Notes under the pieces: model-generated
What the model was told of the DNA's origin: nothing
Seen by the model: only the letters and a program-made list of their open reading frames with translations
Databases searched by the model: none
Shown: positions 1-64,000 of the stretch, in pieces
How positions within the stretch are numbered: the stretch's first letter is position 1
How the letters are laid out: every line of letters begins with the position of its first letter
Assembly: GCA_021843755.1 (NCBI GenBank)
Contig: JAKBWB010000061.1
Coordinates: 1-64,000, forward strand
Source of the DNA: Pseudomonadota bacterium
GTDB taxonomy: Bacteria > Pseudomonadota > Gammaproteobacteria > Steroidobacterales > Steroidobacteraceae
Direction: 5' to 3'
Length of the DNA: 64,000 bases
Translations under genes and position numbers: made by a program

Positions 1-187
1 CGACCGGGGTCACACGACGCCAGGTCGGCAGAATACCCATATAGTGCGAGCGGTTGGCAGCGGTGACCTCCACCGGCGCTGGGACGACATAGCGCTGAGT
101 CGCGGTGCACAACGTCGGCAGGCACGTGCCGACCACGATCCAGAGCGGCCGCCGTGAGCGGCGGGCCGCCTTTTGGTGCTGGTTCAT
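1..187 (-). CDS. Partial exported protein, N-terminus only
   Basis: An open frame begins at an ATG (complement of 185-187) and runs off the left edge after 62 codons. It starts with a basic stretch (MNQHQKAARRSRR) followed by a short hydrophobic segment, which looks like a signal peptide or membrane anchor. It lies 44 bases downstream of the TonB receptor gene on the same strand, so the two may be co-transcribed and this protein may act on the receptor's ligand. The family cannot be told from the visible part. No strong ribosome site precedes the start. Confidence 0.4.
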   Translation of the reverse strand, partial: MNQHQKAARRSRRPLWIVVGTCLPTLCTATQRYVVPAPVEVTAANRSHYMGILPTWRRVTPV

Positions 188-231
188 GTTCGACTGTTCT
201 CGACGGTCTGCGTAACTCACATTGTCCCAAT

Positions 232-2886
232 TTAGAACTCCGCTCTCAGCGAAGCGAATATCATACGTGGTGCACCCGGGTTACCGATGATGTACCCACC
301 CGTGGGTGTACCAAAATACCCACCAGAACTGATGTATTCCGTGGAGTTGTACTCTGTATTGGCGAGATTGATCGCTTGTACCGAGATGATGTCGGCACGG
401 GTGCCAGGAATCAAGTGAGTACGCAGGGAAACGGAAAAATTCACGAGATTGAATGCCGGCTCCGGGACGTTCGTCGGACTACCTGTATTGACGTCGAACA
501 GATAACGCGCTCCAGTGTACTGATCCCAAAGCATCGCATGCACGCGAGCCCCCGGCAGCCGGAACAAGTAACCAAGCCCGGCGTTGACCGTGTACTTTGG
601 GGAGTTGGAAACTGGCAGACCAGCGCCAGTGAATTCCTTTCCTGAAGGAGTTACGGGTGATCGGAACTGATTCCAACGCGCTTGCAAGTAGCCTACATTG
701 ACGAATCCATTCCAGTGTTCACCCATCCGGCCTTGTAAGGACAGATCCGCTCCCTTGTATACGCCCGAGCCGTTCCCGAAAAATATCGTCAACGGGTGTT
801 CCGCTGTCGTATAAGAGAACGTCTCATGCGTCATCAGATTGTGGAAGAAATCCAAGGACGCATACACGTCATGCAAAATACCGAGGTGCATCTTTACAAA
901 TCGTATCCCAATATCATATTCCTCGGATTGCCCGGGCTTGAGGGTCTGGATATCGATCGGAAATGTCGACAGGGTTCGAGAAGCATTCGGCGGATGCCGG
1001 GTGATCGAGAAGTTGCCAAACAGATGCAGGCCGCGTACGAGTTCGTAGTTGGCCCCGATCGATGGTTCAGTTTCGACAAAGTTCAGCTCCTGATCCGGGA
1101 AGGTTGGGTAGCCTAGAAACTGAAAGGTATTGCCGTTGACGGTATAAGAATTGCCTACCACGGGACAGTTGCCGTTGTTGAGGCTTGCGAACTCTATACA
1201 AGCCGCTGACTGGGATCGGTTCGACAACAGGCTTACATACTGGACGACGCGGAATCCCGGAACAATCTTTAACTGCGGTAGCGGACGGAAATCGTCCTGT
1301 ACGAAAGCGGCCGAGTAGAAGCTGCTCACGTTGTAGAGGAAACCCTGTTGCGGATACTGGAGTGTACTTCCATCAAATTTAGAAAATGTCGAATATTCGT
1401 TCAAGTGCTCATTCGCGAGGGACGTTACGACATAACCTCCGACGCTTAACGTGTCTTTACGATTGAAGCGCTCGCGCAGTGTTATCCTGTCCCCCAATGT
1501 TTTGGAGCTTTGCACGTAGTACTCCACGTTCATCGGGCTACCGGAATAGTAGGGACTGCTTGGATTGGTACTGTATTGGGTAACTCGGTAATGGAAGTCT
1601 TTGCCGATACGTATCCAGGTCATATTTGACAGTTTGAGACTCCGCGAGAGCGAGAAATGCATGTGCGACCACAGCAGCCAGTTTTGTATCAGAAGTTCCT
1701 TATGCCAAAGAGATCTGGGCAGTGTGGCGTAAAACCCGGAGGTCTGCTGGCTATAGGGTGCTCCGATGCCCAGGCCGCCGGTATCAACGAGTGGGACGGG
1801 CCGAAGCGGAATCATGTTCGGACGCCACTCGTGGTTGCGTTGATAGTATGCACCGAAGCTCACCGATGAGCCGTGGCTGAAGAGCTTGCGCGTCTTGATG
1901 TACGCCTCCTCGGTATCACTCGGTAGACTGAATTGCGAGGTGCGGAATGACAGGCTGCGTGCTGATGCAATGCCGAACACGGTCGACCAGCCGTCTATTG
2001 CTCCGGTGTTGTATACCGCCGAGTCGTCGAGTGTCTGGTCGCTGCCGCCCGCGACTTCCACGTCACCGCCTGGGAGCGCGGAAGGCTGTACGGGAATGAA
2101 ATCAATGGTGCCGCCGAGACTGGCGTACCAGCGCTCACTTGGATTACCTGGACCGACGATGACGTTCTCGCCGGCCATAAGTGCGCCGATCGGGACCTCG
2201 GGAGAGTGCCAGTCCGTAAACTCTCCCATACTATTGAGCGGCACGCCATCGAGTTCAACTGTGACCGCCTCCGATTCCAGGTCGCCGGGAATGCTGTTAT
2301 ACCCCACCTTGATGCCGCGAAGTGAGATCTGTGAGCGCCCAGTTTCGCTGTAATTGTTGTAACCCGCTACGTAGACGTTCGGCAGCATGCTGAGGGCCTG
2401 CGGACCGCCAGCGTCGGGGCCGAGCATGTTTATCATGGATTTCGTGACCGACTCAGCGGGTTGTGAGGAGTTTGCCAACTGTACGGGGGGTATGACCTGG
2501 CTCGCAAACGCCCGATACCCGTATATTTTTACTGCGTGGAGCTGGTTGAGCGTCGGTCTCGGCACAGAGGTAGAGTTCGGCGCATGGGGGTCTGGCGCCT
2601 TGGCAGGAGATACCTCACTGTGTAACGAGTAGTGTGTCCTTCTCACATATGCGTGTTCTTTTGTATCAAGGTGGGTATCGGATGTCGGCGACGAAACGGG
2701 CGCGATCTCCACGGAATCATTAGACTTGGACCGGGAAATGTGAGTTAAGGTCTGGGCGACGGAAATATGACTTGCAAGGAGGAATACGGCGCCGGCAAGG
2801 AGCGCAGCGTAAGAGGCAACGAAGCCTGAGGCAGTTCCGAACTGGCGAGGTGCACTCTGGGAGCGGGACGCGTGGTTCGTGATCAT
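232..2886 (-). CDS. TonB-dependent outer-membrane receptor
   Basis: The 884-residue protein has an N-terminal hydrophobic signal segment ending near VAQT (about residue 45) and a long linker. A plug domain (about 115-265) includes ISLRGIKVG and VTVELDGVPLN, followed by a beta-barrel that ends in the terminal Phe (SLRAEF) typical of outer-membrane proteins. Receptors of this type take up iron chelates, vitamins or carbohydrates using TonB energy; the substrate is not evident. It sits about 0.7 kb from the carbohydrate locus and is transcribed away from it, so carbohydrate uptake is possible but only inferred. It shares the lower GC content of region 1. Confidence 0.88.
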   Translation of the reverse strand: MITNHASRSQSAPRQFGTASGFVASYAALLAGAVFLLASHISVAQTLTHISRSKSNDSVEIAPVSSPTSDTHLDTKEHAYVRRTHYSLHSEVSPAKAPDPHAPNSTSVPRPTLNQLHAVKIYGYRAFASQVIPPVQLANSSQPAESVTKSMINMLGPDAGGPQALSMLPNVYVAGYNNYSETGRSQISLRGIKVGYNSIPGDLESEAVTVELDGVPLNSMGEFTDWHSPEVPIGALMAGENVIVGPGNPSERWYASLGGTIDFIPVQPSALPGGDVEVAGGSDQTLDDSAVYNTGAIDGWSTVFGIASARSLSFRTSQFSLPSDTEEAYIKTRKLFSHGSSVSFGAYYQRNHEWRPNMIPLRPVPLVDTGGLGIGAPYSQQTSGFYATLPRSLWHKELLIQNWLLWSHMHFSLSRSLKLSNMTWIRIGKDFHYRVTQYSTNPSSPYYSGSPMNVEYYVQSSKTLGDRITLRERFNRKDTLSVGGYVVTSLANEHLNEYSTFSKFDGSTLQYPQQGFLYNVSSFYSAAFVQDDFRPLPQLKIVPGFRVVQYVSLLSNRSQSAACIEFASLNNGNCPVVGNSYTVNGNTFQFLGYPTFPDQELNFVETEPSIGANYELVRGLHLFGNFSITRHPPNASRTLSTFPIDIQTLKPGQSEEYDIGIRFVKMHLGILHDVYASLDFFHNLMTHETFSYTTAEHPLTIFFGNGSGVYKGADLSLQGRMGEHWNGFVNVGYLQARWNQFRSPVTPSGKEFTGAGLPVSNSPKYTVNAGLGYLFRLPGARVHAMLWDQYTGARYLFDVNTGSPTNVPEPAFNLVNFSVSLRTHLIPGTRADIISVQAINLANTEYNSTEYISSGGYFGTPTGGYIIGNPGAPRMIFASLRAEF

Positions 2887-2944
2887 ACGTGTTACACCCT
2901 CAATAGAACTCGTTCAATGGTTCGCTGTGGCATGACGATCAACG

Positions 2945-3385
2945 TCAATGCCAGTGCGGACGGTCGGCCTTGCGCGTGATTGGCGGAGGTGGGTGTCCGG
3001 TTGGCAAACGGGACACCGGAGAGGTCGTCTTTACGCTTCCGCTATCGAAGTTCCCGCCGCTACAGTGCGGCCATCCAGTCGGGATTCCATTGGTGCCAAA
3101 GGAATGAGTTGCCGCGGCACTGATGCTATAGCTGCTGCCGGTGCCGCTCGGAGAGAAGGCAAGCGCTTGGGCGAGGCTGTCGTAGTTGGACACGCGTTTG
3201 GGGTCCGCCCGGGAAAGGATCGGTTCCGTAATCGCGGACTTGAGGTTCTGTCCGAGCCTGTGAAGTACGACCGTCCGGAGTCGTGCGCGAGGCTCGAGGG
3301 CGTGTACATTCGTGTCTGTGCGGGCGTACGCGGCTGCGGCCAACGGCGCGGCCTGTTTGACAACGGCAAGCGGCTTCAAGCTCAT
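2945..3385 (-). CDS. Uncharacterised protein between receptor and E1 genes
   Basis: This 146-residue frame starts MSLKPLAVVKQ and has a GGGGG ribosome site six bases before the ATG; an upstream in-frame ATG at 3406 is also possible. The first 70 residues look protein-like, while the end (PPPPITRKADRPHWH) is low in complexity and may reflect a decayed or shifted frame. I recognise no family. It lies upstream of the TonB receptor on the same strand and diverges from the E1 gene. It may not be a real gene. Confidence 0.3.
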   Translation of the reverse strand: MSLKPLAVVKQAAPLAAAAYARTDTNVHALEPRARLRTVVLHRLGQNLKSAITEPILSRADPKRVSNYDSLAQALAFSPSGTGSSYSISAAATHSFGTNGIPTGWPHCSGGNFDSGSVKTTSPVSRLPTGHPPPPITRKADRPHWH

Positions 3386-3524
3386 TGGGAACCCCCACCC
3401 CTTCATACTTGTGCGATAACGTACGCTGTGCTATCAATGGCGTCAAGAGTAGTTATGCGGAATAAATATGCACTCCGGCGCACCGATCGCCCGTGAACCG
3501 GATGGGTCGGCTGCGACTAAGTCC

Positions 3525-3553
3525 TTGATGGGGCAATCTAAAATCAATATATT
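3525..3553 (+). promoter_or_regulatory. Sigma70-type promoter of the carbohydrate operon
   Basis: A -35 box TTGATG (3525-3530) and a -10 box TATATT (3548-3553) are separated by exactly 17 bases, in an AT-rich stretch that stands out from its surroundings. Transcription should start near 3560. That rules out the in-frame ATG at 3555 as the E1 start. Small palindromes (GTCGAC at 3557-3562, ACTATAGT at 3561-3568) cover the predicted start point and could be part of an operator. Confidence 0.6.
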
Positions 3554-3605
3554 TATGTCGACTATAGTTATGAAGAACACCGACACAATCCAGTTGGAGA
3601 GTGAC

Positions 3606-4601
3606 GTGAGCGCGAAAACGGTGGTTGCGCTACCGGAACGGACGAAGGCGCTGGGAATGTACGAGTCCATGGTGCGGATCCGTAAGTACGAAGAGCAGAT
3701 CTACTTTCTCTTTCTAGAAGGCAGAATCTCAGGCAGCATCCATCAGTCGCACGGACAGGAGGCCTGCGCGGTGGGCGTGCTGTATGACACCCGCCCGACG
3801 GATTACATGGCGTCCACTCACCGCCCGGCGGGGCACGATCTGGCCAAGGGCGTTTCACTTAGAGCAATGATGTGCGAGATGTTCGGGAAAGCGAACGGAT
3901 GTTGCCATGGCAAGGGCGGTGCGATGCATATGGGCGACATCAGTGTGGGTGCGGTGCCGGCGAACGCGATCGTCGGAAGCAACATTCCGATAGCGGTGGG
4001 AATGGCATATTCCTGCAAGTTGCGACGGACGGACGATATCGTGGTGTGCTTCTTCGGTGATGGAGCGACCAATGAAGGAGGGTTTCACGAAGGAATAAAC
4101 GGGGCGGCTCTGTGGGACCTGCCGGTCGTTTTCGTCTGCGAGAACAATTTCTACGGTGCCTCAACGCACGTTCAGGCGACCATGAAAGTGCAGACGATCG
4201 CCGAGCGCGCAGCAGCCTACGGAATTCCAGGTGAGCGCATCGATGGCAACGATCTGATGGCCGTAAATGAAGCGGCCACAAGGGCAATTGCTCGCGCCAG
4301 ACGCGGAGGGGGCCCTACGCTGCTTGAATTGATGACTTACCGAATTGCCGGCCACTCGCGCAGCGACGCTTCTGCGTATCGTCCGGATGATGAAGAATCG
4401 GCGTGGCTTGCCAGAGATCCGATCAAGCTCTTTCGCGGCAGGCTGGTCGAGGAGAAGGTCGCGACCGATGCCGAATTGGACGCAATCGAGAACAGTGTGC
4501 AAGAGGAGGTGGATGGGGCGGTGCAATTTGCGGAGTCTTCGCAGGATCCTGAGCCTGAGGATGCGCTGCGGAATGTCTACGCCGGAGAAGGGGAAGTCTG
4601 A
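3606..4601 (+). CDS. TPP-dependent dehydrogenase E1 alpha (acetoin/pyruvate type)
   Basis: This is the alpha subunit of a thiamine-diphosphate 2-oxoacid or acetoin dehydrogenase (AcoA/PdhA family). It carries the family features SGSIHQSHGQEA, the HRPAGH loop and the TPP/Mg motif GDGATNEG followed about 30 residues later by the paired Asn of VCENNFYG. I chose the GTG at 3606 because GGAG lies six bases upstream and the product then starts close to the conserved MYESMVRIRKYE. The in-frame ATGs at 3468 and 3555 lie before the predicted transcription start; ATG 3570 remains possible. Its stop overlaps the E1 beta start (TGATG). The substrate is unknown; sugar genes downstream argue against plain pyruvate. 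Confidence 0.88.
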   Translation: MSAKTVVALPERTKALGMYESMVRIRKYEEQIYFLFLEGRISGSIHQSHGQEACAVGVLYDTRPTDYMASTHRPAGHDLAKGVSLRAMMCEMFGKANGCCHGKGGAMHMGDISVGAVPANAIVGSNIPIAVGMAYSCKLRRTDDIVVCFFGDGATNEGGFHEGINGAALWDLPVVFVCENNFYGASTHVQATMKVQTIAERAAAYGIPGERIDGNDLMAVNEAATRAIARARRGGGPTLLELMTYRIAGHSRSDASAYRPDDEESAWLARDPIKLFRGRLVEEKVATDAELDAIENSVQEEVDGAVQFAESSQDPEPEDALRNVYAGEGEV

Positions 4602-5617
4602 TGCCGCAGATGTCGATCGTAGAGGCGTTGAACCAGGCCATTGCAGAGGAAATGGCGCGGGATGAGCGCGTGTTTTGCTTGGGAGAAGACGTCAGTGACG
4701 CCAATGGCGGCTACGGAGGCGCTTTTGCGGTGACCCGGGGTCTGCATGGCAAATTCGGTCCCGAGCGTGTACTGAACACCCCCATCTCTGAGATGCTGAT
4801 CGTAGGCATGGCGGTCGGCGCGGCCATGGCCGGCATGCGGCCGATTGCTGACGTGCAATACGGTGACTTTCTCTTCTGTTGCATGGACCAGTTGGTCAAC
4901 CAGGCCGCGAAGATGCGATACATGTCAGGGGGGCGCGTCAGTGTGCCTATGGTGATGCGTGCGCCAGTTGGCGCCACGGGTCGCGGCGCCCAGCACGCCC
5001 AAAGCCTGGAGGGGTTCTTTACGCACGCGCCGGGACTCAAAGTGATTTGCCCGGCTACCGCTTACGACGCCAAAGGTCTGCTTAAGACGGCGATTCGCGA
5101 CGATAATCCCGTTCTGGTTTTCGAGCACAAGCTTCTCTACGGAGGCAAGCGGACCGAGAGCGGCGCCTTGTCCATGGTGGGAGAGGTACCCGCGGAAGAT
5201 TACACTGTGCCGTTTGGGCGAGGGGTGGTGCGCCGGGAGGGAAAGGATATCACCATCGTGGCCAACCTCCTGATGATGTACCGGGCAATGGATGCCGCTG
5301 CGGAACTTGACGAGGACGACATCAGTTGCGAAGTGATCGATCCGCGTACCTTGGCGCCATTTGACTATGAGCTGGTGATTGAGTCGCTCAGGAAAACGCG
5401 CCGATTGATGATCGTTCACGAAGACACCTATAGCAACGGCTGGGGGGCGCAGCTCGCCTCCTATATCGCCGAGCACGAAATCTACCTGCTCGATGCGCCG
5501 ATCAAACGATTGGCGGCATATGACGTTCCGATTCCGTGTGCGCCGGTCATGGAGAAGTTCGTCATTCCATCGACTGCTCGTATCATCGACGCAGCCCGCT
5601 CCCTCATGAAGATGTAA
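4601..5617 (+). CDS. TPP-dependent dehydrogenase E1 beta
   Basis: The 338-residue protein matches the AcoB/PdhB family over its whole length. It has an N-terminal pyrimidine-binding fold (MSIVEALNQAIAEEM, FCLGEDV, NTPISEMLIVGMAVGAAM) and a C-terminal transketolase-like domain (VIDPRTLAPFD, VHEDTYSNGWGAQLA). It forms an alpha2-beta2 E1 with the preceding product and passes an acyl group to the lipoyl E2. The start codon overlaps the E1 alpha stop, which points to translational coupling. No dihydrolipoyl dehydrogenase (E3) is encoded nearby, so the complex would have to use a shared one. Confidence 0.9.
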   Translation: MPQMSIVEALNQAIAEEMARDERVFCLGEDVSDANGGYGGAFAVTRGLHGKFGPERVLNTPISEMLIVGMAVGAAMAGMRPIADVQYGDFLFCCMDQLVNQAAKMRYMSGGRVSVPMVMRAPVGATGRGAQHAQSLEGFFTHAPGLKVICPATAYDAKGLLKTAIRDDNPVLVFEHKLLYGGKRTESGALSMVGEVPAEDYTVPFGRGVVRREGKDITIVANLLMMYRAMDAAAELDEDDISCEVIDPRTLAPFDYELVIESLRKTRRLMIVHEDTYSNGWGAQLASYIAEHEIYLLDAPIKRLAAYDVPIPCAPVMEKFVIPSTARIIDAARSLMKM

Positions 5618-5634
5618 CACACAGGCGTAAAGAC

Positions 5635-6537
5635 ATGTCGTCCATTCGATGCGTCGATCTTCTCAAGCGTGCGCGTGCTGGCAGCTACGCGGTCGGATAT
5701 TTCGAGGCGTGGAGTCTGGAATCACTTCTCGCTATCGTACGTGCGGCCGAGATTGCCCGATCTCCAGTGATGACGGGGTTTTGCGGCGAATATCTTGCTA
5801 ATCCGACGCGCAGGTTCAAGGAGGAGATCGGCCTGTACGGGGCAATTGCGAGGAAGGTTGCCTCGAATGCCTCGGTTCCGGTGGCTACTCTGCTCAACGA
5901 GTCGATCGACATGAACGTGGCATACAGAGGCGTCAAGGCGGGCTTCGATATGGTCATGTTCGTTGATGAGGAAATGCCCGCGGAGAAATTGATTGAGCCG
6001 ACGCGGAAGCTGGTGGAATTCGCGCACGCATGTGACGTCGCTGTTGAAGGAGAGGTTGGGGCTCTGGGAATGGTAGAGCACCTGGGAGGAAAGCGGCACT
6101 CCGGCAGAGCCACCGATCCCGAAATGGCCGCGAAGTTCGTGCAATGCACGGGCGTGGATGCGCTGGCCGTCTCGGTCGGCAACGTGCACTTTCTCGAGGG
6201 GGCCAAGGCCAGACTTGACTTCGAGTTGCTCGAAGACCTGCATCGTAAAGTCTCCGTTCCCCTGGTTCTGCATGGAGGTACGGGTATCGACAAGGCGGAG
6301 TTTGAGCCGAGCATCGCACGTGGAGTTGCCAAGGTCAATGTGGGATCGTGCCTCAAACGGACCGTACTGGAGTGTGAGAATGGCTATTTCTCCATGAACG
6401 AGGTAGGAAAGTTGAATCCTAACGATGTACTCGGCCGGGGCGGCGCGCTCGATGTGATGATGCGAAGCCAAGAGGCATTAATAGAAGAAGTGCTTGGCTT
6501 CATCAGGGCGTTTGGAGGCGAGAATAAGGCGGCATAG
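5635..6537 (+). CDS. Class II aldolase-like protein with altered active site
   Basis: About 300 residues with the TIM-barrel pattern of class II ketose-bisphosphate aldolases: VKAGFDMVMFVDE, VEGEVGALGMVEHLGG, VSVGNVHFLEG and VLHGGTGI, then a phosphate-loop-like VAKVNVGSCLK. The usual LDHG after beta-strand 3, which supplies the catalytic Asp and a zinc His, is replaced here by LNES. The later Glu and the two His (GNVHF, LHGG) remain. Ordinary Zn-dependent aldol cleavage is therefore doubtful. The gene sits between E1 beta and E2, 17 bases after E1 beta and 9 before E2, so it probably acts in the same step. The start is ATG 5635; longer starts lie inside E1 beta. Confidence 0.8.
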   Translation: MSSIRCVDLLKRARAGSYAVGYFEAWSLESLLAIVRAAEIARSPVMTGFCGEYLANPTRRFKEEIGLYGAIARKVASNASVPVATLLNESIDMNVAYRGVKAGFDMVMFVDEEMPAEKLIEPTRKLVEFAHACDVAVEGEVGALGMVEHLGGKRHSGRATDPEMAAKFVQCTGVDALAVSVGNVHFLEGAKARLDFELLEDLHRKVSVPLVLHGGTGIDKAEFEPSIARGVAKVNVGSCLKRTVLECENGYFSMNEVGKLNPNDVLGRGGALDVMMRSQEALIEEVLGFIRAFGGENKAA

Positions 6538-6546
6538 GGGAGCACC

Positions 6547-7761
6547 ATGATTACAAAGATCCCTATGCCATCGGGAGGCACCAATACGGACCGACTGCGC
6601 GTCGTTTCATGGCGGAAGGGGGTGGGTGAGCCCGTGAACCGCGGTGACGTATTGCTTGAGGTCGAGACGGACAAATCTATCCTCGAAGTGGAGAGCTTTG
6701 CCAAGGGTACGTTGCTGAAGCAGGCGATACCGGAGGGGGAGTTCGCTGTCGTCGGTGAGGTGATCGCATATATCGGGAATCCTGAGGACGCCAAAGATCT
6801 GGATACACCCACGGGGGGGGAGGGAGGCAAGCGTGCGCCGGAGGGTTCCGAGCCAGGGGCCTCGACAGAGAAGTCGGCCGCTCCGGATCGCGCAGCCTCC
6901 GTTCGTAGTTCCGCCTCGACGGGTGCGGTACAGGCAACGCCGGCTGCCAAGAGAGCAATCCGCGAACTCGGCGTGTCGATCGCGGCCGTTCATGCGGCGA
7001 CGGGCAAGGACACGCTGAGCGCTGATGACGTGGCACGATTTGCGGCGGCGCGCGAGCACGACCGGCTGCAACAGGGTGCACCGTTCGATCTGCGACCTCT
7101 TACGTCCATCCGCCGCAGCATCGCCGATCGGATGCAGATTGGGGCGTCGATTCCGACATTCAACGCGGAAATCGAAATCGAGGCGAGCAGCTGCATGCGC
7201 TTGCGATCCGATATGAATGCGCAAAGAAATGACGTGAAGGTGGCATATCACGATATCATTGCGAAAGGGGTTGCTGTCGTATGCCGCAGCCACCCGTTGG
7301 TGAATGCATCATTTACCAATGAGGGCATCCGCGTCTTTCGTTCCGTCAACGTTGGCCTTGCGGTTTCAATAGATCAGGGGCTCGTGGTTCCGGTCGTACG
7401 GAATGTGGACGAAAAAACAATCATCGCGATAGCCGCGGAGAATGCCGGGAACATCAGGCAGGTGCGGGAGGGAAAAATCGATGCGGAACTACTTCAACAC
7501 GGGACCTTCACGATTTCCAATCTCGGCAGCTATGGGATTCCCCGATTCACGGCAATCCTGAACCCGCCGCAGTCCTGCATTCTGGCCATAGGTGCGATTC
7601 AAACACGCGCGGTTTCGAGGGAGCGGTCCTGGCATGAAGTTCCGATGATGTCGATTACAGGTACGTTCGACCACAGGGTCATAGACGGTGCGTACGGAGC
7701 CCGGTTCCTGCTGGACCTAAAGAAGGTTTTGGAGCATCCGGAGCGGATTCGCGACGCATGA
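6547..7761 (+). CDS. Dihydrolipoamide acyltransferase E2
   Basis: The 404-residue protein has the usual E2 layout. An N-terminal lipoyl domain carries the lipoyl-lysine motif ETDKS (Lys43). A linker follows, then a peripheral subunit-binding domain (about 134-166; TPAAKRAIRELGV). The catalytic domain ends with DHRVIDG, whose His is near residue 376 and Asp near 380. It would take an acyl group from the E1 beside it and transfer it to CoA. Having a single lipoyl domain is common in acetoin-type complexes. It is the fourth gene of the tightly packed set that begins at 3606. Confidence 0.9.
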   Translation: MITKIPMPSGGTNTDRLRVVSWRKGVGEPVNRGDVLLEVETDKSILEVESFAKGTLLKQAIPEGEFAVVGEVIAYIGNPEDAKDLDTPTGGEGGKRAPEGSEPGASTEKSAAPDRAASVRSSASTGAVQATPAAKRAIRELGVSIAAVHAATGKDTLSADDVARFAAAREHDRLQQGAPFDLRPLTSIRRSIADRMQIGASIPTFNAEIEIEASSCMRLRSDMNAQRNDVKVAYHDIIAKGVAVVCRSHPLVNASFTNEGIRVFRSVNVGLAVSIDQGLVVPVVRNVDEKTIIAIAAENAGNIRQVREGKIDAELLQHGTFTISNLGSYGIPRFTAILNPPQSCILAIGAIQTRAVSRERSWHEVPMMSITGTFDHRVIDGAYGARFLLDLKKVLEHPERIRDA

Positions 7762-8008
7762 GATCGTCGTCCCGATTGCGGGGCCGTCCCCCCGGGCTCC
7801 TGCTTGGTGGGAGCGGAGGAACCGAGAGGGCGAGAGCGGTTGCATGACCGTCGAGCACGGCCCTGTGGTCTGGGTGTCCAGTCATGGGCACAAGCAAGCG
7901 GTGCGTGCGGGAACCCGTGGCATCGGCAGCAGTTGCCGACAGTGAAGGTCGCGGTCTTCAAGACTCTCAGACACTTGCCGCGCACGGTGCGATAACAGAG
8001 GGGATAAA

Positions 8009-9562
8009 ATGCCTCAATATCTGCTGGGACTCGATCACGGAACTGGTGGGGTGAAGGGCTGCATCATCGACGAGTCGGCCAATGTCCTGGGGTACGCGTA
8101 CCGGGAGTATCCGATCTATTCGAATGCGCCGGGGTGGTCGGAGCACGACCCGGACATCTACTGGGTTGCCGCTTGCGAGGTGATCCGCGAGTGCATCGGT
8201 GCTGCCGGGATTCGTCCCGAGGAGATCAAGGGGATCGCCAATTCCTCCGCTCTGCCGTCATTGGTGATGGTGGACCGCGACCACAATCCAATTGAGCTCG
8301 CGTACAACCTGATGGACCGGCGTGCCACGGAGCAGGTTCAATGGCTACGAGAAAACATCGGTGAAGAACGCCTATTCCGCGTGAGCCGAAACCGTCTGGA
8401 GGATCACCCGATACTCGTCAACCTGATGTGGGAGAGGCAAAATCGCCCTGAGAGCTTTGCCCGGATCCATAAGGCGCTGACGATCGATGGCTATATCCGG
8501 CTGAAGCTCACCGGTCGGGCGACGGCGAACTTCTCGTCGGGGGCGTTTTTCGGGGTCGCGTATGACCTTAAGCGAAATTGTTTCGACGAGAACTTGCTGC
8601 GGGAAATAGGTCTTGATCCGGAAATTCTACCGGAATTCTTCTCGTGCGAAGATATAGTGGGAGAAACGCTGCCCGCCGCCGCGAAGTCGGCCGGGCTTGT
8701 TCCTGGCATTCCAGTCGCCGCGGGTTCCGTAGACTGCAATGCAGGCTGGATGGGTGGCGGTGCCGTGCGTACCGGCGACATCCAGATCAATCTTGGCACA
8801 TGCGGGGTGATCGGAGTGATCCACGAGGATCCGGAGCTGATCGTGGATACGATGATCAACTGCTCGTATGTTACCGACTCCAGAAAGGTCTTCGCCACCG
8901 TGGCCGCCACGACCTGCGGCGGACAGTCGCTTCGGTATCTTCGGGATAACTTTTCCCAGCTGGAAGTCGCGACGGAAAAGGTAGTGCCCGGCTTCAGTGC
9001 GTACGACAGCATGGAAAAGCAGGCCGAGTCCGTGCCTCTCGGCTGCGATGGGTTGGTGGTTTTGCCCTATCTCATGGGTGAGCGCACGCCACTGTGGGAC
9101 GTCGAGGCGCGTGGGGTCATTTTTGGGTTATCGCTTCATCACACGAAGGCGCACCTGGTACGCGCGACGATGGAAGGCGTCACATTCGCGATGTACGAGT
9201 CGTTTCAGATCATTCAGAAGCGTTCGTCGAAACTGAACTTCCCGATCGTTCTAAACGAAGGTGGAGCCAGGAATCGCCTCTGGCGCCGTATGATCACGGA
9301 TGTCTTTAACGTGCCGACCGTATTTGTCAGAAGTCGCATAGGGGCGCCGATGGGAGATGCGATTCTCGCGGGTGTAGCAGTCGGGGTGTTCAAGGACTTT
9401 TCGATTGCAAGGACAAAATCCGAGTACGTCGATCCGATGGAGCCGGTGGCCGAGGAGCACGAGCGCTACATGGAGTATTACCGGCTTTTTGGAAGCGTCT
9501 ACTGCGATCTCAAACAGGAGTTCCAACAGCTCTCGCGTATTCGGGCAAAGCGCTCCAATTAG
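8009..9562 (+). CDS. FGGY-family carbohydrate kinase
   Basis: The 517-residue protein is a xylulokinase-like FGGY kinase. The N-terminal phosphate loop DHGTGG, the catalytic-Asp region AAGSVDCNAG and the C-terminal ADP-binding stretch NEGGARNRLWRRMITDV are all present. Such enzymes phosphorylate ketoses, polyols or related compounds such as AI-2. The start has a good ribosome site (GAGGGGATAAAATG). A 247-base gap separates it from E2. The gap holds an inverted repeat TCGGCA-N5-TGCCGA (7923-7939) that could be an operator. With the SDR and polyol permease downstream, its likely substrate is a ketose made from an imported polyol. Confidence 0.88.
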   Translation: MPQYLLGLDHGTGGVKGCIIDESANVLGYAYREYPIYSNAPGWSEHDPDIYWVAACEVIRECIGAAGIRPEEIKGIANSSALPSLVMVDRDHNPIELAYNLMDRRATEQVQWLRENIGEERLFRVSRNRLEDHPILVNLMWERQNRPESFARIHKALTIDGYIRLKLTGRATANFSSGAFFGVAYDLKRNCFDENLLREIGLDPEILPEFFSCEDIVGETLPAAAKSAGLVPGIPVAAGSVDCNAGWMGGGAVRTGDIQINLGTCGVIGVIHEDPELIVDTMINCSYVTDSRKVFATVAATTCGGQSLRYLRDNFSQLEVATEKVVPGFSAYDSMEKQAESVPLGCDGLVVLPYLMGERTPLWDVEARGVIFGLSLHHTKAHLVRATMEGVTFAMYESFQIIQKRSSKLNFPIVLNEGGARNRLWRRMITDVFNVPTVFVRSRIGAPMGDAILAGVAVGVFKDFSIARTKSEYVDPMEPVAEEHERYMEYYRLFGSVYCDLKQEFQQLSRIRAKRSN

Positions 9563-9600
9563 CGCATCCGATCCAATATGGCGTTGCACACAGGAGAAGG

Positions 9601-10440
9601 ATGATGACTCAGGCAAAGTCCTTGAACAATTTGGTGGTCAAAGAAATCACGAGCGTGGCGGCTCGGTTTACCCTGAAAGGTAAGAAAGCCATCGTCACGG
9701 GCGCGAAAGGAGGTATTGGGAGGGCGACAGCTACCGCCTTCGCCGAACTCGGCGCGGATGTGGCCATTGTGGACTTGCCCGCAGCGGTGGGTGAGTCTGA
9801 AGCCGTCGCGAAATCACTCAGTGGGCGGTTTGGGGTGAAATCGGTGGCCATAGGCGCTGATCTGTGTCAGGAAAACGACGTCAAGGAAATGACCCGCAGA
9901 GTGGTCGACGCGTTTGGAACGATCGACGTCGTACACAGCAACGCGGGCATCTTTGACATGGGGGACAATCCGCAAATGCCGGTCGGCGCGTTCAAGCGAA
10001 TTGTCGATGTGAATCTCCTGGGGATGTTTCTGGTCAACCGTGAATGTGCGGAAGTTATGGTCGCCCATAAGCATGGAGGGTCGATCATAAACACGGTGTC
10101 CATGTCCGGCAGCATCGTGAATCCCACGCGGACGGAGACCGATTACATGGTTGCATACACGGCGTCGAAAGGCGGAGCGAAACACCTTACCAAAGCCATG
10201 GCCGTAAATTACATTAGGCATGGAATTCGAATCAACTCGGTCAGCCCGGGTTACCTGATATCCGGGGCGCATGCCGCAATGTCCCAGAAGGATGTCGACT
10301 GGTGGGCCAACTCCGTGCCAATCAAGCGATTCGGTGAAATGGACGAGATCGTCGGTATCGTGTGCCTTCTGGCGACGGATCTTGCCACGTACTTTGTCGG
10401 GTCCGACATCATCATGGATGGTGGCGCGACGATCACTTAA
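9601..10440 (+). CDS. SDR-family dehydrogenase, probable polyol/ketose oxidoreductase
   Basis: A 279-residue classical short-chain dehydrogenase. The cofactor-binding TGAKGGIG lies at about 34-41, followed by SNAGIF, the catalytic Ser region NTVSMSG and the YTASK active site, then the family's usual C-terminus MDGGATIT. An extension of about 25 residues precedes the first strand. It follows the kinase by 38 bases and has a ribosome site (AGGAGAAGG). By context it probably oxidises the imported polyol to a ketose before phosphorylation; the exact substrate cannot be read from the sequence. Confidence 0.85.
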   Translation: MMTQAKSLNNLVVKEITSVAARFTLKGKKAIVTGAKGGIGRATATAFAELGADVAIVDLPAAVGESEAVAKSLSGRFGVKSVAIGADLCQENDVKEMTRRVVDAFGTIDVVHSNAGIFDMGDNPQMPVGAFKRIVDVNLLGMFLVNRECAEVMVAHKHGGSIINTVSMSGSIVNPTRTETDYMVAYTASKGGAKHLTKAMAVNYIRHGIRINSVSPGYLISGAHAAMSQKDVDWWANSVPIKRFGEMDEIVGIVCLLATDLATYFVGSDIIMDGGATIT

Positions 10441-10781
10441 GCGCAGGTGGTTCCGGACGCGTGTTGGGCCGGGCGTGGCGCGTGCGAGAGCTGCGGAAAC
10501 GGCGGAGTCTGTCGGCGACCTGTCCAGGATCTGGCTCGGCAAGGGAATGGGGTTGAGCGTAATTCACGAGCCAATCTGCGTACGGTTGGTCATGGTGATG
10601 CCATAAAGGGGAAAGGGGCGCGGCCGGTCGACGCCTCATGATCGGGCCGCGGGCGAAGGGGGTTCACGGCGGTCTGGAGCGGACGGAAAGAGGCGGCCTG
10701 TAGAGCGGCAATGTGACTGACGGGCGAGTCTAGGCTGATGAGGTCGCAATAGGCAGCGGATCATGTCGGGAGTCATATAAA
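10441..10781. other. Intergenic gap of 341 bases within the carbohydrate locus
   Basis: There is no convincing gene between the SDR and the permease. Short frames here have no recognisable content and no ribosome sites. The right end becomes more AT-rich just before the permease (TCATATAAATTG), so a separate promoter for the permease and regulator genes could lie here, but no clear -35/-10 pair is seen. Confidence 0.4.
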
Positions 10782-12122
10782 TTGGCGAACAGCGAATCAC
10801 CGCGAAGACCGGTGGCGGCTGGGCCCCAGGGCGGTCCTGGCCTGCGCGGAGTCGAGGAGGAGGTGGAAGGCGCGGGTTTGTTGTATAGGATTGGGATTCC
10901 GCCCGCACTGTTGTGGGGATTTGTAGGTCTGCTGTTCTTTCTGACGGGAGATGGGGTCGAATCGGGGTATCTCGCGCCGTTTCTCGCCGATAGATTGCAT
11001 CTCTCGCCAAGCGCGGTAGGCGTCGTCTTTACGTGTTACGGGTTTGCGGCGGCCGCCGCAGGCTGGTTTTCTGGCGCGCTCTCAGACGTCTGGGGTCCTC
11101 GTCGCGTCATCTGCATCGGATTCTTCATCTGGATCCTCTTGGAGGTGCCGTTTCTCGTGTTCGGCATCGGCCACAATGATTATGCGGTCATTCTGTTGAC
11201 CTATGGTCTTAGGGGTCTTGGATATCCTCTATTTGCCTATGGATTCCTCGTTTGGATAACTGTTGTCGCGCCGAGGAATCGGCTGGCTTCCGCCATGGGA
11301 TGGTTCTGGTTCGCCTTTACGGGAGGACTCCCGACTCTCGGGTCGCTATTCGCGCGGTTCTGGATACCGAGAATAGGCCGCTTAGATACCCTCTGGGCTT
11401 CGACAGGGCTGGTCATCCTTGGGGGGGCGATTCTTTTGTTAGGCGTGAAAGAGCGTCGCGGTAGGTCTCGACTGGTGGCAGGGAGCGAGAGACCGGTGCG
11501 CGCGCTGATCGGGTCGTTGAAGCTGGCGGTGAGGAAGCCAAGAACGCTCGTGGCGTGCATAGTACGCGCGATAAACACGGCGCCAGAGTTCGGGTTTTTC
11601 ATCATTCTCCCAGCGTATTTCGAGAAGACAATTGGATTTCCACAGCGGGACTTCCTGACTCTCCTGAGCACGATGTTTTTGTCAAACATCGTGTGGAATT
11701 TGCTGTTTGGGATGCTTGCGGACGTGTTGGGCTGGCGTCGAACGATTGCGTACTGCGGTGGCTTTGGATGTGCGTTGACTACGCTGGCGCTATATTACGT
11801 TCCGATGGCCACGCATAGTTTCGTGCTGAGCCTGGCCGTGGGCGCGGCGTATGGCGCGACTCTCGCCGGGTATGTGCCGCTGTCGGCCACAGCGCCGATG
11901 CTGGAGCCGGAACATCGTGGAGAGGCCTTGTCGCTCCTGAGTCTGGGTGCTAGTGCGGCAATGCTGCTCGGTCCAGCGATTGTGACGCTTTCTTTGGGCG
12001 AAGTCGGAGTCAAGGGAGTGATGTGGATTTTTGCGATGCTGTACGTCGCAAGCGGAATAATGGCACTCATATGGCTCCAGGTGCCCGAGAGCGATGGCGC
12101 TGCAAGGGATGCGCCCGTGTGA
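10782..12122 (+). CDS. MFS polyol permease (RbtT/DalT family)
   Basis: A 12-helix major facilitator. The sequence closely follows the polyol porter family of ribitol and D-arabinitol permeases: a WGFVGLLFFLTGDGVESGYL-type first helix, VVFTCYGFAAAAAGWFSG, FGIGHNDYAVILLTYGLRGL, ASAMGWFWF and the later VRAINTAPEFGF. This is the strongest clue that the locus handles a sugar alcohol. No ATG fits. TTG 10782 gives 446 residues, but TTG 10878, preceded by GAAGG at a good distance, would start right before the conserved first helix and may be the real start. The regulator gene follows after 17 bases. Confidence 0.85.
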   Translation: MANSESPRRPVAAGPQGGPGLRGVEEEVEGAGLLYRIGIPPALLWGFVGLLFFLTGDGVESGYLAPFLADRLHLSPSAVGVVFTCYGFAAAAAGWFSGALSDVWGPRRVICIGFFIWILLEVPFLVFGIGHNDYAVILLTYGLRGLGYPLFAYGFLVWITVVAPRNRLASAMGWFWFAFTGGLPTLGSLFARFWIPRIGRLDTLWASTGLVILGGAILLLGVKERRGRSRLVAGSERPVRALIGSLKLAVRKPRTLVACIVRAINTAPEFGFFIILPAYFEKTIGFPQRDFLTLLSTMFLSNIVWNLLFGMLADVLGWRRTIAYCGGFGCALTTLALYYVPMATHSFVLSLAVGAAYGATLAGYVPLSATAPMLEPEHRGEALSLLSLGASAAMLLGPAIVTLSLGEVGVKGVMWIFAMLYVASGIMALIWLQVPESDGAARDAPV

Positions 12123-12139
12123 TATAAAATCCGCGGTGG

Positions 12140-13156
12140 GTGTTCGGCTATCCCGTGAATGGAGGCCATAAGATTCCAAACTATACCAACCAGCAGCTCA
12201 TTTTGGCGGCCCGGCTATACTATCTAGAAGGTATGTCTCAGGCTGAGATCGCGACGTTTGTCCGGGTGTCGCAGCCGAAGATTTCGCGCATGCTCGCCAT
12301 CGCGCAGCAGCGGGGAATTGTGCGGATCTCCGTTCCTGAGTATGAGTCCCGGAATCCTGAGCTCGAGAAAGCGCTGGCCAAGACATTCTCGATCGATGCG
12401 GTTGTCATTCACAGCATCGGAGGGGTGGAGATGATACCGCTGCGGCGCATCATGGGGTACTTTGCGGCATCTGTGGTTGGAAAATGGATCAAGGCACACT
12501 CACTTGTCGTGCTTTCCGGCGGACGCGCCGTGCAGGCGCTTGTGGAGCAGATGCAGCCCGTGCAACCGATTCCGGACCTGCGGATTGCCACGGGGATGGG
12601 ACACATCGATTCGATGCCAGGACCGTACGACGCATCGGAGCTTTGCAGGGACTTGGCACGCCGCTGGCAGGGAAGTGTGCTCAGCTTGAATGGTCCTCTC
12701 ATATTTCCTGATGAAGGTTCGTGCCAGGAGGTGGTACGGCTTCCTCAGATCCAGGAAGTGCTGCGCGCTGTCGTGAGGGCGAATGTTCTGATCTTTGGTG
12801 TGGGGGCAATGCACAATTCGCTGCTGTTCGAGCGGGATCTCTTCACCCGAGCGGAAATCGGAAAGTTGGCGGACGCGGGGGCGGTAGGGGAGGTGCTTGG
12901 ACGATTTTACAACGCCAAAGGGGTCGAGTGCCAAACTACGGTGCGTAATCGGACTCTGAGCATCGATCTTGCGAAACTGCGTGGGATAGCGAGGCGAATT
13001 GCTGTTGTTGTCGGGGTGGACAGAACTGCTGCTGTCCTTGGGGCAATACGGGGTAAAATACTCAACACGCTCGTGACGGAGGAGTCGTGCGCGGAAGCTC
13101 TTTTGAGGATGGGTTCGCGTCGGTCGAACGGAAAGACGGACGGATCCTCTCGGTAG
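12140..13156 (+). CDS. SorC/DeoR-family sugar-responsive transcriptional regulator
   Basis: The 338-residue protein has an N-terminal helix-turn-helix (LYYLEGMSQAEIATFVRVSQPKISRML) and a long C-terminal SorC-type sugar-phosphate-binding domain (VVLSGGRAVQALVE, VLIFGVGAM). Relatives include EryD, LsrR, DeoR-like and SorC proteins, which usually respond to a phosphorylated intermediate of the pathway they control. It is in the same transcription unit as the permease. The expected effector is the product of the FGGY kinase and the expected target is the promoter at 3525-3553. The start is GTG 12140; GTG 12155 is an alternative. Confidence 0.85.
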   Translation: MFGYPVNGGHKIPNYTNQQLILAARLYYLEGMSQAEIATFVRVSQPKISRMLAIAQQRGIVRISVPEYESRNPELEKALAKTFSIDAVVIHSIGGVEMIPLRRIMGYFAASVVGKWIKAHSLVVLSGGRAVQALVEQMQPVQPIPDLRIATGMGHIDSMPGPYDASELCRDLARRWQGSVLSLNGPLIFPDEGSCQEVVRLPQIQEVLRAVVRANVLIFGVGAMHNSLLFERDLFTRAEIGKLADAGAVGEVLGRFYNAKGVECQTTVRNRTLSIDLAKLRGIARRIAVVVGVDRTAAVLGAIRGKILNTLVTEESCAEALLRMGSRRSNGKTDGSSR

Positions 13157-13383
13157 TTGTGGAAATAGGGGTCTTCTGGTTTCAGTCTCCATTGGGGATT
13201 GGTAAGCTCCTCCCCAGCACCGTCAGGTTGCGGGAATGGCCGTGACGCGAGACGAGGACGATCAGAGGCACGCAACGGATCGCCGTGAGTTGCAGATATT
13301 CTCCGAGTTTGTCGTGAGGTCCGCATCTGGACATCGGAGGGTCGGACGGCGTTCGCCGTCGGCAGTCGACCGGATGGCTGACA

Positions 13384-13940
13384 ATGGGTGGGGCGACTGG
13401 CGGCCTGTATGCGGCCGGTGAAGAAGTGCCGAAAGAAGTGCCGAAAGGTTACCGGAACGCCATCGAATGGGATGGTCAAGCTTCTGCCCGGGGAATTTCT
13501 GTGACGCAAGATAGGGTGTGGGTTCGGTACGCCTATGGACTTGGTGTGACGCGAAATTATGTGCAAGTCATGCGGTGGGTTCGGGCGGCCGCGGCACAGA
13601 ATGATTCGGACGGGCAGGATGCGCTCGGAGTTCTCTCTGTGCACGGATGGGGCGTGCCGCGAAGCCACATGGGGGCACTGCGCCGGTTTCGCAGGGCGAG
13701 GGAAGTCGGCGGCGCGGGCAGGCTGCCGGGACTGCACTACGCGGCCGGGAGCGGTGTGAAGCGCAACTACAGGTTGGCGTTCGCGTGGGCGGAATTGTCC
13801 ACCGAGCCTCCCGACCCGGCGCGGTATGGCGCGCAAATTGCCAAAGCCCGGGCATTGCATCTGACCACAGCGCAGTTCGAGGCGGACGATCGGTTCATCC
13901 GTCGCTGGAGAGTCGGCCAGGACCTCAAGTGGCGAGCCGG
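13384..13940 (+). pseudogene. Sel1-repeat protein remnant with lost 3' end
   Basis: The frame encodes at least three degenerate Sel1/TPR-like repeats: RYAYGLGVTRNY...RWVRAAAA, LGVLSVHGWGVPRSHMGALRRF and LHYAAGSGVKRNYRLAFAWAEL. No stop follows the repeats. The frame simply continues antisense through the alpha/beta hydrolase gene to 14262, as expected if the 3' end was removed by a rearrangement. The N-terminal part contains a 12-base tandem duplication (GAAGTGCCGAAA, about 13423-13446) and has no signal peptide. Base composition changes from region 1 to the GC-rich chromosome close to this point. Confidence 0.55.
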
Positions 13941-13946
13941 GTGTCC

Positions 13947-14825
13947 TCAGTGCCCGCCCGCCGGCAGCCCGGCCAGAAACCGGTCGATTGCGCCGAGCGC
14001 CTCCGGTTCGTCGAGCAGCGGCGCATGGCCGCGCCCGGGGACGGTCAGCGATTCGAGATCCGGCTTTTCGCGCCGCATCCGCTCGAGTATTTCCGGACTC
14101 AGGATATCCGACAGCTCGCCGCGGATCACGAGCATGGCCAGGGCCCGCAGCTGCGCGAACACCGGCCACAGATCCGCCGGTACCGCTGGGGCCGACCGGA
14201 TTGCCTCCCCGATCATCGGGTCGAAATCGAGCACCGGCACCCCCGAGACGTCCTCGCGGTAGCTGCGGCGCGTGACGATACCCCACTGTTCATCGGTGAG
14301 CCCGGGCCAGGCTCGAGCGTTCACCTGCCGATACTGGGCGATCGCCTCATCCCAGGTATGCACGGGAGGAAGCGCGCCCGCGTAGCCTCGAATGCGCTCG
14401 ATGCCGCGCGGATCGGCTTCGGGTCCGATGTCGTTGACCACGATGCCGGAAATCCTCTGCGGTAGTCGTACAGCCAGCAGCATCGCCAGCAAACCCCCGA
14501 GCGAGGTCCCGATGATGGCCACTCGGTCCAGCCCGAGCGCATCGAGCAGTGCCTGAACGTCCCGGACGTAGGTGCCGGGGTGGTAATTGCGCCACTGTGG
14601 ATCGCGGGCCGAGCGTCCGCGGCCTCTGAGGTCAGGGCAGATCACGCGGTAGCGTGCGGCCAGATGCGGCGCCAGCGCCTCGAAGTCGCGACTGTTGCGC
14701 GTGAGGCCCGGCAGGCACAGCACGGTCGGCGCGCCGGCAAGGGCCGCATCGTACACGCGGGTGTAAAGCTCCAGACCGTCGGGTGAGGTCCAGTGCTGCT
14801 CGCGAAATGCGTGCGAGCCGCTCAC
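13947..14825 (-). CDS. Alpha/beta-fold hydrolase
   Basis: A 292-residue hydrolase. An LPGLTRN oxyanion region precedes the nucleophile elbow GTSLGG (Ser108); an acidic residue lies in RGELSDILS and the catalytic His in GRGHAPLL near residue 268. The pattern is that of small-ester or C-C hydrolases of the PcaD/BphD type. It is the last gene of the leftward operon that begins with a TonB receptor, and its start overlaps the stop of the SDR by four bases. In context it probably hydrolyses an ester or lactone related to the imported ligand. Confidence 0.85.
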
Positions 14826-15601
14826 TGCATGAACCAGCCGTGGCTGACGACCAGCGACTGTCCAGTGAGCGCACGGGACTCGAAGGAGGCGAGAAACACC
14901 GCCGCTTCCGCCACTTCCTCCATCGTCGTGAACTCACCGTCGACTGTCTCCCTCAGCATGACCTCGCGGACGACCGCTTCCGCGGAGATCCCGAGCGCTC
15001 GGGCCTGTTCGGGGATCTGTCTCTCGACGAGCGGGGTGCGCACAAAGCCCGGACAGATCACGTTGGCGCGCACGCCGTGCGGCGCGCCCTCCTTCGCCAC
15101 GGTTCTGGCCAGCCCAAGCAGGCCGTGTTTGGCGGTGACATAGGGCGCCTTGAGGCGCGAGGCTTCTTTCGAGTGTACCGAGCCCATGTAGAGAATGCTA
15201 CCGCCACCCTGGCGATACATCTGCTGCAGCGCGGCCCGCGTGGTGAGGAATGCGCCATCGAGGTGCACCGCGAGGACGCGCCTCCAGTCCTGCAACGACA
15301 AGGCTTCGAGCGGGCAGACCCACTGGATGCCCGCATTGCTCACCAGAATGTCCATCCGGCCGAAAGTGTCGAGCACTCGCGCAATTCCGGTCTGCACCTG
15401 CGCCTCGTCCGTCACGTCCATGATGACGGGAATGGCCTGCCGTCCCTCGGCGCAGAGCGCCGCTGCGACCTCTTCAGCCCCGCCCCGATCGAGATCGGCG
15501 ACAGCGACCCGCGCGCCTTCGCGGGCGAAGGTCCGTGCGATCTGCCGGCCGATGCCGCTGGCGGCTCCGGTGACCAGCGCCACTTGCTCTCTCAAACGCA
15601 T
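14822..15601 (-). CDS. 3-hydroxybutyrate dehydrogenase-like SDR
   Basis: The 259-residue SDR closely resembles D-beta-hydroxybutyrate dehydrogenases (BdhA). It has TGAASGIG at 11-18, [18 protein letters not shown], the Ser motif [11 protein letters not shown], the YVTAK catalytic pair, [20 protein letters not shown] and a C-terminal [10 protein letters not shown]. Known members oxidise (R)-3-hydroxybutyrate to acetoacetate with NAD. It lies between two hydrolases and downstream of a TonB receptor, so the operon may break down an ester or oligomer that contains 3-hydroxybutyrate. Confidence 0.85.
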
Positions 15602-15622
15602 GATATTGCCCCTACGCTGCGC

Positions 15623-16528
15623 TCAGATGGCCTGGATGAATTCTCCTGCGCGGCGCAGCGCCGCGACCGCCTCCGGCAGCTCGGGCGCGAAGCCTTGCCA
15701 CACGTGCACCAGATCGGGCCAGATATCGAGACGAGCCTCGCCGCCGGCGGCGAGGATCTTTTGCGCCACCCGCACGGTGTCGTCGCGGAACTGCTCCGCG
15801 GCGCTCGCTTGCATCAGCAGCGGCGGCAGGTCCTCGAGATCGGCGAACAGCGGCGAGGCCAGTGGATGGGTCGCCTCGGTCCCCTGCAGATAAAGTCCGG
15901 CAAACAGGTCCGGCACCGCCTTCACGGCCCCGAGGCGCGGATCCTGGTTCTCGATCATCGAGGCGCCGCTGTTGGTGAGGTCGGTCCACGCCGAGAACGT
16001 CACGGCGGCGTCGGCGCGGCCCGCGCCGCGCTGCTGCAGGGCGAGCAGCGTGGCCAGCACGAGACCGCCTCCGGCGGAGTCCCCGAGCAGGAATGCACGG
16101 CGCGCCGGCGCGGGCCCGTCCGGTCCATGCACGCGCATCCAGTGAAATGCCGCGACCGCGTCTTCGAGCGCCGCGGGAAAGGGATGCTCGGGCGCGAGCC
16201 GATACTCGATGAGCAGCACCGCGCAGCGCGTCGCCGCGGCGATCCACATCGCGAAGTTGCGATAGGCGGCGATGTTGCCGGCGACATAGCCGCCGCCGTG
16301 CAGGAAAAGCAGCCGCCGGCTGGCATCCGCATCGGGCCCGAGCAGCCATTCCGCGGGCAGGTTTGCCGGTGCGGCCGGCCGGCGCAGGACGCGCGGCAGG
16401 GGCGGGGCCGTGAAGTATTCCTCCATGGCCGCGCGCGCGGCGATCTGGGGAGGCAGCGCGGCGGCAGCCATCCGCCGGCCAAGCTCGATCAAGTGCTGCT
16501 GCACCGCCGCATGCGCTGACGAGGGCAT
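15623..16528 (-). CDS. HSL-family esterase/lipase
   Basis: The 301-residue protein belongs to the hormone-sensitive lipase family. The oxyanion-hole motif HGGG is at 77-80, the nucleophile elbow GDSAGG at 149-154 (Ser151), and the catalytic Asp and His are in DIWPDLVHVW near the C-terminus. No signal peptide is visible, so it probably acts in the cytoplasm. Its start is nine bases after the TonB receptor stop, so the two are almost certainly co-transcribed. Confidence 0.88.
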   Translation of the reverse strand: MPSSAHAAVQQHLIELGRRMAAAALPPQIAARAAMEEYFTAPPLPRVLRRPAAPANLPAEWLLGPDADASRRLLFLHGGGYVAGNIAAYRNFAMWIAAATRCAVLLIEYRLAPEHPFPAALEDAVAAFHWMRVHGPDGPAPARRAFLLGDSAGGGLVLATLLALQQRGAGRADAAVTFSAWTDLTNSGASMIENQDPRLGAVKAVPDLFAGLYLQGTEATHPLASPLFADLEDLPPLLMQASAAEQFRDDTVRVAQKILAAGGEARLDIWPDLVHVWQGFAPELPEAVAALRRAGEFIQAI

Positions 16529-16537
16529 GGTCGTTCC

Positions 16538-18808
16538 TTAGAAACTCGCGCGCAGCAGGATGCCCACCGTGCGCGGCTGGGAGATGAGGACCGGCGTCGG
16601 GGCGCTCGGATCATACTCGTTCGCGAGGGTGGTCGCGTCGATCTGGCCCGCGGCGTCGAAGACGTTCTTCAGGTACAGGTCCGCCGAGAGCGCGTGCGAC
16701 AGGGTGAGCGACCAGTAGATGTCCACGGTGTTGAACGAGGGTAGGGAATAGCGCGCGCTCGCGCTCGTACCGAATCCCTCGGTGCGCTCCCCCATCCACG
16801 TGTCGCTTACCGTAAGGGCGGTCGGATGGCGTGGCGAGAGCGAGAAGTGGTAGGTTCCGAGCAGCGCGAAGTTGAACCGCGGAGACATCGGCAGCCGCGC
16901 GCCAGAGTAATCGATCTTGAGTACCGGGGCCGGGGCGGTCAGCCAGGCATGGGTATAAGTCGCCGATCCATCGAGCGTCAGCCGCGGCGTCACCCGCGCT
17001 CTGAAGCTCATCTCCGCGCCCTGGACGCGGGCACTGTGGCCGTTTTCCAGCTGGTTCACCCCGCCATTGTTGACGACCAGCTGGATGTGACGCCATTCGA
17101 TGTCGTAGACGTCGAAGTTGAGCTGGGCCCGGTGGTCGAACAGCGAGGACTTCTCGCCGAGCTCGTAATTCCAGAGCGTATCCGGTGCGAAGCTCGGATT
17201 GTGCAGGCCGGAGACGAGCACGAAGTTCGGGCCGCCCGGCCGGAATCCACTTGCCGCCCGTGCGTACAACATGACGTTGCGACTGAGCTGGTATTTCGGA
17301 TTGATGGAATAGGTGGTGACGTTCTGGTTGGTGACGGCGACCGGTGAGTCGTACACGGCATTTGAGCCGGTTGCGAACAGACCGAACGTCGTTTCCTGGT
17401 ACGACTGGTGTTGCGCGCTGTAGCGCACGCCGACACCGAGGCTGAGTCCTCTGGTGAGGGAGATCGTCGTATCGGCGTACCCGGCGACCTCGCGATAGCT
17501 GCTCGGCAGATCGGCGTTGAAGGGCACCAGCCCAAAGAAGGTTCCGCCTGGATTGGCGCGATCGTAGAGGTCGACGATCTCGTTGGTGATCTCGTGATCG
17601 AAGTAGCCGCCGACGATCCAGCGCACCGGGCCTTCCTGGTGCGAGACGAGGCGCACTTCCTGTGTTATCCGGTGGGTATTGGTGTCGACCGGCAGCTGGA
17701 AGGGATCGTGCCCCGCGCCGAACCCGGCGAGCAGGGCGTCGTAGACCAGACTCTCGTCGCTCAATGAGAAACCGTGATCGGCCTGATCGCCAGTGATGGA
17801 AGTGACCGTGAGCCAGGGCAGGCGCCAGTTGATCTCGGCCGAGTAGAGGGTGAGACTGCTCACTGCCGGCTGTTCGAGCGGGTAGGCCTGATCGTAGGTG
17901 CCGATGGTCGGCCGGTGCGTCACGAAGTTGCGAAAGTCTGTGGCCAAGCCGACGCTGGGGTCGCGCTGGAAGAAGACACCCAGGCGGATGTGGAGCTGGG
18001 ACATCGGGGCAAGCAGCAGCTGCACTCTTGCGCCCTCGTTGCGCGTGGCGCCTTGGTTGTCACGGTGATAGACCGGATCGCGCATGTAGCCCGAGTCGTA
18101 ATTGTCGATGCCGTCGATGCGCAGCGCCCCGAGGCCGCCGCCGAAGGGCAGGTTCACCATGCCGCGCAGGCCGTAGTTGGTACCGCCGTGTTCGGTGTAC
18201 GAGAGTTCCGTTTCCGCCACGACATGCAGTGCGTGCGGATCTGGCGGCGAGGTCTCGTACTTCACCGCACCGCCCAGGGAGTCGGCTCCGTAGAGGGTTC
18301 CCTGGGGCCCGTTCAGCACCTCGACACGATCGAGGTCGAAGGTGTTGACGTTGAAGCTCTGATAGCCGAGCCCGAAGGAGGTGCTCGTGCCGAGCGGTAT
18401 ACCGTCGAGATACAGTCCGATGGCGCTGCTCAACTGTCCGCCGGTGCCCATCGTCACTCCGCGGATCACGATCAGGCCGGGGGCGGCGCCGGAATTGGTG
18501 ATCAGACCGGGCACGTAGGCGGCGAAGTCGCCGAGGTTGTGCGCGTCGATCCGGGTGAGTTCGTGAGCGGTCATCGCGGTGACCTGGAACGGCACACGCT
18601 GCACCGGCTCTACGCGCTGCGTCGCAGTGACCACGATCTCCTGCAGCTCGCCGCCGAGCCCTGGGCCGCCGGCGGGCTCTGAGCGGCGCCCGGCCTGGCC
18701 CTGCGCGGGGATGCCGGAGGAGGAGACCGGGCCGACCGCGGCTGCGGCCCCATGGGCCATCAGCAGGCCGCACGCGATGAGCCATGCGCTTGAGAATCTG
18801 TTCGACAT
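16538..18808 (-). CDS. TonB-dependent receptor of the TetR-linked operon
   Basis: The 756-residue receptor has a signal peptide (1 to about 24, ending GAAAA), a TonB-box-like segment EIVVTATQR, a plug with RVEVLNGPQGTLYGADSLGG and a beta-barrel ending in LLRASF with the terminal Phe. The plug is of the kind found in receptors for hydrophobic or carbohydrate-like ligands in environmental proteobacteria. It is the first gene of a leftward operon with two esterase-type hydrolases and a 3-hydroxybutyrate dehydrogenase, and diverges from a TetR gene. Import of an ester-type nutrient is inferred. Confidence 0.92.
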   Translation of the reverse strand: MSNRFSSAWLIACGLLMAHGAAAAVGPVSSSGIPAQGQAGRRSEPAGGPGLGGELQEIVVTATQRVEPVQRVPFQVTAMTAHELTRIDAHNLGDFAAYVPGLITNSGAAPGLIVIRGVTMGTGGQLSSAIGLYLDGIPLGTSTSFGLGYQSFNVNTFDLDRVEVLNGPQGTLYGADSLGGAVKYETSPPDPHALHVVAETELSYTEHGGTNYGLRGMVNLPFGGGLGALRIDGIDNYDSGYMRDPVYHRDNQGATRNEGARVQLLLAPMSQLHIRLGVFFQRDPSVGLATDFRNFVTHRPTIGTYDQAYPLEQPAVSSLTLYSAEINWRLPWLTVTSITGDQADHGFSLSDESLVYDALLAGFGAGHDPFQLPVDTNTHRITQEVRLVSHQEGPVRWIVGGYFDHEITNEIVDLYDRANPGGTFFGLVPFNADLPSSYREVAGYADTTISLTRGLSLGVGVRYSAQHQSYQETTFGLFATGSNAVYDSPVAVTNQNVTTYSINPKYQLSRNVMLYARAASGFRPGGPNFVLVSGLHNPSFAPDTLWNYELGEKSSLFDHRAQLNFDVYDIEWRHIQLVVNNGGVNQLENGHSARVQGAEMSFRARVTPRLTLDGSATYTHAWLTAPAPVLKIDYSGARLPMSPRFNFALLGTYHFSLSPRHPTALTVSDTWMGERTEGFGTSASARYSLPSFNTVDIYWSLTLSHALSADLYLKNVFDAAGQIDATTLANEYDPSAPTPVLISQPRTVGILLRASF

Positions 18809-18905
18809 GACCGAGCCCCCCTTTATGACCCCGGATGCCGCACGAGATCCGTTGACTCTCGCGCCTGAACGGACACAAGGCTAGCCGAAGCGAACCGGAA
18901 AAGCA

Positions 18906-18919
18906 ACCGATCGATCGGT
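18906..18919. promoter_or_regulatory. Perfect 14-bp palindrome, likely TetR operator
   Basis: ACCGATCGATCGGT is a perfect palindrome between the divergent TonB receptor and TetR genes. It lies just upstream of a -35-like TTGACA on the plus strand. Size, symmetry and position fit an operator for the adjacent TetR regulator, which could then control both directions. Confidence 0.6.
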
Positions 18920-18922
18920 AGG

Positions 18923-18953
18923 TTGACAAGTGGATAACCGAAGTATTTATTAT
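18923..18953 (+). promoter_or_regulatory. Predicted promoter of the TetR gene
   Basis: A perfect -35 box TTGACA (18923-18928) is followed by an AT-rich -10 region; TATTAT (18948-18953, spacer 19) or TTATTA (18947-18952, spacer 18) could serve. The palindrome ends four bases before the -35, so binding there could block RNA polymerase. Two copies of TGGATAAYC (18931-18939, 18959-18967) surround the -10. Confidence 0.4.
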
Positions 18954-18980
18954 GCAAATGGATAATCAATTGATAGGCCC

Positions 18981-19640
18981 ATGATTCCCGGCGCCCAACG
19001 CCGGCTCGCGGCGACGCACGCCACGCTGCTGCCCGAGCACAAGCCGGAGGGCACCCGCGGCGTGATTCTCGAGGTGGCGCTGAAGCTGTTTGCGGAGCGA
19101 GGCTACGCGGGCGCCTCTATCCGGGAGATCGCCGAGGCGGTCGGCATGAAGTCGGCCTCCCTGTACGCGCACTTTCCTTCCAAGGAGCACATCCTGGCGG
19201 AACTGTGCCGGATCGGACACGAAGAGCACCGCCGCAGCATCCATCGCGCACTGCTGGAATGTGGCGCTGATCCACGCGAACAAGTGGTCGCCTATGTGCA
19301 CGCGCACGTCGCGATGCACGCGCAGTTCCCGATGCTGGCGGTCGTTGCCAACGGCGAACTGCACGCCCTGTCGAGCGAGCTCGGCGCGGCGACCTTCGAG
19401 CTGCGCAATCAATCCATTCAGGTGCTCGAAGACATCGTGCGCCGCGGGCTCGAGCGCGGGGTGTTCCGGATTGCGCACGTGTGGCTCGCGGTGGCGGCGA
19501 TCGGCGCCATGGGTATACGCGTGGCGTATTGGTACACGCCGGAGTTCGAGGTCGACGCGCAGCAGGTGGCCGACATCTACGCGCAATTCGCCTTGCGCCT
19601 GCTCGGAGTGGCTGAGCCGGCCCATCCGCAGACGCCGTGA
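18981..19640 (+). CDS. TetR-family transcriptional regulator
   Basis: The 219-residue protein has a typical TetR DNA-binding domain at about 27-72 (ILEVALKLFAERGYAGASIREIAEAVGMKSASLYAHFPSKEHIL in the sequence, key helix GMKSASLYAHF). The all-helical C-terminal part is the ligand-binding and dimer domain (TetR_C group seen with fatty-acid or ester catabolism genes). It is divergent from the TonB receptor operon with the palindrome between them, so it most likely represses that operon and itself. The inducer is unknown. Confidence 0.9.
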   Translation: MIPGAQRRLAATHATLLPEHKPEGTRGVILEVALKLFAERGYAGASIREIAEAVGMKSASLYAHFPSKEHILAELCRIGHEEHRRSIHRALLECGADPREQVVAYVHAHVAMHAQFPMLAVVANGELHALSSELGAATFELRNQSIQVLEDIVRRGLERGVFRIAHVWLAVAAIGAMGIRVAYWYTPEFEVDAQQVADIYAQFALRLLGVAEPAHPQTP

Positions 19641-19752
19641 TGGCCCCGCGTCTGCGCCGCCGAGGTCCGCGCCCGAACGGTGGCGCTACGCTGCGCAGCG
19701 AGGGCTGAGCGGGAATCGCCGGGCCGGGGACTCGCGGCCGGTCACAGCTCGA

Positions 19753-20112
19753 TCAGGCGACGCGGTGCATCCCGAACAGAATCATGCCGCGGGTGACCCG
19801 ATAGACGAACCAGAGCCACACGGGTACGAATACCAGCATGCCGAATCCGAATGGCACGCAAAACCCGGCGAGAATCGACCACACGAGAAACAGGAAGGCC
19901 GTGCGTAGACGCCATTGGCGATGGCTCTGCAGAACCGCATCATGCCAGGACGCGGCATCCTTGCGCGTGTCGCCGTAGACCTGATACCAGATGCTGAAGA
20001 CGAACAGCACCGCTCCGAGCGCAAGCGCCGCATAGGCGCGCCACGACCGCATCGTATCCTGTGCCTCCGCCGGTCCCGCTAGAGACCGCTCGGCCCCCAG
20101 GGCGCTCGTCAT
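19753..20112 (-). CDS. Small two-helix membrane protein at the end of the bc1 operon
   Basis: The 119-residue product starting at ATG 20112 (which overlaps the cytochrome c1 stop as ATGA) has a first hydrophobic segment (YAALALGAVLFVFSIWYQVY), a short polar stretch and a second long segment (FLVWSILAGFCVPFGFGMLV) ending FVYRVTRGMILFGMHRVA. The C-terminal pattern resembles small DUF4870-like membrane proteins, though that is uncertain. Overlap with petC-type cytochrome c1 suggests a role in assembling or stabilising the bc1 complex. Confidence 0.65.
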   Translation of the reverse strand: MTSALGAERSLAGPAEAQDTMRSWRAYAALALGAVLFVFSIWYQVYGDTRKDAASWHDAVLQSHRQWRLRTAFLFLVWSILAGFCVPFGFGMLVFVPVWLWFVYRVTRGMILFGMHRVA

Positions 20113-20924
20113 TTCCCGACTTTCCACCACCGTTCCTCGCTGGTGATGACGCGTCGCCAATAGAGCCTGTATATCAGGTAGGTCAGCACCGACAGCAGCA
20201 CGAACAGGCCGATGATCCACGGTCCGAGGCGCCAGCGTTCCTGCTCATGCGAATGCGCCACGGCATAGAGAAACGTCACGATGTCGCGCGCCGTGCGATC
20301 GAACTGCGCCTGCGTCATGCTGCCTTTGGTCAGCGGCTCGACGCCAATGGCCACCTTGGCCGGGCTGCCGTAGCGCAAGCCCTCGGTCATCACCGGCTTC
20401 TGCAGGCCCTGCAGCGGCGCGAAGACGTCGGGCATCGCCACGTTGTTGAAGACGACGTTGTTCACCCCGCTCGGGCGCGATGGATCCACGTAAAATGAAG
20501 TCAGGTACGTGTACAGCCATGCCGGCGAGTGACGCCGCGCAATATATGTCAGGTCCATCGGCAGTATCTTGACGAACGCGTCGATGACCGAGGGCGGCAT
20601 GCTCGAGGTGATGACGTCGTGATAATGATGCCCGTTGGTTCCTATGATTTCCTTGAATCGAGCCTCGCTCATGCCCAGCATCGCGGGCAGGGAGCTGTAG
20701 CGGGTGCCTTGCAGAGAATGGCAGGCCGTACACATATGCAACGTGTAGAGCGCGCCATTGCGCAGCGCCGCCTTGTCCTGCAAGTTGATCGTTATCGGTT
20801 TCAGCGGCGGGCTGGTCGTGGCCACCGAGGCCCATGCAGCAGCGGCGCTGAATGAGGCGAGGAGCCATGCGGCCAGCACGAGCGCAATGGGGTGCCTTCT
20901 GGGCGGCGAATTTTGCTTCGTCAT
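20109..20924 (-). CDS. petC: Cytochrome c1 of the bc1 complex
   Basis: A signal segment is followed by the c-type heme site CTACH (after LYTLHM), the downstream axial Met in AMPDVFAPL, and a single C-terminal membrane anchor (GPWIIGLFVLLSVLTYLIYRLYW). It carries electrons from the Rieske protein to a soluble acceptor at the periplasmic side. I chose ATG 20924 because AGGA lies seven bases upstream; the in-frame ATG at 20987 is an alternative with no such site. It lies downstream of the cytochrome b gene. Confidence 0.92.
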   Translation of the reverse strand: MTKQNSPPRRHPIALVLAAWLLASFSAAAAWASVATTSPPLKPITINLQDKAALRNGALYTLHMCTACHSLQGTRYSSLPAMLGMSEARFKEIIGTNGHHYHDVITSSMPPSVIDAFVKILPMDLTYIARRHSPAWLYTYLTSFYVDPSRPSGVNNVVFNNVAMPDVFAPLQGLQKPVMTEGLRYGSPAKVAIGVEPLTKGSMTQAQFDRTARDIVTFLYAVAHSHEQERWRLGPWIIGLFVLLSVLTYLIYRLYWRRVITSEERWWKVGK

Positions 20925-21008
20925 CGCTTGATCCTGCCGGATTGAACGCGTGAATCTTCTGTCCATGTTGAGCACTGAGAGGGGCATCTTTCCGCTGCGA
21001 ACCTGCGC

Positions 21009-22442
21009 TCAGTGGAAAATGCCGCCGGCCGTGAGCCGTTCCGGAAGCTTCGCCGCATCTTGCGTCAAGGCCGGGAAGAGAATTGCAAGTCCGAACAGCA
21101 GCAGCGCGTACAGCGCCGGAATCCAGTCGGTCAGTAACATCAGGCTCCAGCTGTGCGCGTGGATGGAATACATCCACAGGTCGACCAGCCACACCAGCGC
21201 TTCGGCGGCGAGCAGCCAGATCACTTTGGTGCGCAGCGGCCGTTCGCGATTGAAGAACGGCAGCGCGAGGAAAGTCATGTAGAACACTTCGGTGACGTGC
21301 AGCCCGTACACCATGTTGTGCTCGGTCGCGAGACCGTGCGCTATGAGGCCGAGCCACAGGAAGGAGAACGCCATCGACAGGATGTTGACCTTGTACAGCA
21401 CCGATCGATAGCGAATCGAGCGAACGGGATTGCGGTCGAGAATGGGCAGGCATGCCAGCAGCACGAACGAGCCCGCGAACGCCATGATTCCATACAGCTT
21501 GTCGGGTACGCCGCGCAACATCGCGTAGAACGGCAGGAAGAACCACAGAGGATGGATGTCCGCGGGAGTGTGCAGGATGTTCGCCGGCGTGTAGTTGAGC
21601 TTGTCGAGCAGGAAGCCCCAACCGCTGGGGTTGTAGAACACGAACCAGAAGAAGACCACGAAGAAGATGCTTACAGCGAACAGGTCCTTGACCGTGTAGT
21701 ACGGATGAAAGGGAATGGCGTCGCGCGGCCAGCCGGTCTCGTTGAGGTTGTCGTGAATTTCGACGCCGTCGGGATTGTTCGATCCAACGTGATGCAGCGC
21801 GATCAGGTGCACCAGAACCAGAGCGAGCAGCAGCAGCGGCATCAGGAACACGTGAAAGACGAAGAAGCGGTTGAGCGTCGGCAGGTCCACCACGAACGAG
21901 CCGCGCAGCCAGGTGGCGATCGGCTTGCCGATGACCGGCACGGCGGTGACGAAATTGGTCACCACGGCCGATCCCCAGTAGGACATCTGGCCCCAGGGGA
22001 GCAGATAGCCGAGGAACGCCTCGGCCGCGAGCGCCAGATAGATGAAGATTCCGACCAGCCACAGCAGCTCGCGCGGCTTCTTGTACGAGCCGTACATGAT
22101 GCCGCGATACATGTGCAGGTAGACGAGCACGAAGAACGCGGATGCTCCGACGATGTGCATGTCGCGGATCAGCCAGCCCCAGTGGGAATCCTGCTGAATG
22201 CCGCGCAACACCGACCAGTAGGCGAGGTGGGGATTCGGCTGGTAGTGGATCGCCAGGAACAGTCCGGTGGCCAGCTGCATGACCAGGACGAGCAGCGCCA
22301 GGGAGCCGAAGATGTACCAGAGATTGAAATTCTTCGGCGCCGGGTAGCGGCTCACCTGGCTGCGCCACATCGAGGAGATCGGCAGCCTGTCGTCGAACCA
22401 GCCGAACACGCCGCGCGCCCACGATCGTATCTTGCTATTCAT
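21009..22442 (-). CDS. petB: Cytochrome b of the bc1 complex, with altered PEWY motif
   Basis: A 477-residue, full-length cytochrome b with paired heme-ligand histidines on helix B (HIVGASAFFVLVYLH) and helix D (RFFVFHVFLMP...LVLVHLI). The Qo region has the usual PWGQMSYWG, but the PEWY motif that contributes a proton-accepting Glu reads PLWF (HPLWFFLPFYAMLR). The rest of the motif (FLPFYAMLRGVPDKL) is normal. The C-terminus has the extra helices of the fused PetD half. It is a membrane protein that oxidises ubiquinol together with the Rieske and c1 subunits. Confidence 0.93.
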   Translation of the reverse strand: MNSKIRSWARGVFGWFDDRLPISSMWRSQVSRYPAPKNFNLWYIFGSLALLVLVMQLATGLFLAIHYQPNPHLAYWSVLRGIQQDSHWGWLIRDMHIVGASAFFVLVYLHMYRGIMYGSYKKPRELLWLVGIFIYLALAAEAFLGYLLPWGQMSYWGSAVVTNFVTAVPVIGKPIATWLRGSFVVDLPTLNRFFVFHVFLMPLLLLALVLVHLIALHHVGSNNPDGVEIHDNLNETGWPRDAIPFHPYYTVKDLFAVSIFFVVFFWFVFYNPSGWGFLLDKLNYTPANILHTPADIHPLWFFLPFYAMLRGVPDKLYGIMAFAGSFVLLACLPILDRNPVRSIRYRSVLYKVNILSMAFSFLWLGLIAHGLATEHNMVYGLHVTEVFYMTFLALPFFNRERPLRTKVIWLLAAEALVWLVDLWMYSIHAHSWSLMLLTDWIPALYALLLFGLAILFPALTQDAAKLPERLTAGGIFH

Positions 22443-22530
22443 GGAGTTTCAGCCCTTCCGGTACATGGATGGCGGCTCGCACCGCCGTCTCGGCAAATTG
22501 GCAAATCGTGGCATCGCATCGGGGCATGAC

Positions 22531-23319
22531 TCAGTGTGCGGATTTGCCCGCGCGCGCCGCGGGCGAGCCCTGGGTGGTCTTGCCGGCCGGCGCATGGCGC
22601 GCGATCACGGCCCTGGCATACGCGGAGAAATCCTTCGGACCGATGCCGAGCGAGGTGGCCGGATCGAGCTGGCGCAGATAAGCCGCGAGCGCCGCCTCCT
22701 GCTTGGCGTTCAACTTCCGCGCGATCATGTGCATGACGTGGCCCGGAGTGTTGTGACGGGCGCCGCTTGCGAATTGCTTCAGTTGCGTGACGAGGTAGGC
22801 GGCGTGCTGCCCGGCGAGAGCGGGGATCGCCATCGGCTCGTTACCTTCGCCGCCCAATTCGTGGCAGGCCGCGCACGCGGGGATGCCCTCGCGGGCCACG
22901 CCGTGCTGGTAGATGCTCTTGCCGAGTTCGATCTGGTCGTGATCGGCGGCGGCTCCTGCCGGAGGGTATGTCCACATCGGTTTCAGCTGCGCGAAATACG
23001 CGGCGATGTCCTTCAGATTCGCGTGATCCTTGGACGGCAGGATCGTCATGGCCATGGCGCTCATGATGCTGTTCGTTCTGGCGCCGCTGCGGAAGTCCTC
23101 CAGCTGCTTGAGGATGTAATTGAACTTCTGCCCGGCCAGATTCGGGTACACCGAGCTGGTTCCGATCCCGTTGCTGCCGTGACAGGCGGCGCAGACCGCG
23201 GCCTGTGGCGCGCCCAGTGCCGCGGCGCCCGGCGGGGGGAGGCCGTGATAGTCGTTCTTTGCCTGCGCGAGCGGTACGCCCAGAACAGCGATGATGAGTG
23301 CGGCCAAGACGGATTTCAT
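22531..23319 (-). CDS. Diheme cytochrome c4-like protein
   Basis: An exported protein of 262 residues with a signal peptide (MKSVLAALIIAVLGVPLAQA) and two c-type domains in tandem, each with one CxxCH site (CAACHGSNG and CAACHELGG) and downstream Met candidates. This is the arrangement of cytochrome c4. It lies between the Rieske gene and cytochrome b, so it is probably a dedicated electron carrier between bc1 and a terminal oxidase. The start at 23319 gives a clean signal peptide; an upstream in-frame ATG at 23334 is possible. Confidence 0.88.
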   Translation of the reverse strand: MKSVLAALIIAVLGVPLAQAKNDYHGLPPPGAAALGAPQAAVCAACHGSNGIGTSSVYPNLAGQKFNYILKQLEDFRSGARTNSIMSAMAMTILPSKDHANLKDIAAYFAQLKPMWTYPPAGAAADHDQIELGKSIYQHGVAREGIPACAACHELGGEGNEPMAIPALAGQHAAYLVTQLKQFASGARHNTPGHVMHMIARKLNAKQEAALAAYLRQLDPATSLGIGPKDFSAYARAVIARHAPAGKTTQGSPAARAGKSAH

Positions 23320-23378
23320 TGTGGCTGTTTCCTTCATCTGTGTTCGGCTCGAAGTGCGGCCCGGCTGCGTCGCGGTGA

Positions 23379-24059
23379 TCACCAGATATCCGGTGACCAG
23401 TCCTTGTCGAGACCGGCGGCATTCATTTCACCGATGCGTGCCACGGTGTTCGTCTTCCAGTAATAAGGCGGTATCGGGATGTTGAGCGGCGCCGGCGAGC
23501 CTTCCACGACCCGTGCCGAGAAATCGTACATCGACCCGTGGCAGGGGCAGTGAAATCCCCCCGGCCACCAGGACGTTACGGTATGCGGCGCGGGCCGGTA
23601 GGCGGGGATGCATTGCATGTGGGTGCACAGTGCAACCGCGATGAATATCTCGGGGCGCAACGCACGGTAATTGCCGTTGATGAATTGCGCGGCCGGCTGC
23701 TGATTCTGTTTGCTGTGCGGATCTTTCAGGCGCTTCAGGAGCGAGGGCTCCGAGAGCGTCTGCAGCATCCACGGCTCGCGCTTGAGGATCCAGATGGGTT
23801 TTTTCTTCCATTCGGCGAGGATCAATTGCCCCGGTTCCATCCGGCTCACGTCCACCTCGATGGGGGCGCCCAGTGCCTCGACGGCCTTGCCGGGGTTCAT
23901 GTTGTCGATCAGCGTATCGGCGAACAATCCCACCGCCCCGGCGCCAAGCACTCCGGCAGCGGCGATCAAGAAGTTCCGACGGCCCGTGTCCGTCTGCTGG
24001 TGGGGTCGGATCGAATCCATGACCACCACTTCTTCTGCTTGTCGCGTCTCATTTTTCAT
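23379..24059 (-). CDS. petA: Rieske iron-sulfur protein of the bc1 complex
   Basis: A Tat-type N-terminus (GRRNFLIAAAGVLGAG) also serves as the membrane anchor. The C-terminal Rieske fold holds both cluster-binding boxes, CTHMQC and CPCHGSMYD. It accepts an electron from ubiquinol at the Qo site and passes it to cytochrome c1. It is the first gene of the leftward bc1 operon. Starts at 24080, 24059 (chosen) and 24020 are all in frame; the last still precedes the twin-arginine stretch. Confidence 0.93.
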   Translation of the reverse strand: MKNETRQAEEVVVMDSIRPHQQTDTGRRNFLIAAAGVLGAGAVGLFADTLIDNMNPGKAVEALGAPIEVDVSRMEPGQLILAEWKKKPIWILKREPWMLQTLSEPSLLKRLKDPHSKQNQQPAAQFINGNYRALRPEIFIAVALCTHMQCIPAYRPAPHTVTSWWPGGFHCPCHGSMYDFSARVVEGSPAPLNIPIPPYYWKTNTVARIGEMNAAGLDKDWSPDIW

Positions 24060-24716
24060 GGCTTGTGCCCTTGCTGCCACGTGTCAACCGCAATCCATTG
24101 AATCCAGACGGGATGGACCTGACTGCCCGTCGCAGCCGCCGGTTTCCCGGCGGCCTGATGCTCGAGTGAGTCTTGGCTCGGCTCGCTCTTCAGCCGCCTA
24201 CGGCGGCACGAACGGTTCCAGGAGCCATGGCGGCCGGATGAGGCACGTGCCCACGCAGCAGGCGAGCCACGCACCGAACGTATCGCGAGGCTTTCGCAGC
24301 CAATACAGACGCAGCGGCAGAAGCACGCTGGCCGGCGCTGAGCCGGGCAGGCCGACCGGGTGTCCCAGGGGATGTTCAGCCGTGCCGGAGGCAACCGCCG
24401 ACCGCCAGGACATGACTCGGCGGGCAAGCGCTCGTGGCAACGAATGAAATGGAAAGGCAGAAATCAGTGCTGCATCCACAAGACCCCCGGGCTGGCGCGA
24501 ATGACGCGAGCCACACCGGTGTCCCGGCAGACAGCCCGCAACCGCCCGGTGCCATGGGCATGATATAGAGCGCCTTTCCTTAGCGAGTATTGTACGCAAA
24601 ATGCTCCAGCATCTCCACTGTTCGTCCCATGCTCCTCGTGGCATCGCCGGTGAAGAGTACCTATGCGGTTTGCGGCATCGCCATACGTACATCCCACGTG
24701 CTGTCCGGTGACCGCC
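24060..24716. other. Divergent intergenic region, about 650 bases
   Basis: No supported gene lies between the Rieske gene and the SDR. On the minus strand a frame ending at 24198 encodes a hydrophobic, membrane-like tail (LLPLRLYWLRKPRDTFGAWL) without a convincing start, possibly a gene remnant. AT-rich patches near 24565-24605 (TACAAT and TATATC on the minus strand) could be part of the bc1 promoter, but no full -35/-10 pair is clear. Confidence 0.35.
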
Positions 24717-25499
24717 ATGCAGCATACTGATTTTCCAGTGCCCGATTACCACGCATTGCTCGATTACGATGGGCCTGCCGATCTGCTCGCGGACCGGGTC
24801 ATCCTGATCACCGGCGCCGCCCATGGCATTGGGCACGCGGTGGCCCTGCGCTATGCGCGGCACGGCGCTCGCCTGGTCCTGCTGGACTGGGATCGCGCCG
24901 GACTCGAAGCGCTCTCCGATCAGATCGTCGCGCAAGGCTCGGCCGAGCCCGTGTTATGCCCCGCCGATTTGTCCGGGATCACCATCGGCGGAGTTCGTGA
25001 GATCACCGATCGGGTCGGCGAGCGCTTCGGACGGCTCGACGGGCTGCTCAACAATGCCGCCTGGGTAGGGGCTCTGGCGCCTTTCGAGCACTATCCCCCG
25101 GCGGCTTGGACCAAGGTGATGAACATCAACCTCGCGGCGCCGTTCTTCCTCACGCAGTGGTGCATGCCGCTGTTGCGCAAGGCCCCGGATCCGGTGGTGG
25201 GATTTTCCCTGCAGCAGGTGAGTCGCGCTTACTGGGGCGCATTCGCCATGGCCAAAGCCGGTCAGCAGGCGCTGATCGGGGTTCTGGCGGACGAGTATCG
25301 CGCCGATAGCGCGCATCCGGTGCGCGTGTTCGGCGTCGATACCGGCCCGGTGCTCACCCCGGGACGCCGTCAGCACTACCCGGGGGAGGCGCTCGACGCC
25401 CATCCGCAACCCGAGCGCGTCACCGGGCCGTACTTGTATGCGGTCGGGCCCGAGGCGAGGGGACACAGTCCGCTGCTGCTCGGCGGCGGTGACGGATGA
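24717..25499 (+). CDS. YciK-like SDR with Phe at the catalytic Tyr position
   Basis: A 260-residue SDR that aligns with YciK-type oxidoreductases: LLADRVILITGAAHGIG, RLDGLLNNAAWVG, WTKVMNINLAAPFFLTQ, then the active-site region AYWGAFAMAKAGQQALIGVLADEY. In YciK the last part reads NWGAYAASK, so the catalytic Tyr of YxxxK is Phe here (FAMAK). The preceding Ser region is also shortened. The Rossmann fold looks intact, so it may bind NAD(P) without normal SDR catalysis. The start at ATG 24717 follows from the YciK alignment; 24663 is the longer option. Confidence 0.82.
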   Translation: MQHTDFPVPDYHALLDYDGPADLLADRVILITGAAHGIGHAVALRYARHGARLVLLDWDRAGLEALSDQIVAQGSAEPVLCPADLSGITIGGVREITDRVGERFGRLDGLLNNAAWVGALAPFEHYPPAAWTKVMNINLAAPFFLTQWCMPLLRKAPDPVVGFSLQQVSRAYWGAFAMAKAGQQALIGVLADEYRADSAHPVRVFGVDTGPVLTPGRRQHYPGEALDAHPQPERVTGPYLYAVGPEARGHSPLLLGGGDG

Positions 25500-25633
25500 G
25501 GCGCCGCCGCGCCGCCGGCGTCGCAAAATAGAGTCGGTCGAGGCGGCTCGCTTGCGCCTTCAGAGAGTTGCCGGCCCTGGACTGTTGCGCCCATACTTCG
25601 CCGTCCATTCGGAGTAGAGAGAGATGGTGAAGT

Positions 25634-25993
25634 ATGTCTGAATCGAAGAGTAAAGCAGATTCCTCGCGCCGGGCTTTCCTTGCCGGCGCTACCGTGGCCG
25701 TGGCGGCAGTCATCGTTGGAGGCCTGAAACCGCGTACGGCCCGGGCGGCGGGCGCCAAGCTGCCCCATTTGACGGATGCCGATCCGCTGGCGAAGTCCCT
25801 CGGTTACACGCCGAACCACAACAAGATCGACGTGGCCGAGCATCCGACGTACAAGGCCGGGGAGCACTGCTCGTTGTGCCGCTTCTTCCAAGGGACGCCG
25901 GGACAGAAGTCCGGCTACGCCGGGTGTCAGATTTATCCCGGCTACTCCGTGAACGCCCAGGGCTGGTGCGCCTCCTTCAACCCTCGGTCCTGA
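25634..25993 (+). CDS. High-potential iron-sulfur protein (HiPIP)
   Basis: A 119-residue protein with a Tat signal (SSRRAFLAGATVAVAAVIVGG) and a small mature domain. Its four cluster Cys are in CSLCRFFQG, AGCQIYPG and GWCASF, the standard HiPIP pattern for one [4Fe-4S]3+/2+ cluster. HiPIPs carry electrons in the periplasm, often from bc1 to oxidases or photosynthetic centres. Its place about 1.5 kb from the bc1 operon makes it a likely bc1 partner. A strong hairpin follows directly. Confidence 0.93.
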   Translation: MSESKSKADSSRRAFLAGATVAVAAVIVGGLKPRTARAAGAKLPHLTDADPLAKSLGYTPNHNKIDVAEHPTYKAGEHCSLCRFFQGTPGQKSGYAGCQIYPGYSVNAQGWCASFNPRS

Positions 25994-26007
25994 TCGGCCC
26001 CGGATTC

Positions 26008-26044
26008 GCCACCGCCCGCCCGCCTTCAGCGGGCGGGCGGTGGC
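26008..26044 (+). terminator. Strong GC-rich hairpin after the HiPIP gene
   Basis: A perfect 16-bp stem (26008-26023 with 26029-26044) and a 5-base loop CTTCA lies 15 bases after the HiPIP stop. There is no T tract behind it, so it may act with Rho or as an mRNA 3'-end stabiliser. Confidence 0.7.
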
Positions 26045-26331
26045 GTTGCCTGCGAGGACGGTGTGCGGGTGATCGCGGCGCGCAGCCGTGATCGGGATGG
26101 CGGCTGTCTGTCCCGAACCGCGGTCGCCGAGCCGGCCGCGCCGCATGCGTGCAGGTCCAGGGGGTGCTCCGATCCGTGTTGAGGTCGCCGAGCGAGTCAA
26201 CGCGTCCGTGATCGCCAGAGGCGAACTAACAGCGCCTGTCGCAGCCTGTGCGGTTGCGGCGCGACCCGCCGCCGCCTTGCTCGAGTCGGGCACGGCTGCG
26301 AGAATCCCGGCAAATCCCTCGAGGCCGATAC

Positions 26332-27315
26332 ATGCACAGCGCGCAATTCGTCGTTCTCGGGCCGGGCGCGCTCGGCTCGATTCTGGCCGCGCATCTGGCG
26401 CGCGCGGGCCACTCCGTGGCGGTGCTGGCGCGCGGGGAGCGCGCCCGCTACATCGAGCAACACGGACTGCGGATCAACGGGCTGGCCGAGTTCACCGTCC
26501 CAGTCGGGGTGCTCACCGACCCGTCCGGGCTGCGCAGCGCGGAGTGTCTGATCGTGGCCACGAAGACACCCGGAACCCGGGCCGCGCTCGCGAGCTTGCG
26601 GCACGTGCAGGTCGGTGTCGCCTTCTCGGTGCAGAACGGCCTGATGAAGGATGAGCTGCTCGCAGAGGCGTTCGGCGCCGGCCAGGTCCTGGGTGCGCTC
26701 GCCAATACCAGCGGCGAGCTGCTGGCGTCCGGCGAGGTTCTGTTCACACGCAACGTGAACCTGATGCTCGGGGAGCTCGACGGCACCGCCAGCGCACGCG
26801 CCGGGCTGCTCGCGGCGACCCTCGACAGTTCCGGGGTGCGTGCGGGCGCCGTGAGCGGCATCCTCTCGTGGGAGTGGAGCAAGTTCGTCGCGTGGCTGGC
26901 GCTGATCGGCCTGGCCGTGACGACGCGGGCCGTCACGTGGCGTTATCTCGGTGATCCGGACGGCGCCTGGGTGCTGGTGCAGATGGTACGGGAAGCGGCG
27001 CAGGTGGCCCAGGCGGCGGGTATCGAGCTGACGGAAGAAGGCGCCATCCTGCCGTTGCGGACCATCCTGTCCGGGTCGGATTCGCAAGCCCTCGAGGCGG
27101 TGCGCGCGGCAGGTAAAGAGTTCGCCGTCGACGCGCCGCGGCACCGCATGTCGGCACTGCAGGACCTCGAGGCCGGCCGGCGGCTCGAGGTGCACGAGAC
27201 TTTCGGGGACGTGGTGCGCCGGGCCAAGGAGCGGGGCGTGCGCACTCCGCTGCTCGAGGCGGCCTATCACCTGGTCGCCGCCATCGATCGGATCAACTGC
27301 GGCTCGCCGTCCTGA
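26332..27315 (+). CDS. 2-dehydropantoate 2-reductase family protein (PanE-like)
   Basis: The 327-residue protein has the N-terminal NAD(P)-binding VLGPGALGSILAAHLARAGH, the central KTPGTRAAL and SVQNGLMKDE stretches of ketopantoate reductases, and the all-helical ApbA/PanE C-terminal domain (EWSKFVAWLALIGL, EVHETFGDVVRRAKERGVRTPL). In vitamin B5 synthesis such enzymes reduce ketopantoate to pantoate, but many paralogs act on other substrates. No pan genes are near. The start at 26332 has GAGG upstream. Confidence 0.82.
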   Translation: MHSAQFVVLGPGALGSILAAHLARAGHSVAVLARGERARYIEQHGLRINGLAEFTVPVGVLTDPSGLRSAECLIVATKTPGTRAALASLRHVQVGVAFSVQNGLMKDELLAEAFGAGQVLGALANTSGELLASGEVLFTRNVNLMLGELDGTASARAGLLAATLDSSGVRAGAVSGILSWEWSKFVAWLALIGLAVTTRAVTWRYLGDPDGAWVLVQMVREAAQVAQAAGIELTEEGAILPLRTILSGSDSQALEAVRAAGKEFAVDAPRHRMSALQDLEAGRRLEVHETFGDVVRRAKERGVRTPLLEAAYHLVAAIDRINCGSPS

Positions 27316-27342
27316 GGCGGATGATGGCCGGTGACCGCGGCT

Positions 27343-28096
27343 TCAGCGCACATCGACGGTGCGATTTCCCTCGAACTGCATGATGTGGTAGTAGCCTTGC
27401 CAGCCGTTGTCGAGGAACGGCGCCGGCAGCGTCACATGGTCGGGTCGTGCAGATAGCGGATGGAATCGCCCACCAGGGCGCGCGTGCGGCGGATTCCGAC
27501 CAGCCACTCGCCTCGATACCAGTGCTTCCACTTGCCGTATTCGGCCAGCCGCTCCGCCGCAGCCCTGCCGGCAACACGATGCGCTGCCGGCGCGGCGCTC
27601 GCTCGCCGGTCCAGTACGACATCGGCTCGACGCCGAGGTAGTCCTGCGAGAACTGATAGATCGCATAGATCGTGCCCAGTACATCCGGTCCGGTCAGCAC
27701 GACCGCGCGCGCCGCGGGATTCCACGCGGCCGGTTCGACGGCAATCGCGAAGCTCTCCGGGACCGCAAGCCGGGCCGGGCGCATGGCGCGTGGAATCTGC
27801 GCTTCGGGCCCGATCATGAGCGTGACCGGGCCGGCAGCGCTCGGACGCGTGACGATGCGCGGCCTGACGCCGAAGACTCTGCGCAAGTCGTTCTGCAGGT
27901 TCTTGGCCGCCAGTCGCACCGGCAGTGGTTCGCCCGGGCGCTCAAGACGGGTGACTTGCGCGGTGAGGGTCAGCGGCGCTACGCGCGGGTGCGCCGGGCA
28001 CGCGCCGGATACGACGGCCGCGAGCAGCGCTGCGATGCGAGGCAGGGCAGCGCGGGCGCCGCTACGGGACTGCGCAGGCCGGCGGCGACCCGGCCA
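27343..28096 (-). pseudogene. Decayed glycoside hydrolase fragment (GH115/GH67-like N-terminus)
   Basis: Translating leftward from 28096 gives a signal-peptide-like stretch (IAALLAAVVSGACPAHP), then a normal-looking N-terminal hydrolase domain with RLAAKNLQNDLRRVFG and VLGTIYAIYQFSQDYLGVEP, as in alpha-glucuronidase-type enzymes. The frame then shifts twice: EYGKWKHWYRGEWLVGIRR and DNGWQGYYHIMQFEGN lie in other frames and end at 27343. No start codon is found before the signal segment; the frame begins right at the stop of the upstream DUF748 gene. The catalytic part is missing. The family assignment rests on a short stretch. Confidence 0.5.
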
Positions 28097-31000
28097 CTAT
28101 TTGAGCTCGAGCTTCAGGCGGATGCGGCCTTTCCAGGGCCGCCCTTCGGTCTGGGTGGTGAGAAACACCCGTTTGACGTCGATGCTGTGCCCGGCGAGCA
28201 GGGCGCGCTCGATTCGCTCGGCGCGGGCCAGTCCCAACGCGATGAGCGCCTTGCGCGAGGGACGAACGGTCGGACGCAACTGTGCGCGCAGCCAGAGAAT
28301 CTCGGCCTGCTCATGCATGAGCTTGCGTATTCGCCGCTGCGCGCGCGCGCTGGCAGGCAGCGTGCTCCCGAGGGCCGGGAGGCTTGCGGCCGGCAGGGGC
28401 AGATGCGCCGGATACACCGGTGGCTTGCCGAGCCGTGCGCGGTAGAGTGCCTCGAACCGGCGCAACCTCTCGGGCAGCGGCAGGGTGAAGATGCCGGCCG
28501 GATGCGGGTGTCGATCGCCCGCCATCACCAGCGTGTCGATTCGGGCATTCTCGATCGCGATGGCATCCCTGGGGCCGGCCGGCCCGGCGGGAATGTCGAC
28601 CTGCAACGCCGGGCGCGCAGCGAGGGTGCGGGCGAGGGCGGACAGGCTCGCCGCCGCTTCGGGCGGCAGCGCGGCCGAGCCCGGGATGAAATCGACGTGC
28701 TGCGCCCGCTGCGCGCCGGGGAACAACTGCCCGGCGAACTCGAAGGGCGTGAGCGCGGCCTTCTCGAGCAGGTGCACGAACATCTTCCAGACGACCGCGG
28801 TGATGTGGAAACTCGGGTTGTTGAGCGAGCCGGTGACGGGCAGGTTGATGCGGATGACCCCGTCGGGATTCTTCAGCAGCGCGGTCGCCAGTCGGATGGG
28901 CCAGCCGACGCTCTGTTTGCTGGCGCTCGGGCCGCCCCACTGCAGTTCTCGGACGACGATGTGATGATCGGCGTGCAGCACGCGATCGACGATGCGGTAG
29001 TGGAATCGGGTGGTGAGCTCGCCCTTGGCGATGGCGTAGCCGGCATACAGGTCGGAGTATGGATCGAAGAGGGGCAGCTGGATGTTTTTGAACGTGGCGC
29101 GGATGTTGGTGTCGCGGCCGAGGCCGTACACATTGAACTTCCCGGCGATCGTGACGGGCGAGAACCGGTCGATCACCTCGCCCTCAAGCGCGATGCTCGC
29201 CAGCGCATTGGGCGCGCTCGAGAGGTTCACGATCAGTCCGTGCAGCCGCCGGATCGGCACGCGGAAGTGCGGCTCGACGGACTCGTCCGCGAACGTAATG
29301 GATCCGTCGACGATGAGCAGCCGGTTCACCCGGGCGTGGAACCTGGGCCCGGCCGCCTTCGGCGGCCGATGCGCCGCGCGCGGGCGGGTCGGGCCCGCGG
29401 GCAGCAGCGCCGCCAGGTTCCAGCTGCGATTCGGCAGGATCGCGATCAGCCCGGCCGGGGCGACCAAGCGTACGAACCGGACGCGCAGCCGATCGCGCCG
29501 ATAGCGGATCTTGTGCGCCAGCAACGCCTGCCAGCCGATCAGGGGGCTGCCGTCCTTGCGCTCGAGCAGTTGCAGGTTGTACACGCCCACGTCCCCGGTG
29601 AAGCGCGTGAGCTTGCCCGCCGCGAGCACGGCGGCGCCGGAGGCCCGAAGCGCGCCCGAATGGATCTCGATCGCCAGTGCGGGCGGAAGATATGCCGTGA
29701 GCGGTGCCAGCGGTACATAGGCCATGGAGAGCGTGAGCGTGCCGGATCGCGTGGCTGGCACGATGTGGCCGGCCAGCTGCACGGATCCGCGCCGATCGAT
29801 GCGAGCGCTGAGACGGAACGGCACCGCGCGCGAGGGATCGTCGCTGAGCGAGTGCAGCGTGAAGGAGAGCGGCGCAATCTGCAGCCGCACCGCCGGCGAG
29901 ACCGCGAGGTCCAGCACCGGCATCACCATGTCGTTCACGGCAAGGCGACCGAGCGTGACATGCCACTTTCGTGTCCGGGAAGCGGCGCTCGCGCGAAGCT
30001 GCGGCAGTGTGCCGGCCGGCAGCCAGCGCGTGAGATTCAAAGTGCCGTTCTTCTGGCGCGTCACCGGCAGATGCAGTCCGGTGAGGGTGAGCGAGGCGGC
30101 CGCGAGGCGCTGTCGGCGCGCATCGAAACGAGCCGCCCCAAGCTGCAGGTGCGCCAGCTCGATCTGCTGGCCGCGCGCCGGGCCGACACCCGTCAGGTTC
30201 GCGTTGCGCACACTGAAGCGCACGAGCGAGCCGTGCGCCGAGCCACCTGCCGCGAGCTGCAGCACCCCGCCCTGTGCCCTGGCAGCGCCGATGTACAGCC
30301 GGCCATGCAAGCGCCCGCCGCGGATTGTCAGCCCCTTGGCCGACAGTTGCAGGCTCGAGAGGCCGACCCTCAGGCCTTTGCCGCCGTCTCGCGCCGTATA
30401 GCCGCCGCGCAGGCTGACGCGGCCGCTGGCCGGTGTCATGGCTGGCGTGCGCGGCAGAAACTGCGCCAGCAGTCGGACGCCGAGGCCCGTGAGGGCGAAG
30501 GTGCCGGCCGAGGCGATCGGGGAGATGCCGACCTTGCCCTGCCACAGCAGCCGTGCGCCATCCTGCGCACGCCCCTGGAATGTGAATCGTGCCGCGGGAG
30601 CGCCCCAGGTGCGAAAGTGCCTCAGGCGCAAGGAGATCGGCGCGAGAGTCACGTGCGCCGCCGGCCTGCGGCGCCGATCGGTGAGGTGGATCTCACCGTG
30701 TTCGAGCGTGAGCTGCCGGATGCGCACGGCGGGCGCCGGGGCGCCGCTGCGGCCCGATGAACTCCACAGCGCATCGAGGTTGATCGAACCGTTGCGACGG
30801 ATGCGCGCGTGGAGCACGGGCTGCTCGAGGTCGAGCCGCGTGATGCGATACGCCCGCTCGAATGCCGACAGCGGCGCGACGCCGATGCGCAGCTCGGCGA
30901 TCGTCGCCAGCGGCCGCCCACGGTCCGTCAGGCCGATGTCGCGGATCGAGGCGGTGAAGCGGATCGGATCGACCTTGATCGGCCCGAGCGCGAGCGCCAG

Positions 31001-31159
31001 ACCCGGGTGTGCGGTGGCCCAGCGCATCGCCGCGGAGCGAATCACGCGTGGTGCGAGCACATAACCGGCCCACAGGTAGGCGGCGGCGAGCAGCACAACG
31101 GTCCCCAGGCCGATGAGCCATCGCCGCCGGGGCAGGCGGATCGCCATTCGCAAAGGCAT
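28097..31159 (-). CDS. DUF748/AsmA-like envelope protein
   Basis: A 1020-residue protein with one N-terminal membrane anchor (WLIGLGTVVLLAAAYLWAGYVL) and a long periplasmic beta-rich body of the DUF748/AsmA type, e.g. ARIRRNGSINLDALW, INLPVTGSLNNPSFHI and a C-terminal region with VKRVFLTT and RLKLELK. AsmA-like proteins are thought to bridge the inner and outer membrane for phospholipid transport; DUF748 proteins resemble them. The start at 31159 gives MPLRMAIRL; MAIRL at residue 5 is an alternative. It is followed directly by the hydrolase remnant. Confidence 0.8.
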   Translation of the reverse strand: MPLRMAIRLPRRRWLIGLGTVVLLAAAYLWAGYVLAPRVIRSAAMRWATAHPGLALALGPIKVDPIRFTASIRDIGLTDRGRPLATIAELRIGVAPLSAFERAYRITRLDLEQPVLHARIRRNGSINLDALWSSSGRSGAPAPAVRIRQLTLEHGEIHLTDRRRRPAAHVTLAPISLRLRHFRTWGAPAARFTFQGRAQDGARLLWQGKVGISPIASAGTFALTGLGVRLLAQFLPRTPAMTPASGRVSLRGGYTARDGGKGLRVGLSSLQLSAKGLTIRGGRLHGRLYIGAARAQGGVLQLAAGGSAHGSLVRFSVRNANLTGVGPARGQQIELAHLQLGAARFDARRQRLAAASLTLTGLHLPVTRQKNGTLNLTRWLPAGTLPQLRASAASRTRKWHVTLGRLAVNDMVMPVLDLAVSPAVRLQIAPLSFTLHSLSDDPSRAVPFRLSARIDRRGSVQLAGHIVPATRSGTLTLSMAYVPLAPLTAYLPPALAIEIHSGALRASGAAVLAAGKLTRFTGDVGVYNLQLLERKDGSPLIGWQALLAHKIRYRRDRLRVRFVRLVAPAGLIAILPNRSWNLAALLPAGPTRPRAAHRPPKAAGPRFHARVNRLLIVDGSITFADESVEPHFRVPIRRLHGLIVNLSSAPNALASIALEGEVIDRFSPVTIAGKFNVYGLGRDTNIRATFKNIQLPLFDPYSDLYAGYAIAKGELTTRFHYRIVDRVLHADHHIVVRELQWGGPSASKQSVGWPIRLATALLKNPDGVIRINLPVTGSLNNPSFHITAVVWKMFVHLLEKAALTPFEFAGQLFPGAQRAQHVDFIPGSAALPPEAAASLSALARTLAARPALQVDIPAGPAGPRDAIAIENARIDTLVMAGDRHPHPAGIFTLPLPERLRRFEALYRARLGKPPVYPAHLPLPAASLPALGSTLPASARAQRRIRKLMHEQAEILWLRAQLRPTVRPSRKALIALGLARAERIERALLAGHSIDVKRVFLTTQTEGRPWKGRIRLKLELK

Positions 31160-31383
31160 GTGGTGTGACTCCCCTGCGTCTCGTCCGGCGCCCGCGGACC
31201 GGCGTGCCTGGGGTCTGTTTCGGGCGGATCGAGCCGAGCTGCACCGCCTAGTCTAATCGGTCCTGCGGCCGGGAACGAGTCTGGACAAGGGCGCGCCCTG
31301 TCGGGCGGGCGCGATTGCGCGGCCGACACCCCGAGTCGCCCGCCTGCGACGCCCATGCCCGGCAGCTGTTACGATTCGGCGCA

Positions 31384-31956
31384 ATGGAGGCCTTTCTCGC
31401 CAGCCTCTCCGCGGTCGCGATCGCGGAGATCGGTGATCGCACACAACTGCTGTTGCTGACGCTGGCGGCCCGCCACCGCCGTCCGTGGCCGATCCTGGCC
31501 GCGATGCTCGTGGGCACGCTCGCAAGCAGTGTGCTCGCGGCATCGATCGGGGAGCGGCTGGGCTCGGCACTGAATCCGCGGGTGATGAACCTGTTGGTCG
31601 GAGTCAGCTTGATCGCCATGGCGTTGTGGGCATTGAAGCCCGAGAGTGCACACGAGGCAGGCCCGTCCCGGCGCTCCCGCGGACTGTTCTTCCGGACGTT
31701 GGTGAGCTTCCTCATCGCCGAGATGGGCGACAAGACCCAGATCGCCACGGCGGTGCTGGCGGCCGCATACGGCAATGTCGCCGCGGTGGCGGCCGGCTCG
31801 AGCCTCGGGATCGTGCTCGCCTGCGCGCCGGCGGTGCTCATCGGCCAGGCGCTTTCGGCCCGGTTGCCCTTGCAGGCGATCCGCGTCGTCTCGAGCCTGC
31901 TCTTTCTCGGACTCGGCGTGCTGTTTCTGGTGCGCGCTGCGCGCGGCACGCCCTGA
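31384..31956 (+). CDS. UPF0016/GDT1-family cation transporter (MntX-like)
   Basis: The 190-residue membrane protein carries the two signature motifs of the UPF0016/TMEM165 family, EIGDRTQ near residue 15 and EMGDKTQ near residue 120, in two inverted sets of about three helices. Members export Mn2+ or exchange Ca2+/Mn2+ for protons. The start at ATG 31384 places the first motif at its usual distance from the N-terminus. It is convergent with the MerR gene, whose end is six bases away. No Mn riboswitch was seen upstream. Confidence 0.85.
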   Translation: MEAFLASLSAVAIAEIGDRTQLLLLTLAARHRRPWPILAAMLVGTLASSVLAASIGERLGSALNPRVMNLLVGVSLIAMALWALKPESAHEAGPSRRSRGLFFRTLVSFLIAEMGDKTQIATAVLAAAYGNVAAVAAGSSLGIVLACAPAVLIGQALSARLPLQAIRVVSSLLFLGLGVLFLVRAARGTP

Positions 31957-31961
31957 GGAGC

Positions 31962-32408
31962 CTATCGCTCCGCACCGGGCTCGGGGCTGTGCGGCAGCTG
32001 CGATGCGCCGGGGCCCTCGCCGCCGAGGGCCTGGAGAATCGGGCAGTCGGCCGCATCGCCATGACCTGGACAGGCGGCGATGAGTGTCGCGAGTCCCTCA
32101 CGCACGCGCTGCAATGCCGCGATGCGCGCCTCGACGTCGGCAAGCTTCGCTTGCGCGGTGCGCTTGACTCGGGCGACATCGCGTCCTCTGGACAGCGCCA
32201 GCAGCTCGCGGATCTCCCTCAGCGAGAACCCGAGGCCCTGGGCGCGGCGGATGAACCGCAGCCGCGCGAGTTCGCCGAGACCATAGCGGCGATAACCGGA
32301 TGGGAGACGCGATTTGGGCGCGAGCAGTCCGCTGCGCTCGTAATAGCGAACCGTGTCGATACGCACACCCGCCTTGCGGGCGAGCGCTCCGATGCCGAGG
32401 CTGTCCAC
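31962..32408 (-). CDS. MerR-family regulator with C-terminal Cys pair
   Basis: The 148-residue protein has a winged helix-turn-helix (GIGALARKAGVRIDTVRYYERSGLL), the dimer coiled coil and a C-terminal CPGHGDAADCPIL. In metal-sensing MerR proteins this region supplies two of the metal ligands (Cys117 and Cys126 in MerR). The third MerR Cys, at the start of the long helix, is absent, so a different metal or coordination is likely. The start is GTG 32408, with GGGAG upstream. A MerR-type promoter lies in front and indicates autoregulation. Confidence 0.88.
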   Translation of the reverse strand: MDSLGIGALARKAGVRIDTVRYYERSGLLAPKSRLPSGYRRYGLGELARLRFIRRAQGLGFSLREIRELLALSRGRDVARVKRTAQAKLADVEARIAALQRVREGLATLIAACPGHGDAADCPILQALGGEGPGASQLPHSPEPGAER

Positions 32409-32437
32409 TGTGCGGCTCCCGTGTGCCCAATTTATTC

Positions 32438-32469
32438 ATCTTACACCCTGGACTATGGTCCAAGGTCAT
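32438..32469 (-). promoter_or_regulatory. MerR-type promoter/operator with 20-bp spacer
   Basis: On the minus strand, ATGACC (-35) and TAAGAT (-10) are separated by 20 bp, not 17. The spacer holds the dyad ACCTTGGAC-N4-GTCCAGGGT (one mismatch). The layout matches metal-responsive MerR promoters such as that of zntA base for base in length. It lies 30 bases before the MerR start, so the regulator activates or represses itself. Confidence 0.7.
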
Positions 32470-32646
32470 GGGTTGCGGGCGCATCGCGCCCGAGGGTGCC
32501 CGCAAGGTCGGCGCCGGCTTCCTCAGCGGGCCTCGGTGGCCTTTGCTATCCTTGATTCCGTAGAACCACCGCGCCCAATGCCGGTCCGCGCAGCCTGTCG
32601 GCTGGGCGGGACGGGCGTCGTTCGCGGGGGTGGAGTTTTTGGCTGT

Positions 32647-32760
32647 GGTGGCCCGCACCGGCTACTCCGCGACGACCAGTCGTGAACCCCGTCAGGGCCG
32701 GAAGGCAGCAGCGGCAGCGGCGATGTCGGGTGCCGGAGCACCCGCTGGTGCGGGCCGCCT
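32647..32760 (+). ncRNA. ffs: 4.5S RNA of the signal recognition particle
   Basis: The conserved SRP core GTCAGGGCCGGAAGGCAGCAGC (here at about 32691-32712) is present, with the GGAA tetraloop and symmetric internal loop of 4.5S RNA. The ends pair: GGCCCGCACC (32650-32659) with GGTGCGGGCC (32747-32756), closing a long hairpin. It binds Ffh and targets nascent membrane proteins. It lies immediately upstream of dnaX, a gene order seen in other bacteria. Confidence 0.9.
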
Positions 32761-32784
32761 CCCGATCCGGCTGAGGCGGCTCGC

Positions 32785-34413
32785 ATGACCGATAGCTACA
32801 TCGCGCTGGCGCGCAAATGGCGCCCCAAGGCGTTCAACGAGCTCGTGGGCCAGGACCATGTGCGCCAGGCACTGGTCAACGCGCTGCGATCCGGCCGCGT
32901 GCATCACGCGTTCCTGTTCACCGGCACGCGCGGCGTCGGCAAGACCTCCATTGCGCGCATCCTCGCGAAATGCCTCAACTGCGAAGTCGGCGTCACCGAC
33001 ACGCCCTGCGGCCAGTGCGCCAGCTGCCGCGAGATCGAGACCGGGCGGTTCGTGGATCTGATCGAGGTCGATGCCGCCTCGCGCACCAAGGTCGACGATA
33101 CGCGCGAGATCCTGGACAACGTGCAGTTCGCGCCCACGCGCGGCCGCTACAAGGTGTACCTCATCGACGAGGTGCACATGCTCTCGACGCATTCGTTCAA
33201 CGCGCTGCTGAAGACACTGGAGGAGCCGCCGCCGCACGTGAAGTTCCTGCTGGCGACCACCGACCCGCAGAAGCTGCCCGTGACCGTGTTGTCGCGCTGC
33301 CTGCAATTCAATCTCAAGCGCATCGCGACCGGGCAGATCGCCGCGACGCTGCGCGCCGTGCTCGAGCAGGAGGGTGTCGCCTTCGAGCCGGCGGGCGTCG
33401 CGCTGGTGGCGCAGGCTGCCGATGGGAGCATGCGCGATGCGCTTTCGCTGCTCGATCAGCTGATTGCTTTCGGCGGCGGAAGCGTCGCGGAGAGCGAGGC
33501 GCGCGCCATGCTCGGCACCGTGGCGCGCGATCACGTCGTGCAGCTCGCCGAGCGGCTGGCCGCCGGTGAGGGCCCCGGGCTGCTTCGCTGCGCGCGCTCG
33601 CTCGAGCAGTGGGCGCCGGATTACGCCCAGTTGCTCGATGAGCTCGCTGCGCTCCTCACGCGCGTCGCGCTCCAGCAGGTCGTGGGGGAGGAGTACGAGA
33701 GCGACGAGCTGTACGCGCCGGAGCTGATCGCCCGTCTCGCGGGGGAATTCGCGGCCGAGGACGTGCAGCTGTACTACCAGACGGCCATCACGGGCCGGCG
33801 CGATCTGCCGCTGGCGCCCGATCCGCGCACGGGCTTCGAGATGACGCTGCTCAGAATGATCGCATTCCGCCCGGGGGGTGAGCCGCGGATGCCGGGCGCC
33901 GAGCCGACCGGGACGGCGGCTGCGGCGAGCCCCAAGCGCGCGGCCGCAAGGCCGCAGGAGTCCTCTGCGAGGCATTCGCCGCAGCCCGAGTCGCCGCCGG
34001 GACCCGGGCAAGCCGCCGGCGCCGGGCCGGCGCTCGAGCAGCAGTGGAGCGCGCTGTTGGCACAGCTCGATCTGCAGGGTGCGGCGCGTCAGCTGGCCAG
34101 CCACTGCGTGCTCATCGCTCGCGAAGGGGGGCGCGTGCAGCTTGCGCTGGATCCGCGCAGCCGATCCCTGCGCACCGCTGCCCTGGAGGAGAAGCTCGCG
34201 CAGGCGCTCTCACGCCACTTCGGCGAGCCGGTCCGGTTGGAGTTCGTCGCCGCGGCCGAGGCCGGCGAGACACCGGCCGAGGCGCGCCAGCGCGCCTCGC
34301 GCGAGCGCTCCGAAGCCGCCCGCCGCGCGTTCGAGTCCGACCCGGGCGTGCAAAGCTTTCGCGAGCGCTTCGGAGCGGAAGTGATTTCCGAGACCGTCCG
34401 CCCCGTGAAATGA
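32785..34413 (+). CDS. dnaX: DNA polymerase III subunit tau/gamma
   Basis: The 542-residue clamp-loader ATPase has the N-terminal ALARKWRPK, Walker A GTRGVGKT (47-54), a four-Cys zinc module (CLNCEVGVTDTPCGQCASC), Walker B LIDEVHML and the sensor region SRCLQF. The C-terminal third is a Pro/Ala-rich linker followed by a tau domain that binds DnaE. At 542 residues it is shorter than E. coli tau (643). No A-rich slippery sequence for gamma was seen. It starts 24 bases after 4.5S RNA and is followed by ybaB and recR. Confidence 0.96.
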   Translation: MTDSYIALARKWRPKAFNELVGQDHVRQALVNALRSGRVHHAFLFTGTRGVGKTSIARILAKCLNCEVGVTDTPCGQCASCREIETGRFVDLIEVDAASRTKVDDTREILDNVQFAPTRGRYKVYLIDEVHMLSTHSFNALLKTLEEPPPHVKFLLATTDPQKLPVTVLSRCLQFNLKRIATGQIAATLRAVLEQEGVAFEPAGVALVAQAADGSMRDALSLLDQLIAFGGGSVAESEARAMLGTVARDHVVQLAERLAAGEGPGLLRCARSLEQWAPDYAQLLDELAALLTRVALQQVVGEEYESDELYAPELIARLAGEFAAEDVQLYYQTAITGRRDLPLAPDPRTGFEMTLLRMIAFRPGGEPRMPGAEPTGTAAAASPKRAAARPQESSARHSPQPESPPGPGQAAGAGPALEQQWSALLAQLDLQGAARQLASHCVLIAREGGRVQLALDPRSRSLRTAALEEKLAQALSRHFGEPVRLEFVAAAEAGETPAEARQRASRERSEAARRAFESDPGVQSFRERFGAEVISETVRPVK

Positions 34414-34459
34414 TCCGGCGCAGCCGGCAACCCATTCGTGACCATCGAGGAGCGACCTC

Positions 34460-34783
34460 ATGCGAGGCAATATCAACCAGCTGATGAAACAGGCCCAGGC
34501 CATGCAGGAATCCATGCAGAGGGCACAGGAGGAAATCGCCCGCATGGAGGTGCTCGGGGAGTCCGGCGGCGGCATGGTCAAGGTCACCATGACCGGCCGG
34601 CACGAAGTGCGGCGCGTTCAGATCGAGCCCGCGGTGATCGGCGAGGATCGCGAGATGCTCGAAGACCTCGTGGCGGCCGCGGTGAACGACGCAGTGCACA
34701 AGGTCGAGGTGAGCACGCAGGAGAAGATGTCGTCGGTTACCGCCGGGCTGCAACTGCCCCCGGGAATGAAGCTTCCCTTCTGA
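34460..34783 (+). CDS. ybaB: YbaB/EbfC nucleoid-associated protein
   Basis: A 107-residue protein with an N-terminal helix ([20 protein letters not shown]), the central [15 protein letters not shown] strand region and the C-terminal helix with LPPGMKLPF. It forms tweezers-like dimers that bind DNA. The position between dnaX and recR is the standard bacterial arrangement. An AGGAGCGACC ribosome site precedes the ATG. Confidence 0.95.
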
Positions 34784-34790
34784 GCGAGCC

Positions 34791-35387
34791 GTGAAGTATT
34801 CCCCGCGTCTCGCCCAGCTGATCGAGGCGCTGCGCGCGCTGCCCGGTGTGGGCCCGAAGAGTGCCCAACGCATGGCGTTTCAGCTTCTGCGGGACGGGCG
34901 ATCGGCCGCCCAGACGCTCGCGCAGTCGCTGGAGGCGGCACTGGCGGCGGTCAAGCCTTGCCGGCGCTGTCGGATGTTCGCCGAGGAGGATCTGTGCGCG
35001 ATCTGCGCCTCGCCGCAGCGCGAGGCGGGGCTGCTGTGTGTGGTCGAGACGCCCGCCGATGTCGTCGCCGTCGAGCAGTCGGGCAGCTACCGGGGGCGCT
35101 ACTTCGTGCTCATGGGGCATCTGTCGCCGCTCGATGGCATGGGACCTGAGCAGCTCGGCGTGCGCGAGCTCGAGGCGATCCTCGATGAGGGCGGGCTGCG
35201 CGAGGTGATTCTTGCCACCAACCCCACGGTCGAAGGCGAGGCGACCGCGCATTACCTGGCCGAACTGGCCCTGCGCCGCGGCTTGCGCGCCAGCCGCATT
35301 GCCCACGGGGTGCCGATCGGAGGGGAGATCGAGTACGTCGACGGCGGTACGCTGGCGCGCGCGCTGAGCGGCCGGCAGAACATTTGA
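34791..35387 (+). CDS. recR: Recombination mediator RecR
   Basis: The 198-residue protein has an N-terminal helix-hairpin-helix ([16 protein letters not shown]), the Cys4 zinc finger [16 protein letters not shown] and a Toprim domain ([18 protein letters not shown]...[12 protein letters not shown]), then a Walker-like C-terminus. It works with RecO in loading RecA at gaps. The start is GTG 34791, seven bases after ybaB. Confidence 0.96.
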
Positions 35388-35396
35388 TCGCGGTCG

Positions 35397-36317
35397 TCAG
35401 CCGCGGCGCGGGCCATGCTCGTGCGCCGGCATGAGCGTCTCGCGCAGGCGGCGCAGGCGGCGGTAGCTCTCGTATCGGCGTGCATGTATCTCGCCGCGCT
35501 CGAGGGCTGCGCGGACCGCGCAATCGGGCTCGCGCAGATGCTGGCAGTCGAGAAAACGGCAGCCGCCGGCCAGGCGCGCCACCTCCGTGAACCCGAGCGA
35601 GCGAGCATCGAGCGCGGCCAGTGCCGGGGCGAAATCGCGCACACCCGGGGAATCGGCGAGTTGACCGCCGCCGGCGAGCGCGTACAGGCGCGAGGCGGTG
35701 GTCGTGTGACGGCCCTCCTGCTCCCGTGCCAGCGACCCGACCGTGATGTTCGCGCCCGGGACCAGTCGCGCCGCCAACGATGACTTGCCCACGCCCGACT
35801 GGCCGACCAGTGCGGCCAGGCGTGCGCCGCAGGCTGTGCACAGCGCCTCGAGGCCGGTTCCGGCGGCTGCCGAGACGGTGATCGGGCGATAGCCGGCGAT
35901 CGCATAGCCGGCAAGTTGCGCCTCGAGCGCGGCATCGATGCCGAGGTCGGCCTTGTTGAGCACCAGCACCGCCTCGATGCCGGCCGATTCGGCGGCGGCG
36001 AGGTAGCGGTCGGCGACGAACAGATCGGGCTCGGGAAGCGGTGCGATCACGACCAGCAGCCGCTCGAGATTGGCCAGCACCGGCTCGGCGCCGCCGCGCG
36101 CGTTGCTGCGGTATAGGGCGGTGCGCCGCGGCAGCACTTCCAGGACGTGTACCTCCGCATGGCGCTCATCCAGACGGCAGTGCACCGTGTCGCCGCAGAC
36201 GATCGAAAGCGCACGGCCGAGCGGCCGGCCCGGCAGCTCCCGTCCGTCCGCGAGGCGCAGACGCACTTGGCGGCCAAAGGCGCCGATCACGCGAGCATCG
36301 AACGTTGTTACACTCAT
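35397..36317 (-). CDS. rsgA: Ribosome small-subunit-dependent GTPase A
   Basis: A circularly permuted GTPase in which G4 (NKAD) comes before G1 (GQSGVGKSS), then the G2 Thr region [10 protein letters not shown] and G3 (DSPGVRDF). A C-terminal zinc knuckle [14 protein letters not shown] completes it. An N-terminal OB fold precedes the GTPase. It acts in late 30S ribosome maturation. I place the start at ATG 36317 ([12 protein letters not shown]). It is divergent from orn, with 59 bases between starts, and this pairing is common. Confidence 0.95.
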
Positions 36318-36376
36318 CGCTCGCCGATTATCGCCCACGACTATCATCCACGACTATCACCCACCGCGAGCCGAGC

Positions 36377-36940
36377 ATGCGCAGCGCCGACAACCTGATC
36401 TGGATCGACCTGGAAATGACGGGCTTGAAGCCCGAGACCGACGCCATCCTGGAGATCGCCACCCTGGTCACGGACAAGTCGCTCAACGTGCTCGCCGAAG
36501 GACCGGTGATCGCCGTCCACCAGGACGAGGCGGTGCTCGCGGGCATGGACGAGTGGAACCAGAAGCAGCACGGCGGCTCGGGGCTGCTCGCGCGCGTGCG
36601 GGCCAGCACTCTCGACACTGCGCAGGCGGAGGCCCTTACGCTCGCATTCCTCATGCCGCTCGTGCCGCCGGGAGCCTCACCGATGTGCGGCAACAGCATC
36701 TGCCAGGACCGCAGATTTCTCGCCCGGCTCATGCCGCGTCTCGAGCGATTCTTTCATTATCGCAATCTCGACGTCAGCACGCTGAAGGAGCTGGCACGCC
36801 GCTGGGCGCCCGAGGTGCTCGAGGGAGTGGTGAAACAGGAGGCGCACCTGGCGCTCGCCGACATCCACGAATCCCTGGGCGAGCTGCGGCATTATCGCGC
36901 CAAGCTGTTCCGGCCCGCTTACGGCGGGCAGTCCGGTTGA
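36377..36940 (+). CDS. orn: Oligoribonuclease
   Basis: A 187-residue DEDDh 3'-5' exonuclease. Exo I is in [10 protein letters not shown], followed by [10 protein letters not shown]; Exo II lies around [13 protein letters not shown] and Exo III in [17 protein letters not shown]. It degrades 2-5-mer RNAs and pGpG to mononucleotides and is usually essential in gammaproteobacteria. ATG 36377 gives the family's normal N-terminus. Confidence 0.96.
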
Positions 36941-36952
36941 GCGGCGGCGCCG

Positions 36953-39322
36953 CTACTGCCGCTCGCTCTCGCCGGCGAGCCGCAGCCAGGTCTCGATCAC
37001 GGTGTCGGGGTTGAGCGAGATGCTCTCGATGCCCTGATCGAGCAGCCAGCGTGCGAAGTCAGGATGATCCGAGGGCCCCTGACCGCAGATTCCGATGTAC
37101 TTGCCCTGGTTGCGGCAGGCGGTGATCGCCATGGCGATCAGACGGCGTACGGCCGGGTCACGCTCGTCGAATTGATGCGCCACGAGCGCCGAGTCGCGAT
37201 CGAGCCCGAGCGTCAGCTGGGTGAGGTCATTGGAGCCGATCGACATGCCGTCGAAGTGCTCGAGGTACTCATCGGCGAGCAGCGCGTTGGTCGGCAGCTC
37301 GCACATCATGATCACTTGCAGGCCCCGCTCGCCGCGCTTGAGGCCATTGTCGGCGAGCAGCTCGGTCACTCTGCGGCCCTCGGCGACGGTGCGCACGAAC
37401 GGCACCATGACCTGCACGTTCTCGAGCCCTTGCTGCTCGCGCACGCGTTTGATCGCTCGGCACTCGAGCTCGAAGCACGGCCGAAAGCGCTCATCGACAT
37501 AGCGGGCCGCGCCGCGCAAGCCCAGCATGGGGTTCTCTTCGCGCGGCTCATAGCGGCTGCCGCCGATGAGGTTGGCGTACTCGTTCGATTTGAAATCGGA
37601 AAGACGCACGATGACCGGTTCCGGGGCGAACGCCGCGGCGATCTGGGCGATGCCCTCGGCAAGCTTCTCGACATAGAAGCTCACCGGGTCGGAGTAGCCG
37701 GCCATCAGCGGGACGATCTGCTCGCGCAGTCCGGCGTCGAGCTGCGCGTATTCGAGCAGGGCCCGCGGGTGCACGCCGATCAGCCGGCTGATGATGAATT
37801 CCAGCCGCGCCAGGCCGACGCCCCGGTTGGGTATTGCGGCGAATCCAAACGCCCGATCGGGGTTGGCGACGTTCATCATGATCTTGACGGGCAGCTTCGG
37901 CAGCGTGCCGAGCTCGATCTGGCGGTGCTCGAACTCGAGCAGCCCCTCGTAGACGTGGCCAGTGTCCCCTTCGGCGCACGAGACCGTCACCGGCTGACCC
38001 TCGCCGATGCGCGCGGTCGCGTCCGTGCACCCGACCACCGCGGGGATGCCGAGCTCGCGGGCGATGATGGCCGCATGACAGGTGCGTCCGCCGCGGTTGG
38101 TCACGATGGCCGCGGCCCGCTTCATGACCGGCTCCCAATCCGGGTCGGTCATGTCCGCGACCAGGACATCGCCACTGTGCACGCGGGCCATCTCCCGCAC
38201 CTCGCGCACGATGCGCGCCGGACCGGCGCCGATGCGCTGGCCGATGCTGCGCCCGGTGGCGAGCACGCGGGTGCGGCTCGATTTGAGCGCAAAGCGCTCG
38301 ATGGTGCGTCCGGAGCGGCTCTGCACGGTCTCGGGGCGGGCCTGCAGGATGTAGAGCTTGCCGCTCTCGCCGTCCTTGCCCCATTCGATATCCATCGGCT
38401 TGCCGTAGTGCGTCTCGATGATGAGCCCCTGGCGCGCCAGCTCGAGGACGTCGGCGTCGCTCAGGCAGAAGCGCGCGCGCTGCGCGGGGGCGACCTCCAC
38501 GGTGCGCACCCGCGCCTGCTCCCCGGGCTCGGCGTAGATCATCTTGATCGCCTTGCCGCCGAGGTTGCGCCGCAACAGCGCCGCCTTGCCCTGGCGCAGC
38601 GCCGGCTTGTAGACGTAGAACTCATCGGGATTGACCGCTCCCTGGACCACGGTCTCGCCGAGCCCGTAGGCGGCGGTGATGAATACCACGTCGCGAAATC
38701 CCGAGTCCGTATCGAGCGTGAACATGACACCGCTCGCACCGAGGTCGCTGCGCACCATGTGCTGCACGCCGGCCGAGAGCGCCACCGCTGAGTGATCGAA
38801 TCCTTGGTGGACCCGATAGGCGATGGCGCGATCGTTGAACAGCGAGGCGAACACCGCGCGCATCGCGGCCAGCACCTGTGCCTCGCCGCGCACGTTCAGG
38901 AACGTCTCCTGCTGGCCCGCGAAGGAGGCCTCGGGCAGGTCCTCGGCCGTGGCCGAGGAGCGTACCGCCACGGCGATCTGCCGCCCGCCGCCGAGCTGGC
39001 GCAGCGCATCCCGGACGGCCTGCTCGAGCGGCGGTGGCAAGCCGGTGGCGAGGATCCACTGGCGAATGCGCGCTCCGGTGGCGGCCAGGCGCACGATGTC
39101 GTTCACCTCGAGAGTGGCGAGCTCGGCGCGGATGCGGGCATCGAGTCCGTCCTGCCGGAGAAATTCACGATAGGCATGCGCAGTGGTGGCGAAGCCGTCC
39201 GGGACGCTGATGCCGAGCGGCCCGAGCGCTCGGATCATCTCTCCGAGGGAGGCGTTCTTGCCGCCGACGGATTCGATGTCGTGTTGACCCACCCGCTCGA
39301 AGGGTACGACGTATGCGTCCAT
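36953..39322 (-). CDS. ppsA: Phosphoenolpyruvate synthase
   Basis: The 789-residue protein covers the full length of PpsA. It has an N-terminal ATP-grasp-like domain ([34 protein letters not shown]), the swivelling phosphohistidine domain with [15 protein letters not shown] (catalytic His about 420) and a C-terminal PEP/pyruvate barrel ([30 protein letters not shown]). It converts pyruvate and ATP to PEP, AMP and phosphate for gluconeogenesis. It is divergent from its own regulatory protein gene. Confidence 0.96.
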
Positions 39323-39404
39323 CGGAAATCCTGTCTGCTGCTTGCTCCGCGCCGCGCGCGGTGGAACACTGCGTGCCCTGGGAATCGCTGCCGAGCCTCG
39401 CGCC

Positions 39405-40226
39405 GTGGGCCGACGAACCGTTTTCTTCGTCTCTGACCAGACGGGAGTGACCGCCGAGACGCTGGGTCACAGTCTGATGACCCAGTTCGAGGGTCTGGAA
39501 TTTCGCGCGGTGACTTTGCCATTTGTCTCGACCGTTGACAAGGCCGAGGAGGTGGTGCGCCGCATCGATCGCGCGGCGCTCGAGGACGGTCGGCGGCCGA
39601 TCGTATTCAGCACGCTCGTGCACGATGAGTTGCGCGACGTGGTCCGGCGCTCGCACGGTCTGTGCCTGGATTTCTTCGCCGCATTCGTCGGGCCGCTGGA
39701 GCGGGAACTCGATACCCGCTCGACGCATCGGGCCGGACGCGCCCACGGCATCGCCGATCCGGCGGCTTACTCCGCGCGCATCAATGCCACCAACTTTGCG
39801 TTGGCCAACGACGACGGCGCCGGTGGCGACTATGCACATGCCGACATCGTGCTGATCGGCGTGTCACGCTGTGGCAAGACTCCCACGTGCCTGTATCTGG
39901 CGCTGCAGTACGGGATCTTCGCGGCCAATTATCCGCTGACGGAGGAGGATCTGGATTGCGGGCGGCTGCCGGGCCGAATCGAGCCGTTTCGCACCAAGCT
40001 GTTTGCGCTCACCATCAAGCCCGAGCGGTTGCAGCAGATTCGCAACGAGCGCCGCCCGAACAGCCGCTATGCCTCCGCGCCGCAGGTGCGCTACGAGCTG
40101 CACTCCGCCGAGGCGCTGATCGCGCAACACGGCATCCCCTCGCTGGATACCACCGAGTGCTCGATCGAGGAGATCGCCAGCCGGATCCTCAATACCACCG
40201 GCATCGAGCGGCGGTTACGCACCTGA
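39405..40226 (+). CDS. ppsR: PEP synthase regulatory kinase/phosphorylase
   Basis: About 273 residues of the DUF299 family: [21 protein letters not shown] at the N-terminus, [11 protein letters not shown], and the P-loop-like [16 protein letters not shown] with NYPLTEEDL after it. It inactivates PpsA by ADP-dependent Thr phosphorylation and reactivates it by Pi-dependent phosphorolysis. GTG 39405 gives a normal-length N-terminus and leaves 82 bases for divergent promoters. TTG 39342 is possible but would leave 19. Confidence 0.92.
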
Positions 40227-40322
40227 GGTCGGTTGCTAGCACGAAAATTGCACACGTGATGGGCGAGGCGTCTTCGGGCGCCACGGCTTGCGCTGTCGTG
40301 CCCCTCCGCTATAGTCGGGGTG

Positions 40323-40781
40323 ATGCGCAATGAGACATTGACCCTGGTTTCCTGGCGGGCTCGACCCCGCAGCTTCGTGGCGCTGATGAGCCTGTACGAG
40401 AGCAACTATATTCGACTCGGCCGGCTCGTCGGGGCGCCTGGCGCGCTCGTCGGAACCTATCGCTCGCGGGTGGCGGGTGACTGCGATCTGCTGCTGGCCG
40501 TGGTGGAGCGGTGCGCGTACACCAGCATCCTGGATCTCACGTACGAGCTGCACGACGGGAAGGAGCCGGTGCGTTTTCCGCAGCTGCGCTTGCGCGTGTA
40601 TCACGATGCGCGGCTGGTCGAGGCCGAGCGCTGCGCGGGCACCACGGCAGAGACTGCGCTGCAGGCAGGTCGATGCGCAGAGCGTGAACTGCATCAGCGC
40701 TGGATGCGAAACATGATGTTAAACAAATGGTTGGAGTATTGTGCGGAGCGTGGCCATCGCTTCGCGGCACCCATCATGTGA
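40323..40781 (+). CDS. DUF1249 (YqiB-like) protein
   Basis: A 152-residue protein matching the YqiB/DUF1249 family: SLYESNYIRLGRLV near the N-terminus, YTSILDLTYELHD, LRLRVYHDARLVEA and MLNKWLEYCAERGH at the end. In E. coli yqiB lies beside cpdA and nudF; its function is unknown. A GTG directly before the ATG (40320) is also in frame. Confidence 0.82.
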   Translation: MRNETLTLVSWRARPRSFVALMSLYESNYIRLGRLVGAPGALVGTYRSRVAGDCDLLLAVVERCAYTSILDLTYELHDGKEPVRFPQLRLRVYHDARLVEAERCAGTTAETALQAGRCAERELHQRWMRNMMLNKWLEYCAERGHRFAAPIM

Positions 40782-40808
40782 TTCCCGGCGGCGCATTCCG
40801 CACCGGCG

Positions 40809-41852
40809 ATGAAGGCATTTCGACAACTGGGCTTTCTCAAGCTGCCATTCCAGCGCGCGCAGGCGTCGCCCGACGACCATCGCGTGCTCGCCTTGTTTCG
40901 CAATCGCGCCGAGCTGAAGAAGGCCTTTGGTGACCTCAAGGACGATCTGGAGCGGCTGAAGGATCGAATCAAGCAGCAGGAAGGCCTCACGCGGCGGGTG
41001 CGGGAGACCCTGGCGGGGCTGGAGACGCGTCTTGGCGTGAACGAGACCGCTTATCCGGCGCTGGTGTTCTATCAGCTGCGCCACCTGTGGGAGCGAGGCC
41101 ATGAGCAGCTCGAGCGTTTCGGCGGGGAACTGGCGGCCCAGCAGGACGCGCACGAGCGCCGCGCGCATCTGGCCGAGCACAACCGACAGCAGTTCGCCAG
41201 GCGCCAGAGCGCCGAGCAGCATCTGCACGTCACGCGTCAGCTTGCCGTGCAGGCGGCCGAGCGGCTCGAGCATCTCGAGCAGGAGCGTGCCCGGTTGCGC
41301 CGTGTGTGGCACTTCTTCAAGCGGCGCGCCCTCGAGCACACGATCGCGCGCGCGCGCGCCGAGTCCGCCGAGGCCGACGTGTCGCTCGGGTCGGCGCAGA
41401 AAGCCGCGGCCGAGATCGCCGCGACGCCGGTCCCGCCGTTTCCGGGGCTCTCGCTGCAGGCCCGGCGCATGATCAATCTCACCGTCATCGCCTACGCGCA
41501 GGTCATGTGCCAGCGCCTGACGGTCATGCCGCTGCTGCTCATGCGTGCCCGCGATGCGGTTCTCAGCCGCGACGTGATCGACGAGTATGGCAGCCGCACG
41601 GAGTGTCTTGCGCTGATGGGTCAGATCGAGCGCGCCGAAGCGTTGCTCGGCTCCAATGCCAGCGTCAGCCACGACATCCGCGTGCGCATCAAGGCGCTGC
41701 GCCTGCTGGCGCAGTACCGCGATCCCGAGGACGCCATCCCGACGGCCGATTCCATCGGTGGCGCCTCGGCACAGGCCGCCGGCTCGCCGGCGGGCATTCC
41801 GAATGTGCTGGCCGAGGACACCTGGCACATTCACGGCGTCCTGCTGCGCTGA
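40809..41852 (+). CDS. Coiled-coil protein of unknown function
   Basis: The 347-residue protein has two long charged helical regions likely to form coiled coils (about 30-75: KKAFGDLKDDLERLKDRIKQQ; about 95-200: rich in Glu, Arg, Gln, Ala). A more globular C-terminal part has SLQARRMINLTVIAYAQVMCQ and SHDIRVRIKALRLLAQYRD. There is no signal peptide or membrane segment. It starts 27 bases after the DUF1249 gene and is probably co-transcribed. I do not recognise the family. Confidence 0.72.
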   Translation: MKAFRQLGFLKLPFQRAQASPDDHRVLALFRNRAELKKAFGDLKDDLERLKDRIKQQEGLTRRVRETLAGLETRLGVNETAYPALVFYQLRHLWERGHEQLERFGGELAAQQDAHERRAHLAEHNRQQFARRQSAEQHLHVTRQLAVQAAERLEHLEQERARLRRVWHFFKRRALEHTIARARAESAEADVSLGSAQKAAAEIAATPVPPFPGLSLQARRMINLTVIAYAQVMCQRLTVMPLLLMRARDAVLSRDVIDEYGSRTECLALMGQIERAEALLGSNASVSHDIRVRIKALRLLAQYRDPEDAIPTADSIGGASAQAAGSPAGIPNVLAEDTWHIHGVLLR

Positions 41853-41865
41853 GCGCGCCGCGGCG

Positions 41866-43986
41866 CTAGTCGCCCCTGGCGAGCTGCTGCTTGGCCTGGC
41901 CGGCGTGGTCCAGGCGGACCATGTCGGCCACGATGTCCTTGGCCTGATCGAGGACCACGTCGGGGATCTTGTCGTTCTTGCCGCCGATCTGGTCGACCTT
42001 CTTCAGCGGCGGCAAGCCGAATGCGGCGCGGCGCTGATTGTCGAGCGCGAGGAGCTTCTCGTCCTGTTCGTGCCGTTCCAGGCGCCGTGTGGCGAGGTCG
42101 AGCGAGAGCACCTTCTGCGCGCGTATCGCCTCGATGTCGTGGATGTCCCCGACCAGCCAGCGAAAGTTCGGATCGCGCTGCTCGCGTGCCTGCTCTTCGG
42201 CTTTGAGCTTGGCGATCGACGGAACCGCCGCCGTGCCGGTGCTGACCTCGAACGGCACGGGGCCGATCGTGTTGTACGGCAGCGCGCGCGGCATGCTGCT
42301 CTCGCCGACGGTCTTCGGGTTGATCGCCGAGGGCAGCGCGATGTTGGGAATCACGCCGCGCAGCTGCGTGCTCTGACCGGTGATGCGGTAGAACTTGCCG
42401 ATGGTCACGGCGATCTGGCCCTCGATCGGCCGGCTGCTCCAGCGGTCGAGCGGGATCAGGTTCTGCACCGTGCCTTTGCCGAAGGTGTTCTGCCCGACGA
42501 TCACCCCGCGGTGATAATCCTGGATCGCTCCGGCGAAGATCTCCGAGGCCGAGGCGCTCAAGCGGTTGACCAGCACCGCCAGCGGCCCGGTGTAGATCGG
42601 CGCCTTTTCCGGATCGTCCAGCACCTCGATGTGCCCGGAGCGGCCGCGCAGCTGCACCACCGGACCATGGATGAACAGTCCGGTCAGAGCCGTCGCCTGC
42701 GGCAGGTAGCCGCCGCCGTCATTGCGCAGATCGAGCAACAGTCCCTGCATGTGCTCCTTCTCGAACTTCAGGATCAGCCGGCGTACGTCCCGGGTGGTGG
42801 ACGGATAGTTGCTGTCCCCGTCGTCCTCGGCTTTGACGTCCTCGTAGAAGCTCGGCACGGTGATCACGCCGATCTTGTAGGTCTGGCCGTTCTGCTTGAC
42901 GGTCTCGAGCTTGCCCTGCGCTTCCTGCGCCTTGAGCGTCACGCGGTTGCGCACGAGGCTCACCACCGTCTCCTTGCCGCCCGGATGTGCTCCGGCCGGC
43001 AGGATCTGCAAGCGCACCGTCGTGCCCGCCTTGCCGCGGATCAGCTGCACCACCTTGCCCAGGCGCCAGCCGACGACGTCGGTGATGTGCCCATGGACGC
43101 CCTGGCCGACCCCGGTAATGCGATCGTTGGGCTTCAGTTTGCCGCTGATCGCCGCCGGCCCTCCGGGGATGACGTTGACCACCTTGATGTAGTTGCCGTC
43201 CATCTCCAGCGAGGCGCCGATGCCCTGGTAGTTCAGGCTCATCTCGATGTTGTACTCCTCGGAGTTCAGCGGCGAGAAGTACGTCGTATGCGGATCGAAG
43301 GTGCGCGCGTACGCGTTCATCAATTCTTCGAACACGTCCTCGGAGCTGAACCGCTTGATGCTGCGCAGCTCCGCCGCGAAGCGCTTGCGCAACGTGCCGG
43401 CCGCCTGCGGCCAGCTCTTGCCGGAGAGCATCAGCGAGATCGCATCGTTCATCACCCGCTCGTGCCACAGAGCGTCCATCTGCGCCTCGGTGGCCGGCCA
43501 TGGGGCGTGCCTGCGGTCGTAGCGATAGGTCGCGTCCGTGTTGAAGTCGGGCTCCTTGGCGAGCAGGCCGATCGCGTACCGCAGCCGCTCGCTACTCAAT
43601 TGCTTGAATCGCTGGAAGATGAGGAACGCGGGATCGAGTTTTCCGGCCTCGAGCAGCTGGGCGAAATCATTGCCGTACTTGCGGTCGAAGCCGTGCACGT
43701 CGGCGGCGAGAAAGTAGGCGTGCTCGGGATCGAGAAAGTGCAGATAGCGCGCGAAGACGAGCTGGGAGAAATGCGCGTTGATTTTCGGGTCGCTGTACTG
43801 ATACTCGGTGAGTATCTGTCCGACTTTGCGTGCAACCGCGCGCTGCGTGGCGGTCGGGGCCAGCGCGCCGGGCGGCAGAATCGCCGCGCGCGCCGGGGTC
43901 CGGGGCATCAGCACGGCCGCGCCGAGTGCGACGAGCACCGCGGCGGCGGCCAGCCATCCAACAAGGCGACGTAGAGGATGAGTCAT
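41866..43986 (-). CDS. prc: Carboxy-terminal processing protease
   Basis: The 706-residue periplasmic protease has an N-terminal signal/anchor (LVGWLAAAAVLVALGAAVL), a helical N-terminal domain and a PDZ domain (IGASLEMDGNYIKVVNVIPGGPA). The catalytic S41 domain contains LLLDLRNDGGGYLPQA, the nucleophile Ser in NRLSASASEIFAGA and the general-base Lys in GQNTFGKGTVQ. Then come a DUF3340-type C-terminal part. Prc/Tsp degrades proteins with non-polar C-termini, including tmRNA-tagged ones, and trims envelope proteins. Confidence 0.93.
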   Translation of the reverse strand: MTHPLRRLVGWLAAAAVLVALGAAVLMPRTPARAAILPPGALAPTATQRAVARKVGQILTEYQYSDPKINAHFSQLVFARYLHFLDPEHAYFLAADVHGFDRKYGNDFAQLLEAGKLDPAFLIFQRFKQLSSERLRYAIGLLAKEPDFNTDATYRYDRRHAPWPATEAQMDALWHERVMNDAISLMLSGKSWPQAAGTLRKRFAAELRSIKRFSSEDVFEELMNAYARTFDPHTTYFSPLNSEEYNIEMSLNYQGIGASLEMDGNYIKVVNVIPGGPAAISGKLKPNDRITGVGQGVHGHITDVVGWRLGKVVQLIRGKAGTTVRLQILPAGAHPGGKETVVSLVRNRVTLKAQEAQGKLETVKQNGQTYKIGVITVPSFYEDVKAEDDGDSNYPSTTRDVRRLILKFEKEHMQGLLLDLRNDGGGYLPQATALTGLFIHGPVVQLRGRSGHIEVLDDPEKAPIYTGPLAVLVNRLSASASEIFAGAIQDYHRGVIVGQNTFGKGTVQNLIPLDRWSSRPIEGQIAVTIGKFYRITGQSTQLRGVIPNIALPSAINPKTVGESSMPRALPYNTIGPVPFEVSTGTAAVPSIAKLKAEEQAREQRDPNFRWLVGDIHDIEAIRAQKVLSLDLATRRLERHEQDEKLLALDNQRRAAFGLPPLKKVDQIGGKNDKIPDVVLDQAKDIVADMVRLDHAGQAKQQLARGD

Positions 43987-44075
43987 CGTGAGATAGCTCG
44001 AGACAGTCCTAAGGAATGGAAGTTCGACACGGGCACATCAGCGCCGATCGGCCGCATGCGCGCTGCGCGCACGGC

Positions 44076-44399
44076 TCAGCTCCGGGACATGAACCGCAGG
44101 AGCGCCAGCCACAGCCGCAAGATGAGCAGCAGCGGCACCGGGCCGAGTGCGGCCACCCAGTAAACCAATTGGCCCCGTGCCAGCTCCGTGAAATAGTTCC
44201 CATAGAGCGACAGCGGGCCGTAGCCCGGTCCGCTGTCGCCATGCGTATACGGACCGAGCGTGAAGTGCCCCGCCAGCCAGATCAGCAGCGGCAGGATCAG
44301 CAGTCCGAAGGCGAGTGCTGCCCCGAGCAGCAGCAGCTCACGCTTGAGATTGAACGGCGCGGATCGGGTCGCGGGTAATTCGGTGCGCAGCTCCATCAT
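44076..44399 (-). CDS. Small two-helix membrane protein
   Basis: A 107-residue protein with two membrane segments (LLLLGAALAFGLLILPLLIWLAG; YWVAALGPVPLLLILRLWLALL) and a Gly/Tyr-rich loop THGDSGPGYGPLSLYGNYF between them. The pattern suggests a conserved gammaproteobacterial protein of unknown role. It is upstream of prc on the same strand (89 bases) and divergent from the Gfo/Idh gene. ATG 44399 or 44396 may be the start. Confidence 0.68.
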   Translation of the reverse strand: MMELRTELPATRSAPFNLKRELLLLGAALAFGLLILPLLIWLAGHFTLGPYTHGDSGPGYGPLSLYGNYFTELARGQLVYWVAALGPVPLLLILRLWLALLRFMSRS

Positions 44400-44501
44400 G
44401 GGCACCAGTGTAGCCGATCCGCAGGCCCGCGGTCCCAATCTGGCCGCTTCCGGGGTGCCGACGGTGGTCCGCGGCCGCTCCGGGCAGGTCATAATAGGCG
44501 C

Positions 44502-45479
44502 ATGGAACCCATCAAGGCAGCCGTCATCGGCGTCGGCTATCTCGGGCGCTTCCATGCCCAAAAATACGCCGAGTCCCCGCACTGCCGGCTCGAGGCGGTG
44601 GTCGATACCGGGCAGGAGCCGCGCGAGCGGGTGGCCGCCGAACTCGGGATTGCGGCGCTGGCGGACTATCGCCCGCTGCTCGGCAAAGTGGATGCGGTCA
44701 GCATCGTGACGCCGACTCCGCTGCATTTCGCGATCGCCCGCGATTTCCTCGAGGCTGGCGCCCATGTGCTGGTGGAGAAGCCGATCACCGAGACGCCCCG
44801 CGAGGCACGCGTGCTGATCGATCTTGCCGCGCGCGAGGGCCGTGTCCTGCAGGTGGGCCACCTGGAACGGTTCAATTCGGCGATTCTCGCCGCCGAGCCG
44901 TATCTGCGCGCGCCACGGTTCGTCGAGTGTCACCGCCTGGCGCCCTACCGCGCGCGCGGCACCGACGTGAACGTGGTGCTCGATTTGATGATCCACGACA
45001 TCGATCTGGTGCAGGCCATCGTCGGGGCCCCGGTGCTGACCATCGATGCGATCGGCACGCCGGTGTTTTCCGATGCCATCGATATTGCCAACGCCCGGAT
45101 CCGCTTCGCCAACGGCTGCGTCGTCAATGCCACCGCGAGCAGAGTGAGCCTGAAGACCGAGCGCAAGATGCGGCTGTTCGAGGACGATGCCTATCTCTCG
45201 CTCGATCTGCAGCAGAAGGTCATGACGCTCATCCGCAAGCGCGACGGTGCATCCGGGGATGCACAGCTGCCGGTGAGCATCGAGGAGCAGAGTCTCGAGC
45301 AGGGCGATGCGCTGAAGGCCGAGATCGAGTCGTTCCTCGAGTGCATCCGCACCGGCAAGCCGCCGGTGGTCAGCGGCGAGGACGGCCTGATGGCGCTCGA
45401 TACGGCCATGCGCATCACCGAGCAGGTCAACGAGTCGCTGGCGGCGCGTCAGCTGACCGAGCGTAGCGCGCATGGGTGA
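44502..45479 (+). CDS. Gfo/Idh/MocA-family oxidoreductase
   Basis: A 325-residue NAD(P)-dependent oxidoreductase with an N-terminal Rossmann fold (AVIGVGYLGRFHAQKYA), the family EKP motif (HVLVEKPITET) and the MIHDIDL active-site region in the C-terminal domain. The N-terminus resembles GnnA-type enzymes that oxidise UDP-GlcNAc at C3, but the partner aminotransferase is not here. Its stop overlaps the next gene by eight bases, so the three downstream-reading genes form one operon. Confidence 0.85.
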   Translation: MEPIKAAVIGVGYLGRFHAQKYAESPHCRLEAVVDTGQEPRERVAAELGIAALADYRPLLGKVDAVSIVTPTPLHFAIARDFLEAGAHVLVEKPITETPREARVLIDLAAREGRVLQVGHLERFNSAILAAEPYLRAPRFVECHRLAPYRARGTDVNVVLDLMIHDIDLVQAIVGAPVLTIDAIGTPVFSDAIDIANARIRFANGCVVNATASRVSLKTERKMRLFEDDAYLSLDLQQKVMTLIRKRDGASGDAQLPVSIEEQSLEQGDALKAEIESFLECIRTGKPPVVSGEDGLMALDTAMRITEQVNESLAARQLTERSAHG

Positions 45480-46392
45480 GCCTGCCGCGCAGCCGAGCGC
45501 TGCGCCGCGCCGCGTGGTGGTCGCGGCGATACAGATGGACTGCACCTGGGATGCGGATCGCAACATCGCCGTGGCCGAGCGCCTGGTGCGGCGGGCCGCC
45601 GCCGCCGGGGCGCAGATCATTCTTCTGCCCGAGCTGTTCCAGACGCCGTACTTCTGCATCGAGCAGGATCCGCGGCACCTGCAGCTCGCTCGGGCCGTCG
45701 GCGACGATCGCGCGGTGGGCCATTTCGGGGCGCTGGCGCGTGAGCTCGGCGTGGTGCTGCCGATCAGCTTCTTCGAACGAGCCGGTCCGGCGTATTTCAA
45801 TTCGGTGGCCGTGCTCGATGCCGATGGCGCATTGCTCGGGGTGTATCGCAAGTCGCACATACCTGACGGGCCGGGCTATCAGGAGAAGTATTACTTCAGC
45901 CCCGGCGACACCGGTTTGAAAGTCTGGGCCACCCGATACGGACGGATCGGGGTCGGGATCTGCTGGGATCAATGGTTTCCCGAGGCTGCCCGCGCCATGG
46001 TGCTCGCCGGCGCCGAACTCCTGTTCTATCCGACGGCGATCGGCACCGAACCGCCGCCGGCGGCGCCGCTCGACTCGCGCGGGCACTGGCAACGCACCCA
46101 GCAGGGCCATGCGGCGGCCAATCTCACGCCGCTCATCGCCGCCAACCGCTACGGCCTCGAGCGTTCCCTGCAGGACCCGCAGCGGCTCCATATCCGCTTC
46201 TACGGCGCCTCGTTCATCACCGATGCGCTGGGGGACAAGGTGGCCGAGGCCCCGCAAGCCGATGATGCCGTGCTCATCGCCGAGTTCGATCTGGCGGAGA
46301 ATGCCGGCCGGCGCGACAGCTGGTTCGTTTTTCGGGACCGTCGCCCGGATCTTTACGGAGCGCTCGTCACTCTGGACGGACGGAGCCGATGA
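45472..46392 (+). CDS. aguB: Nitrilase-family amidohydrolase, N-carbamoylputrescine amidase-like
   Basis: A 306-residue carbon-nitrogen hydrolase with the Glu-Lys-Cys triad in LLPELFQTPYF, YRKSHIPDGPGY and GICWDQWFPE, followed by YPTAIG and AANRYG. This pattern fits N-carbamoylputrescine amidohydrolase of the agmatine to putrescine route. The usual partner, agmatine deiminase (aguA), is not in the window, so the gene name is by similarity only. Confidence 0.82.
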   Translation: MGEPAAQPSAAPRRVVVAAIQMDCTWDADRNIAVAERLVRRAAAAGAQIILLPELFQTPYFCIEQDPRHLQLARAVGDDRAVGHFGALARELGVVLPISFFERAGPAYFNSVAVLDADGALLGVYRKSHIPDGPGYQEKYYFSPGDTGLKVWATRYGRIGVGICWDQWFPEAARAMVLAGAELLFYPTAIGTEPPPAAPLDSRGHWQRTQQGHAAANLTPLIAANRYGLERSLQDPQRLHIRFYGASFITDALGDKVAEAPQADDAVLIAEFDLAENAGRRDSWFVFRDRRPDLYGALVTLDGRSR

Positions 46393-47324
46393 GCGAGGCA
46401 GCGGTGCCGCGGCGCGGTCCGGCCCGCGTCGCGTTGGTCAGTGCCCGCGCGGCGCGCGGACTCGACGCGGACATGGAGCCTCTGGCCGCCGCACTCGCGG
46501 CGCGCGGCGTTGGCCGTGAGGTGGTCGAGTGGGACGATGCGAGCGTGCGCTGGGCGCAGTTCGACCTGGCGTTGCTGCGCTCGACCTGGGACTACACCGA
46601 GCGGCTCGGGGAGTTTCGCGGCTGGGTGCGGCGGGCCGCGAGTCTCACCCGATTGCACAATCCCGCGCCGCTGCTCGAGTGGAACACCGACAAGCACTAC
46701 CTGCGGGACTTGGCCGCCCTGGGGCTGCCGGTGGTCCCGAGCGCCTTCATCGAGCCGGGCGCGCCGCCGCGGCCGGCGATCGAGCGATTCCTCGCCGAGC
46801 ATCCGTGTGCGGAATTCGTGATCAAGCCGGCCGTGGGCGCCGGCTCACGCGGAGCGCGGCGTCTGGGCCGTGCACAGCTCGCTGAGGCACAGGCGCACGC
46901 GGCGAGCCTGCTCGAGGCGGATCGCAGCGTGGTGCTGCAGCCTTATTTGGCGGGCGTCGATCGTGACGGGGAGACGGCGCTGCTGTTCTTCAGTGGCCGG
47001 TTCAGTCATGCCATCCGCAAGGGGCCGCTGCTGCGGCCCAACGCCGCTCCCACCCGGGCGCTGTTCGCCCCCGAGCACATCACCGTGCGAACGCCGGCGG
47101 CTGACGAGCGGGCGGTCGCCGAGGATGTTGTGGCGGCCATCCATGACTCGGGGCGCGCGCCGCGGACAGTGCTTTACGCGCGTGTCGATCTGTTGCGCGA
47201 TCCGGCCGGCGCGCCGCGGCTGCTCGAACTCGAGCTCGCCGAGCCGTCGCTGTTTCTGACCTACGCCGACGGTGCGGCCGAGCGCTTTGCCGGGTCGATT
47301 CTCGAGGCTCTGGGCACGTCCTGA
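46389..47324 (+). CDS. ATP-grasp ligase
   Basis: The 311-residue protein has an ATP-grasp layout: RSTWDYTERLGEFRGWVRR near residue 65, NTDKHYLRDLAALGLPVVPS, the ATP-binding VIKPAVGAGSRGARR, a lid with QPYLAGVDRDGETALLFF and the metal-binding LELELAEPSLFL at the end. It resembles RimK/glutathione-synthetase and DcsG-like ligases that join a carboxylate to an amine. Its start overlaps the amidase stop by four bases, so it should work on the same metabolite. The substrate is unknown. Confidence 0.82.
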   Translation: MSEAAVPRRGPARVALVSARAARGLDADMEPLAAALAARGVGREVVEWDDASVRWAQFDLALLRSTWDYTERLGEFRGWVRRAASLTRLHNPAPLLEWNTDKHYLRDLAALGLPVVPSAFIEPGAPPRPAIERFLAEHPCAEFVIKPAVGAGSRGARRLGRAQLAEAQAHAASLLEADRSVVLQPYLAGVDRDGETALLFFSGRFSHAIRKGPLLRPNAAPTRALFAPEHITVRTPAADERAVAEDVVAAIHDSGRAPRTVLYARVDLLRDPAGAPRLLELELAEPSLFLTYADGAAERFAGSILEALGTS

Positions 47325-47325
47325 T

Positions 47326-47396
47326 CCCGTCCCGGCAAGGCGCGGCCAGAAGGCCGCGCGGCGTACTGGCGGGCGCTCGAGTCCGGCCGGGACGGG
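47326..47396. terminator. Nested inverted repeats between convergent genes
   Basis: An outer perfect 11-bp inverted repeat (CCCGTCCCGGC 47326-47336; GCCGGGACGGG 47386-47396) encloses an inner 7-bp hairpin CGCGGCC-AGAA-GGCCGCG (47341-47358). It begins right after the ATP-grasp stop; the convergent egtD ends at 47518. It probably ends transcription from the left and perhaps from both sides. No T tract is seen. Confidence 0.55.
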
Positions 47397-47517
47397 CGGC
47401 GCAGGAGGGCCGTCAACGTGCGGCTCGCCGAGCCCGGGACCGTGACGCCCATTCCGGTCCGCCGCGCGGACTGGCCCACGAGCGCGGATCGCTGCCGCCG
47501 GAGGGGAACGTGGGCGA

Positions 47518-48510
47518 TCATGGGGTCTGATCCGATGGGTGCGCCCGCTGCAGGCACTGCACGCTGAAGAGCCCATCGGCGTCCGTCCACACGTGCGAGA
47601 CCCGCATCCCGGCGCGGGCCGCCAGCCGCGCGAACGACGCGCGAGAATACTTGCAGCTGATCTCCACGAGCATCGCCTCGCCGGCGGCGAAGTGGAAGCG
47701 CTGTCCGGCGACCGTGACCCGTTGATCGGTGCGGCTGACGATGTGCGTCTCGATTCGCTCCGCCTCGCTGACATAGCGGGCGCGGTGCTCGAATCCGTCC
47801 GGATCGAAATCACCGTGCAGCTCCCGGTTGAGGCGCTGGAGCAGGTTCAGGGTGAATTGCGCGGTCACCCCGGCCGCATCGTTGTAGGCCGATTCGATCA
47901 GCGCCGGCGATTTGACCAGATCCACCCCGATGAGCGCCGCGCCATGGGGACCCATTTCCCGGCGCATGTGCGTGAGCAGCCGCACCGCCGCGTCGGGCGC
48001 GAAGTTGCCGAGCGTCGAGCCCGGAAAATAGATCACGCTGCGCCGCTGCGGCCGCGCGGGCTCGGGCAAGCGGATCGGCTGGGTGAAATCGGCGCACACC
48101 GGCAGCATCTCGATGTGCGGAAACCGCCCGCTCAGCCGCTCGACGCTTGCCGTGAGGGCGCTGCGCGAGATTTCCACCGGCACGTACGCCACGGCGTCGG
48201 CGAGCCGCTCGAGCAGCAGCCCGGTCTTTACTGCGCTGCCGCTGCCGTACTCGACCAGCAACACCTGCGGTCCGAGCGCGGCGGCCATCTGGGCCACGTG
48301 CGCTTCCATCAGCGCCAGCTCCGCACGCGTCAGGTAGTACTCCGGCAGCTCGCAGATGCGCTCGAACAGCTGCGAGCCGCGCGCATCGTACAGGTACTTC
48401 GAGGGCAGCCGTTTGGGGGTGCGCGCCAGCCCGGCGAGCACATCGGAGCGCATGTCGAGCGTGTCCGCGCTCAGGTCGTAGAGAAAGATCTCGCTCGGCA
48501 GCGTGCTCAT
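47518..48510 (-). CDS. egtD: L-histidine N(alpha)-methyltransferase
   Basis: The 330-residue SAM-dependent methyltransferase of the EgtD/DUF2260 family has LPSKYLYDARGSQLFERICELPEYYLTR, the SAM motif LVEYGSGSAVKT, VPVEIS and the later YFPGSTLGNF. It makes hercynine from histidine, the first step of ergothioneine. Its ATG overlaps the egtB stop (TCATG on the plus strand), which points to coupled translation. Confidence 0.92.
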   Translation of the reverse strand: MSTLPSEIFLYDLSADTLDMRSDVLAGLARTPKRLPSKYLYDARGSQLFERICELPEYYLTRAELALMEAHVAQMAAALGPQVLLVEYGSGSAVKTGLLLERLADAVAYVPVEISRSALTASVERLSGRFPHIEMLPVCADFTQPIRLPEPARPQRRSVIYFPGSTLGNFAPDAAVRLLTHMRREMGPHGAALIGVDLVKSPALIESAYNDAAGVTAQFTLNLLQRLNRELHGDFDPDGFEHRARYVSEAERIETHIVSRTDQRVTVAGQRFHFAAGEAMLVEISCKYSRASFARLAARAGMRVSHVWTDADGLFSVQCLQRAHPSDQTP

Positions 48511-49778
48511 GGCAGGTCCCGTGCCAGACGGATGCCCGAAAACTGCCAGCGGTCGTGCGGGTAGAAGAAGTTGCGGTAGCTGGCCCGCACGTGGCCGCGC
48601 GGGGTCGCGCACGAGCCGCCGCGCAGCACCCATTGCCCGCACATGAACTTGCCGTTGTATTCCCCGAGCGGACCGGGCAGGGGGCGGAATCCCGGGTAGC
48701 CGACGTAGGGGCTCGCCGTCCACTCCCAGACATCGCCGAACAACTGGCTCGGCTCGGTGTCCGTGTCGGACCCGCGGGGCTGCAATATGCCGTCATCGGC
48801 GAAATTGCCGCGGCGAGGATCGAGCGGCGCGGCGAGGGACTCCCATTCGGCCTCGAGCGGCAGGCGGGCGCCGGCCCAGCGCGCGAACGCATCGGCCTCG
48901 AAGTAGCTGACATGACAAACCGGCGCATGCGGATCGAGCGGCTGGCCACCGCCGAGCGTGAAGGCGTGCTCGAGGTCCTCGGACCAGTAGAGCGGACCGC
49001 TCCAGCCTTCGCGCTGCAGCGCGGCCCAACCCTCCGACAGCCACAGACGCGGCTCGCGGTAGCCGCCGGCGCGGATGAACTCGGCGAACTCGGCGTTGGT
49101 GACCGGCCGGTGCGCGATCGCGTGCGGGTGCAGCAACTCATGATGGCGCGGCAGCTCGTTGTCATAGGCGAATCCCTCGCCCGCGAAGCCGCTCGCCACG
49201 ATGCCCGCGCGGCCTGGCAGGAACCGCAACGGCTCGGCGCGTCCGGCCGGTGCGCTCGCCGCCGCAGCGTACTGCGGGCGCAGCGGATTGCGCCAGAACA
49301 GATGCTTGATGTCGGTGAGCATCAGCTCCTGGTGCTGCTGCTCGTGATTCAAACCGAGCGCGAGCGTGAAGGCGAGCGCGGCATCAACGCCGCTGCGCAG
49401 ACGCTCGAGCACCGCGGCGTCGATGCGCCGGCGGTAGTCGCGGATCTGCGCCAGTGTCGGGCGCGTGATCAGCCCGCGCTCGCTTCGAGCATGCATCGAG
49501 CCGGCGCTCTGATAATACGAATTGAACAGGAAGTGCCACTGCGGATGAAGCGGCGGGCCGCCCTCACCGCCGCGCCCGAGCACGAAGCGCTCGAAGAACC
49601 ACGTCGTGTGCGCCAGATGCCACTTGATGGGGCTGGCATCCGGCATTGACTGGACGACCGTATCCTCCGGGGCAAGCGGTGCGCACAGCCGTTCAGTCGC
49701 GCCGCGCACCCGCTCGAACTGCGCGCCGAGATCAGCCGGGGGCTCGCTATCGAGCATTTGAGGTGAGCGCAGCGGCAT
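48507..49778 (-). CDS. egtB: Ergothioneine sulfoxide synthase EgtB
   Basis: A 423-residue iron enzyme with an N-terminal DinB-like domain holding the metal ligands (KWHLAHTTWF and HEQQHQE) and a C-terminal FGE-sulfatase domain (RPVTNAEFAEFI, CHVSYFEADAFARWAGARLP, GDVWEWTASPY, RGGSC). It couples hercynine to a thiol donor with O2. No egtA, egtC or egtE is adjacent; proteobacterial two-gene egtBD sets are known. It reads from the opgD side toward egtD. Confidence 0.92.
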   Translation of the reverse strand: MPLRSPQMLDSEPPADLGAQFERVRGATERLCAPLAPEDTVVQSMPDASPIKWHLAHTTWFFERFVLGRGGEGGPPLHPQWHFLFNSYYQSAGSMHARSERGLITRPTLAQIRDYRRRIDAAVLERLRSGVDAALAFTLALGLNHEQQHQELMLTDIKHLFWRNPLRPQYAAAASAPAGRAEPLRFLPGRAGIVASGFAGEGFAYDNELPRHHELLHPHAIAHRPVTNAEFAEFIRAGGYREPRLWLSEGWAALQREGWSGPLYWSEDLEHAFTLGGGQPLDPHAPVCHVSYFEADAFARWAGARLPLEAEWESLAAPLDPRRGNFADDGILQPRGSDTDTEPSQLFGDVWEWTASPYVGYPGFRPLPGPLGEYNGKFMCGQWVLRGGSCATPRGHVRASYRNFFYPHDRWQFSGIRLARDLP

Positions 49779-49923
49779 ATGCGCCTCGGTCTCGTGACGG
49801 CGCTGGATCGTTGCGATCCTCCGCGGCCGACCTCGGATCCCTCTGTGGCCTCAGGGACGTTCGATTATGTTGCAAGACGCGCGGATTTTCCACCCCGCGG
49901 TCACCGCGGTCCGTGCCGGGCCG

Positions 49924-49964
49924 CACGCAGTGCGCCGAGCGTCAGTCGAGCGGCGCACTGCGTG
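49924..49964 (-). terminator. 13-bp perfect hairpin after opgD
   Basis: CACGCAGTGCGCC (49924-49936) pairs perfectly with 49952-49964 around a 15-base loop, starting 19 bases beyond the opgD stop. It probably separates the opg operon from egtB. There is no U-rich tail. Confidence 0.55.
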
Positions 49965-49983
49965 GGTGGTGGCGCGGCGGATA

Positions 49984-51597
49984 TCAACTCGAGAGGTAGG
50001 TGCGCTGCACGGCGAGCGGCGGGGGCGTGTACTGATACATCCAGGTTTCCGAGAGCGCCTGGCCGTGCAGGGCGAGATACAGCCGCAGATTGATCGGTCC
50101 GGGCGCCCCGTCCGGCACCAGATCGAACATGGCCCGCCAACCCTTGATCGGCACCAACGGCCGCGCCGAGACGATCTCGACGTGCCCGTGAGAGGTGCTG
50201 ACCACCGCGACCACCGGGTCGTCCTTGGTGAGCATGGGTATGTCGCCGCCGACGAAATCCACCACGAACCGCCAGGAGAATTTCGTCCGCTTGAGTCCCA
50301 CCACGCCGCCGATCCCATCGCGCGTGGCGCGAACGAGCGCACGGTCGGGGTTGAAGGGATTCTCCGCGCACCAGTAGAGACGATAACCGTAATCGTACGT
50401 CCGGCCCGGTACGATCTCCTCGGCGGGATTCCAGAACGCCACCATGTTGTCCATGGTTTCGGTGTCGGTGGGGATCTCGACCAGCATCACCGCGCCTTTG
50501 TTCCACGCGCCCTTCGGCGCCACCCAACAGCTCGGGCGGCGGTTGTACCAGGCGCCGTCGTCCTGGTAGTCGGAGAAGCGATGATCGCGCTGCATCAGGC
50601 CGAAGCCGCGCGGGTTGTCGTCGAGATACGAGTTCACGCGCACCACGCTCGGGTTGGTGAGCGGTCGCCAGATCCACTCGCCCGCGCCGGTGTGCATCTG
50701 CAGGCCGTCGGAATCATGAATCTGCGGCCGCCAGTCGTCGGCGACCCGATGGTCGTTCTCGCCCACCAGGTACATGCTGGTGCCCGGCGCGATGCCGAGC
50801 CGGGCGATCTGTTTGCGCGGGTAAAGGGTCAGATCCACGTCCATGACCAGCGTGCTGGCGACGTCGATGACGAAGCGATACGCGCCGGATACGCTCGGGG
50901 AATCGAGCAGCGCGTAGAGGAGGAGCAGGGTGGACTCGGGCTGCGGTTTCTCGAGGTAGAACTCGGTGAATTTCGGGAACTCCTCCGGCTGCGGCATGCC
51001 CGTGTCGATGGCGAGTCCCCGCATCGACATGCCGTACTGGCCGGTGCCGTCGACGGCGCGGAAGTAGGATGCGCCCTGAAATACGACCCGGTCGTCCACC
51101 CAGTTGGTGTGAAACAGTACGTTGAATCCGGAGAAGCCGAGACTGCGCGGAACCTGGGCCGGCTTCAGCCCCGAGCCGCTGTAATCGAACAGGCCCGGCT
51201 CGAACAGGACCTGCCGCGCCACGCCGTTCTCGAGGGCGTAGATGCCCACCGGTCGCCTCATGGTGTAACCGAGATGATCGAAGCGGATGCGAAAGAACAG
51301 GTTGTCGCCGTACCACAGCTCGCGATTGGGCCGATAGCTGATCGCCTCCCACTGATTCCAGCTGAGGTTGCGGATCGCCGCCGGCAGCGGCGGATACCGT
51401 CCGTCATACACCGTCAGGGACATGGCGTGCGCGCGGGCCTTGAGCTGCTCGAACGAGAACGGCTGCGCGGGGCCGAATTGCCGGATGCCTTTCGTGGGCG
51501 GTGGTTTGCGCGTCTTTTTCTGCTTGACCGCCATGGGCCAGGGCGCGATCGACGCGAGGCTCGCGGCGCCGGCTTGCAGAAAGCTGCGCCGCCGCAT
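49984..51597 (-). CDS. opgD: Periplasmic glucan protein OpgD-like
   Basis: The 537-residue MdoG-family protein starts with a Tat-type signal (MRRRSFLQAGAASLASI), which distinguishes OpgD from the Sec-exported OpgG. It has the family's PFSFEQLKARA, LWYGDNLFFRIRFDHLGY, GMSMRGLAIDTGMP, GENDHRVADDWRPQIHDSDGL and DYGYRLYW. It shapes osmoregulated periplasmic glucans. ATG 51597 has GGGAG at a good distance; a longer frame to 51672 lacks it. It is the third gene of opgG-opgH-opgD. Confidence 0.88.
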   Translation of the reverse strand: MRRRSFLQAGAASLASIAPWPMAVKQKKTRKPPPTKGIRQFGPAQPFSFEQLKARAHAMSLTVYDGRYPPLPAAIRNLSWNQWEAISYRPNRELWYGDNLFFRIRFDHLGYTMRRPVGIYALENGVARQVLFEPGLFDYSGSGLKPAQVPRSLGFSGFNVLFHTNWVDDRVVFQGASYFRAVDGTGQYGMSMRGLAIDTGMPQPEEFPKFTEFYLEKPQPESTLLLLYALLDSPSVSGAYRFVIDVASTLVMDVDLTLYPRKQIARLGIAPGTSMYLVGENDHRVADDWRPQIHDSDGLQMHTGAGEWIWRPLTNPSVVRVNSYLDDNPRGFGLMQRDHRFSDYQDDGAWYNRRPSCWVAPKGAWNKGAVMLVEIPTDTETMDNMVAFWNPAEEIVPGRTYDYGYRLYWCAENPFNPDRALVRATRDGIGGVVGLKRTKFSWRFVVDFVGGDIPMLTKDDPVVAVVSTSHGHVEIVSARPLVPIKGWRAMFDLVPDGAPGPINLRLYLALHGQALSETWMYQYTPPPLAVQRTYLSS

Positions 51598-51646
51598 CAC
51601 AGGACTCCCGCCGGTAGGACCGGCCAGCCGTTCGTCTTCTCTAGCA

Positions 51647-53599
51647 TCACAAGGTCTCCGTTCGCCGACCAATGAGATTCAAGGTGTCGCGCACGCTCCA
51701 GCAGCGCAGGGGTTGCGTCGGCATATCCAACGGTGCGCGGGGCGGTACTCGCGGGGCTGGTTCCTCGGCCGGCCCGCTCCCTGAGCTGGCGGGGCGCTCC
51801 AGGCGCCGGCGCAGCTCGGCGAGTTCCGCCGGCGGGTCGCTCTCCTCCGGCGTCAGCAGCAGGCGGCGCCGGCGCAACCAGCGGCCGATCGAAGCGCTGC
51901 TGGTGAGCATCGTCAGCGGCACCGACAGCACCATGCCGAGCAGCACCGGCGCCAGCCAGCCGGTGTAGCGCGGCGCGAGCTTGAGGATCAACAGGCCCCA
52001 GACCACGCCGATCAACAGGTGCCCGGCGTGCCGGCGCAGCGCCTCGAGCAGGCCGACGCCGCGATCGCCTCGCTCCTGCGCATGCCAGCCCACCGACCGG
52101 CCGGCGAGGATGGTGATGACGAAGGCGGTATGGAACAACATCATGGCCGGGGCAAGCAGTATGCTGAAGGTCTGCTCCAGCAGCACGCTCACGCCGAGAC
52201 GCAGCGCCCCGCCGAAGCTCCGCCGCAGCGCCGGGTCGCGCAGCGCCAGCACCGTGGCGAGCACTTTCGGCAGGAACAGCACCACGCCCGTGAGGGTCAG
52301 CAGCGCCGCGATCTCCCCGTCGTGGTAATGCGGCCAGTTGGGAAAGAGGCCGTGGCTGCCGGGGACGAAGTACTGGTGGCCGTGCAGCGCCTGGAGAATG
52401 ATGACGCTCGAACTCAACAGCAGCTCCAGCAGCCACAGCGGCGAGGCGACGTAGGAGAGCACTCCGCTCACGAGGTTCACCCGGCTCAGCCAGTGCAGAC
52501 CGCGCGCCGGCAGCAGCCCGAGGTGCTGGATGTTGCCTTGCGCCCAGCGCCGGTCGCGCGCCGCGTAGTCGATGACGTTGGAGGGGATCTCTTCCCAACT
52601 GCCCCGATCGATCGGCAGCAGCCACACCTCGAATCCGGCGCGGCGCATGAACGCCGCCTCGGCGAAGTCGTGGCTGAGGATATCGCCGCCAAGCGGCGCG
52701 GAGCCCGGCAGGCGCGGCAGACCGCAGTAGGCCGCGAACGCGCGCAGACGCACAATGGCGTTGTGGCCCCAGTAATTGCTCTCGCCGAGCTGCCAGTACG
52801 CCAGGCCGCTGGCGAGCATCGGGCTCGACAGGCGGGTGGCGAACTGAAGCAGGCGGGCGAACAGCGTATCGCGGCCCGCCGGCAGCGGCAGTGCCTGGAT
52901 GATGCCGACGCGGGGGTGCGCGTCCATCAGGCGCACCAGCTCGCGCAGCGCCTCACCGGACATGATGCTGTCGGCGTCGAGCACGATCGCATAGTCGTAG
53001 GCGCCGCCCCAGGTGGTGATGAAATCGGCGATGTTGCCGGCCTTGCGGCCGCGGTTCTCCGCGCGGCGCCGGTAGAAGATGCGCCCGAGGGCATCGTGAC
53101 GCGTGACCAGCTCGGCCCAGGCGCGCTCCTCGGCGGCGCCGATGGCCGCGTCGCGGGTGTCCGAGAGAATGAACAGATCGAACGCGGAATTCTCCGGCAG
53201 ACGCTGGATCGAGGACCAGATGCTCTCGAGCCCGGCTGCCACGCGCACGGTGTCCTCGTTGTAGATGGGCATGACCACTGCGGTGCGGGTGCGCAGCGGG
53301 CCGGTCGTGGCCGGCGCGGTCAGCTGGGCCGGGTCGCGCCCGCGCAACCGCACCACGAATCCGGCGACCGCGGTCCAGAAGGACAGGGCGATCCACAGGA
53401 ACAGAACGAAGAACAGCACCAGCCCGGCGCGATCGAGGTCATTGAGACCGTTTGCGGCAAGGATGTTCCACATCATCCCCGTGGCGGTCGCGGCGGTGAG
53501 CACCGTCAGACCGAGCAAGATCGTCCGGCGCAGGCGCGCGATACCGCGGCGCTGCGAGGAACCGGCGCTCACGTGCGGGGTGTCCACTGGTACGTCCAT
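51647..53599 (-). CDS. opgH: Glucans biosynthesis glucosyltransferase H
   Basis: The family-2 glycosyltransferase of about 650 residues has N-terminal membrane helices (TILLGLTVLTAATATGMMW; AGLVLFFVLFLWIALSFWT), catalytic VMPIYNEDT, the DADS metal site, GGDILSHDF, the DRRWAQGN acceptor motif and several C-terminal helices. It makes the beta-1,2-glucan backbone from UDP-glucose at the inner membrane. The start at ATG 53599 overlaps the opgG end by 31 bases. Confidence 0.92.
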   Translation of the reverse strand: MDVPVDTPHVSAGSSQRRGIARLRRTILLGLTVLTAATATGMMWNILAANGLNDLDRAGLVLFFVLFLWIALSFWTAVAGFVVRLRGRDPAQLTAPATTGPLRTRTAVVMPIYNEDTVRVAAGLESIWSSIQRLPENSAFDLFILSDTRDAAIGAAEERAWAELVTRHDALGRIFYRRRAENRGRKAGNIADFITTWGGAYDYAIVLDADSIMSGEALRELVRLMDAHPRVGIIQALPLPAGRDTLFARLLQFATRLSSPMLASGLAYWQLGESNYWGHNAIVRLRAFAAYCGLPRLPGSAPLGGDILSHDFAEAAFMRRAGFEVWLLPIDRGSWEEIPSNVIDYAARDRRWAQGNIQHLGLLPARGLHWLSRVNLVSGVLSYVASPLWLLELLLSSSVIILQALHGHQYFVPGSHGLFPNWPHYHDGEIAALLTLTGVVLFLPKVLATVLALRDPALRRSFGGALRLGVSVLLEQTFSILLAPAMMLFHTAFVITILAGRSVGWHAQERGDRGVGLLEALRRHAGHLLIGVVWGLLILKLAPRYTGWLAPVLLGMVLSVPLTMLTSSASIGRWLRRRRLLLTPEESDPPAELAELRRRLERPASSGSGPAEEPAPRVPPRAPLDMPTQPLRCWSVRDTLNLIGRRTETL

Positions 53600-55119
53600 G
53601 TCTCGGTCAGGGCCGCCCCATCGAGTTCCAGATAGCAGTTCAGATCGATCGGTCCGCCGGTCGGATGCACGGTGAAGCGTGCCCGCCAGTCGCCATCCTC
53701 CGGCACACGCTGCACGCTCACCCCGGAGACCGTCGCACCCGTTGCCGTTACCACGGCGCGCACGGGCTGATCCGAGCGCAGGCCCTCGAGATCGCCGCCG
53801 GAGAAGTCGATGAGGGTCCGGCGCCACCCCTGCGCCTCGTGCGTGCCGTGGAACACCGGACCGAAGCGTGTGGCCACGGCCTTGCCGCCCGGCGGCCAGC
53901 GGTCGCCGGAGTGCAGATACGCCGATAAGACGTACGAGAAGGCGAGCGGCTGGCCGGCGCGCACCGGAGCGCTCGGTACCCAGTAGGCGTCGACGTTGTA
54001 GTCGATATCCGCGCTGGCCGGGATCTCGACCAGCTCGACCCCGCCATATCCCCAGCGCCCGAGCGGCTCGATCCAGTAGCTGGGCCGCCGCTCGAAGCGC
54101 GCCGCCGGATCCTGATAGTCGGCGAAATCACGGTCGCGCTGGATGAGCCCGAAGCCGCGTGGATTGTGGTCCATGAAGCGGTTCACTTCGAGCCGCAGCG
54201 GGTTCTGCAGCGGTCGCCACAGCCACGCCCCACTGCCGGTGTGCATCAGCAGTCCGTCGCTGTCATGTACCTGCGGGCGCCAGTTGTCGAAGCGCCGCCG
54301 CGCCGAGTTCACGCCGTAGAGGAACATGGAGGTCAGCGGTGCGATGCCGAGCTGGGTGATATTGCGGCGCGGATAGAGCACGGCGCTCACCGTCACCCGC
54401 GTGATGGTTCCCGCGGTGAGCACAAAGCGGTACGCTCCGGTGATGCTCCGGCTCTGCAGCAGCGCATAGATCGTCATCGTACGCGCCTGCGGCGCCGGGC
54501 GCACCAGCCAGAAATCCGTGAAGTAGGGGAATTCCTCGCCGCTGACCGCGGCGGTGTCGATCGTCAGCCCGCGTGCCGTCACCCCGGGGACCTGATTGCG
54601 TCCGAGCACGCGAAAGTAGGTTCCGCCGAGGAAGGCGATGACGGCGGTGCGGCGGTTGGGCGAGTTCAGCGGATAGTGGACCGAGACGCCCGCGAAGCCG
54701 AGATTCTGCGCCAGCCGCAGCCGCGCCAGCGCCGGCGGAAACTCGAACATCGAGGGCTGGTAGTGCACCTCGCGCACGCCCGCCGGTGACACGGTGTAGA
54801 TGCGCACTTCGTGCGTGAAGGCGAAACCCCGATGATAGAACTGCACGTCGAACATCGAGCCGTCGTGCCACAGCGCATCCTGCGGCTTGAACCGGATCGA
54901 CCGATATTGCGCGTAGGTGAGCCGCGTGAGCGCGCGCGGCAGCGCGCTGGCGCGCACCGCGTAGGGCTCCCTGGCGCGCAGCGCCGCCAGACGCTCGACG
55001 GCGGCGAAGCTGAACGGCCGCGGCGCCGGCGGCTGCGCCGCGGCGAGTGCGGGCATGCAGGCGAGGCAGATGAACGACAGCGCGACGAGAAGAGGGGTTC
55101 GATGAGCGATGGATGCCAA
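53569..55119 (-). CDS. opgG: Glucans biosynthesis protein OpgG
   Basis: The 516-residue MdoG-family protein has a Sec signal peptide (LLVALSFICLACMPALAAAQ) and the same landmarks as its downstream paralog: FSFAAVERLAALRARE, FDVQFYHRGFAFTHEV, GLTIDTAAVSGEEFPYFTDFW, NWRPQVHDSDGL and a final ETWTYQWTPRT. It acts in the periplasm on the glucan backbone. It is the first gene of the operon. Confidence 0.92.
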   Translation of the reverse strand: MASIAHRTPLLVALSFICLACMPALAAAQPPAPRPFSFAAVERLAALRAREPYAVRASALPRALTRLTYAQYRSIRFKPQDALWHDGSMFDVQFYHRGFAFTHEVRIYTVSPAGVREVHYQPSMFEFPPALARLRLAQNLGFAGVSVHYPLNSPNRRTAVIAFLGGTYFRVLGRNQVPGVTARGLTIDTAAVSGEEFPYFTDFWLVRPAPQARTMTIYALLQSRSITGAYRFVLTAGTITRVTVSAVLYPRRNITQLGIAPLTSMFLYGVNSARRRFDNWRPQVHDSDGLLMHTGSGAWLWRPLQNPLRLEVNRFMDHNPRGFGLIQRDRDFADYQDPAARFERRPSYWIEPLGRWGYGGVELVEIPASADIDYNVDAYWVPSAPVRAGQPLAFSYVLSAYLHSGDRWPPGGKAVATRFGPVFHGTHEAQGWRRTLIDFSGGDLEGLRSDQPVRAVVTATGATVSGVSVQRVPEDGDWRARFTVHPTGGPIDLNCYLELDGAALTETWTYQWTPRT

Positions 55120-55806
55120 TGTTTCCTGCAGCCCTACATGCGAAATTGCTCTTGGAACCGGATGTTCGGCCCACGGTTCAAGCGCGCGGCTGTCGCCGAC
55201 TGGCGACAGGCTCCTGCTTCAGCCAACATGATGGTCGGTCAGGAAGCGTAGCGCATTTGTCGCGAGAGAGAAACACGTGGCCACGATCGCTGTGCACATT
55301 CTCGCCGCGGCGGTGTCCGTTGGCGTTCGAGGCGCGTACATCGTGTTCAGGCGCGCGGGCCGACCGCCGGTGACCTAACATGCCGGCTCGATCCGCGAGA
55401 TGACATCGGCCCGTGCCGGACGTTCCCGCGGCTGGCGCACCAGGCGCACTACGTGCCCCTGACGGGGGCAAGCTGGATCGTGAGCCGGGGAGCTGGTGCC
55501 GGTCTGACGCGTCGTTGCGCCGTTCCTGACGGTGCGCGCCGTGTCTCGGCGCTTGCGGGGCCGGGGGAGGCGGTGCGCGGCTGGGCGGGCGGCGGCGCTG
55601 AAAGCGAGCGGACCGATGCCGCGGCTCTCCTGCGCCGCGCACTCCTGGCGCATGACTTGCGGGGGCCTCTCGCCCGTGGCGCGGGATGCGCCCGCGCATC
55701 GCGAGGATGCGCAGATCCTTGGCCCGCAGGTTCGGCGCCGGGTTCTCCGCGCGCTCCTCGGCACTGGCTCAAACCGGCGGGGTCGCTCACATCCGTGTGG
55801 GCTCCC
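55120..55806. other. Non-coding stretch left of the integrative element
   Basis: No gene is supported between opgG and the left repeat of the element. Open frames here are GC-rich shadows with no family features, and no tRNA or other RNA was recognised. The opg promoter should lie at the opgG end (55120-55260), which is less GC-rich. Confidence 0.4.
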
Positions 55807-55829
55807 TGGTGGAGGCGTGGGGAATCGAA
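55807..55829. repeat. attL: left copy of the ssrA 3'-end repeat
   Basis: Twenty-three bases identical, except for T at 55818, to the 3' end of ssrA at 62453-62475, in the same orientation. The core reads TGGTGGAGGCG then T, then GGGGAATCGAA. This is the expected duplication after integration at tmRNA. Confidence 0.85.
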
Positions 55830-56145
55830 GGTATCTCAAAAAAGCCGTGTTCTATAGGCGTTCGTGAAACAAGAGCAATCTAACTGCCCCCATTTATGCC
55901 CCCATCGGGCACGCTCTCGCGCGCCCCCGGACGTGACCGTCTATTGTGGGTTTGCCGCGGTGGCCGAGAGTACAGCGCGCCGGTGATGTGCGCGCCAAGT
56001 GCGGTGACGGTCTTGGCAGCGGGGGTCCGCTGTCACGGCAGCGGACGGTCCCGCGCGCGCGCAGTAAGCGGCAGATCATGGCACCTCAAGATGCCGGCTC
56101 AAAGTGCGTAGCGCGCGCCACCTCAAAAGCCAGTTCGCATGCGAT
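55830..56145. other. Left end of the element, gene-free
   Basis: It holds the repeat array at 55885-55920 and no supported gene. It lies directly downstream of the Sel1 gene. Confidence 0.5.
55885..55920. repeat. Left-end array of TGCCCCCAT repeats
   Basis: TGCCCCCAT occurs at 55885-55893 and 55897-55905, followed by an inverted half (GGGCA) so that 55897-55911 is a near-palindrome TGCCCCCATCGGGCA. The 24 bases at 55897-55920 match 62335-62358 at the other end of the element with four differences and in the same orientation. Possible integrase arm-type or recombination-factor sites. Confidence 0.55.
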
Positions 56146-56724
56146 TCAGTGCGCCGTGTGCCGGTGCGTCGCATACCAAGCCGAGGCTTCCTGCTGTGCC
56201 TGGGCAATCTGTTCCGGGGTCATCTGCGCTGCAAGGGCAGTAATACCCTTTGTCACCGCTGGATAAAGTCGATCTGTCGCGGGAAGCGTCGCCTTAGAAA
56301 GAAGCAGCCATTTATATGCCTTCACGTAGTCCTGCGGCGCGCCTTGGCCTCTTGTGTACATCACGCCGAGGTTCAACTCGGCACGCACGTCGTTCCCCTG
56401 AGCCGCCGCGAGCCGATACCACTTAAGCGCCTTGGCGTAGTCCTGAGGTACGAGTGTGCCAGCGGCGTATAGTCCTCCAAGGTTGGACTCGGCTCGCGCA
56501 TTGCCTTGCATCGCCGAATTTCGGATATCCTCGAGCCCCTGCTTGTAATCGCCGCGCCGAAGCGCGGTCATGCCGCGTTGGTATTCTGCCGCAGCAGCAC
56601 GTGCAGTCGATGTCTGCCCGGCTGCCCGTTCCCTCGGCGTACCTTCACCTGCTGAGACCGGCGCAGCATGGGACGCGACCGGCATCAGCAACGCTACGAC
56701 CAGCAACAGTAGAGACCGCTTCAT
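56146..56724 (-). CDS. Secreted Sel1-repeat protein
   Basis: The 192-residue protein has a signal peptide (MKRSLLLLVVALLMPVASHA) and about three Sel1/TPR-like repeats: YQRGMTALRRGDYKQGLEDI, LGGLYAAGTLVPQDYAKALKWYRLAAAQG and LGVMYTRGQGAPQDYVKAYKWLLLS. Such proteins act in the periplasm as adaptors; some are linked to host interaction or signalling. ATG 56724 is preceded by AAGGGGAG. It is the leftmost gene of the element and may be cargo. Confidence 0.85.
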   Translation of the reverse strand: MKRSLLLLVVALLMPVASHAAPVSAGEGTPRERAAGQTSTARAAAAEYQRGMTALRRGDYKQGLEDIRNSAMQGNARAESNLGGLYAAGTLVPQDYAKALKWYRLAAAQGNDVRAELNLGVMYTRGQGAPQDYVKAYKWLLLSKATLPATDRLYPAVTKGITALAAQMTPEQIAQAQQEASAWYATHRHTAH

Positions 56725-56816
56725 GTCGCTCCCCTTCCAATCACGCGGCACGGTGGCCCCGAGATTGTAGCGGGATTGCCGGCGCTGCGCCCACGGCAAG
56801 GTAATAGGGCCGGGCA

Positions 56817-57035
56817 TCAATCATCGCACCGCAGCTCATCGAGCCGTTCCCGCTGAAACCTCAGTGTCCGCGCCAGCTCGCGCAGTATGGGCCGATTGCC
56901 ACCCTTCCAGGCATTGTTCGAGCATCGCGCCTTACCCTCGGGGGACTTCGGGCCCGTCGCCTTCTCCCAAGGTCGCCATCGCCGGATCAGCGCCGCTTGC
57001 CGCGCACGCCGTGAGGGTGTCCAGCCGTTCGCCAT
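56817..57035 (-). CDS. Small basic mobile-element protein
   Basis: A 72-residue protein beginning MANGWTPSRRARQAALIRRW, then PWEKATGPKSPEGKARCSNNAWKGG. This kind of basic, Trp-rich N-terminus is common in small proteins of phages and islands; the function is unknown. Its 5' part overlaps the end of the upstream gene by 104 bases in another frame. Confidence 0.65.
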   Translation of the reverse strand: MANGWTPSRRARQAALIRRWRPWEKATGPKSPEGKARCSNNAWKGGNRPILRELARTLRFQRERLDELRCDD

Positions 57036-57594
57036 TCTGTTGCTCCAATAGTCTGTTCTGCGCCTTTTCGGCTTCCCGCGCGCGCGAGGGATCGTCCGCG
57101 GGGGCGGTCCCGTTGTTCACTTGCTGCGGGCCGTGCGCCACGTTCGCTTGCCGGATGAAGGTCGGGTTCGGCGGGTTCTTGATCGTCGCCAGCGTCTCGA
57201 GGGTCGCGCGGCATTGCGATTGCGCCCGCAGCGCCATTCGCATGTACGACTCGGCCGCGCTCATGTACTCGCCCAGGTTCATTGTCGCCCGCTTGGTCAG
57301 CACACAGAACAGAGCGTCCAGGGTGTGCGCTTGGCAAATCAGCATGGACTCGGCGCGGGTCAGGTCATTTTTTGCGGTCACAAGATCAATTTGTTCGCGC
57401 AGCGCCACCGTCAGGGCTGCGAAGTCCATTTTGTCTGCCGTCAACTTCAGCGCGCCGATGGTGTTTGCCGCGAGGGTGGATGGTCGCAAGAGGGCCCGCG
57501 CATACATGAACTGCTTGACCTCATTCTCGGGTACGGCGGGCGGTGATGCAGGCGCTTGAAGCGCGGTCTTATCGGCTTTCAGCTTGCGGCTCAT
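56932..57594 (-). CDS. Uncharacterised mobile-element protein
   Basis: The 220-residue protein is mostly helical, with SMLICQAHTLDALFCVLTKRA, ALRAQSQCRATLETLATIKNPP and a conserved-looking FIRQANVAHGPQQVNNG. I know similar sequences as unannotated proteins of proteobacterial islands. GGAGG lies just upstream of ATG 57594, which overlaps the stop of the 57591-57794 gene (ATGA). Confidence 0.7.
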   Translation of the reverse strand: MSRKLKADKTALQAPASPPAVPENEVKQFMYARALLRPSTLAANTIGALKLTADKMDFAALTVALREQIDLVTAKNDLTRAESMLICQAHTLDALFCVLTKRATMNLGEYMSAAESYMRMALRAQSQCRATLETLATIKNPPNPTFIRQANVAHGPQQVNNGTAPADDPSRAREAEKAQNRLLEQQNGERLDTLTACAASGADPAMATLGEGDGPEVPRG

Positions 57595-57794
57595 TGGTGC
57601 ATGCCTCCGGTGTGAATCTGAAACAGCCGCGGTGCCCATGCGGTGCAATCCCGCGCGGCCTCGGGCCAGCCGTGGTGTAGATCGGCCTCGGCGCGCTCGA
57701 GCAGCGCCAGCAGCTCGCGGTCGCGCATGCCGATGCGGCGCGTGACATCTTCGGTGATGATCCGCCACGCCTGAAGGCGCAGTGGTGCGGTCAT
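57591..57794 (-). CDS. Small hypothetical protein, translationally coupled
   Basis: A 67-residue frame, MTAPLRLQAWRIITEDVTRRIG, then RDRELLALLERAEADLHHG. Its end overlaps the next start by four bases and its own start overlaps the previous stop by four, the kind of packing seen in real operons. I recognise no family. Confidence 0.5.
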   Translation of the reverse strand: MTAPLRLQAWRIITEDVTRRIGMRDRELLALLERAEADLHHGWPEAARDCTAWAPRLFQIHTGGMHQ

Positions 57795-58150
57795 GACGGC
57801 TCCCCGGATGGCATCCAGCGTTCAAGGTCAGGCAAGCTCGGGTCGGGCCAGTCGCCGGCAATTTCGCTCAGGGTGACGACGCCGTCCGCGTTGCGCCTGG
57901 CGCTCACGATTGCGGTGAACCGTTCGCCGGTCTGCGGGTCGAGTACCCGGCGGTACGCGGCGATGCCGGCCAGCGCGGTCCGGTGGCAAAGCTCAGCGCG
58001 AAGGGCGGCGGCGATCCGCTCGAAGGTCCGGCAGTCCGTGGTGCTGAACCTCGGTCCAGGCGGCGAGCGGTCCTGAATTTCGCGTTTCGGCTCCGCAGCT
58101 GCGGCGCCGACCGTACAGTGTGAGGTGTTCCCGGTCGGTCGCACGCACAC
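57791..58150 (-). CDS. Hypothetical protein, possible displaced tail of the DUF3987 gene
   Basis: A 119-residue frame whose second half (ERIAAALRAELCHRTALAGIAAYRRVLDPQTG, then VSARRNADGVVTLSEIAGDWPDPSLPDLERW) looks like real protein. The first 40 residues overlap the end of the DUF3987 gene in another frame and look arbitrary. It may be the C-terminal part of a gene joined here by a deletion, or a separate gene with a later start. Confidence 0.45.
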   Translation of the reverse strand: MCVRPTGNTSHCTVGAAAAEPKREIQDRSPPGPRFSTTDCRTFERIAAALRAELCHRTALAGIAAYRRVLDPQTGERFTAIVSARRNADGVVTLSEIAGDWPDPSLPDLERWMPSGEPS

Positions 58151-58931
58151 GGTCGATGCGGTCGCCTTGCCAGAGGCGAGAGAGCATGGCGATGGTGCGC
58201 AACTCCGACTCCTCGCTCATGCCGTGGCCGCCGATGAACTGGCCGCCTTCGTCGGTGAATATGCCCTGCGCGTGCTGGCCGTCCGCCAGCGAGCGCACCA
58301 GTCCCTCGGCCGTCGGTTCGGAGCACACGAGCCACGGCTTGCGTGGCGGCGGCTCGGTTTCAACGGTAGCCAGCCTTTCCCGATAAGCGGCTCCATCCTC
58401 GGACTCGCCGCGAGCTTTCTTCAGGTCGAGCTTCTGTGCCTCCTGCTGTAGATTCCACGCGCGCAGCGACTCGGAGAATTTCTTGTGCATCGCCCGCTCG
58501 TGCTCGCGGATCGGCTCGAGCGCCACGGCATCCGCGCTCGTTTTGCGGTCGCCCGATCCGGCAATGGTCAAGATGAACAGCGAGAGCGGACGCGCACCGC
58601 CCAAGGTCTGGACGTTCGCGTGCGACTGCGCGGCCAGGCCGGCGGCCGCCAACACACTATTCCCGGCCAGCGCCCCCGGAACTTGTACAAGCTCCGCGAT
58701 GCCACGCGCGGCCGGGGCGAGGATCGGCCCGAGCGCATCGAGCGGGAACGACTCGGGTGGTGGGGTTTCGCGAACGAGCGGCGTCGGCGGCGAGTTCATC
58801 GCCGCGGCATCGCGTGCATCCTCGGCGTCCAATTCGTCGCGGAGCCATTCCGCGTCGCGTTTCAACCCTTCGTCCGGTTCAACTCGGTAACCGCGCGGCT
58901 CGAATTCGCCTTCTATCACTTGCTCACGCAT
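57993..58931 (-). CDS. DUF3987 protein, C-terminally truncated
   Basis: The 312-residue protein follows DUF3987 proteins (often beside primases in islands): FPLDALGPILAPAARGIAELVQVPGALAGNSVLAAAGLAAQ, LFILTIAGSGDRKTSADA (Walker A-like), EPTAEGLVRSLADG, GIFTDEGGQFIGGH and HLTLYGRR. Right after that it leaves the family and ends in unrelated residues; full-length members go on for well over 100 residues. The break lies by a perfect 12-bp palindrome CCGCAGCTGCGG (58093-58104). ATG 58931 has GGGAGG upstream. Confidence 0.72.
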   Translation of the reverse strand: MREQVIEGEFEPRGYRVEPDEGLKRDAEWLRDELDAEDARDAAAMNSPPTPLVRETPPPESFPLDALGPILAPAARGIAELVQVPGALAGNSVLAAAGLAAQSHANVQTLGGARPLSLFILTIAGSGDRKTSADAVALEPIREHERAMHKKFSESLRAWNLQQEAQKLDLKKARGESEDGAAYRERLATVETEPPPRKPWLVCSEPTAEGLVRSLADGQHAQGIFTDEGGQFIGGHGMSEESELRTIAMLSRLWQGDRIDRVRATDREHLTLYGRRRSCGAETRNSGPLAAWTEVQHHGLPDLRADRRRPSR

Positions 58932-59080
58932 GGCGCGCCTCCCGTGTCGGCAGCGTGCGCAGCAGCGTGGCAGCGGCCTCGATGAAACGATAGGCGGCCC
59001 GCCACGCAGCACACTCGCACGGAACGTGCGAACGACAGACCGGGCACGCGGGGGTGTCGGCAGTCTCGGGGGTTTGTCAT
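58924..59080 (-). pseudogene. Mini zinc-ribbon-like gene with a one-base shift in a C run
   Basis: From ATG 59080 the frame reads MTNP and then goes wrong. Removing one C from the five-C run (59068-59072 on the plus strand) restores a compact protein of about 51 residues with CPVCRSHVPCECAAWRAAYR and ATLLRTLPTREARHA. Its stop overlaps the DUF3987 start. The Cys spacing and tight overlap suggest a real gene with an indel, or a sequencing error. Confidence 0.45.
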
Positions 59081-59086
59081 GTCGGA

Positions 59087-59341
59087 TTACTCCGCGCTCG
59101 AGGTCGGCGCGCTCTGTGACTCGAGGCGGCGGAGCCACTCGCGCAGGGTTCCAACGCGGTAACGCGGGCGCCCGCACGTGAGGACGGGGCGCGGAAAGTC
59201 GCGGCCCATCTTCTTGCGCAGCAAGTAGAAGGTGGAGTCCGGCAACTGAAGGAATCGCGCCGCCTTGGACGATCCGAGCAGGGCATCGTCGTGCAGCGCT
59301 CCAAGATCGAACTCGGCGGGGGTGGGTTGGCGTTTCGTCAT
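59087..59341 (-). CDS. AlpA-like helix-turn-helix protein
   Basis: An 84-residue protein with a MerR/AlpA-type winged helix: LLGSSKAARFLQLPDSTFYLLRKKM, then FPRPVLTCGRPRYRVGTLREWL. AlpA-type proteins activate the integrase or act as excisionases in P4-like islands. Upstream of its start lies a stretch rich in GTGCCC repeats that could be its binding region. Confidence 0.8.
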   Translation of the reverse strand: MTKRQPTPAEFDLGALHDDALLGSSKAARFLQLPDSTFYLLRKKMGRDFPRPVLTCGRPRYRVGTLREWLRRLESQSAPTSSAE

Positions 59342-59435
59342 GACCGATCCTTACGTGCGAGGCGCGTCAGATCGACGGTATCGTCGTTGTCTGCGCAATC
59401 TCGGACCCCTTCAGGGTCGGTCAGATGAGTTAATG

Positions 59436-59550
59436 GTGCCCTTTGGGGCACGCAAGGGAGCTTTTGTGCCCAAATGGTGCCATCACCATAACTTCGAGTG
59501 GCCTCGGATGTGACGAAAGCCTATGTGTTTAGCGGTGCCCGAGGGTGCCC
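59436..59550. repeat. Cluster of GTGCCC repeats in the regulatory gap
   Basis: GTGCCC or its complement occurs repeatedly: an inverted pair GTGCCC-N4-GGGCAC (59436-59451), GTGCCC at 59466-59471 with GGTGCC shortly after, and a direct pair at about 59535-59540 and 59545-59550 (one helical turn apart). The 219-base gap between the AlpA-like gene and the gene ending at 59561 holds no other feature. Confidence 0.5.
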
Positions 59551-59560
59551 AGGTTATGAA

Positions 59561-60316
59561 TCACGAACGGCTCTTGTTCGTGGCGCCCGGCCGGATCTTC
59601 CCGTTCAGCGCCGATCCCTGATTGAAAATCGCAGCCAATGTTTTGGCATCTCGGTCCTCGGGATTCGTCAGGCCGTGCTTTGAGAAATCCTTTGCACGTG
59701 GCGCTTTGCGGTTGCCCGTAGGCCCAAAATGGGCGCAGCCAACTCGCGCGATCGTTTCCAGGGCGGGCGTTGTGTATTCACCCCACGGCCAGCGTGCTGG
59801 TTGCGCCTTCTCGGCACTGGGTGGCTCCTTGGCGGGTGCGACTCTCGCCTCGGTTAGTTCCCGGTTCAGCCGCTCCACTTCGACCTTCAGTGCGTCTCGC
59901 TCATGTTCGGCTTTCTCTGCGACATTGCGAAGATGCGACAGTTGCAAGGACAGTTGCATCGTTTGGGTGGCGATGCCGGCTTTATGGAATTGATCAACAA
60001 AATCTCTTGCTGTCTGAGCAGCAACTTGCGGATCGGTAAATGGGAACTTTGGGTACAGCTCGCGCCGCTGAGCGGCCCAGGTCATAACTTGGTCCCGCGA
60101 GAGTTCAGAATTTATCTCCTGATCCAGTTCACGGGCGCGGATCGAAATTCGAAGCTCGTCATACGTTGTCTTCAGGTCAGTATCTTGGGACGGGTCGATC
60201 CTGTTGTGTGGCTCATATCCGTGAAGCAGAAAAACCGTATCCTTAAGTGTCCATAAGGCCCTATTCTTCCAGCGCGTGATATCGGCTGGCATCAGTAATC
60301 GTAGTTTGTCCGGCAC
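59561..60316 (-). CDS. Uncharacterised element protein with coiled coil
   Basis: About 251 residues from a GTG start (or 243 from ATG 60292, MPADITRWKNR). The first half has ALWTLKDTVFLLHGYEPHNR. The middle is a likely coiled coil (LSHLRNVAEKAEHERDALKVEVERLNRELTEAR). The tail after WPWGEYTTPALETI resembles a small DNA-binding or C-terminal module ending TLAAIFNQGSAL. I recognise the pattern from islands but no function. Confidence 0.65.
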   Translation of the reverse strand: MPDKLRLLMPADITRWKNRALWTLKDTVFLLHGYEPHNRIDPSQDTDLKTTYDELRISIRARELDQEINSELSRDQVMTWAAQRRELYPKFPFTDPQVAAQTARDFVDQFHKAGIATQTMQLSLQLSHLRNVAEKAEHERDALKVEVERLNRELTEARVAPAKEPPSAEKAQPARWPWGEYTTPALETIARVGCAHFGPTGNRKAPRAKDFSKHGLTNPEDRDAKTLAAIFNQGSALNGKIRPGATNKSRS

Positions 60317-60427
60317 GGTGCGCCCCCTGTAGACGCTTCCTGAATCAGAGCCGCCGCGCCAGGCCGGTCAGGATTCCGGCTTTTCCCCCGCCGGGATCAG
60401 CGGCAGGGTAGGCGCGTCGGGTTCAGC

Positions 60428-60724
60428 TCAGGCCGTCGCCTCGCGCAGCGGCGCGATCTTCGGGCGCCGCTTCTTCTCGGCGTGCCACAAGTCGTAGGCG
60501 GTCTGCATATTGAGCCAGGATTCCGCAGAGCCGCCGAGCGCAGCAGCAAGCCGGATGGCAAGCTCGGCGCTTATGCCCGCGCGTCCGTTGATCACGCGAG
60601 AGAGTGCCACGCGGGACACGCGCAGTCGCTTGGCAAACTCCGTCACGGTGATGCCGCCGTCCTCGCGCAGCACGGTATCGGCCAGAACTGCGCCGGGATG
60701 CGGGGGGTTGTACATGCGAGTCAT
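60428..60724 (-). CDS. higA: HigA-family antitoxin
   Basis: A 98-residue HTH protein, MTRMYNPPHPGAVLADTVLREDGG at the start, then TVTEFAKRLRVSRVALSRVINGRAGISAELAIRLAAALGG and SWLNMQTAYDLWHAE. This is the HigA/VapI pattern. It would bind HigB and repress the pair. GGAG lies seven bases before ATG 60724, and it follows higB by 11 bases. Confidence 0.92.
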   Translation of the reverse strand: MTRMYNPPHPGAVLADTVLREDGGITVTEFAKRLRVSRVALSRVINGRAGISAELAIRLAAALGGSAESWLNMQTAYDLWHAEKKRRPKIAPLREATA

Positions 60725-60735
60725 CGGTATCTCCG

Positions 60736-61014
60736 TCAGTGATAGTCCTGATAATCGACCAGCACGGCATCCTTGCCCTCGAACTTGAATGTGAGCCGCC
60801 AATTGCCGCTCACCGAAACCGAGTAGTGCCCGGCGAGTTCCCCGAGCAGCCGGTGGAAGCGCCAGCCGGGCATATTCATGTCCTCGGGACATGTCGCACC
60901 GTCCAAGCGGCCCAATTGCACATTCAGTCGCTTGGCGTGCTCGGGCCGAATGCCAGCCTTCGAGCCGGTCTGAAAGAACCGCGCAAGACCGTCATGCCGG
61001 AAGCTCTTGATCAT
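60736..61014 (-). CDS. higB: HigB-family mRNA interferase toxin
   Basis: A 92-residue RelE/ParE-superfamily toxin: MIKSFRHDGLARFFQTGSKAGI, HAKRLNVQLGRLDGA, GWRFHRLLGELAGHYSVSVSGNWRLTFKF and a final DAVLVDYQDYH. It cleaves mRNA at the ribosome when free of HigA. Toxin before antitoxin is the normal higBA order. It lies beside the integrase and probably stabilises the element. Confidence 0.92.
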   Translation of the reverse strand: MIKSFRHDGLARFFQTGSKAGIRPEHAKRLNVQLGRLDGATCPEDMNMPGWRFHRLLGELAGHYSVSVSGNWRLTFKFEGKDAVLVDYQDYH

Positions 61015-61019
61015 GGCGT

Positions 61020-61048
61020 AGTGTATCGCGTAACGACACGCGAGGCAA
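61020..61048 (-). promoter_or_regulatory. Predicted higBA promoter
   Basis: On the minus strand, TTGCCT (-35, 61043-61048) and TACACT (-10, 61020-61025) are 17 bases apart. The predicted start falls at about 61013-61014, the first bases of the higB ATG. The spacer contains imperfect symmetry (GTGTCG...CGATACAC) that could be the HigA operator. Confidence 0.5.
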
Positions 61049-61072
61049 GAATGAGAACTAGCCTCGGATGAT

Positions 61073-62284
61073 TCAGATAGCGCCCGCCGGCCTGCGGAAC
61101 GGCACGACGTTTGCGCCGGTGCGCAGTGCGTCCAAGTAGTCGGACCAGCTCTGCATCATCGCCCGCCGCTCGGGTAGGCGCACCGAGCGGTTGTAGACTG
61201 CACGCACGCTCGAGTCACGGTGCGCCAATTGCAACTCGATAATGTCGGGCGCGTGGCCTTGCTCGTTTAGCGCGGTGCTCGCCATCGCGCGGAATCCGTG
61301 CGGCACGATGCGGTCAGGACCGTAGCCGAGTCGCCGTAATGCCTGCCCGAGAGTCGCATCGGATATGGGCTTGCCAGCGACCAGGCCGGGAAACAGCAGG
61401 CCGTGCGGATTGGTCCCGGTGATCGTGCGCAGCTCGCGCAGCATTCCCGCCGCTTGGATCGACAGCGGCACCAGATGTTCCCGGCGCATCTTCATGCGCT
61501 CCGCCGGTATGCGCCACAGCGGCTCGGGGCTGTCCAGATCGAACTCGGCCCACGTGGCATTGCGCAGCTCGCCGGGGCGGGTGAATACCAAAGGCAGGAT
61601 GCGCAGGCAGTAGACCGTGCTCGGGTCGCCGGTGTAGGTGTAGATCGCCTTCATCAGCTCGGCAATCTCCGCCGGCTTGGTCAGGGTCGCGTACTTCTCG
61701 GGTTGAACCCCGGCCAGCACGTCGCCCAGATCGGCGGCCACGTCACGTTCAGCTTTGCCGAGTCCCACCGCGTAGCGCATCACTCGGCCAATCTGCGCCA
61801 GCACGCGGCGGGCATTCTCGCGGTGCCCGTCCGCCTCGATGCCGAGCACAACAGGCCGAATATCCATCGGGGTCAGCGCCGGGGCGGGAATGTCCCCGAG
61901 TGCGGGCAGCCACAGGGCCAGTAGGAAACGCTCCCGCTTGGCGGTCGACGGTGCCCATGCCTGCCGGTCGGCCCATTGCTCGGCCAGCGTCCGCAGGGTG
62001 TCGCCCGTCGCCCGCCGCGTCGCCCGCGCCGGATCGGCTCCGTCCCGCAGGACCGCCCGCGCCTCGGTGGCCTTCTCGCGGGCAGCGTCCACTCCGATAT
62101 CCGGCCACGGCCCGAACGACAGCCGCTTCTCCTTGCCCCCAAATCGGTACTTGAGCCGCCACAGCTTGCCCCCAGCCGGGGTGACCTCGATGTACAGCCC
62201 TTCGCCGTCCGCCGCCTTGTAGGGCTTCGTGCGCGGTTTCAGGGCTTTGATTGACCGCTCGGTGAGCTTGCGAGTCTCGCGCAT
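61073..62284 (-). CDS. int: Tyrosine integrase (P4-type)
   Basis: A 403-residue recombinase. A DUF4102 arm-binding domain (LTERSIKALKPRTKPYKAADGEGLYIEV) is followed by a SAM-like core-binding domain and a catalytic domain with Arg in TRPGELR, HGFR, LAHRD and the nucleophile Tyr in AVYNR. It directs integration at the ssrA 3' end 170 bases away. It is complete and likely functional. Confidence 0.95.
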   Translation of the reverse strand: MRETRKLTERSIKALKPRTKPYKAADGEGLYIEVTPAGGKLWRLKYRFGGKEKRLSFGPWPDIGVDAAREKATEARAVLRDGADPARATRRATGDTLRTLAEQWADRQAWAPSTAKRERFLLALWLPALGDIPAPALTPMDIRPVVLGIEADGHRENARRVLAQIGRVMRYAVGLGKAERDVAADLGDVLAGVQPEKYATLTKPAEIAELMKAIYTYTGDPSTVYCLRILPLVFTRPGELRNATWAEFDLDSPEPLWRIPAERMKMRREHLVPLSIQAAGMLRELRTITGTNPHGLLFPGLVAGKPISDATLGQALRRLGYGPDRIVPHGFRAMASTALNEQGHAPDIIELQLAHRDSSVRAVYNRSVRLPERRAMMQSWSDYLDALRTGANVVPFRRPAGAI

Positions 62285-62290
62285 GGGCCC

Positions 62291-62358
62291 ATGCCCCCAA
62301 TCAGACGGGGCCAGTGCCCCAATGCCCCCAATCCTGCCCCTATTGGGCAGCCTCTCGC
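62291..62358. repeat. Right-end array of TGCCCC repeats
   Basis: ATGCCCCCAAT (62291-62301 and 62322-62332), GTGCCCCAAT (62314-62323) and TGCCCCTATTGGGCA (62335-62349, a near-palindrome) lie between the integrase start and ssrA. The last copy plus the following CTCTCGC corresponds to the array at the left end of the element. Possible integrase arm sites or int operator. Confidence 0.55.
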
Positions 62359-62452
62359 AAGGTCTGACAGGGTTCAGATATCTCTAAAATCCATCTAAGC
62401 CATTGATTCTTGTAGTTATTTGGACAAAGCGAGAATGTGCCGAATAGGCATA

Positions 62453-62475
62453 TGGTGGAGGCGGGGGGAATCGAA
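62453..62475. repeat. attR: repeat overlapping the ssrA 3' end
   Basis: The 23 bases that match 55807-55829 with one difference. It encodes the CCA end and part of the T arm of tmRNA on the minus strand, so integration leaves ssrA intact. Confidence 0.85.
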
Positions 62476-62806
62476 CCCCCGTCCGCAAGTCCTAGACTTC
62501 AGACTCTACGTACGTAGCCCGCTCTTTGGTTCTCGCGCCGCGCTACCCGAGGGGCAGGGTAAGGCGAAGCGCCAGCGGACGGTGACTCTTAGCGATCCGG
62601 CCCGTCGCACGTCGGATCGCGAGCCTGTGAGCGCGTCCCCCGAGTCGACCGCACAGGCACGGACCGGTCGGAGGTCAGCCGCGATTAGGCGGCGAGAGCG
62701 AAGTTGTCGTCGTTGGCAACTATGGTTTTGCAGCGTGATTTACGAGGGCACTGCGCCTCGGTACGCCTCTGAAGGTTCGCAACCCGCGTCGAAACCGGTC
62801 GCCCCC
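62453..62806 (-). ncRNA. ssrA: Transfer-messenger RNA
   Basis: The minus strand begins GGGGGCGACCGGTTTCGACG and ends with a T arm (GGGGGTTCGATTCCCCCC) and an encoded CCA. The acceptor stem pairs GGGGGCG with CGCCTCC, including the G3-U70 wobble needed by alanyl-tRNA synthetase. The tag frame (62717 to 62685) reads ANDDNFALAA and TAA. It rescues stalled ribosomes with SmpB, whose gene lies about 1 kb away. Confidence 0.95.
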
Positions 62807-62856
62807 AGAGAGATCGCGAGCAGCATACCTCACGCGCTGCCGGTGCGCACGGGAAG

Positions 62857-62885
62857 TTGCGGGTCCCGATTCCTCAGGATATCTG
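62857..62885 (+). promoter_or_regulatory. Possible promoter of the DUF481 gene
   Basis: TTGCGG (62857-62862) and TATCTG (62880-62885) are 17 bases apart in the AT-rich gap between divergent ssrA and the DUF481 gene. The boxes match the consensus only moderately. Confidence 0.35.
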
Positions 62886-62943
62886 GTATATGCTAGTTTA
62901 TATGATTTAACCGGTACGGCTGGCGCCTTGAGGTCGACAATAG

Positions 62944-63759
62944 ATGCGGATGTGGCGTTGGGTGGCGTTGAGCGCCGCCCTGATGGTGTGTGCGGAGGCG
63001 CAGGCGCAATCGGCCTGGGCCAGCTACGGGTCGCTCGGCGTGATTCTCTCGCGCGGCATCACCAATACCGACAGTGGGAACATGAAGCTCGCCGCGGCGC
63101 GCGAACTCGGCCGCTGGATCTACAGTGCCGGTGTCTCGGGAAACTACGCCAGTACCAACGGCATCTCGACCACCGAGGACGAGCGGGCGCGCCTGGGAGT
63201 GACTCTGACCTTGAGTAAGCGCAGCTTCTGGTTCGGCGGGGCGCGCTACGATCGCAACCGATTCGATGGTTTTGCCTACCAGGAGAGCGCCGCGAGCGGC
63301 ATGGGGCGCGTGCTGGTCGAGTCGAAATGGAACAAGTTCTCCACCGAGCTCGGCGCGGGCTATCTGCGCGAGCGGCCCGAGGCCCTGAAGTACAACGCCT
63401 TCGGCGAGGTGATCTCGCGCGAGCCCGAGGCTGCCATGGGAGAGCCGGTGGTGCACCTCGGCGCGCAGTTCTCGCACGAGTTCTCGCCGAACGCCAAAGT
63501 GTCCAATGCGATGCTGATCGAGTCGGGGGCCACCAATACGATGAGCATTGACGACCTGTCCGTGCAGGTCAAGGTGCACAAGCACCTGTCGCTGTCCTTC
63601 GGCGTGGACGTGACGAACAACACCAATCCCCCGCCCGGGGAGGTGCGTCATACCCTGACGATGACCACGATGAATCTGATCTACAGCTTCAGCAGCTCCA
63701 AGAAGGTTTCCGCGGCCCACCCGCTGCCGACGTTGCTGCAAGGGCTGGACCTGCCCTGA
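62944..63759 (+). CDS. DUF481 outer-membrane protein
   Basis: The 271-residue protein has a signal peptide (WVALSAALMVCAEAQAQ) and a beta-barrel pattern of alternating polar and hydrophobic strands, e.g. VSGNYASTNGISTTEDERARLGVTL, FWFGGARYDRNRFDGFAYQ and VDVTNNTNPPPGEVRHTLTM with a final LIYSFSSS. This fits the DUF481 (YdiY-like) family of salt- or stress-related outer-membrane proteins of unknown role. Confidence 0.78.
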   Translation: MRMWRWVALSAALMVCAEAQAQSAWASYGSLGVILSRGITNTDSGNMKLAAARELGRWIYSAGVSGNYASTNGISTTEDERARLGVTLTLSKRSFWFGGARYDRNRFDGFAYQESAASGMGRVLVESKWNKFSTELGAGYLRERPEALKYNAFGEVISREPEAAMGEPVVHLGAQFSHEFSPNAKVSNAMLIESGATNTMSIDDLSVQVKVHKHLSLSFGVDVTNNTNPPPGEVRHTLTMTTMNLIYSFSSSKKVSAAHPLPTLLQGLDLP

Positions 63760-63762
63760 GGC

Positions 63763-64000
63763 TCAGCCCCGGCGCAGCAGCCGCGCCTTGTCGCGCTGCC
63801 AATCGCGCGCCTTCTCGGCGGCGCGCTTGTCGTGCTGTTTCTTGCCCTTGGCGAGGCCGATCAGCAGCTTCGCGCGGCCCTGCTTCCAATACAGCTCGAG
63901 CGGCACCAGCGTGTAGCCGCGACGCTCGACCGCACCGATCAGACCATTGAGTTCGCTGCGGTGCAGCAGGAGTTTGCGCGTGCGCACCGGGTCGGCGGGT
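63763..64000 (-). CDS. smpB: SsrA-binding protein SmpB, 3' part
   Basis: The visible 78 residues are the C-terminal half of Smp[64 protein letters not shown] in the sequence, ending ARLLRRG. The GKKQHDKR and DWQRDKAR parts are the conserved tail that enters the mRNA channel. The gene continues past the right edge. It is convergent with the DUF481 gene. Confidence 0.93.

Follow-up and report, generated by a model that had tools for sequence, protein, structure and literature searches.

What does a ThDP/lipoate dehydrogenase complex do in an operon for polyol use, and why is an aldolase-like protein (ALD) packed in with it? The window analysed here, 64,000 nucleotides of contig JAKBWB010000061.1 from a member of the Steroidobacteraceae, holds a set of genes that raises this question. 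A sequence-only reading had seen in it a candidate new catabolic pathway in which the complex itself splits a ketose phosphate next to the carbonyl, and had known of no characterised pathway with these genes. The latter point holds up in the literature as searched by title and abstract start: the gene set is described in none of the best-ranked matches listed, a weak absence, as subscription papers are thinly covered. A new pathway likely lies behind the conserved gene set.

The operon and its setting

ORF calls, Pfam and NCBIfam place eight predicted genes, all on the + strand, where the sequence-only reading had put them (Table 1). E1 alpha has a second open start, an ATG at 3468, 5' of 3525. 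The intergenic gaps in gene order are -1, 11 (17 from the ALD ATG), 9, 247, 38, 341 and 17 nt, and the first three bear out the view of E1 alpha, E1 beta, ALD and E2 as one packed set. Given the larger gaps before them, the kinase and MFS genes may have their own promoters. A search for shared operator-like inverted repeats in four intergenic stretches gave three short pairs in two stretches, none of them shared, and the idea of a common operator was dropped. The operon stretch has 58% GC as against 67% in adjoining sequence, and it appears to have been horizontally acquired.

Table 1. Predicted genes of the polyol operon and their positions in the window
Gene product	Position	Strand	Supporting features
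E1 alpha, ThDP-dependent dehydrogenase	3525..4601	+	PF00676 1.5e-86; motifs STHRPAGHDLAKG, VPANAIVG, YRIAGHS
E1 beta, aldolase-associated group	4601..5617	+	PF02779/PF02780; GG[FWY]GGAF insertion
Class II aldolase-like protein (ALD), remodelled subfamily	5635..6537	+	YFEAW and LLNES replace AFN and LDH motifs; ATG at 5635
E2	6547..7761	+	lipoyl PF00364, E3-binding PF02817, acyltransferase PF00198; ETDK, HRVIDG
FGGY carbohydrate kinase	8009..9562	+	PF00370/PF02782; nearest model XylB, below cut-off
SDR dehydrogenase	9601..10440	+	PF13561 4e-48; YTASK; probable polyol or alcohol oxidation
RbtT/DalT/CsbX-type MFS polyol permease	10782..12122	+	TIGR00897 493.4 bits, cut-off 375
SorC-type sugar-binding regulator	12140..13156	+	PF04198 5e-51

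The best model for the FGGY kinase is the xylulokinase model TIGR01312, at 302.9 bits and thus below the cut-off of 380.25; the protein is 60, 50 and 45% identical to the kinases of loci L007, L056 and L046. The SDR lies below the cut-off of every NCBIfam model among the best 25 of 218. In the permease the TIGR00897 match starts at residue 36, so the true start may be later. The regulator scores 173.8 bits against PF04198 (cut-off 27), with the DeoR and LsrR models below cut-off.

Conservation of the neighbourhood had been set beforehand as a refuting test for the proposed pathway. A kinase, a SorC-type regulator, a polyol or alcohol dehydrogenase, ALD, E1 and lipoyl/E2 proteins do recur together in distant loci: L007 in Synergistota, L043, L044 and L046/L047 in Actinomycetota, and L056 on an Arthrobacter plasmid. 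ABC importer genes replace the MFS gene in L007, L043, L046 and L056. The refutation by a lack of conservation therefore fails.

A remodelled aldolase and its E1 partner

ALD belongs to a distinct subfamily of class II (PF01116) aldolases, with the fold and profile of the family. Profile and fold searches return, among the matches listed, proteins that are aldolases by description except 9a4l, 4ml9 and 6c7h. The first of these is an integrative model of ALF-ACNA, and the other two are weak profile matches, to an uncharacterised protein and a designed Kemp eliminase.

Compared with class II fructose-bisphosphate and ketose aldolases (3q94, YdjI 6ofu, SqiA 8q59), ALD carries three concerted replacements at catalytic or metal positions: Glu for the Asn of AFN, Asn for the catalytic Asp that is D109 in E. 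coli FbaA, and Glu for the next metal His. The resulting Asn-Glu pair is found in 46 of 47 readable ALD rows, the window's included (the exception is L050), whereas the canonical Asp-His is kept in 30/30 control class II aldolases. Family members with Asn at the Asp position carry a carboxylate in place of the AFN Asn. E142, H187 and H215, the C3 base Glu and the two other metal His, are invariant in 40 ALD rows. HG is kept, HGxYK following the second His is missing, and phosphate may therefore be bound in another way. Two phylum genomes matching ALD at 1e-40 have the canonical LDHG motif and were left out of the family. According to PMC5434028, E. coli FbaA D109A is inactive on FBP, the Asp being needed for aldol cleavage and not for 4-epimerisation; with Asn at this position, ALD may not work as a cleaving enzyme.

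The partner of ALD is E1. The family loci come from many phyla, and 37 of the 47 have an E1 gene within 1.5 kb of ALD, against 0 of 30 control loci with one that near an ordinary class II (PF01116) aldolase, so the pairing is above chance. An ALD-type E1 is present in 13 of the 14 genomes of ALD loci examined. Of 5 genomes examined in which none adjoins ALD, 4 encode one at another place, the exception being that of L041; L014 and L030 have theirs away from ALD, and two candidates for another ThDP enzyme in its place there, a fucose-isomerase-domain protein and a PGA_cap protein, were rejected. The occurrence of ALD-type E1 without ALD was covered in one phylum sample. Could ALD simply be the host's own glycolytic aldolase, here by chance? 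A search of the host genome at E 1e-20 finds no other PF01116 protein, as that role would have it. Yet the 59 further genomes in the relatives sample have no ALD at this threshold, and the pairing of ALD with E1 is conserved across phyla, which leaves the idea scarcely credible. The host genome also has one PF01791 protein.

The catalytic motifs are intact in E1 (ThDP), E2 (the lipoyl Lys of ETDK; HxxxDG) and the SDR (YxxxK). The elements of a 2-oxoacid/acetoin-type ThDP/lipoate complex are thus present, with E3 available elsewhere in the genome: no E3 gene is among the eight of the operon, and two dihydrolipoyl dehydrogenase matches in the host genome clear the curated cut-off. Such standard motifs would also suit an ordinary pyruvate or acetoin dehydrogenase that came by chance into a polyol operon, next to an ordinary aldolase. 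The best PDB matches, human PDH E1 alpha and a Thermus 2-oxoacid E1 beta, agree with this, as does E1 beta in exceeding the cut-off of the PDH E1-beta subfamily NF006667 (352.6 vs 321 bits). However, E1 beta falls below the PDH equivalog NF008854 (339.1 vs 454 bits), E1 alpha reaches neither PDH E1-alpha cut-off (TIGR03182, 341 vs 393.85 bits; TIGR03181, 280.4 vs 411.35 bits), no acetoin or 2,3-butanediol gene is among the eight, and ALD, like nearly all its family, has neither the catalytic Asp nor one of the metal His.

The E1 group also has its own motifs besides the beta insertion. E1 alpha reads YRIAGHS for the YRYHGHS of human PDH, whose fourth residue, His, we take to be functional in PDH E1 alpha; the record-annotated pdhA of L067 lacks that His as well (YRFRAHS). 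The STHR..GH stretch of the window's E1 alpha is common to acetoin-type E1s, where human PDH has AYRAHG. The pocket motif is PANAIVG in the window and PA[IVN]AI, PSIAI or similar across the ALD-associated group, and the GANG[IM]VGG of the acetoin-operon references is absent from the window's E1. The E1 beta subunits of ALD loci form one group (support 100/98; SH-aLRT 100 in a tree of 76 rows), within which the window's E1 beta matches that in L007's genome at 75%; in L042, ALD is paired with an E1 from outside the group. In its E1 motifs the complex differs from the pyruvate and acetoin references, which lends the sequence-only reading part of its support. The E1 alpha cut-offs, motifs and tree make a plain pyruvate or acetoin dehydrogenase decidedly improbable, despite the one subfamily pass of E1 beta. 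Thirteen loci have a lipoyl domain and no acyltransferase domain, and at such loci the acceptor could be other than CoA.

A proposed order of the steps

We favour a polyol operon built around a conserved module of ALD, ThDP-dependent E1 and lipoyl/E2, acting in the order kinase, ALD, E1/E2, to which, judging from sequence, we give a probability of about 0.4. The catalytic steps from permease to E1/E2 are those we infer. The RbtT/DalT-type permease would import a polyol for the SDR to oxidise to a ketose, which the FGGY kinase would phosphorylate, probably at C1. The ketose phosphate would next go to ALD, whose likeliest reaction is a split that yields dihydroxyacetone phosphate together with a short hydroxyaldehyde, glycolaldehyde for example. 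E1 would load the aldehyde, or another acyloin-type product of ALD, onto ThDP and oxidise it onto lipoate; E2 would release an acyl-CoA such as glycolyl-CoA, and a housekeeping E3 would re-oxidise the lipoate. It is the step order that is held to, the exact bond cleaved being the weakest step.

The other loci bear on this order. A gene for a GlpD-like (polyol-phosphate dehydrogenase-like) FAD enzyme lies directly upstream of ALD in L039, L042, L043, L046 and L047. Its presence suggests, by analogy with GlpD/EryB, that a ketose 1-phosphate is made and that E1 is preceded by an aldolase-type step. L014 combines an FGGY kinase, a protein with a fucose-isomerase C-terminal domain and ALD, resembling fucose-type isomerase-kinase-aldolase sets, and in L164 a canonical class II aldolase adjoins an acetoin-type E1; both back the favoured order, as do the close pairing of ALD with E1, the common E1 beta group and the active-site residues that ALD keeps. 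It is weakened by the doubts over cleavage and phosphate binding in ALD, by a kinase nearest xylulokinase, whose product is a 5-phosphate, and by the E1 of L042 and the genome of L041. It would also be unusual for an E1/E2 complex to oxidise a free hydroxyaldehyde. Sugar kinases are common in the flanks, in favour of the order: those of the PfkB cluster occur in 30 of 49 loci and those of the FGGY cluster in 12 of 49. Of 45 loci, however, 19 have one of either cluster within 1.5 kb of ALD and 26 have none that near. This last count, the E1 beta subfamily score and the coverage of E1 without ALD in a single phylum sample keep confidence modest. URO-D-like neighbours and GH38 mannosidases, considered as pointers to one common substrate, occur in some loci only and are not decisive.

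Could E1 cleave the ketose phosphate directly, as first proposed? The kinase would then make a ketose 5-phosphate, as its likeness to XylB suggests, and E1 would cut C2-C3 to give an aldose phosphate, for instance glyceraldehyde 3-phosphate, along with glycolyl-CoA (or, where the ketose is 1-deoxy, acetyl-CoA), with ALD as an epimerase or isomerase preparing the substrate. The Arg of the E1 loop GHSR.D resembles the Lys/Arg of DXR-II-linked E1, unlike the FEGD of two acetoin-operon E1s. DXR-II, an enzyme of 1-deoxyxylulose 5-phosphate, partners acetoin-type E1/E2 in rhizobial loci of the order SorC - DXR-II - E1 - E2, which implies a 1-deoxyketose phosphate as substrate there. The 1-deoxy-ketose idea thus gains independent support, in an E1 group apart from that of ALD. 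The FbaA D109A variant keeps 4-epimerisation (PMC5434028), and a 1986 title among the references of PMC3424233 has PDH and acetoin dehydrogenase forming 1-deoxyketoses, the reverse chemistry. Against direct cleavage stand the 1-phosphate suggested by the five GlpD-like genes, a need for an epimerase that has no backing, and a pocket motif (PA[IN]AIVG and close forms) that differs from the GANGIVG of the DXR-II-linked group. As it would leave ALD, the most constant partner, without a role, a step by ALD ahead of E1 is favoured, and we regard direct cleavage as possible but unproven, and on balance doubtful.

ALD might instead enolise a ketose 1-phosphate and eliminate phosphate (or water), giving a 1-deoxy (or deoxy) 2,3-dicarbonyl that E1 would cleave like acetoin or diacetyl to acetyl-CoA and an aldonic acid. 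ALD keeps E142, which we take to be the C3 base, and has lost the presumed C4-OH base (Asp to Asn) and part of the phosphate grip; the STHR..GH stretch is of acetoin type, and acetyl-CoA would suit E2. But the neighbours annotated, a part of all neighbours, included no recognisable gene for aldonate or glycerate, and elimination seems improbable.

Taken broadly, the unit of ALD and a vitamin-B1/lipoate complex recurs across many phyla and looks like an undescribed route from sugar phosphate to acyl-CoA. We put it at slightly better than even that a rewired class II aldolase passes a fragment of a ketose phosphate to its own ThDP/lipoate complex, giving glycolyl- or acetyl-CoA and triose phosphate and bypassing pyruvate, in an undescribed, phylum-hopping route with varied front ends (polyol dehydrogenase and FGGY kinase; aldose isomerase and PfkB kinase; polyol kinase and GlpD-like enzyme). 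If true, this would be a new branch of central sugar metabolism in many little-studied phyla, forming acyl-CoA directly from a ketose phosphate by a phosphoketolase-like route that runs through thiamine and lipoate. A clear family of proteins that at present carry the labels fructose-bisphosphate aldolase and pyruvate/acetoin dehydrogenase would gain a joint function open to test, and similar reasoning would suggest a catabolic role for DXR-II in rhizobia.

Relation to known systems

Acetoin dehydrogenase operons (acoABCL type; L065 Enterococcus, L066 Acinetobacter) share the order E1 alpha, E1 beta, E2 and the STHR..GH stretch, and their enzyme forms an acyl-CoA from a carbonyl that is not an acid. 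Unlike them, the operon described here lacks lpd, acetoin reductase and butanediol dehydrogenase, adds an aldolase and a sugar kinase, and has PANAIVG for GANG[IM]VGG and the loop GHSRSD for GHFEGD. Pentitol and erythritol operons (rbt/dal, ery) share the RbtT/DalT-type permease, SDR, FGGY kinase and SorC regulator, and the GlpD-like enzyme with related loci; their products enter the pentose phosphate pathway or go to isomerases, and we know of none with a ThDP/lipoate complex.

The isomerase-kinase-aldolase routes for fucose and rhamnose follow the same logic, from aldose or polyol through ketose and ketose 1-phosphate to an aldolase, and the L014 set is similar. Their aldolase is of another family, however, and the aldehyde goes to a simple dehydrogenase or reductase, not to E1/E2. 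DmpFG/BphIJ pairs likewise pass an aldolase product to an enzyme that forms acyl-CoA, but with a pyruvate-type aldolase and an NAD/Cys acylating dehydrogenase, without ThDP or lipoate. The rhizobial SorC - DXR-II loci share an acetoin-type E1/E2 within a polyol or sugar importer locus under a SorC-type regulator, with DXR-II in place of ALD and an E1 of a different group.

The eight-gene locus and its setting

All eight genes of the polyol locus proposed by the sequence-only reading were found, each where it had been placed and all in one direction. The spacing of the genes also bears out its packed set of two E1 subunits (a ThDP-dependent dehydrogenase), class II aldolase-like protein (ALD, PF01116) and E2: packing is tight across the E1-ALD-E2 block, with gaps of 247 nt between E2 and the FGGY kinase and 341 nt between the SDR and the permease. 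The locus has a GC content of 58.1%, against 67.0% from position 14001 on, and the window starts where the contig starts. In a sample of 60 genomes of relatives, the only ALD match (E 1e-20) is the host itself, where ALD is the sole PF01116 protein at that threshold beside one PF01791 protein. The natural reading is a horizontally acquired island. A divergent 884-aa protein near the contig start (GC 54.4%) had no match in Pfam or NCBIfam at E 0.001 and resembles by eye a TonB-dependent receptor; it may be the outer-membrane component of this island. L006 (DAIDMG010000102.1), a contig of 8,596 bases assigned to an Acidiphilium MAG, shows one mismatch against window positions 2147-10742, an identity that reflects shared DNA or mis-binning.

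Coordinates of the genes in the window and of sugar-linked E1/E2 loci elsewhere
Feature	Record	Position	Orientation
Divergent 884-aa protein	window	232-2886	minus strand
E1 alpha	window	3525-4601	co-directional with the other seven
E1 beta	window	4601-5617	co-directional
ALD, class II aldolase-like	window	5635 (ATG)-6537	co-directional
E2	window	6547-7761	co-directional
FGGY kinase	window	8009-9562	co-directional
SDR	window	9601-10440	co-directional
RbtT/DalT/CsbX permease	window	10782-12122	co-directional
SorC-type regulator	window	12140-13156	co-directional
SorC - DXR-II (DRL) - E1 alpha - E1 beta - E2	L059	6676-11327	
SorC - DXR-II (DRL) - E1 alpha - E1 beta - E2	L062	5598-10245	
SorC - DXR-II (DRL) - E1 alpha - E1 beta - E2	L063	5556-10223	
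SorC - DXR-II (DRL) - E1 alpha - E1 beta - E2	L064	4598-9251	
Hydrolase-linked E1/E2 locus	L060	237-10906	

Pairing of ALD with a distinct E1

The neighbourhood proved to be conserved: 37 of 47 family loci have an E1 gene no more than 1.5 kb from ALD, and 38 have one within 6 kb. Among the nine with no E1 near ALD, ALD sits on a short contig or at a contig end in L013, L019, L021, L041 and L053, and does not in L014, L030, L032 and L052. ALD-type E1 is present in 13 of 14 picked genomes bearing ALD loci, including four of the five whose ALD has no adjoining E1 (those of L014, L021, L030 and L032; not L041). Around 30 control PF01116 genes, drawn from 59 matches in the host's phylum (one being the window's own), nothing within about 1.5 kb matched the window's other seven proteins, and all 30 keep the canonical Asp-His motif; these controls, mostly housekeeping-type aldolases with high scores, come from a single phylum and are unmatched to the ALD loci for phylum or sugar operons.

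The E1 beta subunits of 38 ALD loci (the window, L056 and 36 others) fall on one side of a branch against 14 other E1s (support 100/98). In a tree of 76 rows, with those of nine loci omitted as repeats of a copy already included, the 41 sequences carrying a GG[FWY]GGAF insertion form one group (SH-aLRT 100). L042 pairs ALD with an E1 from outside this group, and the E1 beta of L045 falls off the contig.

The ALD/E1 cassette is rare and scattered. Across 398 genomes of the host's phylum, both family-motif ALD (E 1e-40, two canonical hits dropped) and ALD-type E1 beta (E 1e-112) occur in the host only, at thresholds that would miss distant members (the E1 of L046 scores 4e-105); this is the one sample in which ALD-type E1 without ALD was looked for. 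Other ALD members in the phylum are L037 and L040. Among 296 genomes of the phylum to which L012's genome belongs, an ALD search (E 1e-60) matched that genome alone.

A lipoyl domain accompanies E1 in every E1-bearing locus but L018, L035, L042 and L045. No acyltransferase (CAT) domain was found within 13 lipoyl-bearing loci (L015, L016, L017, L022, L029, L037, L038, L039, L040, L048, L049, L051 and L056); the count includes two near copies (L037, L040) and a locus with a single weak distant hit (L039), and excludes L019, which is cut by a contig end. Some ALD/E1 systems therefore appear to use another E2 or another acceptor.

Front-end genes and a possible route

Anywhere in the fetched flanks of 49 loci, neighbour clusters (each named after scanning one or two of its members) comprise a PfkB kinase (30 loci), a short D-lyxose-isomerase-like protein (16), FGGY (12), a full-length D-lyxose/mannose-isomerase-like protein (8), a GH38 mannosidase (8), a URO-D-like protein (7) and a GlpD-like protein (5), the last directly upstream of ALD in L039, L042, L043, L046 and L047. 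Of 45 loci (L006, L050 and two loci without a called ALD left out), 19 have a PfkB or FGGY member no more than 1.5 kb from ALD (PfkB 14, FGGY 6). Front ends with isomerase and PfkB suggest aldoses as substrates. The window, L007, L056 and their kin are polyol-type versions, and relatives of the window's FGGY kinase occur in L007 (60%), L056 (50%) and L043, L044 and L046 (45-46%). L007 has E3, ABC importer genes and a zinc alcohol dehydrogenase where the window has its SDR. L056, an Arthrobacter sp. FW306-07-I plasmid typed as conjugative, carries in a row ALD (cut at the record start), a fused E1, a lipoyl protein, FGGY, a SorC-type regulator, three ABC genes, a second FGGY and an SDR. All these front ends would lead to a ketose phosphate.

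Even in some loci with E1 elsewhere (L014, L021, L030, L041), ALD is accompanied by genes for a kinase, an isomerase or a polyol-phosphate dehydrogenase, and nearly all checked ALD genomes have E1. We infer from this that the substrate of ALD is the kinase product, and that of E1 the ALD product. Both the GlpD-like neighbours and the aldolase fold speak for a ketose 1-phosphate as the ALD substrate. In the simplest chemistry, ALD would split it into DHAP and a hydroxyaldehyde; oxidation of the latter by E1/E2 would yield an acyl-CoA. We favour this route tentatively, at a probability of about 0.4. Could E1 instead cleave the ketose phosphate directly, as the sequence-only reading had it, with ALD as an epimerase? 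This is the main rival; we consider it rather unlikely. A bolder rival, a route to acetyl-CoA via a 1-deoxy-dicarbonyl, seems improbable.

DXR-II loci and known dehydrogenases

Four plasmids (L059, L062, L063 and L064) join E1 alpha, E1 beta and E2 to a SorC-type regulator and a 441-residue oxidoreductase (55-90% mutual identity), with glucitol-type PTS genes in L062 and L063 and ABC sugar importer genes in L059 and L064. The L062 oxidoreductase matches PF21135, the DRL catalytic domain, and that of L059 aligns with the solved structures 3upl/3upy, which we take to be Brucella DXR-II, at 5e-205 across 435 residues. In a survey of 30 loci out of 45 matches (eight second copies at 65-67% lie outside the 30), E1 alpha and beta directly follow DXR-II proteins of at least 81% identity in 10 of 10 fetched loci, eight of which share one genus label; homologues at 52-63% (five loci) and about 30-35% (15 loci) have no E1 within about 1.5 kb, although the L063 oxidoreductase, at 56%, does have one. 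Besides the four plasmids, the rhizobial-type DXR-II - E1/E2 loci include L109-L118.

DXR-II is described as converting 1-deoxyxylulose 5-phosphate to methylerythritol phosphate (PMC3847144). Run in reverse, it could feed a catabolic route from methylerythritol phosphate through 1-deoxyxylulose 5-phosphate to acetyl-CoA and glyceraldehyde 3-phosphate. The rhizobial-type loci are a candidate operon for 2-C-methylerythritol/1-deoxyxylulose 5-phosphate catabolism; such a role might account for DXR-II in bacteria that have DXR-I as well. The pairing of DXR-II with E1/E2 suggests that acetoin-type E1/E2 may act on 1-deoxyketose phosphates, and so bears on the 1-deoxy-polyol idea of the sequence-only reading; these E1s belong to a different group from those of the ALD loci.

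L164, in the genome of L018, is an independent aldolase-E1 pairing: acetoin-type E1 alpha and beta are followed by a class II aldolase of canonical type, with the motif LDHC, and by a protein that to the eye looks like a HAD-type phosphatase. L060, a Clostridioides difficile plasmid, is another sugar-linked E1/E2 locus, in which a cellulase-family hydrolase, a GH43 hydrolase, an MFS transporter and a sugar-binding regulator precede E1 alpha, E1 beta, E2 and lpdA.

The ALD/E1/E2 gene set seems to represent a new pathway. The window's E1 beta scores above the PDH subfamily cut-off NF006667 and below the PDH equivalog, and its E1 alpha falls below both PDH equivalog cut-offs. A missing His in the YRYHGHS motif cannot by itself rule out a pyruvate enzyme, because the annotated pdhA of L067 lacks it too. 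E1 alpha of the ALD group carries STHRP.GH (exceptions L038 and L017), PA[IVN]AI or PSIAI, and YR..GHSR.D, unlike human PDH E1 alpha, with GGNGIVG and YRYHGHS, and unlike two acetoin-operon references, with GANG[IM]VGG and GHFEGD.
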